From contig JAGCTF010000062.1 of assembly GCA_017963755.1 (NCBI GenBank), positions 1 through 37,899 of the forward strand: a stretch of DNA of 37,899 nt, read 5' to 3'. The notes below the pieces were generated by a model. That model was not told the DNA's origin. It ran no database searches and saw only the letters and a program-made list of their open reading frames with translations. This document shows positions 1-37,899 of this stretch, one piece after another. How positions within the stretch are numbered: the stretch's first letter is position 1; each line of letters starts with the position of its first letter. The DNA is from Clostridia bacterium (GTDB lineage Bacteria; Bacillota; Clostridia; UBA1212; UBA1255). Made by a program: the position numbers and the translations under genes.

Positions 1-40
1 ATACGGCCGCAATTGAAAAAAGACAGAGCTGCGGCCGTAT
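1..40. repeat. Inverted repeat at left window edge
   Basis: Two perfect 11-base arms (1-11 and 30-40, beginning ATACGGCCGCA) surround an 18-base loop. Neither side inside the window has a clear T-run, so it may be a terminator for a gene outside the window or an intergenic repeat. The left flank is missing, so the role cannot be decided. Confidence 0.5.
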
Positions 41-89
41 AAACTAGCAATTCACACTGCAGCATCCGGCATTCGCTCTGCCTTGCCTC

Positions 90-110
90 CGAACTCTGAA
101 CTCTTAACTT
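90..110. repeat. Short GAACTCTGAACTCTTAAC-type intergenic repeat
   Basis: The segment reads GAACTCTGAACTCTTAACTT. Its reverse complement matches the GTTCAGAGTTAAGAGTTAAG motif seen twice near 29463-29492 and 29614-29641. Here it lies just upstream of the promoter of the ECF S-component gene. It is a copy of a short dispersed intergenic motif of unknown function. Confidence 0.5.
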
Positions 111-113
111 CAT

Positions 114-142
114 TTGCTTTTGTGTTCAGTTTGGTGTAAAAT
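114..142 (+). promoter_or_regulatory. Promoter of the ECF S-component gene
   Basis: A -35 box TTGCTT (114-119) and a -10 box TAAAAT (137-142) are separated by exactly 17 bases. Transcription should start near 149, giving a leader of about 224 nucleotides. The same TTGCTT-N17-TAAAAT arrangement occurs before the hydratase gene (10339-10367) and the M23 peptidase gene (36529-36557). Confidence 0.6.
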
Positions 143-148
143 ATTGTC

Positions 149-372
149 CGGACAGAGCCGCAGAGGCTGCCGTCCGATGCAGGTATTGACGCGCAGGAGC
201 GGTTCAAGCAGCGCTGAAGCGTCACTGATGCACGGGCAGGCACAAGGTTCCGGAGCTTTTGTCCGCAGAATTTCATACGTTGCATCCACAGTTCTTTCGA
301 AGTGCAGGCGCGCAGCAGGTGCGCGGCCGGTTCGGGGAGCAAATTTTAAGGAGCAGCAGTAAGGAGTATAAA
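149..372 (+). promoter_or_regulatory. Structured 5' leader, possible riboswitch or attenuator
   Basis: Between the predicted start site and the ECF S-component gene lie about 224 bases without a convincing gene. Several local hairpins can be drawn by eye: CGGAC...GTCCG with an inner AGCC/GGCT near 150-178; GACGC...GCGTC with an inner AGCG/CGCT near 189-222; and CGCGCA-GCAGG-TGCGCG near 307-325. A long structured leader before a vitamin-type transporter suggests RNA-level control. I did not recognise a TPP, FMN, cobalamin, THF or preQ1 riboswitch core, nor a T-box. Confidence 0.35.
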
Positions 373-1122
373 TTGGATAAAAAAGTTAAACTGATCGTCT
401 TTACAGGCGTTCTTGCAGCGCTGGTGATCGTTCTCCAGGTATTTCTTGGAATTCCGTTCGGTCCGTTTTCAATAACGCTCGCACTCTTCCCTATCGTAAT
501 AGGCGCAGTCGTATTAGGTCCTGTTTCAGGACTCATTCTCGGGCTCGTGTTCGGTGTCGTAGTATCGATCCTCTCGCTCACGGGCAAGGATCCCGGAGGT
601 CAGATGGTGTTCGCAGCAAACCCGTTTATGGCATGGGTACTCTGCCTGCTGAAAGGGGCAATGGCCGGTTTCCTTCCCGGAATTATTTATAAAGCGATCC
701 GCAAATTCAAATATCTTGCCGAGCTGGCGTACGGTCTCACCGGTGCAGCGATCTTCGCAGGAGGATTCGCAGTATCAAGAATAATGACAAAAGTTGAGAG
801 CAGCGTTGCCCGTACGATCGTGCCTATAGTGTTCACGCTCGTTGCCGCCGGACTGATGATCGCGCTGTTCAAAATGTTTAAGAGCGGTATTGCCGCATGC
901 TATATAGCGTCAATGGTCGCGCCTGTCGCGAATACAGGTATTTTCGTTATCGGAATGCTGCTTTTCTTCAGACCGGTCCTTCAGGCATGGGGCGGCGGCT
1001 CGAACGTATTCGTTTACGTTATCACCGGGCTGGTCGGTCTGAATTTCCTTGTGGAATTCTTTGTATCGGTAGCTCTTTCGCCGGCAGTGGCCGCGATAGA
1101 TAAAGGCGCGAGCCGCATCTGA
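373..1122 (+). CDS. ECF transporter S component (substrate unknown)
   Basis: This very hydrophobic protein of about 249 residues has six or more membrane segments. It resembles substrate-binding S components of energy-coupling factor transporters, which capture a vitamin or similar micronutrient at the membrane and dock on a shared EcfT-EcfA-EcfA' module. The chosen start is TTG at 373, preceded by AAGGAG at 361-366. An in-frame ATG at 259 lacks a good ribosome site and would add a polar, leader-derived extension. The stop is only four bases from the convergent CBM9-like gene. No ATPase or EcfT lies nearby; a T component and an ATPase are encoded about 35 kb away at the right end of the window. 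That fits a group II system with scattered S subunits sharing one module. The family call is fairly safe, but the substrate cannot be read from the sequence. Confidence 0.8.
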   Translation: MDKKVKLIVFTGVLAALVIVLQVFLGIPFGPFSITLALFPIVIGAVVLGPVSGLILGLVFGVVVSILSLTGKDPGGQMVFAANPFMAWVLCLLKGAMAGFLPGIIYKAIRKFKYLAELAYGLTGAAIFAGGFAVSRIMTKVESSVARTIVPIVFTLVAAGLMIALFKMFKSGIAACYIASMVAPVANTGIFVIGMLLFFRPVLQAWGGGSNVFVYVITGLVGLNFLVEFFVSVALSPAVAAIDKGASRI

Positions 1123-1126
1123 TCCG

Positions 1127-1741
1127 TTATTCGAACACAAGTGCTCCGAAGCATTCGGGGCGGTGGTAGTCAGGCGAAGGCGTGTCAATATTATGCCATA
1201 CGGAATAGTACGGGACGGGGGCGTCGTCGCAGCACGTGTAGAAATTGCAGCGAAGTACGTCTCCCGGTTCGGGTGTTTTGAAATCGCTTACGTAGCGGCG
1301 GATGAAGCTGTACGGGATCTTATATGATACTTCCCAGAAAACAGGGCCGGACGAAGCAGATGCCTTAAATAAAGAATTATCAGCTGCGTCAGGATCGGAA
1401 ACGAGGCGGCTCGACTGCCTTGTTCCCTCCGGGCTGAAGCCCGTGTACGTCGCGGCGAGAGGATTAAGCTCGAAATTGAAATATGCGTTGTCCCCCGCTT
1501 TTGGTGCGAAGAAAAATTCGAGGCAGGAGTCGCGGCAGACCGGATCGCCGAAATTCCGGCGCGTTGCCAGCGGCATCGTTTCGTAAGACCTCATTCTTAC
1601 GTAAAGCGCTTCGGCGTCGTACTGTACTTCCGCTCTCGCAGTATGAAGAGGCTCCCCCGCTTTTCTCCACGGCATCGTTTCGATAAGTGCCGACGTGCGG
1701 AAAAGGCCGCCAATTGAATCATTTGTTTTTCTGAAAATCAT
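1127..1741 (-). CDS. Carbohydrate-binding family 9-like protein
   Basis: The 204-residue protein looks like a single CBM9-like beta-sandwich, with the family-typical core 'RDSCLEFFFAP' followed by 'YFNFELNP' and a later 'FWEVSYKIP' strand. CBM9 domains bind the ends of glycans and usually form part of secreted xylanases. This protein has no signal peptide, no membrane segment and no catalytic domain, so it is probably cytoplasmic. Its ATG overlaps the stop of cimA as ATGA (1738-1741), implying translational coupling as the last gene of the ilvB-ilvN-cimA run. The role in that setting is unknown. The fold call is moderately secure and the function is open. Confidence 0.7.
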   Translation of the reverse strand: MIFRKTNDSIGGLFRTSALIETMPWRKAGEPLHTARAEVQYDAEALYVRMRSYETMPLATRRNFGDPVCRDSCLEFFFAPKAGDNAYFNFELNPLAATYTGFSPEGTRQSSRLVSDPDAADNSLFKASASSGPVFWEVSYKIPYSFIRRYVSDFKTPEPGDVLRCNFYTCCDDAPVPYYSVWHNIDTPSPDYHRPECFGALVFE

Positions 1742-3345
1742 TTTGCGCCTCCGTTCCGTCCGCTCTTCATGATCCAGTATTCGTATGCGTCAACGAGCGC
1801 CGCCCAGCTGGCCTGGATAATGTCTCCGGACAGACCGACGGTACCGAAGCGCCTGCCTCCTCCGGAGAATTCGATAAAGACGCGCACTTTCGATGCGGTA
1901 CCTTCGCCTGAATCGATCACGCGGACCTTATAGTCTTCAAGGCTGACCGCGAGAGTTTCGGGGTAAAAATGAGCCATTGCCCGACGGAAAGCGCAGTCGA
2001 GCGCGTCGACGGGACCGATGCCGTTGCCAGCGGTGATCTCACTGACGCCGTCGACGGTAAGGTCAACGATCGCAGATGCCGAGTACGGGCTCGCCGCCTG
2101 TTCGTCAAGCGTGATGACTTTATAGCTGTTCAGCGAGAACGCCGGTTTATACTCCCCGGTGAGCCTGCGTACCAGAAGTTCCAGCGAAGCTTCGGCGCTT
2201 TCGTACTGGTACCCTTCGAATTCACGCTGCTTCAGCGTATTCAATATCTGCTCGTTCAGTTCGGGTTCGAGCGCTATGCCGCATATCCTGCGGACGATGT
2301 CCTGTATTCCGCTCCTGCCGCTGATCTCAGACGCTAAAAGTCTCCGCTCCCCTCCTACTTCCGAGGGATCGATAGGTTCGAAGCTTTCAGGCGCTTTGAG
2401 CACGGCGTTTATGTGCGTGCCGGCTTTATGGGCGAACGCGTTGCGCCCCACAAAAGGTGCGTCTGAGCGTTTCTTGATATTGATCAGTTCGGCGGCCCGG
2501 TAGCTCATGGCGGTGATCGTTCGTACCGACTGTTTAGGCACGCAGTTTTTACCGTACCTGACCTGAAGGTTCGGCACGACAGTGAAATAATCCGCATTGC
2601 CCGTACGCTCCCCGATGCCGAACAGCGTAGTGTTTACAAGATCGGCTCCGTTCAGCGCTGCAACGACAGTGTTCGCATCTGCCATGCCGCAGTCGTTGTG
2701 CATATGAACTCCGAGAATCGCTCCGGGTCTGATACCGTAGATCAGCGCCTTTATATCGTTCAATATTTCGCACGTTTTTAGCGGATCGGAGACGCCTGTC
2801 GTATCGCAAAGTACTAATGTACCCGCACCGGCTTCAAGCGCCGCGCTCACACACTGTTTCGCGTACTTCGCGTCCCTCATCCAGCCGCTGAAAAAGCCTT
2901 CGCAGTCGAAGATCACGTCCTTGCCTGAATCTTTAAGAAAGCGCACGGATTCTGCTATGATACGCAGATTATCTTCCGCACTGATACGAAGAACGTTATC
3001 CACCGTAAAGATATCGGTTTTACCGTAGATACAGACCGTACCAAAAGGCATCTCGGAAAGAGCACGCAGCAGCGGATCGTCCTGTGCGCGTATACCTGCC
3101 CTGGCTGTGGCGCCGAACGGGACAAATTTAGCATTTTTAAACGGATAGCCGGCAATTTTCCTGTAAAACTCGTCTTCTTTCGGATTCGTCTCAGGCATGC
3201 CGCCTTCTATAAATGCGACTCCGGCGTCGTCAAGTTCCGCGGCGAGGCGCAGTTTATCCGGTACGCTGAAAGAGATCCCGGGGCACTGGCTCCCTTCGCG
3301 GATCGTGGTATCATATATCAAAATGCGTTTTGCTTCCGGCGACAT
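1738..3345 (-). CDS. cimA: (R)-citramalate synthase
   Basis: CimA condenses pyruvate with acetyl-CoA to give citramalate, the first step of the threonine-independent route to 2-oxobutyrate and isoleucine. The 535-residue protein begins with the HMGL-like TIM barrel. The catalytic and metal motif DTTIREG is at 12-18, HMHND at 214-218 and GIGERTGN at 243-250. The C-terminal third resembles the LeuA-type allosteric dimerisation domain. The length fits the citramalate/isopropylmalate-like family of about 520-540 residues. The DTTIREGSQ and GIGERTGN signatures and the neighbouring ilvBN favour CimA over LeuA, although some homologs are annotated as 2-isopropylmalate synthase. The start ATG has an AGGGAG site and lies 20 bases after ilvN. 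The downstream LeuCD and LeuB enzymes are not in this window. Confidence 0.88.
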   Translation of the reverse strand: MSPEAKRILIYDTTIREGSQCPGISFSVPDKLRLAAELDDAGVAFIEGGMPETNPKEDEFYRKIAGYPFKNAKFVPFGATARAGIRAQDDPLLRALSEMPFGTVCIYGKTDIFTVDNVLRISAEDNLRIIAESVRFLKDSGKDVIFDCEGFFSGWMRDAKYAKQCVSAALEAGAGTLVLCDTTGVSDPLKTCEILNDIKALIYGIRPGAILGVHMHNDCGMADANTVVAALNGADLVNTTLFGIGERTGNADYFTVVPNLQVRYGKNCVPKQSVRTITAMSYRAAELINIKKRSDAPFVGRNAFAHKAGTHINAVLKAPESFEPIDPSEVGGERRLLASEISGRSGIQDIVRRICGIALEPELNEQILNTLKQREFEGYQYESAEASLELLVRRLTGEYKPAFSLNSYKVITLDEQAASPYSASAIVDLTVDGVSEITAGNGIGPVDALDCAFRRAMAHFYPETLAVSLEDYKVRVIDSGEGTASKVRVFIEFSGGGRRFGTVGLSGDIIQASWAALVDAYEYWIMKSGRNGGAK

Positions 3346-3365
3346 CGCAGCGCTCCCTTCAGTTC

Positions 3366-3875
3366 TCAGTCGAAAACGTATGGCGAATCGGAGATCGATT
3401 CACTTCCGCGGTCGAGTGCAACTATACCTGTGCGCGCCATTTCTATTACGCCGTACGGTCTTAGCATATCAAGAAGCGCGTCGGTTTTTCCGCCGTCACC
3501 CGTAAGTTCGATCGTAAGCGCGTCCGGGGTAAGGTCAATGATCCTTGCCCTGAAGACCTGCGCGATGTCAATAATTTCGCTCCTCGCGGCAGCATCCGCT
3601 CTGACCTTTATAAGAGTCAGTTCGCGCGAGACCTGTGCGTCGGCGTCAAGTACTTTTACTTTATGTACGCAAACGAGCTTTCCGACCTGGAAAATGATCT
3701 GTTCGAGCACTCTCGCGTCGCAGTCAACGCGCACGGTGATGCGCGATGCGGAAGGCACGTCCGTCGTTCCCACGGCGAGGCTGTCAATATTGTATCCCCT
3801 GCGGCTGAAGAGATTTGTCACCCGGGCAAGCACGCCCGCTTCATTGTCGACAAGTATCGAAATCGTTTTAAGCAT
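3366..3875 (-). CDS. ilvN: Acetolactate synthase small (regulatory) subunit
   Basis: IlvN binds the catalytic subunit IlvB and confers stimulation and valine feedback control on acetohydroxyacid synthase. The 169-residue protein starts with the ACT domain (ISILVDNEAGVLARVTNLFS, then RRGYNIDSLAVG), followed by the conserved small-subunit C-terminal domain ending near GIVALDRG. The ATG at 3875 is chosen because AAGGGG lies eight bases upstream; a GTG at 3884 would sit on top of that site. The gene overlaps the ilvB stop by eight bases (3868-3875), so the subunits are translationally coupled. CimA follows after 20 bases. Confidence 0.93.
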   Translation of the reverse strand: MLKTISILVDNEAGVLARVTNLFSRRGYNIDSLAVGTTDVPSASRITVRVDCDARVLEQIIFQVGKLVCVHKVKVLDADAQVSRELTLIKVRADAAARSEIIDIAQVFRARIIDLTPDALTIELTGDGGKTDALLDMLRPYGVIEMARTGIVALDRGSESISDSPYVFD

Positions 3876-5505
3876 TTTCAGCACCCCTTAATACTGTTCT
3901 GACTTCTATAACAGCGGCTCTGTTTTCATTGACCGCGTCCTTTACTGCCCGTTCGAGCTCGGCAGGCGTCTTTGCACGGATGCCTTTCAGGCCGAACGCA
4001 GAGCAGAGTTTCGGTATATTTAATTTCTGATCGAGTTTGGTCTGGCTGTAGCGCCTTCCGCAATACGCTTTCTGCATCTCGCGCACCATTGCGAGCGCCC
4101 CGTTTCTCATAACGATTATGATCAGCGGCAGCTTTTCGGAAGCAACTGTCGCCAGCTCGTTCATATTCATCATAAAACTGCCGTCGCCTGTAAACAGGAT
4201 CGTAGTTCTTCCGGGCATCGCAGTGGAGGCACCTATCGAAGCGCCCAGTCCGAAGCCCATCGTCCCCAGCCCGCCGCTGGTTATAAACCGGTCGGAAGGG
4301 CCGATCGGGAAATATCTGGCCGTGTAGAGCTGATGAAGCCCCACGTCTGTGACGACGGTGATCCCGCCGCCTGCGGCACGTTTGACCGAATCGAATACGG
4401 CCTCCGGAGCCAGCCAGCCGCGTTTTAACGTCTGTTCCGGTGCTTTCTGCCCGTCAGAGACACTTTTGGCAGAGGAAAACCACGGTGCTTTTACAGGAAT
4501 GCCGTTTAAACGCGCGAGAATGGCCTTTAAAGCCGTTTTCGCGTCCGAGGCAATATATGCGTCCGCCGGAACTATCTTGTTGATCTCGGCCCTGTCAGCG
4601 TCGATCTGGACGAGCTGCTTCCCTGAAGCCTTAAGTCCGGCAATGTCTGTCACTTTATTTCCGAGCCTCGCTCCTGCGGCGATTATAAGATCACACTCGC
4701 AAAGAGCCTGCTTTGCTTCTTTCCGGGCCATTGCCCCGAGGATGCCGAGATTAAGCGGTTCGTCAGGCGGCAGCGTTCCGATACCCATAAGCGTGGAGCA
4801 TACGGGAGCTCCGGCAGTGCGGGCAAGCTTCAGCAGTTCCGGTCCTGCGCCGGCCTGTTTTGCGCCTCCTCCGCAGATGATCAGGGGCTTCGAGGCGTTT
4901 TCTATAAGCTTCGTGACAAGCTCAACGTCGCCGCTTTCAGGAACAGGTGTATCTTTTATCTCTGAGATCTTGAACCGTTCCAGAGCATCGTCGTAAAGCC
5001 CGCATCCGCCCTCGAGCACGTCTTTCGCCACGTCAATAAGTACGGGGCCGCGGCGGCCGCTCATGCAGATGGAAAAAGCATTTTCCATTGCCTCTGCGAG
5101 CAGTTCGGGAGTGCGTACCGCCCAGCTGTGCTTGGTGATCCCGAGCGTCATGCCGACTATGTCAACTTCCTGAAAAGAGTCGGTCCCGATCAGCGAATGT
5201 TCGACGTTGCCCGTAATGAATACGGCCGGAACGGAATCCATGAACGCGTTGGCAATGCCGGTGATGAGGTTCGTTGCCCCCGGGCCGGACGTGGCGATGC
5301 ATACGCCGGGCTTTCCGCTCATCCTCGCAAATCCGTCGGCCGCGTGTGCCGCTCCCTGTTCGTGCGAGGTGCGTATATGATCCAGTTCTTTTCTGTGGCG
5401 GTAAAGTGAATCATAAAGAGACAGCACCGTGCCTCCGGGATATCCGAACACGGTACGTATATTATTCTTTATCAGCATCCGGACAATGAATTCAGCCCCA
5501 TTCAT
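3868..5505 (-). CDS. ilvB: Acetolactate synthase large (catalytic) subunit
   Basis: This thiamine-diphosphate enzyme condenses two pyruvates to acetolactate (valine and leucine) or pyruvate with 2-oxobutyrate to acetohydroxybutyrate (isoleucine). The 545-residue protein has the N-terminal pyrimidine-binding domain with the catalytic glutamate in TSHEQG (Glu49), the central domain, and the C-terminal ThDP/Mg motif GDGSFMMNMNE at 440-450. ATG 5505 has a GGGAGAG site. The coding region overlaps the end of the upstream LTA-synthase-like gene by 14 bases. IlvN overlaps its stop. I saw no T-box or leader-peptide attenuator before it, because the upstream DNA is coding; control must come from further upstream or from within the LTA-like gene. 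Confidence 0.94.
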   Translation of the reverse strand: MNGAEFIVRMLIKNNIRTVFGYPGGTVLSLYDSLYRHRKELDHIRTSHEQGAAHAADGFARMSGKPGVCIATSGPGATNLITGIANAFMDSVPAVFITGNVEHSLIGTDSFQEVDIVGMTLGITKHSWAVRTPELLAEAMENAFSICMSGRRGPVLIDVAKDVLEGGCGLYDDALERFKISEIKDTPVPESGDVELVTKLIENASKPLIICGGGAKQAGAGPELLKLARTAGAPVCSTLMGIGTLPPDEPLNLGILGAMARKEAKQALCECDLIIAAGARLGNKVTDIAGLKASGKQLVQIDADRAEINKIVPADAYIASDAKTALKAILARLNGIPVKAPWFSSAKSVSDGQKAPEQTLKRGWLAPEAVFDSVKRAAGGGITVVTDVGLHQLYTARYFPIGPSDRFITSGGLGTMGFGLGASIGASTAMPGRTTILFTGDGSFMMNMNELATVASEKLPLIIIVMRNGALAMVREMQKAYCGRRYSQTKLDQKLNIPKLCSAFGLKGIRAKTPAELERAVKDAVNENRAAVIEVRTVLRGAENA

Positions 5506-7879
5506 ATACTTCGCTCTCCCTGAGCACAGCTCCGTACTTTTCTCCTATGATTCGCAGCGTGACCGTATCTTCCGGGGTCAGAAGGCGCTTCGGAGAAGTA
5601 TATTTCATCGTTTGTGCATCTACGTAGATCATGTTGTAGATCCTGCCGTTTACGCACAGATACGTATCATCGGTCATTCCCTGCCCTTTAACGGTGTACT
5701 CGTTAAGTGCTTCGTCATAAATTATATCAGTTATTTTAGGTTCTATGAGGCCGTAGGTAAAACCGGGGTTGGTGTACTCGACGTTCTGCGTTTCCTCGAA
5801 CAGTTTATAATACTGGGTCTTTTCAAAGTATTCCAAGTAATTTTCATCGTCTTTATAAAGGCGGTGGAAGCGGTTCATAAAGGAACCGTCGAAGCCTAAA
5901 CTGTCGCAGAGGAGCGTGCTGAGCTGATAAAGATACAGCGACTGATCTTCATTCTTAGGCAGGTTCATATTGTTCCACGTATAGAAATTAACGTTGAATC
6001 TGTTTTCATCAGTTACTCCGGGAAGTTCGCGTGCAAACGTGGGCATGTGATCACTGTACATCACGATAACCGTCGGCTCTCCGCGCTGCTCGAAATAATC
6101 GACGATGTTGCGCAGGTGCGTATCTACCTGCTCCAGCTGACTTATATAGTAAGCGAGCTGGCCTTCCGTTTTTGCTTTGTTCTCAAGGCCTTTTATCTCC
6201 ATAGGATATTCGGTCTTTTTCAGCGAAGGGTACGCACCGTGGGTCTGTACCGTAACCGCGAACACAAAATGCTTTTCCTTCTCTGAATTATCAAGCGCGA
6301 TCTTCATCTGCTCGAGCAGGATCGAGTCGTCCGCCCAGATCACCTGCTCTTTTTTCTGAACTCCGGACATAAATTCGTACGGCACAAAGTAGTCGAAGCC
6401 GAGATTCCTGTACACGGTGTCTCTGGAGAAAAATTCGCCCTGATAATCGTGCATACCGAACGTATCGAATCCGAGACTCTTAAGGTAACGCGGAAGAGAA
6501 TCGACAGCCGTATCGTCAACGTGTATCATATACGGGTTATATCCGAACGGAAGATTGTTGATGCTGAAGCCGGTCAGAAACTCGAATTCGCTTTTTACAG
6601 TCTGTCCGCCGAAGATCGGGACAACGATCGTACCGTGCGTATATTTTTCTTTCAGCGAATGAAGGAACGGTATCGGATCACGCTCATACTCCATACCTTC
6701 GAGTTCCGTCGGGTCAATGAACGATTCGATCTGCAGCACAATAATATTCATTTTACCCTTTTCGGCATCTTTACTGTCCTTTCCGGCGTTCCTGACGTTC
6801 GCAAGGACAGGCTCAAGATCTTCATACTTGTAATTATCCGGTTTGATTTTGAGTACTCTGTAGCCTGTAGTCACGAAACTGAAAACGTAGCCGTTCCGGT
6901 TAAAAAGTTCCCTCGGAGAACGTTCGGAAAAACTTATCCACGGCAGAAATGACGCCAGCACGCCGGCAAATATACCGACTGCCATAAAGCCGAGCGACCA
7001 GGCGACAACTTCGCGCCCCGCCCTTTCCCTTTTCTTCATTTTCAGCCCGAGGACAATAAATCCGACGATGAGCGCCGCTATTGCCACAAACAGCATTATC
7101 AGCCAGAAGATTCCCAGGATATCCGCGATCGCAAACAGTCCCTCTTTTATCTGGAAGATATCCGGGATCAGGACCGGTTCGAAGTTATTTGCATTTTTGA
7201 TCAGCGAAGCGATGCCGAACACGAGCCAGAAAACAAGATAGATCCCGGCGCCCATCGCAGGCCGCCTTATCCAGATTATAAACGAGCCCAGTGCGGTAAA
7301 CAGAAGCAGGTTCACTCCTAAAATATCGGGCTGAGTCAGCATGCTTTTTACAGGGATCAGAAAGCTGCCGGTCTGAAGTATCTCGAGCAGGAATATGAAA
7401 AGAAGCGAGAAGTAAAAAAGAAAAGACAGTTTTTTGAACCAGTAAGCAGTTACGTCCGGCTCCGAAGGTCTCGCCTTTTCAGAAAAGAAATATACGGTGA
7501 CACCCACTCCGGCTATGACTGCCGCCATTACGGAAGCTTCTATAAATCTGCCGCATGAAAAGCCCTGCCACAGCATCCAGAGCGATGACATTATCATCAG
7601 AAGCGTACGTCTGTAAGGGGTAAAGCAAATCGGAAAAGTGAATAGCACGAGAGTCATTACCCGCAGTATCAGCGCGGCAGGAAGCAGCAGAAAATACACT
7701 CCTTTAAGCAGCGATATATTTCCCGTGACGATAAGCGATATGCCCGCCATGGCAAAATGGAACATGGCGAGCTGGAGCAGAAGTTTCCTTATGCCCTGGC
7801 TTTTCTCTCCGGTCAGCAGATCGCTGCTGATCATGGTAGTTGTTTCATTCTTATCCTTCTTATCCTTCTTCTCCATCAT
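5492..7879 (-). CDS. LTA synthase / sulfatase-family membrane enzyme
   Basis: The 795-residue protein has about 10-12 hydrophobic segments in the first 320 residues and then an extracellular alkaline-phosphatase-superfamily domain like lipoteichoic acid synthase and phosphoglycerol transferases. Visible metal and catalytic residues are Glu385 in QIES, the nucleophile Thr427 in GGQT, WADDS near 515-519 and the SDH motif at 609-611. It should transfer a polyol phosphate or similar group to an envelope polymer; the exact donor and product are unknown. A tail of about 80 residues after 710 looks like an extra Ig/IPT-like beta domain, making it longer than typical LtaS (about 650). Two consecutive ATGs exist; the one at 7876 is better spaced from GGAGG than 7879. 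It overlaps ilvB by 14 bases, an odd partner for an amino-acid operon. Confidence 0.83.
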   Translation of the reverse strand: MMEKKDKKDKNETTTMISSDLLTGEKSQGIRKLLLQLAMFHFAMAGISLIVTGNISLLKGVYFLLLPAALILRVMTLVLFTFPICFTPYRRTLLMIMSSLWMLWQGFSCGRFIEASVMAAVIAGVGVTVYFFSEKARPSEPDVTAYWFKKLSFLFYFSLLFIFLLEILQTGSFLIPVKSMLTQPDILGVNLLLFTALGSFIIWIRRPAMGAGIYLVFWLVFGIASLIKNANNFEPVLIPDIFQIKEGLFAIADILGIFWLIMLFVAIAALIVGFIVLGLKMKKRERAGREVVAWSLGFMAVGIFAGVLASFLPWISFSERSPRELFNRNGYVFSFVTTGYRVLKIKPDNYKYEDLEPVLANVRNAGKDSKDAEKGKMNIIVLQIESFIDPTELEGMEYERDPIPFLHSLKEKYTHGTIVVPIFGGQTVKSEFEFLTGFSINNLPFGYNPYMIHVDDTAVDSLPRYLKSLGFDTFGMHDYQGEFFSRDTVYRNLGFDYFVPYEFMSGVQKKEQVIWADDSILLEQMKIALDNSEKEKHFVFAVTVQTHGAYPSLKKTEYPMEIKGLENKAKTEGQLAYYISQLEQVDTHLRNIVDYFEQRGEPTVIVMYSDHMPTFARELPGVTDENRFNVNFYTWNNMNLPKNEDQSLYLYQLSTLLCDSLGFDGSFMNRFHRLYKDDENYLEYFEKTQYYKLFEETQNVEYTNPGFTYGLIEPKITDIIYDEALNEYTVKGQGMTDDTYLCVNGRIYNMIYVDAQTMKYTSPKRLLTPEDTVTLRIIGEKYGAVLRESEVYEWG

Positions 7880-7937
7880 TCCTCCGCCGGGAAACAGCTA
7901 TTGCTTCGTTCGCAAGTTTTCAGCTGCAGCCGGGTTT

Positions 7938-10253
7938 TCATCTGTTGTAATAATTGATCAGGCAGCCGGATAAGAGTATGTCTCTTTCTGAATCACTGAG
8001 ATCTCCGACTGTAAATACGGTCTCGCTTTTTTCACCGTTCACATGTATGATCACGGCTTTTATCTTATTTACGCGCCCTTCGAGCAGCGCTCTGATACCT
8101 TCTATGAATATCCTGTCGCCGCATGAAAGGTCAAGCGTTTCGAACGATTCCGTAATGAGCGGCAGCATGCCCCAGTTTATGAGATTGCTCCTGTAGCGTT
8201 TCGTAGCGTACGCCGAAGCGATGTTTGCGAATCCGCCGAGCACTTTCTGACATGACGCTGCCTGTTCTCTGGCAGATCCGTCACCCGGTTTAACGGCGCA
8301 TACGACGCTGCCTATCTGTGTATTTCTGACAAGTCTCAGCCAGTCTCCGAAACCTTCGTACGCTTTTTCAAGTGCACCGTTCGCATCCACTCCGCCGCTC
8401 AGGTATGACAATCTCGCGCGTTCCGTTTCCCTTACTTTCAGGCTCCGGTCAACGTATCCCGGATCTTTTCTCGAAAGTGCGAATCTTGAGAGGCGCTCCG
8501 GATTCGATCTGTACGACGAAGTTTCGCCGCTGGGAATAAGTTCATCTGTCGTTGTCACCGGGTCTTTTATGACGGACGCGACTTCAAGCAGTATGTTTTC
8601 CGTGAGCGCTTCCATGTGAGGCCAGTCAGATATGTTCGGGCCGAATACGAGCGGCTCATCCGGCGAAGGGGCGCCCCAGCCGTTATAGACGCGGTTCTGA
8701 TAAACTCTGCCGTCGAAGGAGTATTGTCCCGGTCTGGGCGACGAATATATATCTTCTATACCGCTGACCGAAGTGGCGGGTGTAAGGATCCCGTGATTCA
8801 GAGCGGTCGCGGCGATAGAGGCGGCATCCATCAGTGCCACCCATGCGTTCTGCCCCTCTCCCGGTTTGGAGCCTTCGCGGTTCGGAAAGTTTCTGGTGGT
8901 GTGGCGTACGGAGAAAGCGTTGTTCGAAGGTACGTCTCCTGCTCCGAAACACGGTCCGCAGAAGCAGGAACGCACGGTGGCTCCGGCGAGGGTCAATTCT
9001 CCGAGCGCGCCGTTTTTCATCAGTTCCAGATAAACCGGTTCGCTCGCGGGATACACGGACAACGAAAAAGCGTCCGGACCGATGTTGCCCGCGCCTATTA
9101 TATCCGCGGCTCTGCAGATATTCTCAAACGTTCCGCCCGAGCAGCCTGCGATCACGCCCTGGTCAACGTGCATTGCCCCGTCGTAATATTTGGAAGTAAG
9201 CGACCCTTCCTTTATCGAGCCGCCAGCCTGCTCCATCGCACGCTTCTCCGTCTCCCGAAGAATGTCCTGCGGATCCTCAAGGAACCGCCTTATAGTGTAA
9301 GTATTGCTCGGATGGAAAGGCAGTGCGATCATCGGTTCGACCGTAGAAAGATCGACGTATACGAGTCCGTCATACAACGCGCCTTCACCGGGTACGAGTT
9401 CCGCATAATCATCCGCGCGGCCGTGTATTTCAAGATACTTCCTGACTTTTTCGTCAGTCTGCCATACGGATGACCAGCACGTCGTCTCGGTCGTCATAAC
9501 GTCTATTCCGATGCGGAAATCCATAGAAAGCGACTTGACTCCGGGGCCCGTGAATTCCATCACTTTATTTTTAACGAAACCGTTTTTAAACGTTGCGCCT
9601 ATGATCGCGAGGGCAACGTCCTGCGGTCCCACTCCGGGCGCCGGCGTTCCGTTAAGATAGATACATATTACTTCGGGATCATTTATCTCGTACGGCCGCC
9701 CGAGCAGCTGCTTTACAAGTTCGGGACCGCCCTCGCCCACCGCGAGAGTGCCTATAGCCCCGTAGCGGGTATGGCTGTCCGAACCGATGATCATTTTTCC
9801 GCATCCGGCATGCATCTCGCGCATATACTGGTGGATAACTGCCACGTGCGGAGGCACGAATATTCCTCCGTATTTTTTAGCGCATGATAATCCGAAACGG
9901 TGGTCGTCTTCGTTTATCGTTCCGCCTACCGCGCAAAGCGAATTGTGGCAGTTCGTAAGCACGTAAGGCACAGGGAATTCTTTAAGTCCGCTGGCTCTCG
10001 CCGTCTGGATGATACCGACGTACGTTATGTCGTGGGAGGCAAGTGCGTCAAATTTCAGACTTAGTTTTCCGCCTTCCTCGTCAGGGCCGGTAAGATGTGC
10101 GCTGATTATCCTGCGGGCGATCGTTTTTTTGCGTCCGCTGTCAATATCGTTTTCGGGGCTTTCTGTTCCCTGCTGCGCCTGTTCCTCAGCTCTTTCGGGC
10201 CTTCCGTTCTTCCATATTACTTTTCCGCCGTATAGCTCTATCACGCTGTTCAT
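7938..10253 (-). CDS. Aconitase-superfamily hydratase (YbhJ-like)
   Basis: The 771-residue protein has the aconitase fold signatures GSDSHT (157-162), GCSGGTFEN with cluster ligand Cys371, and CFCGPCFGAGD with Cys432 and Cys435, as expected for a [4Fe-4S] dehydratase. A swivel domain lies at the C-terminus. Length and divergent motifs fit the group of 'hydratases' related to E. coli YbhJ rather than housekeeping AcnA/AcnB or the two-subunit LeuCD. The substrate is therefore uncertain; citrate/isocitrate is possible but not shown. It has its own promoter (10339-10367) and may read through a 58-base gap into the LTA-like gene and ilvBN-cimA. A link to citramalate or isopropylmalate isomerisation is only speculation from position. 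Confidence 0.8.
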   Translation of the reverse strand: MNSVIELYGGKVIWKNGRPERAEEQAQQGTESPENDIDSGRKKTIARRIISAHLTGPDEEGGKLSLKFDALASHDITYVGIIQTARASGLKEFPVPYVLTNCHNSLCAVGGTINEDDHRFGLSCAKKYGGIFVPPHVAVIHQYMREMHAGCGKMIIGSDSHTRYGAIGTLAVGEGGPELVKQLLGRPYEINDPEVICIYLNGTPAPGVGPQDVALAIIGATFKNGFVKNKVMEFTGPGVKSLSMDFRIGIDVMTTETTCWSSVWQTDEKVRKYLEIHGRADDYAELVPGEGALYDGLVYVDLSTVEPMIALPFHPSNTYTIRRFLEDPQDILRETEKRAMEQAGGSIKEGSLTSKYYDGAMHVDQGVIAGCSGGTFENICRAADIIGAGNIGPDAFSLSVYPASEPVYLELMKNGALGELTLAGATVRSCFCGPCFGAGDVPSNNAFSVRHTTRNFPNREGSKPGEGQNAWVALMDAASIAATALNHGILTPATSVSGIEDIYSSPRPGQYSFDGRVYQNRVYNGWGAPSPDEPLVFGPNISDWPHMEALTENILLEVASVIKDPVTTTDELIPSGETSSYRSNPERLSRFALSRKDPGYVDRSLKVRETERARLSYLSGGVDANGALEKAYEGFGDWLRLVRNTQIGSVVCAVKPGDGSAREQAASCQKVLGGFANIASAYATKRYRSNLINWGMLPLITESFETLDLSCGDRIFIEGIRALLEGRVNKIKAVIIHVNGEKSETVFTVGDLSDSERDILLSGCLINYYNR

Positions 10254-10338
10254 CTCCGGTCGTGTATAGTATTAAAAACGCACTTTAAACCCTTTCCCCG
10301 GGCAGCTGCGTTTAAGCGGTACATCTTCCGCCATTATT

Positions 10339-10367
10339 ATTTTACCACAAAACTGTCTGTTAAGCAA
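10339..10367 (-). promoter_or_regulatory. Promoter of the aconitase-like hydratase gene
   Basis: On the minus strand TTGCTT (10362-10367) and TAAAAT (10339-10344) are 17 bases apart, with an extended TGG before the -10. The -35 overlaps the T-run of the terminator of the upstream gene, so the terminator and the next promoter are interleaved. The predicted leader is about 80 bases. Confidence 0.6.
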
Positions 10368-10404
10368 AAATAAAAACCCCGGGGCAGTTAACGCTCCCCC
10401 GGGG
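10366..10404 (-). terminator. Rho-independent terminator after the discoidin-domain gene
   Basis: Read on the minus strand, CCCCGGGG (10397-10404) pairs with CCCCGGGG (10377-10384) across a 12-base loop and is followed by TTTTTATTTTTG. This ends transcription of the membrane-anchored surface-protein gene 52 bases after its stop. Confidence 0.8.
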
Positions 10405-10455
10405 CACTCGGCCGGACGGTACCGGTCGATCAGTTTAAGTTACCAGAAAAGGTTA

Positions 10456-11940
10456 TTATTTTTTCTTTTTCTTTGCGGCAATGATTCCGATCACGGCGCC
10501 TGCAATGACAAGTACGCCTGCGCAGATACCGATGATAAGGCCTACGTTGGTCTTCTTTCCTTCGGTGTTCTTGTTCTGATCGTCAGAATTACCTTTGTCT
10601 GTAGCAGCATTGTCCGCGGTAGCATCGGCGGGTTTGTCGGTCTTGTTCTCGACAGAAGCGTCGGTCGCAGGAGCTTCGGTAGCTACGGGTGCTTCAGTCG
10701 CCTGCTCGGTAGGCTTCGGAGTCTTGGGGATCTCTACGCCGAATACTTCGACTTCATCGATTCCGGAATAGAAAGTACCGTCGGTAACTGTGCTCGCCTT
10801 GGTGATGTGTAACATAACGTATGCGGCTTTCTGATTTACTGCGTACGTGAACGGGTCAAGTATAGGAGCCTGCTTTTCGCTGATCCCTGTTTCGCTCGCC
10901 ACCGTTACCCAGTCAGATCCGTTTTCCGAGATCATGATCTCATAATCTGAAGGCATATTCGCACCCTTGAGGAAATTCATCGGAGTGATGCGGATGGCGG
11001 AAACGTCGTACAGACCTTCAAGGTCGATCATAGCATAAACGCTCGTTTCACGTTTGGGAGTACCTACGTACCAGCCGAGAGGCATATCGGTCGGGATATT
11101 AGCCTGAGGAACTTCAGATACGATGCCGTCGGTGATGTTGTTAACCGTAAACCATGTATTATCGAACAGTGTTCCGTTATAGTCATCATCGAAATTGACC
11201 TCGATCTCTTTTTCAAGAGCTACGTTTACGGCATTGTCCGGTATCGTCACTTCGCCCTGTTCTGCGGGCGCATCGGTAGCTGCGGGCGCATCGGTGGGAT
11301 CCGCGGGAGCTTCGGTTGCTGCGGGTGTTTCGGTAGCGTCACCGGTCTCAGGCTGTGTGCTTCCTTCGCCGTAAATAATGGTAATGCCAAGGCCGTCTTT
11401 TCCTCCGGTGTTCTGCATCATAGCTGCGTCAATTTCGAATTCGGCGTCGTCATCGGCAGGTTCGCCCTGGGCAATTACGATGTACGCCTGTTCTTCAGTG
11501 AGCTGCCAGATGCGCAGGCAGTATCTGCCCGCAGGCTGCTGATCGAACGTCCATACGAAATCGGTAACGTCGCAGTCGCACGTTCTTACTTCGCGGACAA
11601 CGGCATCTTCGGATTTGTAGTCCTCGGCATATTTTCCGGCTTCTGCTTTGAACAGCGCGAATTCAACTTCGCACGGAACGATTCCTTCAAAGTTATTAGG
11701 ATTTCCCGACCAGTATGGGATCGCGATAGATGCAAAAGGTTTTGCGGCTGTGAACGTGGCGGCAACGAAGCTGTCTTCAGAATAGCATACCCACGGCGGA
11801 CCGGATACACTGGCAAGCCAGAATCCTATGTTCGGAGTGTCTTCAATAAGCGAGTACGTGTCTTCTTCTGCGGATGCGAATACGGTGCAAAGCGACAGCA
11901 TAAGCACTAAAGCCAGCATACATATGATGATCTTCTTCAT
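10456..11940 (-). CDS. Surface protein with F5/8 type C-like domain, C-terminal anchor
   Basis: The 494-residue protein starts at ATG 11940 behind AAGGAGG; longer upstream frames lack such a site. It has a Sec signal peptide ending around FASA, an N-terminal domain of about 165 residues that I do not recognise, an Ala/Thr/Pro-rich linker (repeats like ATEAPAD, TDAPAATDAPA), and a discoidin/F5-8C-like carbohydrate-binding domain around 225-400 (NITDG..., then YDVSAIRITP, SDYEIMISENGSDW and DEVEVFGVE). A second Thr/Ala/Asp-rich linker follows, then one membrane helix and a KKKKK stop-transfer tail. It is therefore displayed on the outer face of the membrane and probably binds glycans. No LPXTG motif is present. 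It is divergently transcribed from a glycosidase-like lipoprotein. Confidence 0.78.
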   Translation of the reverse strand: MKKIIICMLALVLMLSLCTVFASAEEDTYSLIEDTPNIGFWLASVSGPPWVCYSEDSFVAATFTAAKPFASIAIPYWSGNPNNFEGIVPCEVEFALFKAEAGKYAEDYKSEDAVVREVRTCDCDVTDFVWTFDQQPAGRYCLRIWQLTEEQAYIVIAQGEPADDDAEFEIDAAMMQNTGGKDGLGITIIYGEGSTQPETGDATETPAATEAPADPTDAPAATDAPAEQGEVTIPDNAVNVALEKEIEVNFDDDYNGTLFDNTWFTVNNITDGIVSEVPQANIPTDMPLGWYVGTPKRETSVYAMIDLEGLYDVSAIRITPMNFLKGANMPSDYEIMISENGSDWVTVASETGISEKQAPILDPFTYAVNQKAAYVMLHITKASTVTDGTFYSGIDEVEVFGVEIPKTPKPTEQATEAPVATEAPATDASVENKTDKPADATADNAATDKGNSDDQNKNTEGKKTNVGLIIGICAGVLVIAGAVIGIIAAKKKKK

Positions 11941-12042
11941 TTGTTTTCCTCCTTTTTTTGTTTTGCGGCAATCATATTGAAAAGTAAGATTTTTCCGATT
12001 TAAAATGATGCCGCAGCCATTGAATGGCAGTCTAACGGGCGT

Positions 12043-12071
12043 ATTGTAGTACATTTTTGGGCTGTTTGCAA
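12043..12071 (-). promoter_or_regulatory. Promoter of the discoidin-domain surface protein gene
   Basis: On the minus strand TTGCAA (12066-12071) and TACAAT (12043-12048) are separated by 17 bases. The start site should be near 12036, giving a leader of about 95 bases before the ATG at 11940. Confidence 0.65.
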
Positions 12072-12104
12072 CATAAAAAAACAGTATCGGCAATTATCAC
12101 TCGC

Positions 12105-12134
12105 TTGATATTCAGCGGAGGATGATGGTAAAAT
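12105..12134 (+). promoter_or_regulatory. Promoter of the GH99-like lipoprotein gene
   Basis: TTGATA (12105-12110) and TAAAAT (12129-12134, with extended TGG) are 18 bases apart. The start site near 12141 leaves a leader of only about 16 bases, with GGAGG directly at its 5' end. It lies back to back with the minus-strand promoter at 12043-12071. Confidence 0.5.
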
Positions 12135-12155
12135 ACACAGCGGAGGATTGATATC

Positions 12156-13871
12156 ATGCGAATCAAAATAAATATAGTAAGCATAAAAAAGATCGCGGCA
12201 CTTGTGCTCGCGGCAGTCATTGCCGCCGGGATCGCGGCATTCAGCGGATGCAGCAAGGCTGACGTAACCGAAGAGCCCGGAAAAGCGACGCAGGCGCCTC
12301 CCACTCAGGAGCCTGAAGCACTGAAAGAGCCGGAGCCCGTTGACCTCGGTACAGGGAGGCCGCTGGCAGATATATTGGAAGGAGCTGGTGTTAAAATGAG
12401 CAGAAGATACTATCGGAAAGGGTTCGTGGTTGCCGTACCCGTCGGAAAGCATTACGGGTTCTGGGGACTTGCGAAGTCAGAACTTATGAAGGACGAGCGC
12501 TGGGCGGTGAATACCCTTCTCGGCGACCGCGTTTATACGACCGCGTTTTTCATTGCCAACGCCCTCGGAATGAGGCTCACGCAGACCGATGACAGCGTCG
12601 AGTTTAAGCTGAACGACATTGTCACCCTGTCATTTAAGACCGGCGAGAATAAAGCGACGCTGAACGGGACTGAATATCCTGCATATCCTGCCCAGAAGAG
12701 CGGCGCGAACATATTCATCGACTGCGGGACCGTTGCCGCCCTGCTCGGGTACGAATCATATTTCGATGCCGCGGAAGGCATCTTTCTGATGTACCCTTCC
12801 GATATTGAAGCGGATGCCGCAGAGCAGATCAATATCTATAAAGAACGCATTCAGCTTTATGAAACGGTCGTTTTCAATACCGACGACGTTCCGTGCGATA
12901 CGACCGGCTCTGGCCTCTACGAGCCCGTCGCTTTTGAAGACAGGCAGGTCGGAGTCGCGTACACTACGTGGTTCAGAGCGGATTCTTCGTGGGGTAAAAA
13001 TTACACGTGGGATCTTCCGATGCTTGGTAAATACCGTTCCGACGACGAGGCGGTCATATATCAGCACGGTGTGTGGCTCGCGAATGCAGGGGTGGATTTC
13101 GTATTTGTGGACTGGTCGAACGACATTGCATACGAACCGACTACGATGCATGATCTGCGTAAAGATTTCAGTATGATAGAAGACGCAACTGAGGTGCTGT
13201 TCAGAGTGTGGGGAACTATCCCCGGCGCTCCCAAGATCTGCATCTTCTCAGGCCCCGGGCACGTTCAGTCGGATCAGGATACTTTTAAGAACGGCAGGAT
13301 GAAGGCCAAGAACGACCAGATCTATAAGACGTTTATCGAGAACGAAGAGTTTAACAAGATGTATTACTATTACGAGGGAAAGCCGCTGCTCATGTGCTAC
13401 GGTGCGACGCCTTCGTTTGCGCGCTCTGAGAACGAATACGTTGACGACAGATTTACTATACGGTGGGTCACCGGTTACGTAGGTCAGCAAGGTATCCTGC
13501 ACGATAAAGCGACGCTGGTCTCGACATTCCACTGGAGCTGGGAGGAGCGCGGAGCTCAGACGTTCACGGTCAAGAACGGGAAGCCGGAGGCAATGACCGT
13601 TGTCGCTTCATGGAGGAAGCAGAGTAAAGAGGGGCAGCCCGGTTATATCGCTCCGGGGCTTCGTGACGGGGGCAATACGTTTAAGATGCAGTGGGCGCGT
13701 GCCGATCTTATCGGGCCGAAATTTGCGCTTATCGTTTCGTTTAACGAGTGGCACCTCGGGGAGCAGATTTCCTTGGAGAACAGCAAGGATATCGAGCCTT
13801 CTGAGACGCTTGGATCGCTGTATCTGGATATTATGACTGAGCAGATAAGGAAATTTAAGGGGAAGGCGTAA
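12156..13871 (+). CDS. Lipoprotein with GH71/GH99-like catalytic domain
   Basis: The 571-residue protein has a lipoprotein signal (hydrophobic segment, then AAFSGC with lipidated Cys32) and a Pro/Glu-rich linker. A domain at about 95-215 resembles the copper-amine-oxidase N-terminal-like repeat of clostridial wall proteins (ATLNGTEYPAYP, FIDCGTVAALLG). The C-terminal part is a (beta/alpha)8-type region: VGVAYTTWFR, AGVDFVFVDWSND and finally SFNEWHLGEQISLE with Asn530-Glu531. The NEWH pattern is characteristic of GH99 endo-alpha-mannosidases and the related GH71/WbsX group, so an alpha-glycan-hydrolysing, membrane-tethered enzyme is likely. Family placement is approximate and the substrate is unknown. 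Its 3' end overlaps the convergent YoaK gene by 17 bases. Confidence 0.72.
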   Translation: MRIKINIVSIKKIAALVLAAVIAAGIAAFSGCSKADVTEEPGKATQAPPTQEPEALKEPEPVDLGTGRPLADILEGAGVKMSRRYYRKGFVVAVPVGKHYGFWGLAKSELMKDERWAVNTLLGDRVYTTAFFIANALGMRLTQTDDSVEFKLNDIVTLSFKTGENKATLNGTEYPAYPAQKSGANIFIDCGTVAALLGYESYFDAAEGIFLMYPSDIEADAAEQINIYKERIQLYETVVFNTDDVPCDTTGSGLYEPVAFEDRQVGVAYTTWFRADSSWGKNYTWDLPMLGKYRSDDEAVIYQHGVWLANAGVDFVFVDWSNDIAYEPTTMHDLRKDFSMIEDATEVLFRVWGTIPGAPKICIFSGPGHVQSDQDTFKNGRMKAKNDQIYKTFIENEEFNKMYYYYEGKPLLMCYGATPSFARSENEYVDDRFTIRWVTGYVGQQGILHDKATLVSTFHWSWEERGAQTFTVKNGKPEAMTVVASWRKQSKEGQPGYIAPGLRDGGNTFKMQWARADLIGPKFALIVSFNEWHLGEQISLENSKDIEPSETLGSLYLDIMTEQIRKFKGKA

Positions 13872-14592
13872 CGTCATTGACCGCGCCGGAATGAGATGCT
13901 TCAGGAGACGTTCCTGTTTTATCCGCCGCTGCGGTCTTGTCCGGTCTTGATTTTATAAACATTATCCCGAACACGAGCAGAAGCGCCGCGGCGGAGATCA
14001 GGATCGAACGGAGACCGAGAACCGTTGACAGTACGCCGCCTGTTCCTGCGCCGAGCGCAAAGATCAATATTACTCCGAAGTAGAAAAGAGCGTAGTGAAG
14101 GCGCTCTTTTTTATGTTCATGGAGGTACAGCGATAGTTCTTCCGTGCCGCTGCGCAGATTTCCTATGATCATCGTGCTCGCGTACGTGAGTCCCCCCGCC
14201 TGCCTGAACGCCTGCACCTGCATGGCGCATGAAAAAGAGACGAGTACAGTTGCGACGGAATCCAATTCGTGCGGGATAAATGCCACTGCGGAAAGTACGG
14301 CTATCTCAGTGGCCAGGACGATCTGCTGCCAGCGCAGGCGCCGGCTGCTGCCGAAAAGAAAACTCACCCACGAGGTCAGAAAAATGCCTAAAATAAACGC
14401 CAGGACCGGGAACAGATAGTGAAGCACCCTGCCCCATTCCCTGTCGAACAGATGGCGGCTCATGAGCACTATGTTCCCTGTCTGGGCGTTTGCAAATACG
14501 TTTCCGCGCAAAAAATACGTGTACGCATCCTGAAACCCTCCTGAAAAAGAGAGTATCGCACTTATCAGAAAAGCTTTTCCCTTTCGGGTCAT
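13855..14592 (-). CDS. YoaK family (DUF1275) membrane protein
   Basis: The 245-residue protein has six to seven predicted membrane helices and the family-typical openings SGGFQDAYTYFLRGNVFANA and QTGNIVLMSRHL, then 'MQVQAFRQ' and 'TTIIGNLRSGTE'-like segments (here STMIIGNLRSGTE). This is the DUF1275/YoaK group, whose transport role is unproven. The C-terminal 30 residues are a polar Thr/Ala/Ser-rich tail. ATG 14592 has only a weak upstream ribosome site. The 3' end overlaps the convergent lipoprotein gene by 17 bases. It follows the DUF6273 lipoprotein gene by 51 bases and may be co-transcribed with it. Confidence 0.82.
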   Translation of the reverse strand: MTRKGKAFLISAILSFSGGFQDAYTYFLRGNVFANAQTGNIVLMSRHLFDREWGRVLHYLFPVLAFILGIFLTSWVSFLFGSSRRLRWQQIVLATEIAVLSAVAFIPHELDSVATVLVSFSCAMQVQAFRQAGGLTYASTMIIGNLRSGTEELSLYLHEHKKERLHYALFYFGVILIFALGAGTGGVLSTVLGLRSILISAAALLLVFGIMFIKSRPDKTAAADKTGTSPEASHSGAVNDVTPSP

Positions 14593-14643
14593 AATTATAA
14601 ACCTGTATAGCAGTAAGCCTGCAAACTTTTAAAAATCCGAATA

Positions 14644-15720
14644 TCAGCCTTCGGGTTTCTCGGTGATCCTCGCGGTAGGTCTGGGAGTGGGAGTTTCGAT
14701 CGGGCCTGCGGTCGGCAGCGTGTCGTCGATAGTTCTGACAGCACTCTTTGCGACAACGATGGCAGGACGGACACCGACTGTAAGATCAGCGGCACTGAAT
14801 CCGCCTTCATCTACGTCGCCGTTACGGTCAACGCCCTGGAAATACGTATTGAGGCCGGGGCTTCTGAGCCACCAGCTGCCGAATCTTGTTTTGTATTCTG
14901 CGGCGACACCGCGTTTTGCTGCATACGGAGTCGTGGCAGCCTGCATCGAAAGTTCATTTCCGAAATAGCCTTCAAGTTCATCCGCGGCAAATAAGTAGAC
15001 CAGATCTTCAGTATCTGCGCCGCCGGAAGTATTGAAAATCTCGTTCCCGGCAGTTTTATTCGTAACGGATTTTAACTGGGCGATCTCGTCTTCTTTAAAT
15101 GCACGGTCAATGAAGTTCCAGCTTTCGATATATTTTTCGCCGCTTCTCGCGTAGTCGTCAGTTCCGTTAAGCCAGTCCCTGATCGTAGATCCTTCCCACT
15201 GAACGACCGCATATTCGTCGAGGAACGGCTTTGCGTCAAGTATTTCGCGGGATATAAGCAGATAACTGTCTCCCATATCTTTAAGTATGATCCACTGTAT
15301 CTCCTGAACGCGGTAATATTTATTTCCTTCTTTTGCGTAATTGGTTATAGTGGTGACTCCGTCTTTCGTAACTTCTTCTACGTAATAGCCAGTCTGAATA
15401 TCGTATTTCGCTACTGTCACGCCCGTCACGTTTCCATCGGCATCTTTAGTCTCTGTTTCTTCTTCGACCCAGAGTCCGGTGACGTCGTCTATCTTTATGT
15501 TTTTGAACAGATTCGTGATCGAGCTCGGAGCGGCCGTATTGGGATATGACCCGAAAGCCACGAGCGATTCGGCGGCAGCTGTCGGTTTGGTCTGTACTTT
15601 TGGATCTCCGTGGGCAGGTGTCCAGTTGGACTCGCCTTTTTCTATTTCGGCGCAGCCGCAGAATAACATTACGGCGGCAACTGCGAGCGCGGCAAGTATG
15701 ATCAGTTTTTTATTTCTCAT
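14644..15720 (-). CDS. DUF6273 domain lipoprotein
   Basis: ATG 15720 is preceded by AGGAGG; the frame extends further upstream but without a signal. The 358-residue protein has a lipoprotein signal with MLFCGC (lipidated Cys23), a Thr/Pro linker and a domain with the features of DUF6273: 'VVQWEGSTIRDWLNG', 'IDRAFKEDEIAQL', then 'FGSWWLRSPG' and 'GVDRNGDV...GVRPAIVV'. These domains are common in exported proteins of clostridia and have no established function. The C-terminus is a Pro/Thr-rich tail (TPTPRPTARITEKPEG) with no anchor, so attachment is through the lipid. It is driven by a near-consensus promoter at 15786-15814. Confidence 0.8.
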   Translation of the reverse strand: MRNKKLIILAALAVAAVMLFCGCAEIEKGESNWTPAHGDPKVQTKPTAAAESLVAFGSYPNTAAPSSITNLFKNIKIDDVTGLWVEEETETKDADGNVTGVTVAKYDIQTGYYVEEVTKDGVTTITNYAKEGNKYYRVQEIQWIILKDMGDSYLLISREILDAKPFLDEYAVVQWEGSTIRDWLNGTDDYARSGEKYIESWNFIDRAFKEDEIAQLKSVTNKTAGNEIFNTSGGADTEDLVYLFAADELEGYFGNELSMQAATTPYAAKRGVAAEYKTRFGSWWLRSPGLNTYFQGVDRNGDVDEGGFSAADLTVGVRPAIVVAKSAVRTIDDTLPTAGPIETPTPRPTARITEKPEG

Positions 15721-15785
15721 GCTCTTTTCCTCCTGTACAAAACGGCTTTTACGTACGGTCGATCCCGCCCAAAGCCACACATATT

Positions 15786-15814
15786 AGTATACACTCCGGT
15801 GGATTTTCTGTCAA
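15786..15814 (-). promoter_or_regulatory. Near-consensus promoter of the DUF6273 lipoprotein gene
   Basis: On the minus strand TTGACA (15809-15814) and TATACT (15786-15791) are exactly 17 bases apart. This is among the strongest sigma-A-type promoters visible here and implies high or constitutive expression. Confidence 0.8.
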
Positions 15815-15847
15815 CTTTTTCAAATCGTCTGCGGATAAAACCGTAAA

Positions 15848-16606
15848 TCAATCTTCAAAAGGTTTTTTAATACCGAGAGCGGTCAGTTTTTCGTTGTACT
15901 CTTTAACTCTTTCAGGGAGATAATCTTCGACGCGGTGCCCGTCAAATCCGATCGATACTCTCGCGCCGGATCTGCGCACGATTTCCTGCTTTTCGGGATC
16001 GTCAAAGAAATCCACCATATATGTGTGGACTCTGTAATTATGGATAGAGTCGTAGCTGACGTTCATTTCCCAGAAAATGTTGTTGTCCGCCATCTTTGAA
16101 AAATAATAGAGCGGATCTTCGCCTCTTGCCCGTATGAACGAGAACAGATCGGTGTGCGCGATCCCGACGAGCGGAGTGCCGCAGCGTTTGGCGTACGCAA
16201 ACAGATCGCCTTTTGTCACCGAGATCGAGCTGTCAAGGTTTTCGATCAGGCAGTAGTCAAAGAACGAGATGTCTTCGTTTTCCGGAAGGCTGTGGATGCG
16301 GAATCCCACGCCGTCGTGCAGCGTGCATATCTCGATCCCTCTTTTTACTTCAATACGGTCCTTGTATTTTTCTTTTATAAGATTGATGTGGTCGAAATAT
16401 CTTCTGAGCGTTCTTTCGTACGAATTATGGAGCGATTCCGCGTCTGCGCAGTTAAAAGCCTGGAGGCGTGAATAACCTATTCCGTAGTTGTGGTCCGAAA
16501 TCCCGAACACGTCGAGACCGCCTGCGATAGCGGCTTCTACGATCGCCTCGGGGGCGTCTTTTCCGCAGAAAGAATAATAAGTATGAGAGTGCAGATCCTG
16601 TAACAT
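15848..16606 (-). CDS. PHP-domain metal-dependent phosphoesterase
   Basis: The 252-residue protein has the metal-binding motifs of the PHP family in order: DLHSHT (4-9), ISDHN near 36-40, a conserved KRGIEI segment around 90, GIAHTD near 147-152, and IGFDGH near 218-223. Stand-alone PHP proteins include histidinol phosphatase-like and nucleotide or polynucleotide phosphatases, and the substrate cannot be told here. The start ATG has AAAGGAG. It lies 40 bases after thiI on the same strand, so it is probably the last gene of the tRNA-modification operon, though a functional link is not established. Confidence 0.82.
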   Translation of the reverse strand: MLQDLHSHTYYSFCGKDAPEAIVEAAIAGGLDVFGISDHNYGIGYSRLQAFNCADAESLHNSYERTLRRYFDHINLIKEKYKDRIEVKRGIEICTLHDGVGFRIHSLPENEDISFFDYCLIENLDSSISVTKGDLFAYAKRCGTPLVGIAHTDLFSFIRARGEDPLYYFSKMADNNIFWEMNVSYDSIHNYRVHTYMVDFFDDPEKQEIVRRSGARVSIGFDGHRVEDYLPERVKEYNEKLTALGIKKPFED

Positions 16607-16646
16607 TGACCAAATCTCCTTTTTTATTTTTTCGGCTTTTCAGGTG

Positions 16647-17816
16647 TCAAACGTTTATGACTTCTATATTTTCGAGCGCGATCTCTTCCAGCTTTTCGTA
16701 TTCGTATCTCGCTTCTTCGTCGAGCACTTCCTGAAGATGCGGGCGCGTCTTCGGATGCTTTGGGGTAAATACGGTGCAGCAGTCTTCGTACGGCAGTATG
16801 CTGGTGTCAAACGTTCCGATCCTGCGGGCAATTTCTACCGTTTCCATCTTATCCATTCCGATGAGCGGCCTGTAGACCGGCATATTGGCAACTGCGTTGT
16901 CGGTGCAGTAGATCGCCTGTACGGTCTGGCTCGCGACCTGCCCTACGCTTTCACCCGTGATCAGCGCGGAACAGTTGTTCCTGCGGGCAATGCGCTCGGA
17001 GATGCGCATCATTGACCGGCGAAGCAGGATCGTTGACAATTCTTCCCTGCAGTTCTGCATTATTGCGAGCTGCACGTCGGTAAACGGCACTACCATTACT
17101 TTCATCGGTCCCGTAAAACGCGATACGATGCGTGCAAGGTCGATCACCTTTTCCTTAGCGCGTTCGCTCGTATAAGGATAGCTGTAAAAATGCGCGGCGC
17201 ATATAGCTACGCCTCTTTTTCCGATCATATATCCGGCAACCGGGCTGTCGATCCCGCCTGAAAGCAGCAGGCAGGCTTTTCCGTTGGAGCCGGTGGGCAT
17301 TCCTCCGGGGGCGTCAATTATTTCCGTATACACGTATGAGCGTTCGCGCACTTCGATATAGACTGTAAAGTCCGGGTGTTTTACGTCAACGCGCAGGTGC
17401 GGGCATGCTTCCAGGATCCTGCCTCCGGCCTCGTCGGAGATCTGCGGCGAATTCATCGGGAAGCTCTTAAGGCCGCGTTTCGTCTCTACTTTGAAGGTTT
17501 TCGCGCCTTTAGCCGCGCGCTCTTTTGCGGCCTCGACCGCTTTTGCGAAAAACAGTTCGGCTTCCGTATCCATTACCCATGCAGGGCTTATAGAGACAAG
17601 GCCGAACACGCCGGACAGACGCTCTACGGCAGTCTCGAAGTCGAAATCATCAGAGGCAGGTTCTACGAAATACCGCGACTGTGACCAGTGTATCTGAGCC
17701 TCTCCGAGATCGGATATTGCTTTATGCATATTTGTTGCGAGGCGGTGTTCAAACGTTGAGCGGTTCAGCCCTTTTAAGGCTATCTCGCCTATTCTTCCTA
17801 AAATTATCCTGTCCAT
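16647..17816 (-). CDS. thiI: tRNA 4-thiouridine synthase (rhodanese-less ThiI)
   Basis: ThiI adenylates U8 of tRNA and replaces its oxygen with sulfur, giving s4U; in some bacteria it also serves thiazole synthesis. ATG 17816 has AAGGTG upstream; the frame's earlier codons overlap the preceding gene. The 389-residue protein has the N-terminal ferredoxin-like/THUMP region (1-165), the PP-loop SGGIDS at 186-191, and Cys346-Cys347 in the DCCTVF segment, where the E. coli enzyme has its acceptor cysteine. It lacks the C-terminal rhodanese domain of E. coli ThiI, as in Bacillus, where the dedicated desulfurase NifZ supplies sulfur directly. The gene for such a desulfurase, fused to TrmD, ends 28 bases upstream. 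Confidence 0.93.
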   Translation of the reverse strand: MDRIILGRIGEIALKGLNRSTFEHRLATNMHKAISDLGEAQIHWSQSRYFVEPASDDFDFETAVERLSGVFGLVSISPAWVMDTEAELFFAKAVEAAKERAAKGAKTFKVETKRGLKSFPMNSPQISDEAGGRILEACPHLRVDVKHPDFTVYIEVRERSYVYTEIIDAPGGMPTGSNGKACLLLSGGIDSPVAGYMIGKRGVAICAAHFYSYPYTSERAKEKVIDLARIVSRFTGPMKVMVVPFTDVQLAIMQNCREELSTILLRRSMMRISERIARRNNCSALITGESVGQVASQTVQAIYCTDNAVANMPVYRPLIGMDKMETVEIARRIGTFDTSILPYEDCCTVFTPKHPKTRPHLQEVLDEEARYEYEKLEEIALENIEVINV

Positions 17817-17844
17817 TTTAATACACCTTACTGTTAAAGTTCGA

Positions 17845-19746
17845 TCATTGTTTCTGCTGTTTGCGCGTGCTCCTGGAATGAAGGGCATAGAGCGCTTTTA
17901 TTTCGCGCACAAGTATCTTTGAAGCGTATTCGCACTGCGCTTTTGTATTGTCCGCGGAAAAACTTATGCGGATAGCTCCGTCGGTCACGACGTTGTCAAC
18001 GCCCATCGCTTTTAGGACGGTGCTTCTGTCCTTCTTGTGTGACGAGCATGCCGAACCGACCGAGACGTAAATGTTGTATTGTTCGAGTGTATGGAGTATT
18101 ACTTCGGCGCGCAGTCCCGGGAACGATACGTTTAAGATATACGGAGAGCAGCCGTTTTCGGGCGAGTTGAATACGTACGTGCGAAGTCCGTCTCTTATTG
18201 CGTCCGTAAATATCCGTTTTAGTTCGCTTACTTTTTCGTAATTTCCCGGAGCGTTTTTGCAGATGATGCCGGCTGCCTTGTCCATACCGCAGATCGCAGG
18301 CAGGTTTTCTGTTCCGGAGCGCATGCCGCCCTCCTGGCCTCCTCCGTAGAGCAGCGGTTTCATCTTGAGCCTTTTATCTGCGTAAAGGAAGCCTGTCCCG
18401 CGCGGCCCGTGGATCTTATGAGCACTGACGGAGATCAGATCGACGCCGAGCTTTTTTACGTTGACGTCGAGCTTTCCGAAACTCTGTACGCAGTCGCAGT
18501 GTATGATCGTGTCCGGTTTGATGCTGCGCACCGCACGGACTATTTCTTCTATGGGCTGGACGGTACCGGTCTCGCTGTTAACGTGCATTATTGACACCAG
18601 CGCGGTTTCATGCGGTCTGAGCATCGCTGTAAACCGTTCGATATTTACACGCCCGTCGGAATCGACAGGGGCCAGTTCCACCTCGTACCCTTGATCGCGC
18701 ATTGACAGCGCACTTTCCATGACGGACGGGTGTTCTACCGCAGATACGATCACGTGTTTTCCGAGCCGCGGATTTGCCGGCAGAATACCCCGGAAGACCC
18801 AGTTATTCGCCTCTGTAGCCCCGGAAGTGAAATAAATATTGCCGGAGCCTGTACCGCCTATGAGTTCGAGGAGGTTTTTTCTGCAGGATACGAGTTCTTT
18901 TTCCGCGTTAAAACCGAGGCCGTGCAGCGAGGAAGGATTTCCGTAAAGGACGTCGCTTACGCGAGCCATTCTTTCGGCGACCTGATACCGCTGCCTGGTA
19001 GTAGCGCTGTTGTCAAAATAAAACGTGTTCGCTTCACGTTCGCGGCGCATGTATTTTTCGTACAGATCGGGCCGTTTCTTTTGCGTGCGGGCAATTGCAT
19101 TTTCCCTGCGCCATTGTTCGATCTCGCCGTGATTGCCCCGAAGCAGCACGTCCGGAACGCTTTTCCCCGAAATAGTTTCAGGTCTCGTAAATTGTGCGTA
19201 TTCGAGCAGAATATCCGAGTGCGATTCATTTTCGTACGCTTCGCTGCTCGCGAGCACTCCGGGAACGAGGCGGGCAACGCAGTCCGCAACCGCCATTGCC
19301 GGTATTTCTCCGCCGGTAAGCACGAAATCGCCGAGCGAGATCTCTTCGTCGACAATATCTTCAATGACGCGCTCATCCATACCCTCGTAATGGCCGCAGA
19401 TGATCACGAGCCTGTCCTTCGCGGCAAGCCTTTTCGCCACCTGCTGGTCAAACCTTGTCCCCTGCGGAGACATGTAAATCGTATACGGTTTGCAGCCGTC
19501 TTCAGCCGGATGTTTGTCAAGGACCGCATCGTACGCGGACTTTACAGGCTGATACGACATAACAAGTCCGGGACCTCCGCCGTACGGGTAATCGTCTACT
19601 TTACCCTGTCTGTCTTCGGTGTAGTCCCGGATCTGATGACATTCTATTTCAATATGACCCGCTTTTATCGCGCGTGCGACAATGCTTTCTGAAAAAGCGG
19701 CGCCGCACATATCCGGAAACAGGGTCAATATATCTATCCGTTTCAT
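17845..19746 (-). CDS. trmD: TrmD::cysteine desulfurase fusion protein
   Basis: One uninterrupted 633-codon frame encodes two complete enzymes. Residues 1-238 are TrmD, the SAM-dependent tRNA (guanine-37-N1) methyltransferase: YGGGPGLVM (55-63), YMSPQGTRFDQ (91-101), CGHYEGMDERV (117-127) and the knot region EEISLGDFVLTGGE (134-147). Residues 241-633 are a class V aminotransferase-type cysteine desulfurase (NifS/IscS/NifZ-like): FDNSATT near 244-250, His339, Asp418, Gln421, PLP Lys444 in SAHK, and catalytic Cys567 in GSACSS. There is no linker; the TrmD C-terminal tail is replaced by the desulfurase N-terminus. Met233 has no ribosome site before it, so separate initiation is unlikely. The start overlaps the rimM stop as ATGA, and thiI follows. 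The desulfurase probably feeds ThiI. That the fusion is real rather than an assembly error is inference from clean frames and intact active sites on both sides. Confidence 0.9.
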   Translation of the reverse strand: MKRIDILTLFPDMCGAAFSESIVARAIKAGHIEIECHQIRDYTEDRQGKVDDYPYGGGPGLVMSYQPVKSAYDAVLDKHPAEDGCKPYTIYMSPQGTRFDQQVAKRLAAKDRLVIICGHYEGMDERVIEDIVDEEISLGDFVLTGGEIPAMAVADCVARLVPGVLASSEAYENESHSDILLEYAQFTRPETISGKSVPDVLLRGNHGEIEQWRRENAIARTQKKRPDLYEKYMRREREANTFYFDNSATTRQRYQVAERMARVSDVLYGNPSSLHGLGFNAEKELVSCRKNLLELIGGTGSGNIYFTSGATEANNWVFRGILPANPRLGKHVIVSAVEHPSVMESALSMRDQGYEVELAPVDSDGRVNIERFTAMLRPHETALVSIMHVNSETGTVQPIEEIVRAVRSIKPDTIIHCDCVQSFGKLDVNVKKLGVDLISVSAHKIHGPRGTGFLYADKRLKMKPLLYGGGQEGGMRSGTENLPAICGMDKAAGIICKNAPGNYEKVSELKRIFTDAIRDGLRTYVFNSPENGCSPYILNVSFPGLRAEVILHTLEQYNIYVSVGSACSSHKKDRSTVLKAMGVDNVVTDGAIRISFSADNTKAQCEYASKILVREIKALYALHSRSTRKQQKQ

Positions 19747-20351
19747 TTTACGTCCCCGTCATCCCCCGAACCCAGATATACTTCTTTAAGCCCTGGAAGC
19801 AGTTTCACAAAAACGAGTCCGCGCTCAACGTCAACTTTTTTTATAACGTCGCCTATTGAAGGCAGATACAGTTCTTTCTTATCAGGCGTGCGTACTCCGT
19901 AAACGTCGTTGCTCCCGGTGGGCTGGACGTCGAAAAGTTTGCCGAGGTACTTTACGCCCTGCGCATGTATATCAAAAACAGTTTCATCAGCGCCTTCTCC
20001 GAATTCATATACTTCAGACCCTATAAGATCGCCGATGAAATAAGTATCTTCCGGAAGTTCGACAGCTTCTTCACGCGTTACGGAAAGCTTAGCTCCCCTG
20101 AATAATTCAGCCGTATTTCTGTCTTCAACGCCTTCGAGCAGCAATATAACGGTGCTGCCTGAAACTGTCGCGTATGCGACGTTATAGCGCTTTGAAAGCC
20201 CTTTATACGGCCCGGCGTCAGAAGGAAGTTTAACATCTACGGCATCGGTCTGCGTAAAACGCTCAGGGTAATCCGTAAGAGGCTTAACTTTAAGGCCTCC
20301 TCTGATTCCGTGTACACTTACTACTTCGCCGATAAGCAGATTTTTAAGCAT
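19743..20351 (-). CDS. rimM: Ribosome maturation factor RimM
   Basis: RimM binds 30S precursors through ribosomal protein uS19 and helps maturation of the 16S 3' domain. The 202-residue protein shows the N-terminal RimM barrel (LIGEVVSVHGIRGGLKVKPL, then TDYPERF), the LEGVEDRNTAE segment, and a C-terminal PRC-barrel-like half (ELYLPSIGDVIKKVD). It is somewhat longer than usual because of an acidic insertion around residues 115-130. Its stop overlaps the start of the trmD fusion by four bases (ATGA). A 164-base AT-rich gap with repeated GTCAATT elements separates it from khpA. Confidence 0.92.
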   Translation of the reverse strand: MLKNLLIGEVVSVHGIRGGLKVKPLTDYPERFTQTDAVDVKLPSDAGPYKGLSKRYNVAYATVSGSTVILLLEGVEDRNTAELFRGAKLSVTREEAVELPEDTYFIGDLIGSEVYEFGEGADETVFDIHAQGVKYLGKLFDVQPTGSNDVYGVRTPDKKELYLPSIGDVIKKVDVERGLVFVKLLPGLKEVYLGSGDDGDVK

Positions 20352-20429
20352 AGATGTGCCCCTTTCCGATCGCCCGTGGCGCAGGCCGAATGCGTAATCA
20401 AATCAGAATTAAAAGCAAAATAAATATAC

Positions 20430-20499
20430 GCACAGGCCTGTGCCGGATAGATCGTCAATTCAAATACAAATTGACTGTCAATTACTAAAAATTGTCAAT
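20430..20499. promoter_or_regulatory. Repeat-rich gap between khpA and rimM
   Basis: This AT-rich gap holds a perfect 14-base palindrome GCACAGGCCTGTGC (20430-20443), a perfect AATTGAC-T-GTCAATT palindrome (20469-20483), and further GTCAA half-sites at 20454-20460 and 20494-20498. No -10 box at a proper distance was convincing. It could be a processing or regulatory region inside the operon. Confidence 0.35.
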
Positions 20500-20515
20500 C
20501 AGAAAAAAATACAAA

Positions 20516-20755
20516 TTATTCGGCTTTATCGACGATGTCAATATAAACCGGTTTCGGATTGTTTCTGAAAGCAGCCTTTGCCACGGTACGGAGCGCTCTT
20601 GCGACTCTGCCTTCACGGCCGATTACTCTGCCCATATCTTCGGGGGCAACACTGAGTTTAAGAACCGTATTATTCTCATTCTCTTCTACAACTACAGAAA
20701 CCTGATCCGGGTCATCCACCAGCTGGCGGACAATGTTAATAAGGAATTCTTCCAT
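20516..20755 (-). CDS. khpA: KH-domain RNA-binding protein KhpA
   Basis: The 79-residue protein is a single KH domain, with the GxxG-type loop 'VIGREGRVARALRTV' in the middle. It matches KhpA/YlqC, a small RNA-binding protein that partners with KhpB (Jag) in Firmicutes and affects cell division and RNA regulation. The position between rpsP and rimM is the conserved Firmicutes order. The start lies 39 bases after the rpsP stop. Confidence 0.92.
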   Translation of the reverse strand: MEEFLINIVRQLVDDPDQVSVVVEENENNTVLKLSVAPEDMGRVIGREGRVARALRTVAKAAFRNNPKPVYIDIVDKAE

Positions 20756-20794
20756 TTTAATAATTTACCTCACTTCATTTTGAGAATGCTGTTA

Positions 20795-21037
20795 TCAAGC
20801 GTTCTCCTGTGCTTTTTTCAATAAATTTTTAACGGTATCAGTAGGCTGTGCGCCTTTTTTGATCCATTCGTTTGCTTTTTCCAAATCGATTTTAACCTCG
20901 GCAGGTTCTACGAGCGGATTATACGTTCCGATCTCTTCGACAAATCTGCCGTCTCTGGCGTAATGTGATTCAGCAACTACGACTCTGTAGAAAGGCGCTT
21001 TCTTCGCACCGATCCTTCTTAATCTGATCTTAAGCAT
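20795..21037 (-). CDS. rpsP: 30S ribosomal protein bS16
   Basis: The 80-residue protein carries the bS16 N-terminal signature '[20 protein letters not shown]' followed by '[15 protein letters not shown]'. It binds the 5' domain of 16S rRNA and aids 30S assembly. ATG 21037 has a strong GGAGGTG site. It follows ffh by 93 bases and precedes khpA, the typical clostridial arrangement. Confidence 0.96.
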
Positions 21038-21130
21038 CTATTTTCACCTCCATGTCATAAAATCCTTATATTTACAAAAATTGACCGGCACCCCGGCTTG
21101 AAACGTTTATCCGCGAAGTACGGCCTCACG

Positions 21131-22489
21131 TCATCCGCCAAACCCCGAGAAGTCTCCGGGAAATCCGCCGGGGAATCCTCCGCCAAATCCTTTTTTGCCA
21201 ATACCGCCTTTGGTCATGCGCTTCATCATTGTGCGCATCTGTTCGAACTGACTCATCAGTTTGTTTACGTCCTGCACCGTCGTGCCGCTTCCGGCAGCGA
21301 TCCTTTTGCGCCTGCTGGCGTTGAGGATGTCCGGATTGCGTTTTTCTTTGGGCGTCATAGAGCAGATGATCGCTTCGATTTTGGAAAGTGCGCTCTCATC
21401 TATCTGCGAATCATTTATCTGCGACGCTCCGGGGATAAGTTTGAGGATGCCGCGAAGTCCCCCGAGTTTTCGTATCTGCCTGAGCTGAGAAAGGAAATCA
21501 TCGAGCGTAAACGTCTGCGCGCGCATCTTTTTCTCGAGTTCGACAGCCTGCTTTTCGTCGTACATTTCCTGCGCTTTTTCGATAAGCGTAAGTACGTCGC
21601 CCATGCCGAGGATCCTGTCGGCCATGCGCTTCGGATAAAACGTCTCGAATTCGCTGAGTTTCTCGCCGCTCGACGCAAATTTGATCGGTTTTCCGGTGAT
21701 AGATCTGACGGACAATGCCGCACCGCCTCTCGTGTCGCTGTCGAGTTTGGACAATATCACGCCGGTAATATCGAGGTCGTCGTTGAACGCTTTCGCAACG
21801 TTCGCCGCCTCCTGGCCGGTCATGCTGTCAACGACGAGCAGTATTTCTGACGGATTCAGCACTTTTTTCAGCTGCCTGAGTTCTTCCATCATGTCTTCAT
21901 CGATCTGAAGTCGTCCGGCGGTATCTACGATGACCGTGTCGTTGAGGCTCCTCAGCGCCTTTTTCACAGCGTTCTGCGCTATCTCTACGGGCTTTTTGCT
22001 GTCTTCCGTATAAACAGGCACGTCGATCTGTTTTCCCAGTATCTCGAGCTGTTTTATAGCTGCCGGTCTGTATACGTCGCACGCGGCCATCAGCGGTTTT
22101 CTGCCGTTTTTCCTGAGGTTCAGCGCAAGTTTGGCGGAAGCCGTAGTTTTACCGGCGCCCTGAAGTCCGCACATAAGAATGACGTTCGGCGGCTGCTTTG
22201 AAAAATCAAGTTTATAATCGTCTGCACCTAAAAGTTCGACGAGTTCGTCGTCAACTATCTTTACGATCTGCTGTCCGGGAGAGAGGCTTTCGAGCACCTT
22301 CTGCCCTACTGCTTTTTCCGATACTTTCGAGATGAAATCTTTAACGACTTTATAGTTTACGTCCGCTTCGAGAAGTGCGAGACGGATCTCGCGCATAAAC
22401 TCTTTAACGTCTTTCTCGGAGACTCTGGTCTGTCCCCTGAGACGCTTCATAGTGGCCTGCAATTTTGCGGATAAACTTTCAAATGCCAT
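21131..22489 (-). CDS. ffh: Signal recognition particle protein Ffh
   Basis: Ffh is the SRP GTPase that binds 4.5S/scRNA and signal peptides and delivers nascent membrane proteins to FtsY. The 452-residue protein has the N domain, then the G domain with P-loop CGLQGAGKTT near 108-117, the DTAGR element and the TKLD-equivalent 'SKLDSDTRGG'. The Met-rich M domain at the C-terminus ends in a flexible Gly/Phe tail (GGFPGGFPGDFSGFGG). Length and order are normal. It sits 32 bases after ylxM and 93 before rpsP. Confidence 0.96.
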   Translation of the reverse strand: MAFESLSAKLQATMKRLRGQTRVSEKDVKEFMREIRLALLEADVNYKVVKDFISKVSEKAVGQKVLESLSPGQQIVKIVDDELVELLGADDYKLDFSKQPPNVILMCGLQGAGKTTASAKLALNLRKNGRKPLMAACDVYRPAAIKQLEILGKQIDVPVYTEDSKKPVEIAQNAVKKALRSLNDTVIVDTAGRLQIDEDMMEELRQLKKVLNPSEILLVVDSMTGQEAANVAKAFNDDLDITGVILSKLDSDTRGGAALSVRSITGKPIKFASSGEKLSEFETFYPKRMADRILGMGDVLTLIEKAQEMYDEKQAVELEKKMRAQTFTLDDFLSQLRQIRKLGGLRGILKLIPGASQINDSQIDESALSKIEAIICSMTPKEKRNPDILNASRRKRIAAGSGTTVQDVNKLMSQFEQMRTMMKRMTKGGIGKKGFGGGFPGGFPGDFSGFGG

Positions 22490-22521
22490 TTATTTTTCTC
22501 CATTCAGGTACCCTGCCGCCG

Positions 22522-22887
22522 TTACAGTTCGGCGATCAGGTCTGTGATATGTTTTTTTATGTTTGCAAGTACTTCAGCCTCATATTTAGAGAGCGACGAG
22601 CTGTCGATTATTTCGCATTCCGTCTGTATCTCTTCAAGCATCGCTCTGTTCTTTTTATAGCGGCTGAACATTCCCAGCTTCTCTTCGAATTCAAGAAGCT
22701 GCTGCTTTCCTTTTGTGATGAAACTGTGGGCGCCCTGTCTCGATATTCCGAGCGTCTCACCGATCTCGGCGAGACTCATGTCTTCGCTGTAGTACAGGTT
22801 CATCACTTCAAGCGTATTTTCAGTAAGCAGGGATCCGTAGAAATCCATCAGCATACCCATTTCATACATTTCCGACTGCTCTCTCAC
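22522..22887 (-). CDS. ylxM: YlxM family HTH protein (SRP-associated)
   Basis: YlxM is a small helix-turn-helix protein resembling region 4 of sigma factors, encoded before ffh in Firmicutes and reported to bind SRP components. The recognition helix region is MSLAEIGETLGISRQGAHSF, near the middle of about 121 residues. GTG 22887 is chosen because GGAGG lies five bases upstream; a GTG at 22899 lacks any ribosome site. A strong promoter (22980-23008) and a palindrome at the start site precede it, so it is the first gene of the long operon. Confidence 0.88.
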   Translation of the reverse strand: MREQSEMYEMGMLMDFYGSLLTENTLEVMNLYYSEDMSLAEIGETLGISRQGAHSFITKGKQQLLEFEEKLGMFSRYKKNRAMLEEIQTECEIIDSSSLSKYEAEVLANIKKHITDLIAEL

Positions 22888-22957
22888 GTTGCCCTCCACA
22901 AAAAATGCCTGCGGTACCGGTTTTGATCGGTTGATTCCCCGCCCCGGATCCGCGCGC

Positions 22958-22979
22958 TGTCAAGTTAAAGCGCTTGACA
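22958..22979. promoter_or_regulatory. Palindrome at the ylxM transcription start
   Basis: TGTCAAG (22958-22964) and CTTGACA (22973-22979) form perfect seven-base arms around eight bases. The palindrome begins directly after the -10 box and covers the expected start site, as expected for a repressor operator. No cognate regulator is evident. Confidence 0.4.
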
Positions 22980-23008
22980 ATAATACCATGCCCTGCGGCC
23001 GTTGTCAA
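22980..23008 (-). promoter_or_regulatory. Promoter of the ylxM-ffh-rpsP operon
   Basis: On the minus strand TTGACA (23003-23008) and TATTAT (22980-22985) are separated by 17 bases. It is placed right before ylxM and after the terminator of the kinase gene, so it should drive the whole SRP/ribosome/tRNA-modification operon. Confidence 0.75.
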
Positions 23009-23041
23009 TACTTTTTTTCTTCGCGTTTTTCTCCGCGCCAA

Positions 23042-23074
23042 TCAAAAAGCCTTCGCGCTGTTTTGCACGAAGGC
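23042..23074 (-). terminator. Terminator after the pyridoxamine kinase gene
   Basis: On the minus strand GCCTTCG (23068-23074) pairs with CGAAGGC (23049-23055) across 12 bases and is followed by TTTTTG. It lies about 30 bases after the kinase stop. Confidence 0.8.
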
Positions 23075-23106
23075 ATGTTGATAACGAATCATATGTTCTT
23101 TTCGTT

Positions 23107-23937
23107 TTATTTTAACTGTTCTATAAAATACGGAAGCACGGGTTCGAATTTTACGCCGTACCAGTGCGCCGGATCGTCAACCGTATTTTCTATACAGCGC
23201 ACTGTATATTCCGCCGCGATCCCTGCCGCGTCATACGCGGATTTGCCGTTGAGGTACGCACCCACGAACGCAGAAGCATATACGTCGCCGGTTCCGTGGC
23301 TGCCCTTCGGAATCTTCCTATGCTCGTAATACGATTTATTGTCCCCTTCAAGTACGACGACGCCCGTCGTGGTATCGCTGTAGCTTACGCCGGTTAGAAT
23401 GACTGTCTTTGCCCCTGCGGCGCGAAGCTTTGCTAGCAGTTCATCGATATATTTTTCGTCATACTTATCGCGATACTCGTGTCCGGTAAGGAAGCAAGCT
23501 TCGGTTATGTTCGGAAGGATGATGTCGGCGGAAAACGCTAGTGTCTTCATCTGTTCGACGAACGCGGCGTCAAACGCGGGATAAAGTTTACCGTAATCTG
23601 CCATAGCAGGGTCAACGATGGTAACGAGGTTTTCGTTTCCGAGTGTTTTGAACATGTCTTTTACGTAATCGATCTGCTCGGTGCTACCAAGATAGCCGGT
23701 GTATATGGCGTCAAAACTGATTTTTTCTTTTTTCCAGTGTGCCGTGATTGCCGGAATATCTTCAGTCAGATCCCTGACCGTAAAACCGGTAAAGCCGGCG
23801 GTATGCGTTGACAATACGGCGGACGGAAGTATGACTGTCTCAAGGCCTGCGGCTGAAAGGATCGGAAGCGCGACTGTTAAAGAACATTGTCCGAAGCATG
23901 AAATATCCTGTACCGTTAATACTTTCTTATAGCTCAT
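23107..23937 (-). CDS. Pyridoxamine/pyridoxal kinase
   Basis: This ribokinase-fold enzyme phosphorylates B6 vitamers in the salvage route to pyridoxal 5'-phosphate. ATG 23937 has GGGAGG; longer frames run into the control region. The 276-residue protein has the N-terminal VLTVQDISCFGQCSLTVALP motif, 'LPSAVLSTHTAGF' typical of PdxK/PdxY, 'YTGYLGS', 'IVDPAMADYGKLY', and the anion-hole and catalytic GSHGTGDVYASAF near the C-terminus. PdxK and PdxY subtypes cannot be separated by eye. It is divergent from a MocR-family regulator with shared overlapping promoters and operator repeats, and has its own terminator. Confidence 0.9.
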   Translation of the reverse strand: MSYKKVLTVQDISCFGQCSLTVALPILSAAGLETVILPSAVLSTHTAGFTGFTVRDLTEDIPAITAHWKKEKISFDAIYTGYLGSTEQIDYVKDMFKTLGNENLVTIVDPAMADYGKLYPAFDAAFVEQMKTLAFSADIILPNITEACFLTGHEYRDKYDEKYIDELLAKLRAAGAKTVILTGVSYSDTTTGVVVLEGDNKSYYEHRKIPKGSHGTGDVYASAFVGAYLNGKSAYDAAGIAAEYTVRCIENTVDDPAHWYGVKFEPVLPYFIEQLK

Positions 23938-23962
23938 TTTTAGTACCTCCCTGAAATAGAAC

Positions 23963-23991
23963 TTGACTTGGTACGCTGCAAAGTTTATACT
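23963..23991 (+). promoter_or_regulatory. Promoter of the MocR-like regulator gene
   Basis: TTGACT (23963-23968) and TATACT (23986-23991) are exactly 17 bases apart. The start site near 23998 falls inside the first of the 24-base direct repeats, so bound regulator would block its own transcription. Confidence 0.7.
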
Positions 23992-24012
23992 TGTTTTGGT
24001 TTTATAGAAATG
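23984..24012 (-). promoter_or_regulatory. Probable activator-dependent promoter of the pyridoxamine kinase gene
   Basis: On the minus strand TATAAA (23984-23989) is a good -10, but 17 bases upstream there is only TCATTT (24007-24012) as -35. The -10 overlaps the -10 of the opposite promoter. The 24-base operator repeats cover the poor -35 and the region upstream, the layout expected for activation by a MocR/PdxR protein. Confidence 0.5.
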
Positions 24013-24048
24013 ACCAGTTTTGGTATTTTTTATAAGACCAGTTTCCGT
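23991..24048. promoter_or_regulatory. Three 24-bp direct repeats, likely MocR operator
   Basis: With a period of exactly 24 bases, copies begin at 23991, 24015 and 24039. The shared core is GTTTTGGT in copies 1 and 2 (23993-24000 and 24017-24024) and GTTTCCGT in copy 3 (24041-24048), with GAC at the end of copies 1 and 2. MocR regulators such as GabR and PdxR are known to bind spaced direct repeats, so these are good candidate sites for the neighbouring regulator. Confidence 0.6.
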
Positions 24049-24103
24049 CAGGCCAGGCGGCGAAATTCGGTTTCGCGCGGTGATATTAAGGGAGATTGAT
24101 CGT

Positions 24104-25207
24104 ATGGCACGTACAGGCAATTCAGTTACCGAACCGAAATACCTTATCCTCTACAAAAAAATAGCGAAAGATATTGCCGGCGGCATATATAAAGCGGGCG
24201 AAAAGCTTCCATCCAAACGCACGCTCTCAGAAGAACACGGAATGAGCCTTGTTACAGTTGAACACGCACTCGAATTGCTCGCGGACGAAGGATATATCCA
24301 GCCGCGGGAGCGCAGCGGCTATTACGTATCATTTGCACCCGGGCACTTCTCCCCTCCTGTAGCGAGCGCGTCAAAACAGGTTTTCGCCCCTATGAAAGCA
24401 GAAGATCTTCCGGGGCCGCTATTCCCTTTTTCTGCGTGGGCAAAAGCGATCAGGCTGATCCTTAGCGAACGTGACCGCCGTATATTCGAACGGTCCGCGT
24501 ACAACGGCCACGAAGAACTCCGGCGGGCAATTTCCGGTTTTCTCGCGCGCAGCCGCGGCATCGTATGCACCCAGGATCAGATAGTCATCGGCTCGGGCTC
24601 CGCATTCCTTTACGAACGCCTTATACAGCTGCTCGGGCGCGACAGGATATATGCCATAGAATCCCCTTCTTATCATATGATCGAACGCGTTTACAGATCG
24701 GAAAACGTCGATATAGAAATGCTGGCAGTAGGTAGCGACGGTATTCTTACAGAAGAACTTCTGAATACCCGCGCGTCCGTGCTTCACGTCACCCCGTACC
24801 GCAGTTTCCCCTCGGGAGTTACGGCCGATGCCGGAAAACGCGCTGAATATTTGGATTGGGCTTCAGAACAGGGACGTTATATCATCGAAGACGACGTAGA
24901 ATCCGAATTTACTGTATTGACAAAAAATTACGAACCGCTCTTTACTCTCGCGCAGAAGAAAAACATCATATATATGAACAGTTTTTCCGTGACGTTGTCC
25001 GCGGCATTACGAATATCATATATGATCCTTCCTGACAGTCTGACCGCAGCATATAAAGAAAAGGCAGGATTTTACTCCTGCCCTGTACCAACTTTTGAAC
25101 AGCTTATCCTGGCGGAATTCATCCGCTCCGGTGAATTTGAACGGTATATTAACCGCGTACGCCGTGAAAAACGCGCGCAGCTCAGGAAAAAAGACCAGGA
25201 AGCCTGA
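24104..25207 (+). CDS. MocR/PdxR-like regulator with degenerate aminotransferase domain
   Basis: Residues 8-78 form a GntR-type winged helix (KLPSKRTLSEEHGMSLVTVE, then GYIQPRERSGYYV); the rest resembles a fold-type I aminotransferase as in MocR regulators. ATG 24104 has AAGGGAG. Known MocR proteins bind PLP through a lysine in a 'FSKTLSP' motif; here the motif is NSFSVTLSAALRISYM with Val296 (codon GTG). The usual EDDYDSEF is EDDVESEF, losing the PLP-contacting tyrosine (Val265). The protein ends at residue 367 in the 'FERYINRVRREKRAQL' helix, so about 80-110 residues of the normal C-terminal subdomain are missing. The copA stop lies 14 bases beyond, leaving no room for a frameshifted remainder. 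It is likely still a DNA-binding regulator of the divergent kinase, but with altered or absent PLP sensing. Confidence 0.85.
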   Translation: MARTGNSVTEPKYLILYKKIAKDIAGGIYKAGEKLPSKRTLSEEHGMSLVTVEHALELLADEGYIQPRERSGYYVSFAPGHFSPPVASASKQVFAPMKAEDLPGPLFPFSAWAKAIRLILSERDRRIFERSAYNGHEELRRAISGFLARSRGIVCTQDQIVIGSGSAFLYERLIQLLGRDRIYAIESPSYHMIERVYRSENVDIEMLAVGSDGILTEELLNTRASVLHVTPYRSFPSGVTADAGKRAEYLDWASEQGRYIIEDDVESEFTVLTKNYEPLFTLAQKKNIIYMNSFSVTLSAALRISYMILPDSLTAAYKEKAGFYSCPVPTFEQLILAEFIRSGEFERYINRVRREKRAQLRKKDQEA

Positions 25208-25217
25208 ACGCTCAGGC
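25202..25217. terminator. Small hairpin between convergent regulator and copA genes
   Basis: GCCTGA-ACGC-TCAGGC forms a perfect six-base stem that includes the regulator stop codon and fills the gap to the copA stop. Neither strand has a T-run, so it is at best a weak or factor-assisted bidirectional terminator. Confidence 0.3.
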
Positions 25218-25221
25218 GGGT

Positions 25222-25443
25222 TCAAATTACTTTATAACCCTGCTCTTCTACCGCTTTCTTAAGCGTTTCTTCAGAGACGTCGCCCGAAAGAGTCACGGTG
25301 CATATATTCTTTTCATGATCAGGCGCAGCGCTTTCGACACCATCTATCGCCTCGAGCGCCTTCTTTACCCTTGCCTCACAATGCATGCACATCATACCTT
25401 CAACGTTAAGGGTAACCGTTTTCTTATTTTCTTCTTTATTCAT
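25222..25443 (-). CDS. Possible internally initiated CopZ-like chaperone (same frame as copA)
   Basis: Inside copA an ATG at 25443 is preceded by AGGAGG (25455-25460) with an 11-base spacer. Translation from it would give a 73-residue protein consisting of one HMA domain with GMMCMHC, the size and content of a free CopZ chaperone. Since it is in frame with copA, both a fused and a free form could be made. This is inference from the retained ribosome site; the spacer is slightly long and the site could be a relic of a once separate copZ gene. Confidence 0.4.
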   Translation of the reverse strand: MNKEENKKTVTLNVEGMMCMHCEARVKKALEAIDGVESAAPDHEKNICTVTLSGDVSEETLKKAVEEQGYKVI

Positions 25444-27798
25444 AACGATTTTTTCCTCCTCTTCTGACTTTAACGTTCCAACGTTATTTTCGCTTGAAAA
25501 ACCGTGCGCTTTTACGCGCTTTTTTCCGTGTATATTTACAAGATTCAGTCTGAGCGCATTCATGCAGACGCAGAAGCTAGACAGGCTCATTGCAAGCGCG
25601 CCGTACATTGGCTTCATCGCAAGCCCGAACAGGCCGATCGCGAGCGGAATGCATATGATATTATAAATAAATGCCCAGAACAGGTTCTCATATATATTGC
25701 GAATGACCGCACGGCTGAGCCTTACCGCCGCGACAGCGTCGGACAATCTGTTTTTAACGAGTACGATATCGGCCGCGTCTATGGCAACGTCCGCGCCTGC
25801 CCCTATGGCCAGCCCGGCGTCAGCGCTGACAAGTGCCGGAGCATCATTGATCCCGTCACCCACCATCGCAGTCTTCCCGCGCTTTTTAAGCTCATCGATC
25901 ACTTTCGCCTTTCCGTCCGGGCGCACTTCCGCAATGACCTCATCTACTCCCGCCGCTTTTCCGACCGCCGCCGCGGTGCGGGCATTGTCGCCGGTAAGCA
26001 TTATCACGGAGATATTCATTGCCCTCAGGTCGGATACCGCCTCCGCCGAATCTGCTCTTACGGTATCCTCTGTGCATATCATACCAAGGATCCTGCCGTT
26101 CTTCGCAAATACGAGCGGCGTTCTGCCCGCCATGGCTTCTTCATCCGCAAGTTTTTTTAAGTCTTCACTTATTCCGGCGACGCTGTCGATATACGAAACG
26201 CTTCCTCCGAGAAGCAGTTCTCCGTCTTCAGCATAAGCCTTCAGTCCGTTTCCCGGAAGCGCCTCGAAATCTCTCGCCGGCGCCGGTACTATTCCAAGCG
26301 AACGCGCATAAGAAACTACCGCTTTACCGAGCGGGTGTTCACTCCCTGCCTCCATCGAAGCAGCGAGTTCTACAAGCTGCGATCTGTCTACCCCTTCTGC
26401 GGGATAAACACGTGTCACGGAAGGTTCGCCGCTCGTAACTGTACCTGTTTTATCGAGTGCAGCAACTTTAACCCGCCCCAGGATCTCAAGCGACGCAGCG
26501 GTTTTGTACAGGATCCCGTTTTTAGCACCGACTCCGCTCCCCGCCATTATAGCAACCGGTGTAGCAAGTCCGAGCGCACACGGGCAGCTGATGACGAGCA
26601 CGGTTATAGCCCTTCCTATAGCGAAAGAAAACTGTTTTCCGGCGATCATCCAGCCCGCCAGCGTAAGCAAGGCGATCACAAGCACTGCAGGCACAAAAAT
26701 TCCGGAAACCTTATCCGCGATCCTTGCGAGCGGCGCTTTCGTAGCGGCGGCGTCCGACACAAGTTTTATGATCTGATTAAGCGTCGTATCCTGTCCGACG
26801 CGCGTCGCCCTGCAGCGAAGAAAGCCGGACTGGTTCACTGTTCCGGTATACACACCGTCACCGGGCTGTTTGTCCACCGGAACGCTCTCGCCCGTAAGCG
26901 CGGATTCGTTCACGGCTCCGGACCCTTCAGTAACGACGCCGTCCACCGGGAAATTTTCACCCGGCCGGACAACAAATATATCCCCTTCTTTTACGTCCGC
27001 GACAGGAACTTCACGTTCCTCGCCGTCCCTAATGACCGCGGCAGTCTTCGGGGTCAATTTAAAGAGCCCTTTCAGCGCGTCGGTCGTTCTGCCTTTCGAT
27101 TTGGCCTCTAAAAGTTTCCCTACTGTGATCAGGGTCAGTATCATCGCAGCCGATTCAAAATACAGATTCATATGGTATGCCATAACTGCTTCGGCATTTC
27201 CCTTTGCACTCTGGCTGATCATCAGAAGGAGCTGTACAGCGGAATACACAAAAGCGGTACCGGAGCCCAGCGCGACCAGCGTGTCCATATTCGGACCGCC
27301 GTGAAACAGTGCCTTAGCTCCGCTGATAAAGAATTTCTGGTTTATCACCATGACGACAGCCGCGAGCATCATCTGAACGACACCGGAAAACACGGGATCG
27401 TCAAACGCGGCAGGCAGCGGCCAGTTCCACATCATATGCCCCATCGAGCAATACATCAGTATAAGCAGGACAACGGCAGATGCGATGAGTCTGCGTATCA
27501 GTTTCGGGCTTTCCCGGTCCTTTAGCGCTTCTTCCCGCGGGTCAACGCCTCCGTTTTTTTCTGAAGCCCTGCCGCTTTCACGGACGGCATAATTCTCTTC
27601 AGCGCTGAGAGCAGCGCCGTATCCTGCGTTTTCGACCGCGCTGATGATCTGTTCAGGACTCGCATCGCCTTCTACACCCATAGTGTTCGTAAGCAGACTG
27701 ACAGAGCAGGATGAGACTCCTTCAACTTTTGAAACAGCCTTTTCAACTCTCGCACTGCACGCTGCGCAGCTCATTCCTGTGATCGTATATTTAGTCAT
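25222..27798 (-). CDS. copA: Copper-translocating P1B-type ATPase with fused C-terminal CopZ-like domain
   Basis: CopA pumps Cu(I) out of the cytoplasm. The 858-residue protein has an N-terminal heavy-metal-associated domain (GMSCAAC, 8-14), eight predicted membrane helices, the actuator TGES (302-305), the Cu(I) transport motif CPC (405-407), the phosphorylation motif DKTGT (449-453), SEHP (486-489) and GDGINDAP (647-654). After the last helix a charged linker leads into a second HMA domain (GMMCMHC, 801-807) that looks like the copper chaperone CopZ. The linker retains an AGGAGG and ATG (Met786), suggesting a former or still active separate start. No CsoR or CopY regulator is adjacent. It ends 14 bases from the convergent regulator gene. 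Confidence 0.93.
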   Translation of the reverse strand: MTKYTITGMSCAACSARVEKAVSKVEGVSSCSVSLLTNTMGVEGDASPEQIISAVENAGYGAALSAEENYAVRESGRASEKNGGVDPREEALKDRESPKLIRRLIASAVVLLILMYCSMGHMMWNWPLPAAFDDPVFSGVVQMMLAAVVMVINQKFFISGAKALFHGGPNMDTLVALGSGTAFVYSAVQLLLMISQSAKGNAEAVMAYHMNLYFESAAMILTLITVGKLLEAKSKGRTTDALKGLFKLTPKTAAVIRDGEEREVPVADVKEGDIFVVRPGENFPVDGVVTEGSGAVNESALTGESVPVDKQPGDGVYTGTVNQSGFLRCRATRVGQDTTLNQIIKLVSDAAATKAPLARIADKVSGIFVPAVLVIALLTLAGWMIAGKQFSFAIGRAITVLVISCPCALGLATPVAIMAGSGVGAKNGILYKTAASLEILGRVKVAALDKTGTVTSGEPSVTRVYPAEGVDRSQLVELAASMEAGSEHPLGKAVVSYARSLGIVPAPARDFEALPGNGLKAYAEDGELLLGGSVSYIDSVAGISEDLKKLADEEAMAGRTPLVFAKNGRILGMICTEDTVRADSAEAVSDLRAMNISVIMLTGDNARTAAAVGKAAGVDEVIAEVRPDGKAKVIDELKKRGKTAMVGDGINDAPALVSADAGLAIGAGADVAIDAADIVLVKNRLSDAVAAVRLSRAVIRNIYENLFWAFIYNIICIPLAIGLFGLAMKPMYGALAMSLSSFCVCMNALRLNLVNIHGKKRVKAHGFSSENNVGTLKSEEEEKIVMNKEENKKTVTLNVEGMMCMHCEARVKKALEAIDGVESAAPDHEKNICTVTLSGDVSEETLKKAVEEQGYKVI

Positions 27799-27841
27799 TT
27801 TGTAACATCCTGTTTTAAAACACGGTTCCGCCCTGGCTTCA

Positions 27842-27863
27842 GAAAAACGCCCGGTTTCCGGAC
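27842..27863 (-). terminator. Probable terminator after the hydroxyacid dehydrogenase gene
   Basis: On the minus strand GTCCGG-AAA-CCGGGC (one G-U pair) is followed by GTTTTTC, immediately after the dehydrogenase stop and before copA. The stem is short, so partial read-through into copA is possible. Confidence 0.5.
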
Positions 27864-27871
27864 CGTCAGTT

Positions 27872-28870
27872 TTATGCCATCGTTTTCAGCATCTCCGCCG
27901 TCACTTCATAAGAAAGAGGCTCCCCGGAAACAAACGCTCTGAATTCCGAAAGCATATACTCTCCCATACGCATAACTTCGTTTCCGGAACTGCCTGCGAT
28001 ATGAGGCGTCAGTATCACGTTCGGCAGAGAGTAGAATAAATGGCCTTTTTCGGGGGGTTCCGGCCAGGTGACGTCAAGTATAGCCACAATGTCTTTCCGT
28101 GCCTCTAATGCCCTGCAAAGGCCGTTTTCATCGACCTGGGCGCCCCTGCCGGTATTTATGAACGTCGAATACGGCGGTAATTTATCAAACAGCTCTCCTG
28201 TCAGCATTCCGCGTGTCTCGGCGTTATTCGCAGTATGATTCGAGACGGTCCTGCATGAAGCAAAAAGTTCTTCCAGGGAATCGGTTTTACGCGCGCCAAG
28301 TTCCGCCGCTCTTTCATAGCTCAGGAACGGATCGTACACCGTCACGTTCAGCCTGTGTTTTAACAGGTTCCCTATAACACCGCTGCCTATGGCACCTGCT
28401 CCGATTATTCCGACAGAGCAGCTGAAATTTCCGGGAAAGTGCGTGAAGATCTTTTTAGCATCCTGGTAGCTTTGAGACTCTTTAGAAACAGCGGAATGAA
28501 AGAAGCCCTTGTTCGCAAGCAATATAAGCGAAGTCGTATATTCTATTACCGGGACCGCATTGGCTTTCCATGCGCTGAACAGCCTGACGCCGCGAGAGAG
28601 GAGCGGACGGGCAAATGTCTGCACTGAACCGGCGCCGTAAAAAACGGCTTTCAGCGAAGGAAAATATTTATTAAGAGTCTCCTCGTCCAGAGAAGGAAAT
28701 CCCCACGTCGTGAAGATGTGGTCCACGTCCGAAAGATCGGTTTTACCAAGATCAGCCGCTGAATAAACAGTGCCGGCGTCAAGTTTAGCCTCTTCCGTTA
28801 AAGCACTGCAAACTTCAGCCGAGTAAACTCTCACTATCTGAGTTCTGTCACCCAAAAAAACGGATCTCAT
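27872..28870 (-). CDS. D-isomer-specific 2-hydroxyacid dehydrogenase family protein
   Basis: The 332-residue protein has the two-domain layout of the family. A split substrate domain flanks a Rossmann domain with 'SVGIIGAGAIGSGVIGNLL' around 153-171. The catalytic Arg is in NTGRGAQVDE and the His in TPHIAGSSG, with DVTWPEPP between them, where the family usually has DVFxxEP. NAD(P)-dependent reduction of a 2-keto acid or the reverse is expected; the substrate cannot be predicted. The start ATG has AAGGA. It lies 15 bases after the ImmA/IrrE gene, so it is probably in the same transcript, an unusual partner for a metallopeptidase. Confidence 0.87.
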   Translation of the reverse strand: MRSVFLGDRTQIVRVYSAEVCSALTEEAKLDAGTVYSAADLGKTDLSDVDHIFTTWGFPSLDEETLNKYFPSLKAVFYGAGSVQTFARPLLSRGVRLFSAWKANAVPVIEYTTSLILLANKGFFHSAVSKESQSYQDAKKIFTHFPGNFSCSVGIIGAGAIGSGVIGNLLKHRLNVTVYDPFLSYERAAELGARKTDSLEELFASCRTVSNHTANNAETRGMLTGELFDKLPPYSTFINTGRGAQVDENGLCRALEARKDIVAILDVTWPEPPEKGHLFYSLPNVILTPHIAGSSGNEVMRMGEYMLSEFRAFVSGEPLSYEVTAEMLKTMA

Positions 28871-28885
28871 AAAGCGCCGTCCTTA

Positions 28886-29392
28886 TCAATATTTCAAAAA
28901 ATTCGCTTTATGTTCAAAAGCAGTGATACGGTATCCCCTGTTTTTGAGCATTCTGCTTTTCAGTATGACCATATTAGGATCGGTATTAAGCCGCCTGGCA
29001 ACGTTTTCGACGCTCTCGCCTTCACGGGCAAGTTCCATAAACTCTTCGTCGTCGATCAGCAGCGTGGCAGCGAACCGGTTGGCTTCGAGTTCCGTCCGGT
29101 CAATAAGGTCAACGACTTCGGAATCCTGTATGAAACTGTATTTAGCCTGTTCCCGGTGAAGCTGATCGTGGCCAAGTTCGTGGGCGCATACCAGTCTGCG
29201 CATATTCGTATCGAGCCGGTCGCTTAGTACGATGTACCGGTTTCTCTTTATATATACGTACATGCCCTTTAGGGATCCTATGTCGTCAGTCTGCACCGTA
29301 ATACCGAGGCAATCACACAGTTCAAAGGGATCTGAAGTGTAAAATTTTTTTGAAAGAGCGATCGCTTTCTGCTCAATATAATCAACTGCCAA
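28886..29392 (-). CDS. ImmA/IrrE family metallo-endopeptidase
   Basis: These zinc peptidases cleave XRE-type repressors, as ImmA does to ImmR in ICEBs1 and IrrE to DdrO in Deinococcus. TTG 29392 is chosen because a perfect GGAGGTGA stands seven bases upstream, while the ATG at 29431 has no site. The 168-residue product has HELGH at 71-75 and the downstream glutamate ligand in ELEANRFA (about 102-104), followed by the typical 'LAREGESVENVARRLNTD' helix region. A gene for an XRE regulator, its likely substrate, ends 326 bases upstream on the same strand. The intervening DNA is repeat-rich. Confidence 0.87.
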   Translation of the reverse strand: MAVDYIEQKAIALSKKFYTSDPFELCDCLGITVQTDDIGSLKGMYVYIKRNRYIVLSDRLDTNMRRLVCAHELGHDQLHREQAKYSFIQDSEVVDLIDRTELEANRFAATLLIDDEEFMELAREGESVENVARRLNTDPNMVILKSRMLKNRGYRITAFEHKANFLKY

Positions 29393-29718
29393 AAAATCAC
29401 CTCCGGCGGAAGATCGCCGGTATTTTACCATTTATGGAGAATAAAAACAACTGAGAACTAACAGTTCAGAGTTTAGAGTTAAGGGTTCAGAGGCGAACCG
29501 AGTGATGGCACGAATTTTGGGTCTCATGCGTTCCCTTCATTAATTCGCATTTCGGTCAAACAAAATTCTTAGCCATTCACTCGGCTTCGCAGAAGTTCAA
29601 ATGGTGTTTAGGGAGTTCAGAGTTAAGAGTTAAGGGTTAACAATAAACCAGCAGCAGACAGCTATAAGCCGGCGGCCGTGAACCGAAGTGTTTTTGTTCC
29701 TTGTTTTTCAGCTCCCGC
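29393..29718. repeat. Repeat-rich gap: large imperfect palindrome flanked by direct repeats
   Basis: No gene is seen in this 326-base gap. A nested palindrome spans 29493-29590. Outer arms are GCGAACCGAGTGATGGC (29493-29509) and GCCATTCACTCGGCTTCGC (29572-29590), middle arms GAATTTTG (29512-29519) and CAAAATTC (29561-29568), and inner arms ATGCG (29526-29530) and CGCAT (29546-29550). It is flanked by near-identical GTTCAGAGTT(T/A)AGAGTTAAGGGTT motifs in direct orientation (29463-29492 and 29614-29641). The layout resembles a miniature mobile or intergenic repeat element, or a long RNA hairpin. A shorter copy of the flank motif is at 90-110. Confidence 0.6.
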
Positions 29719-30117
29719 TCAGTCGTTTTTTCTGTACTTTGCTCTGTTTTTTGCTTTGGAATCCCAGTAAAGTTCGTTCAGTTTGCGGATAACTTTATCC
29801 TTATCATCTTCACTGAGTCTTCCGCCCGCGAACATCGCTCCGGCGCTGGCGAGCAGATTCTTAACTTCTTTCGCAGCACTCACGCCGCCGCGCTCAGCAG
29901 CCTCCTGAACGTATCTGTCCTCGTCGGAAAACAGAAAATCGACAGACGTATTGAATATCATAGCAAACCTCGAAATGATCTCAGTCTGCTTCGGATAACA
30001 TCTGCCCTGCTCGTAATTGATAATAGTCCTCTTAGTAACATCGGCAAGCTCAGCGAGCCTCTCCTGCGTATACCCTGCCGAAAGGCGCAAATCTTTAAGT
30101 TTCTCTCCGAACGTCAT
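29719..30117 (-). CDS. XRE family transcriptional regulator
   Basis: ATG 30117 has GGAGGT upstream; the longer frame would run through its own promoter. The 132-residue protein has a Cro/CI-type helix-turn-helix at 4-62 (LKDLRLSAGYTQERLAELAD, then RTIINYEQGRCYPK) and a C-terminal region of about 65 residues, predicted helical and charged, without a recognised domain. The gene has its own promoter and an operator-like palindrome over the -10 box, suggesting autorepression. The downstream ImmA/IrrE-type peptidase on the same strand suggests an ImmR-ImmA-like, cleavage-controlled switch. No integrase or phage genes were found nearby. Confidence 0.87.
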   Translation of the reverse strand: MTFGEKLKDLRLSAGYTQERLAELADVTKRTIINYEQGRCYPKQTEIISRFAMIFNTSVDFLFSDEDRYVQEAAERGGVSAAKEVKNLLASAGAMFAGGRLSEDDKDKVIRKLNELYWDSKAKNRAKYRKND

Positions 30118-30130
30118 GGTCAATACCTCC

Positions 30131-30172
30131 GTGCACAATGCTGGTGAAACGAATTTCACCGACATTATGCAC
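30131..30172. promoter_or_regulatory. Nested palindromic operator of the XRE gene
   Basis: Outer arms GTGCACAATG (30131-30140) and CATTATGCAC (30163-30172) match at nine of ten positions. Inside, GGTGAAA and TTTCACC (30143-30160) are perfect seven-base arms around a four-base centre. The outer arm contains the -10 box, so a bound repressor would block the promoter; the transcript could alternatively form a hairpin in the leader. Confidence 0.6.
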
Positions 30173-30192
30173 CAAAATTCATGCGTTGTCAA
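30164..30192 (-). promoter_or_regulatory. Promoter of the XRE regulator gene
   Basis: On the minus strand TTGACA (30187-30192) and CATAAT (30164-30169) are 17 bases apart. The -35 box overlaps the stop codon of gltS (30189-30191). Confidence 0.7.
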
Positions 30193-31589
30193 TCACTTTT
30201 TTTGCTTTTCTTAAAAATTTTTCCGAACAGTATACTTCTGAAAAGGATCAGGTTCATGACCGCAAAGAATCCGATAAGGATCAGGAGCGTAAGAAGCGGC
30301 TTCGTCGCCGCCAGCGTAGCGAGCAGCATCATCGGGAATCCGAATACGATCGCCGGGAAATTCTGGTAGACCATATTGTCAGCGGCGGGGGTTTTAAAGT
30401 CTCCGTCGATCTCGCGCAGCAGTATGACGCCCGTGCTCGCCGTACCGGTAAGCATTCCGTACATCATAAGGAACTGCTCCTGCGGATATTCGGGGAACAG
30501 CACTTTTGCCACAAGATAGTTGTAGAAATACGTGATTATCATACCGGTAAGGCCCATTATCAGGATGATGCCCCAGTATTTTTCGAGGAGGCCGAAACGG
30601 ATCGCCGCGATACCCGCAACGACCATGATATCAAAGAAGAAATTGCTCGTGCGCGTCATAAGGAAATTGTCCGTATACTCTTTTTTCACGAGCTTTCCTT
30701 TCTTCAGAAGCTTGAGCAGCGCCTTTATGAGAGTTGCGCTCAGTACGCCGATCAGGAAGTTGAATCCGAAAATGACTGATTTCATGCCCGGAAGCAGCGC
30801 GCCGAGGCCGGTCATAAGCAGATAAGTGATAACGTATGCGACAGCGATCAGGGCGACCTGGATAGTAAGTTTATCGATGCTTTCATTCATCGGAAGGTCC
30901 TGGTCAGTCGCCTGAGCGTGCGCTTCGCCGGAAGCCTTGGGAGCATCCTGAACTTTCACCTTACCCCTGAACTTCAGAATATTCAGGTGGATGACGCCGC
31001 CGATCGATGCGCAAATGAAACCGAGCGCAGCGATGGTCAGACCGAAGCTCTTGCCGCCGGTAAACCCGTAGTCATTCTCAAAAATACCGCCGTAGTTGAG
31101 CGCCTGGCCCGTTCCCTGTCCGTATCCGAAAGGAAGCAGCACTCCGGAGCCGGGGAAAAAGCCGGTAACTATCATTGCCGCGACAATAGTAATGCCGAGC
31201 CCGAATATGCCCTGGAGAATGTATGTCGATACGGTCGTAACGCCGGTATTGAATATTTCGGACGTGCGTTTTTTGGTCAATTTACCTCCTGACGGTTTGA
31301 ATGCGGAGGCAATAAATCCGAGCGCCAGGCAGTGGTAAGTTATTACTTCGAGCGCCGCGGTGCCGTTGTTCCCGAAAAGTTTCGTATCGAACATCACGTT
31401 TCCCGTGATAAGCTTATAGATCCACGCAACAAGTATAAGCAGTCCTCCCGCGAGCACCGACGTCGGTATGAGAGATTTGCGAAGCAGCGGGATCGATCTT
31501 CTAAGAACGTTGGCCGCCAGCAGACTGAGCAGCAGCACGGCAATAATATTAAAACTGCTCCATACGTTAAAGTCCCAGAAATTGTCCAT
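30189..31589 (-). CDS. gltS: Sodium/glutamate symporter GltS family
   Basis: The 466-residue membrane protein has about 10-12 helices in two inverted halves, with the family's glycine-rich pore loops 'PFGYGQGTGQALNYGG' in the first half and 'YGMLTGTASTGVILLREID' in the second. GltS proteins import glutamate with sodium. The central hydrophilic loop (about residues 205-235) and polar C-terminus are as expected. ATG 31589 has AGGAGA, located inside the end of the upstream acyltransferase gene, with a 23-base coding overlap. The two are therefore translationally coupled. Substrate could be glutamate or a related acidic compound. Confidence 0.85.
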   Translation of the reverse strand: MDNFWDFNVWSSFNIIAVLLLSLLAANVLRRSIPLLRKSLIPTSVLAGGLLILVAWIYKLITGNVMFDTKLFGNNGTAALEVITYHCLALGFIASAFKPSGGKLTKKRTSEIFNTGVTTVSTYILQGIFGLGITIVAAMIVTGFFPGSGVLLPFGYGQGTGQALNYGGIFENDYGFTGGKSFGLTIAALGFICASIGGVIHLNILKFRGKVKVQDAPKASGEAHAQATDQDLPMNESIDKLTIQVALIAVAYVITYLLMTGLGALLPGMKSVIFGFNFLIGVLSATLIKALLKLLKKGKLVKKEYTDNFLMTRTSNFFFDIMVVAGIAAIRFGLLEKYWGIILIMGLTGMIITYFYNYLVAKVLFPEYPQEQFLMMYGMLTGTASTGVILLREIDGDFKTPAADNMVYQNFPAIVFGFPMMLLATLAATKPLLTLLILIGFFAVMNLILFRSILFGKIFKKSKKSD

Positions 31590-32805
31590 ATTCTTCTCCT
31601 GTTTTGTTATTGTCCAATCGATATTTATAATACATATTCACGTACTTTAAAGCATTGAACCGCTTTCCGCCCCTGATCTGGAACGTGTTTTTCCCGTGGT
31701 AAATATTAAGTTTGTTCCTTCCGAGCACGGCCGCGGCGGAAACTTCTTCGAACGGGATCGTCCCGGGTCCGGCGCCTTCTCCGGACAATTCTATTCTGTC
31801 GCTGAACAGCGCGATCTCGACGTCTCCGGCTATTTTTTCTTTGTTCTTATAAAGATTTACGCGGTACAGATCAGCTTTATCCCTGAACATGGGCTCGGTA
31901 GTGTAAGCCCCGGCATCCAGTCCTGTGACAAAAGAATTCTGATAATCGTACCACTCGCCATAAAACTCGAACGGAAAGTCAAATCCTTTTCCGGAAAGGC
32001 GCTTATCTTCACCGTATTCCACCGTTCTTCCGCACTTCGTACAAGTCACGCAGTTTTTCTTACTTTCAAAAACTGAAAGGCCGCAGAACGGACAAACGTA
32101 CGCCGCGCGCTCAATGTATTCCGCCCTTTTCCCCGATCTGTAGAGCCCGTCCGCCCTGCCTTCGTCAACGAACAGTCCTTCTTTTATGACCGCGTACAAT
32201 TCGTCGTTGGACAGCTGTTCGTATTCCTCAGGCTCGATCACGCGGAAAACGTATGAATGCATGCTCCCTTTTCTTACGTCCGAACTCCATCTCGGTTCGG
32301 CGCCGTATCCGCCCTCAATCCTGTAGAGCAGGACCGGCAGCTTCAGTTTCCTGACGAAAGGAACCACGGATCTCATAATATAGCCTGTCCTGCCTCCGTA
32401 CGTACGGTTTCCTTCCGGAGCCATCGCTATAGTACCGCCCTCTGCCGCTATCTTAACGCAGGTAAGTACCGCCCTCGCGTCTCCCGTAAACTTTTTTATT
32501 GGCACAGGCGCGGCGGCGAATCTGAGCAGTTTTGAGATCCAGCCGTTTGAAAAAATATCTTCCGATGCTACGTAATAAACGGGCTTTTTTAAAGAGAGAG
32601 AGACAAAGAACTGATCCGCGGGCGTCTGGTGATTGAACAGAATGAGATACTGGCGCTGAGGTTTTTCGGCAAATTTATCGATCTTTATGTGATATTTATG
32701 TTTAAGAACCGGCTTCATTAAAGCGCCTGCGACAGCGCGAATAACCGAATGCCTTTTCCTAATCCACTTTTTCTGTTTTGAGCCGTTCTTCCGCGCTTCT
32801 TTCAC
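31567..32805 (-). CDS. PlsC-type acyltransferase with zinc ribbon and C-terminal domain
   Basis: The 412-residue protein begins with a basic N-terminus and a glycerophosphate acyltransferase domain: NHQTPAD with His59-x4-Asp64 and the PEGNRT motif (130-135), the catalytic and binding blocks of lysophosphatidate acyltransferases. After about residue 235 comes a zinc-ribbon-like segment with CPFC (238-241) and CTKC (255-258). A region of about 150 residues follows, ending in a beta-rich PH/GRAM-like fold (IALFSDRIELSGEG, FEEVSAAAVLG). This three-part arrangement is not the standard short PlsC of about 240 residues. It is presumably membrane-associated, acting in phospholipid synthesis or remodelling. 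The start is GTG with GGAG seven bases upstream. It overlaps gltS. Confidence 0.8.
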   Translation of the reverse strand: MKEARKNGSKQKKWIRKRHSVIRAVAGALMKPVLKHKYHIKIDKFAEKPQRQYLILFNHQTPADQFFVSLSLKKPVYYVASEDIFSNGWISKLLRFAAAPVPIKKFTGDARAVLTCVKIAAEGGTIAMAPEGNRTYGGRTGYIMRSVVPFVRKLKLPVLLYRIEGGYGAEPRWSSDVRKGSMHSYVFRVIEPEEYEQLSNDELYAVIKEGLFVDEGRADGLYRSGKRAEYIERAAYVCPFCGLSVFESKKNCVTCTKCGRTVEYGEDKRLSGKGFDFPFEFYGEWYDYQNSFVTGLDAGAYTTEPMFRDKADLYRVNLYKNKEKIAGDVEIALFSDRIELSGEGAGPGTIPFEEVSAAAVLGRNKLNIYHGKNTFQIRGGKRFNALKYVNMYYKYRLDNNKTGEEYGQFLGL

Positions 32806-32910
32806 CTGTTAACTCCGTACACTCTAAATGATAAGGCGCAAAAACAAGCAAAAATGAGGATACTTTTTTGCGGCCCCACATGCCCGGCAGTCTCCGGACA
32901 ACGCATCGTA

Positions 32911-32939
32911 ATTATATATTGATTCGGGCTTCAATTCAA
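32911..32939 (-). promoter_or_regulatory. Promoter of the acyltransferase-gltS operon
   Basis: On the minus strand TTGAAT (32934-32939) and a consensus TATAAT (32911-32916) are 17 bases apart. The leader is about 100 bases. No gene is seen between this site and the start at 32805. Confidence 0.7.
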
Positions 32940-33003
32940 TCTTTTTCTTCCTTTTGATCGTGATTTTTTTCTTCATTTTTATGCGTGGGTTTTTCTTTCT
33001 TTT

Positions 33004-33040
33004 CAAAAAAATGCCTGCACGGATCGATTCCGGGCAGGCA
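33004..33040 (-). terminator. Terminator after rnz
   Basis: On the minus strand TGCCTGC (33034-33040) pairs with GCAGGCA (33012-33018), with an inner CGGA/TCCG pair extending the stem, and is followed by TTTTTTTG. It lies 25 bases after the rnz stop and ends the M23-cca-rnz transcript. Confidence 0.85.
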
Positions 33041-33064
33041 CGATGCCTGGTCACAAGTATGGCA

Positions 33065-34015
33065 TTATTCAAAATCGAGTGAAACGGTCTTTCCGTCAAA
33101 GCCGCATTCCGCCCCGGGAAATTCCGCCAGCGCGCTGTCTAAAAATTCCTCCGGATCGTTCATACGCTGCGAAAAATGCGTAAGCCAGAGCCGTTTTGCT
33201 CCGGATAATCTGGCAGTTCTTCCCGCCTGTGAAAACGTCATATGGCAATATTCATATGCCGTTTCTTCCTGATCGTCCGACCCGTAAGTGGAATCGCACA
33301 TAAGCAGATCCGCGTCTTTAGAAGCATAACAAAGAGAATTGCAAAAACGCGTATCTCCGGAAAAAACTACTTTTATCCCCTTCCGGTCAGGGCCGAGCAC
33401 TTCCCCGGGCTCCATAGATTTAGTGTTACCTTCCGCGTCCTCAAAAGTGACCGCGCTGCCTTCCTGAAGCACGTGCCACAGTACTTTAGGCACTCCGGCC
33501 TCCAGCGCTTTTTTTACGTGGAATCTGCCTCTGCGGCCGAGCGAGAAAACATATCCGCAGCTCGTAACTCTGTGATCTGTAGGAAAACAATCGAGTCTCG
33601 CAAGCGAAGGCCATTCCGGAAACAGTTCAGAAAGAACGATACCCCCAATAGGCATTGCCACCGGCCTGACTTCAAAATCGAGATTTCCGGCCAGCGTCAA
33701 TATCGGCGCGAGTTCCTGGAATATTGTCCCTCCCGCCCTTACCGGGCCGGCAATATAAACCGGTCGTTTTCTTTCGGCGAGGTTCATGCTCTGAAGCAGT
33801 CCCGGTATGCCGAAAATATGATCGCCGTGGTAGTGCGTAAGTGCGATCACGTCGGTGCGCATAAGGTTTACGTCGTGCTTTCTGGCGGCGGTCTGCGTGC
33901 CTTCTCCGCAGTCAAACAGTACGGAGCGGCCGTTAAGCGTAACAATGCACGAGCTGAGCGCTCTTTCCGGAAGCGGCACTGCGCCTGCGGTCCCTATAAG
34001 AGTAACGTCTACCAT
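33065..34015 (-). CDS. rnz: Ribonuclease Z
   Basis: RNase Z is the metallo-beta-lactamase-fold endonuclease that cuts the 3' trailer from tRNA precursors lacking CCA. The 316-residue protein has the zinc motif THYHGDH (His61, His63, Asp65, His66), 'LFDCGEGTQTAAR' near 33-45, further ligands in FPTDHR and SGDTRFC, and LTHFSQR near the C-terminus. Length matches the bacterial short form (about 305-320). Its start follows the cca stop by two bases, so the trimming and CCA-adding enzymes are translationally linked. Confidence 0.93.
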   Translation of the reverse strand: MVDVTLIGTAGAVPLPERALSSCIVTLNGRSVLFDCGEGTQTAARKHDVNLMRTDVIALTHYHGDHIFGIPGLLQSMNLAERKRPVYIAGPVRAGGTIFQELAPILTLAGNLDFEVRPVAMPIGGIVLSELFPEWPSLARLDCFPTDHRVTSCGYVFSLGRRGRFHVKKALEAGVPKVLWHVLQEGSAVTFEDAEGNTKSMEPGEVLGPDRKGIKVVFSGDTRFCNSLCYASKDADLLMCDSTYGSDDQEETAYEYCHMTFSQAGRTARLSGAKRLWLTHFSQRMNDPEEFLDSALAEFPGAECGFDGKTVSLDFE

Positions 34016-34017
34016 CG

Positions 34018-35367
34018 CTATTCACCTTCCTCGAACGTTTTGAGCACTATTCTCATGGCCTCATCCTTCTGTATGCCTGAAAGCCTGAGTTTTTCTCCTA
34101 ATTTCACTGCTTCTCCGAGCCTGGGTCCCGGGATAACGCCTGCAGCGACCAGATCCTGTCCCGTTACGGCAGGTCTAGCGATCCTCTCTTTATATAGCCT
34201 GAGCGCAGCCCTGTTCTCCTCCATCATAATATCTTTCGTGCCCGTTCTGACGCCCTTCTGAAGCGTCCCGGCCGAAATAGAATGTACGGTCTCGGCGAGC
34301 AGCAGAGCGTCGTCCGGCTCATCGGCAGCATCAAATATTTCAAGGAGCCTGAGTTCCTTGTCTTCGCTTTTTCCGTACCTGCTGCGCCCCGGAAAACGTT
34401 TTAGCAGCTTTGAGGCGGCCTCGGCCGTATTCTCACAATATCTCAACAGTTTGTGATTTGCACTGATCCGTTTCAGCCACGTGCTCCCCGGTCTGTTTCC
34501 GGCGGCAATAGCGATCGATAGCGCGGCGCACATAAAACCCGGTCTATCCGCAGCTCTGCCCGAGGCAGCGGCAGCCGCAGCCAGTACTCCGGAAAACTTT
34601 TTCCTGCTTTGCGTCCCGTCGCCCTTCACCATATTAAAACACACGGCAATTTCCGGGAACCATCCGGCGAGCTGCCCCATGTGCGAAAGCCTCTCAAAAT
34701 ACACGGACGGATCCGGTGATTTAAGCAGCGCCTTTTCAGTCTCCCCGAAAACGCGCTCCTTCGAAAGCGCACTCACGTCCATTGTCCCGCACAACTTCAC
34801 GGTCGAGGGGGCAATGTCAAAGCCGAAACGCGCAGCAAATTGTGCGCATCTGAAAACTCGCAGCGGGTCTTCCGCAAAGCTTTCGTCGTCAACGTGCCTC
34901 AGTATGCCGTGTTCAAGATCGTCACGCCCTCCGAAAAAGTCGAGCACCTCTCCCGTCAGGATATTCTGCATCAGCGCGTTGATCGTAAAATCCCTGCGCC
35001 TGGCCGCATTTTCCGCCCCGATGAACGGGTCAACGAATACCGTAAAATCTTTATGTCCCCGCCCTGTCGCGTGCTCTATCCTGGGCATGGCGATGTCAAT
35101 ATTATAATGTCTCAGGCTGAATACTCCGAAACTTATCCCCATGGAAATGACTTCGCCAAGTTCCGAAAGGATGCCCTCGAGTTCCTCCGGTTTAAGACCG
35201 TGAACTTCGATATCGATGTCGGGCGATTCAGTTTGCCTGCCCATGAGCATATCACGCACAAAACCGCCCACAAAATAGGCACAGCCGCCGTGCTGAGCCA
35301 CACTGAGAGCGATCTTGCGGGACATCTCAATATTAACTGATTCTGTATTATTAAATGCTTTTAACAA
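34018..35367 (-). CDS. cca: CCA tRNA nucleotidyltransferase
   Basis: This class II nucleotidyltransferase adds or repairs the 3' CCA end of tRNA. The 449-residue protein has the GGFVRD motif (34-39), the metal-binding DIDIEVHG (50-57), 'RRRDFTINAL' and 'DPLRVFRCAQFAARFGFDI' of the head and neck domains, then an expanded helical tail. TTG 35367, which directly abuts the stop of the upstream gene, is used as start; ATG at residue 15 is an alternative and neither has a strong ribosome site. It is encoded between an M23 peptidase gene and rnz, with essentially no spacing on either side. Confidence 0.9.
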   Translation of the reverse strand: MLKAFNNTESVNIEMSRKIALSVAQHGGCAYFVGGFVRDMLMGRQTESPDIDIEVHGLKPEELEGILSELGEVISMGISFGVFSLRHYNIDIAMPRIEHATGRGHKDFTVFVDPFIGAENAARRRDFTINALMQNILTGEVLDFFGGRDDLEHGILRHVDDESFAEDPLRVFRCAQFAARFGFDIAPSTVKLCGTMDVSALSKERVFGETEKALLKSPDPSVYFERLSHMGQLAGWFPEIAVCFNMVKGDGTQSRKKFSGVLAAAAAASGRAADRPGFMCAALSIAIAAGNRPGSTWLKRISANHKLLRYCENTAEAASKLLKRFPGRSRYGKSEDKELRLLEIFDAADEPDDALLLAETVHSISAGTLQKGVRTGTKDIMMEENRAALRLYKERIARPAVTGQDLVAAGVIPGPRLGEAVKLGEKLRLSGIQKDEAMRIVLKTFEEGE

Positions 35368-36462
35368 TTAACCACCGATATATTTGAGCGGCGACTGAGT
35401 CTCGCCGTATAAAATGACCTCAAAATGAAGATGCGGACCGGTCGCTCTTCCGGTCATTCCGGAGTAAGCAATACGCTCGCCTTTCTGCACTTCTTCCCCG
35501 ACGTCTACAAGTATTTTGGAAAGATGCGCATATCTCGTTTCAAAGCCGTTACCGTGATCTATAAGGACGTAATAGCCGTAGGAGTGATGATATTCCGCCT
35601 CGACAACTGTTCCGGATGCCGCAGCCCATACGGATGAACCCCAGTCGCAGCCGATATCGAGTCCGGAATGGAATTTCGATTCTCCCGTAAACGGATCGCG
35701 CCTCCAGCCGTACGACGACGTGACGGCAATTCCGTTCACCGGATAATAATCGGGATAATGGTCAAGGTAGTATTTGATCTCGCGTGATTCGCTGTCAAGG
35801 TGTTTGATCATTCCGTCCGCGATCTCGGTTTCGCCCAGAACGTTTCTGATCGTCTCTTTAGCGGCGCTGATCTCTATTCTCGCGTCGTACATATCGCCCG
35901 ATCTCGAAGCGACTGAATCAAAAATATCGAGATCGTTGATCATATCGACAAGTTCCTGCAGTTTAGCCTCTTCCGCCTCTGTAATGTTCGAAAGATCCTG
36001 CTCGTGTTTCTCTTTAAGTTCTTCTATGTACGCCTTACTCTCTAAAATATCCGCTTCTTTTTCTTTCAGAAGGGCCTTCTGCTCTTCGTCCAGTTTCTCA
36101 TACTTTTCAATAATATTGTTCAAAGTATTGATATTACCGGTAAGCGTATCCCTTATATTTTCATTTTCTTCGTGAAGCGTCTGATTGCTGAGGCGAAGTT
36201 CTTCGTTAGTCTTTCTGAAGTTGCAGAAACCGATCGCTATAGCCAGAATGAGTCCGAGCGCGAAAACAGCGCCGGCAGACTCGATCATCGACTTACCGAA
36301 AATGTGCTCTCTCCCCTCGCGCATTTTACGTGAAGAAAAGGCTTTACGGCGCACGTAGACTCTGCGGGCGGTACGCTTGCTGACACGTCCGTCGGCAACG
36401 TCCATCCACAGTCTGTCAACTATTTTTTTAGATTCGCTCTTATCTGCTGCGTAAAATCTCAT
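35368..36462 (-). CDS. M23 family metallopeptidase with membrane anchor and coiled coil
   Basis: The 364-residue protein has a basic cytoplasmic N-terminus of about 60 residues, one membrane helix (61-81), a long coiled coil (about 85-175) and a C-terminal LytM/M23 domain outside the cell. Zinc and catalytic residues are His265 and Asp269 in FHSGLDIG, His313 in RYAHLS, and His344/His346 in PHLHFEV, so the active site is complete. It should cleave peptide cross-links in peptidoglycan or act in division or sporulation-type processes. The ribosome site before ATG 36462 is weak. It heads the operon with cca and rnz under the promoter at 36529-36557. Confidence 0.88.
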   Translation of the reverse strand: MRFYAADKSESKKIVDRLWMDVADGRVSKRTARRVYVRRKAFSSRKMREGREHIFGKSMIESAGAVFALGLILAIAIGFCNFRKTNEELRLSNQTLHEENENIRDTLTGNINTLNNIIEKYEKLDEEQKALLKEKEADILESKAYIEELKEKHEQDLSNITEAEEAKLQELVDMINDLDIFDSVASRSGDMYDARIEISAAKETIRNVLGETEIADGMIKHLDSESREIKYYLDHYPDYYPVNGIAVTSSYGWRRDPFTGESKFHSGLDIGCDWGSSVWAAASGTVVEAEYHHSYGYYVLIDHGNGFETRYAHLSKILVDVGEEVQKGERIAYSGMTGRATGPHLHFEVILYGETQSPLKYIGG

Positions 36463-36528
36463 TAGTTTTCTGCTTATACTTCTTTAATAATCGCTCCCGC
36501 CCGGGTATATGCGGGCAAGAATAAATGC

Positions 36529-36557
36529 ATTTTACCATAAAAAATCACAAAAAGCAA
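36529..36557 (-). promoter_or_regulatory. Promoter of the M23 peptidase-cca-rnz operon
   Basis: On the minus strand TTGCTT (36552-36557) and TAAAAT (36529-36534, extended TGG) are 17 bases apart. The short leader contains a GC-rich hairpin (GCCCGC...GCGGG region, 36497-36516) without a T-run. Confidence 0.6.
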
Positions 36558-36566
36558 ATATCAGGT

Positions 36567-37373
36567 TCAAAAAGTTTTGAAAACGTATGTGAACAGGATT
36601 ATCCCCGCCCCGTACGCCAGGAAAACGAGCAGTGCGATCAGGTCAAGTTTCGTGAACTTCATCATGCGGTATCTCGTTCTTCCGTTGCCGCCGCGGTAGC
36701 AGCGGGCGTTCATTGCCTGCGCAAGCTCGTCGGCTCTTCTCCACGCGCTTATGAACAGCGGGATGAGCACCGGGATATAGCTTTTGACGCGCGCCATAAA
36801 CTTTTTGCTGTCAAAGTCCGAGCCTCTCGCCGTCTGGGCTTTCATTATGCGGTCTGTCTCGTCGGCGAAGATCGGTATGAACTTAAGCGCGATACCCATC
36901 ATCATTGCCGCCTCGTGCACCGGAAAACGCACTATTTTAAGAGGCTTCATCAGCGATTCCAGGCCGTCGGTAAGATTGACCGACGTCGTCGTGTACGTTA
37001 CGACCGAAGCGCCTATGACCAGTGACATGATCCGGAGCGCCATTTTAGTGCTGAATATCAGTCCGTCTTTGTATATGTGTATGAATTTCCACGACCAGAG
37101 AAGTTCTTTGCCCTGGAAGAAGAATATGTTGATTATGAACGTGACGGCAATTATAACCAGCACCGCGCGCAAGCTTTTGAGCACGTATTTAAACGGGATG
37201 TGCGCGGAGATGAATACCGCCGCGAGAAATACGGCTGTCAATAAGTAAGCCGAAAATGTTTTTATCAGCAGCACGAACACCATAAATGCGAGCGTGCCGA
37301 GCAGTTTCGTGCGCGGGTCAAGGCGGTGCACGAAAGAGTTGCCGGGGATGTACTGGCCGAAAGAGATCCTCAT
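36567..37373 (-). CDS. ecfT: ECF transporter transmembrane component EcfT
   Basis: EcfT is the scaffold that couples two ATPases to a vitamin-binding S component. The 268-residue protein has an N-terminal 'GNSFVHRLDPRTKLLGTLAF' segment typical of CbiQ/EcfT, about five membrane helices, and the two ATPase-coupling motifs AQTARGSDF and AMNARCYRGG (Ala-Arg-Gly and Ala-Arg-Cys variants). ATG 37373 overlaps the EcfA stop as ATGA and has GGAGGTG eight bases upstream. Since S components are elsewhere (one is at 373-1122), it is probably the shared module. Confidence 0.9.
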   Translation of the reverse strand: MRISFGQYIPGNSFVHRLDPRTKLLGTLAFMVFVLLIKTFSAYLLTAVFLAAVFISAHIPFKYVLKSLRAVLVIIAVTFIINIFFFQGKELLWSWKFIHIYKDGLIFSTKMALRIMSLVIGASVVTYTTTSVNLTDGLESLMKPLKIVRFPVHEAAMMMGIALKFIPIFADETDRIMKAQTARGSDFDSKKFMARVKSYIPVLIPLFISAWRRADELAQAMNARCYRGGNGRTRYRMMKFTKLDLIALLVFLAYGAGIILFTYVFKTF

Positions 37374-37899
37374 TGACCGCACACCTCCGTTCCCTGAGCG
37401 GCGCGTCCGGTGAGGGCAAGTATTTCATTGACGCCGTCGTCGAGCGTGAATATTTTGCGTGAAATGTGTATATCCGGCAGCGCTTCGTTCAGTCTGTGAA
37501 ACAGTTTTGAGAGCTGCGGCACGCTGAGCCCCATATCTTCGAGTTTCTGCTCGTTTTCAAATACTTCGGCAGGCTCTGCAAACATGCTGACTTTTCCGTG
37601 TTCCATTACAAGTACGCGGTCGCACATACGGGCGACGTCGTCCATACTGTGGGAAACGAGGATGACAGTATTTCCGTTTTCTTTATTGAGCCTTCTGCAT
37701 ATGTCGAGGATGCTGTCGCGGCCTGCGGGATCGAGTCCTGCAGCGGGTTCGTCGAGCACAAGGATCCCGGGGCGCATTACAAGTATTCCGGCGATCGCCA
37801 CGCGGCGTTTCTGGCCTCCGGAGAGGTCGTAAATCGATTTCTCGCGCACGTCTTCAGGGTCAAGTCCGACCTGCCTGAGCGCTTCGTCAACGCGCGCAG
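37370..37899 (-). CDS. ecfA2: ECF transporter ATPase EcfA (C-terminal part, cut by window edge)
   Basis: The frame is open to the right edge; about 176 C-terminal codons are present. Visible are the ABC signature LSGGQKRR, Walker B ILVLDEPAAGLDP, the D-loop, and the switch His in VSHSMDD, followed by the C-terminal extension typical of EcfA subunits. The segment before the signature (VDEALRQVGLDPEDVREKS) fits EcfA2 (EcfA'). The Walker A part lies outside the window. A GTG at 37849 is an internal codon, not the start. The ATGA overlap with ecfT shows a single operon. Confidence 0.85.
   Translation of the reverse strand, partial: ARVDEALRQVGLDPEDVREKSIYDLSGGQKRRVAIAGILVMRPGILVLDEPAAGLDPAGRDSILDICRRLNKENGNTVILVSHSMDDVARMCDRVLVMEHGKVSMFAEPAEVFENEQKLEDMGLSVPQLSKLFHRLNEALPDIHISRKIFTLDDGVNEILALTGRAAQGTEVCGQ

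Follow-up and report, generated by a model that had tools for sequence, protein, structure and literature searches.

A TrmD–cysteine desulfurase fusion directly upstream of thiI in one order of Clostridia

The window, a stretch of 37,899 nucleotides from a Clostridia bacterium, contains a gene in which a tRNA m1G37 methyltransferase (TrmD) is joined in frame to a cysteine desulfurase of the NifS/IscS family, followed by the gene for a rhodanese-less ThiI. Judged from the genomes compared, the fusion is a conserved feature of a single little-known bacterial order from gut and rumen. Its product is very probably one bifunctional protein, uniting the sole TrmD of the cell (m1G37) with the partner desulfurase that donates persulfide to ThiI for s4U8. 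We infer that both halves are active, that ThiI receives the persulfide and that the product is not processed into two proteins.

The fused gene and its surroundings

The features are listed in Table 1. The initial annotation described a single frame of 633 codons without naming its strand; it was found on the minus strand, with an ATG start and no internal stops. The stop codon of rimM overlaps the ATG of the fused gene by 4 nt. Genes further upstream in this ribosomal operon were named from homology and known operon order. Between the end of the fused frame and the likely start of thiI lies a gap of 22 nt; for thiI, a start at 17822 (MDRIILGRIGE) was favoured over a longer frame from 17888, judging from homologues. 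ThiI_fer, THUMP and ThiI domains were found in its product and a rhodanese match was not, in agreement with the rhodanese-less ThiI first proposed as the next gene. In bacteria, rplS commonly follows trmD. The rplS gene of the window's genome (G000) is located on another contig, C239 (L166), and the nifS part and thiI occupy its usual place here.

Table 1. Coordinates of the fused gene, its parts, its neighbours and related loci in other sequences (window positions unless a contig or locus is named).
Feature	Position	Strand	Basis
Fused gene trmD-nifS, 633 codons + stop	17845..19746	minus	ORF list
TrmD part, residues 1-238, SPOUT fold, putative tRNA m1G37 methyltransferase	19033..19746	minus	Pfam PF01746, NCBIfam TrmD equivalogs, phmmer to TrmD structures
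Linker, residues 228-242, LYEKYMRREREANTF	19021..19065	minus	alignment; AlphaFold2 helix to about residue 239
Cysteine desulfurase part, residues 243-633, NifS/IscS fold, putative ThiI-partner (NifZ-like) type	17848..19020	minus	Pfam PF00266, Foldseek, trees
PLP-binding lysine K444	18415..18417	minus	invariant in 17-sequence alignment
Catalytic cysteine C567 in SVGSACSSHKK	18046..18048	minus	invariant in 17-sequence alignment; loop compared with unfused relatives
thiI, rhodanese-less tRNA 4-thiouridine synthase	16647..17822	minus	Pfam ThiI, ThiI_fer, THUMP
rimM, upstream of fused gene	19743..20351	minus	ORF list; Pfam RimM
ylxM, ffh, rpsP, KH-domain protein (khpA-like), further upstream in the ribosomal operon	20516..22899	minus	ORFs; relatives with same order
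Unfused trmD + nifS of family f5, ATGA overlap, Shine-Dalgarno	L122 5693-7545; L123 1344-3196		
Second desulfurase cluster: IscS-type desulfurase, IscU-type scaffold (NifU_N), MnmA, Rrf2 regulator	contig C175; L121 3702-6957		

The TrmD half

The Pfam model tRNA_m1G_MT (PF01746) matched residues 24–226 with 192.5 bits against a cut-off of 27.3, and the NCBIfam TrmD equivalogs NF000648 (293.9 bits, cut-off 220) and TIGR00088 (281.8 bits, cut-off 195) were passed as well. R159 and the knot motifs GHYEG and GDYVLTGGE were invariant in the alignment. With these curated profiles above cut-off and the motifs kept, the N-terminal half proved to be the complete TrmD that had been proposed. As a test of the active site, R154 and D169 were used, which we take to be the catalytic and cofactor residues of E. 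coli TrmD. E174 is the residue aligned to D169. A loss of catalysis through this exchange was considered and rejected, since the compared unfused clostridial TrmDs also carry glutamate.

Exactly one PF01746 match per genome was obtained in 28 of the 29 order genomes searched and none in the remaining one, so this profile search found no second, hidden TrmD in any order genome having a match. The trmD gene is essential in bacteria. Because the fused copy is the sole TrmD, it must work and supply the m1G37 of the cell; it is from this sole-copy status that the fused half is predicted to make m1G37.

The desulfurase half

Residues 243–606 matched Pfam Aminotran_5 (PF00266) with 235.9 bits against a cut-off of 21.5, and NifS/IscS models of NCBIfam matched strongly, spanning residues 242–620. 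None of the NCBIfam desulfurase equivalog cut-offs (NifS, IscS, DndA, SufS and others) was reached, the best match being TIGR03402 (NifS) with 329 bits against 531. By these profiles the half is a member of the broad NifS/IscS family and of no named NCBIfam sub-type, and because no equivalog cut-off was reached, the sub-type rests on gene order and the tree. The top listed Foldseek matches were NifS/IscS-type structures and selenocysteine lyases, with a target TM of up to 0.95. The passed PF00266 model, the matching fold and the invariance of K444 and C567 in 17 sequences bear out the claim of a complete NifS/IscS-like desulfurase.

In the desulfurase tree, the fused half groups with desulfurases of other Clostridia whose genes stand immediately before thiI, and the unfused desulfurases of the outgroups are likewise located directly upstream of thiI. 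By tree and gene order, the fused half is the orthologue of the NifZ-type desulfurase that normally stands directly before thiI in Clostridia. The genome also encodes a second desulfurase, with an identity of about 34–36% to the fused half, in a cluster with IscU, MnmA and an Rrf2 regulator (Table 1). This cluster is likely the Fe-S assembly and s2U34 branch of the window's genome.

A valine, V563 (18058-18060, minus strand), is located four residues before C567, in the motif SVGSACSS of the fused desulfurases. It was present in 25 of the 26 fused sequences covering this region, the exception being G026 with a threonine. All 19 unfused desulfurases compared have T, S or A at this position, the thiI-linked loop reading S[T/S/A]GSACS. 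The coincidence of the valine with the fusion hints at some adaptation after fusion.

Distribution and conservation

The order-level set comprised 31 genomes, draft and mostly metagenome-type assemblies, many and independent. The fused frame was found across the junction in 27 of them, from four families, which answers the question, raised by the initial annotation, of whether related genomes carry homologous fusions. The fusion is full-length in 24 genomes and cut only by contig ends in three more (G005, G012 and G026). Contig C64 of G026 was considered as a possible unfused copy and rejected: it shares 98% identity with the junction contig where the two overlap, and so carries the remaining end of that fused gene. 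Of the four genomes without the fused frame, the two of family f5 have adjacent separate genes, the single f2 genome has them on separate contigs and G029, 69% complete, gave no trmD match whatsoever.

Identity between fused proteins of different families goes down to about 50%, with the frame open throughout and the TrmD motifs kept. In pairwise counts, dN was about 0.04–0.27 in both halves versus a dS of about 0.7 to saturation, and across the junction synonymous change exceeded non-synonymous change in 10 of the 10 pairs compared. These ratios indicate purifying selection on both halves.

Among 391 genomes of the class, covering 88 families, every match spanning both halves belongs to the order, and, at a threshold above single-domain scores, no fusion was found outside it in 375 class genomes. 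A phylum sample of 398 genomes shared some members with the class sample. Here the window's own genome was the only one to pass the threshold of E ≤ 1e-162, which was likewise set above single-domain scores and may have missed a strongly diverged fusion.

The junction

The two halves had been described as joined with no linker, which did not hold: 15 residues separate the last TrmD motif (RPD) from the first desulfurase motif (YFDNSATT). This length is 15 in all members of family f1, 16 in f4, 5 in f6 and 31 in f3. AlphaFold2 predicted two folded domains connected via a helix (residues 226–239), with a mean pLDDT of 80.6 and a pTM of 0.63. The model, of a monomer and from 17 sequences, is of moderate confidence, with pLDDT values under 50 in parts of the TrmD half and in the Cys loop. 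In known structures, TrmD and NifS are both dimers.

An assembly or frameshift artefact might be suspected, every source being a draft assembly. The recurrence of the junction in 27 genomes from four families, the constant linker lengths within families and the excess of synonymous change across the junction speak against it, and on the strength of the recurrence we reject this explanation as practically impossible. It is also very improbable that the fused frame yields two proteins, whether through an internal start or through proteolysis. In-frame ATG codons are present in the window at Met233 and Met260, and candidate starts with a partial Shine-Dalgarno sequence exist in a few relatives. 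However, as stated in the initial annotation, no ribosome site precedes Met233: a Shine-Dalgarno-like sequence is missing there and the methionine itself occurs in only 2 of 27 sequences, for which initiation at this codon was rejected. The segment from residue 215 to 262 is devoid of start codons in four relatives, the majority of starts fall within the desulfurase domain, and no conserved in-frame start with a ribosome site was found at the junction of the fused sequences compared. By contrast, a clear ribosome site is present in f5, where AAAGGAG precedes an ATGA that holds both the nifS start and the trmD stop; the fused members have neither this overlapping stop/start nor the ribosome site.

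Origin of the fusion

In a tree of TrmD, NifS and ThiI together, the fused families form one clade (100/100) with f5 as its sister (100/100), while f2 is placed with the class outgroups. The topology argues for a single origin of the fusion. On the simplest path, the genes would have passed from separate to adjacent or overlapping and then to fused; an earlier fusion with a later fission in f5 costs the same. In the ancestor, a nifS-thiI pair would have come directly after trmD in a ylxM-ffh-rpsP-khpA-rimM-trmD operon, and the fusion would have occurred once, through loss of the trmD stop and of the nifS start and ribosome site.

Wherever downstream sequence was read, thiI directly follows the fused gene, including at loci outside the ribosomal operon. 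In part of f4 (L135, L138, L139), the fused gene and thiI are found outside the ffh-rpsP operon, downstream of a phosphoglucose-isomerase-like (pgi-like) gene. Because both left the ribosomal operon jointly, the fusion and thiI move together.

Function of the fused protein

The proposed mechanism starts from a single bifunctional product with a predicted mass of about 70 kDa. Its N-terminal half, as the only TrmD of the cell, would form m1G37 in tRNA. The PLP-dependent C-terminal half would transfer sulfur from cysteine onto C567, and the rhodanese-less ThiI of the adjacent downstream gene would receive the resulting persulfide for s4U8 synthesis. The thiolases of B. subtilis are each served by a separate desulfurase, and s4U formation there needs no more than NifZ and a ThiI lacking the rhodanese domain (PMC5372745; PMC4041423). 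The dedicated-donor reading of the initial annotation stands in so far as gene order and tree assign the fused half to the ThiI-partner type, and the other desulfurase lies beside IscU and MnmA as the Bacillus pair model predicts; its further part, an effect of the fusion on either reaction, was not carried by these data.

Whether the joining itself matters can be read in two ways. The chances are about even that the fusion is a near-neutral outcome of tightly overlapping genes, the halves working independently with fixed 1:1 production as the sole consequence. The sister family f5, with its ATGA overlap and strong AAAGGAG site, is one small step from fusion, and neither a new domain nor a long linker was added. 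The deep retention, to about 50% identity, does not on its own separate neutral from selected fusion, and the change in the Cys loop hints at adaptation after it. Alternatively, the fusion may be kept since TrmD holds the sulfur donor near tRNA and ThiI, coupling G37 methylation and U8 thiolation physically or kinetically, which is possible but rather unlikely. Retention of the fused state in at least four families with zero reversals among the sampled fused lineages, the adjacency of thiI even downstream of the pgi-like gene, the constant linker length within families and the valine of the fused clade would fit such a coupling. On the other hand, linkers of 5 to 31 residues between families require no clade-wide fixed geometry, and f5 manages without the fusion. 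TrmD binds tRNA in the region of the D and anticodon stems. In the study of a ThiI-RNA structure, a full-length tRNA, when modelled, reportedly collides through its D and anticodon stems with the PPase domain of ThiI (PMC4041423). Because this clash overlaps the TrmD-binding region, it is doubtful that ThiI and TrmD could bind one tRNA together. A single complex for both G37 methylation and persulfide delivery for s4U8 is a conjecture, and its action on the same tRNA at the same time would be doubtful on the modelled geometry. That TrmD anchors an assembly with ThiI for tRNA modification, coupling cysteine/sulfur status and frame-maintaining G37 methylation in one essential protein, we consider unlikely.

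Comparison with known systems

The bifunctional TrmD-desulfurase proposed here apparently represents a new domain architecture built from known enzyme families. No published TrmD-desulfurase fusion was found in a literature search whose coverage excluded subscription journals and unpublished annotation, consistent with its first description as undescribed. The one natural TrmD fusion found is TrmD-Tm1570 of Calditerrivibrio nitroreducens, which shows that TrmD accepts a C-terminal domain (PMC11187310). TrmD is the N-terminal partner in both proteins, but the partner in TrmD-Tm1570 is a second SPOUT methyltransferase (PF09936) and the bacteria are different, whereas that of the window protein is a PLP enzyme; Pfam found no PF09936 as its C-terminal domain and PF00266 instead. 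Compared to the stand-alone TrmDs of E. coli, H. influenzae and S. aureus with known structures, the window's protein shares the complete knotted TrmD, R159, an acidic residue (E174) at the D169 position and the upstream ffh-rpsP-rimM order; it differs in the 390-residue desulfurase that replaces TrmD's own stop and in the location of rplS on another contig.

In the NifZ-ThiI pair of B. subtilis, too, a rhodanese-less ThiI is directly preceded by the gene of a NifS-family desulfurase, its dedicated donor (PMC5372745), but NifZ is a free protein and the window's desulfurase is joined to TrmD. The f5 loci (L122, L123) have trmD-nifS-thiI in the same order and the same operon; they differ by separate frames for trmD and nifS, with a 4-nt overlap and a ribosome site before nifS. 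A desulfurase is also paired with a tRNA thiolase in YrvO-MnmA (s2U34, Bacillus) and in the iscS-iscU-mnmA-Rrf2 cluster of the window's genome, although thiolase and desulfurase both differ there from the pair of the fused half and ThiI.

TrmD is an essential, near-universal bacterial enzyme; by the literature found, it is normally stand-alone, and its one other natural fusion joins a second methyltransferase. A conserved TrmD-desulfurase fusion would be a natural link of tRNA methylation with tRNA thiolation. Because separate, overlapping and fused genes are all found within the order, the effect of the fusion on chemistry versus expression is directly addressable.

Other genes in the window

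Three further genes of the window were recorded. At 12156-13871 (plus strand), a secreted-looking ORF of 571 amino acids matches only glycosyl hydrolase family 99, and this below the threshold, and a lipoprotein-like ORF with DUF6273 is located at 14644-15780 (minus strand). The gene at 25222-27798 (minus strand) encodes a copper-type P-ATPase in which Pfam detected two HMA stretches, one N-terminal and the other at the extreme C-terminus, resembling an in-frame fusion of CopA and CopZ.
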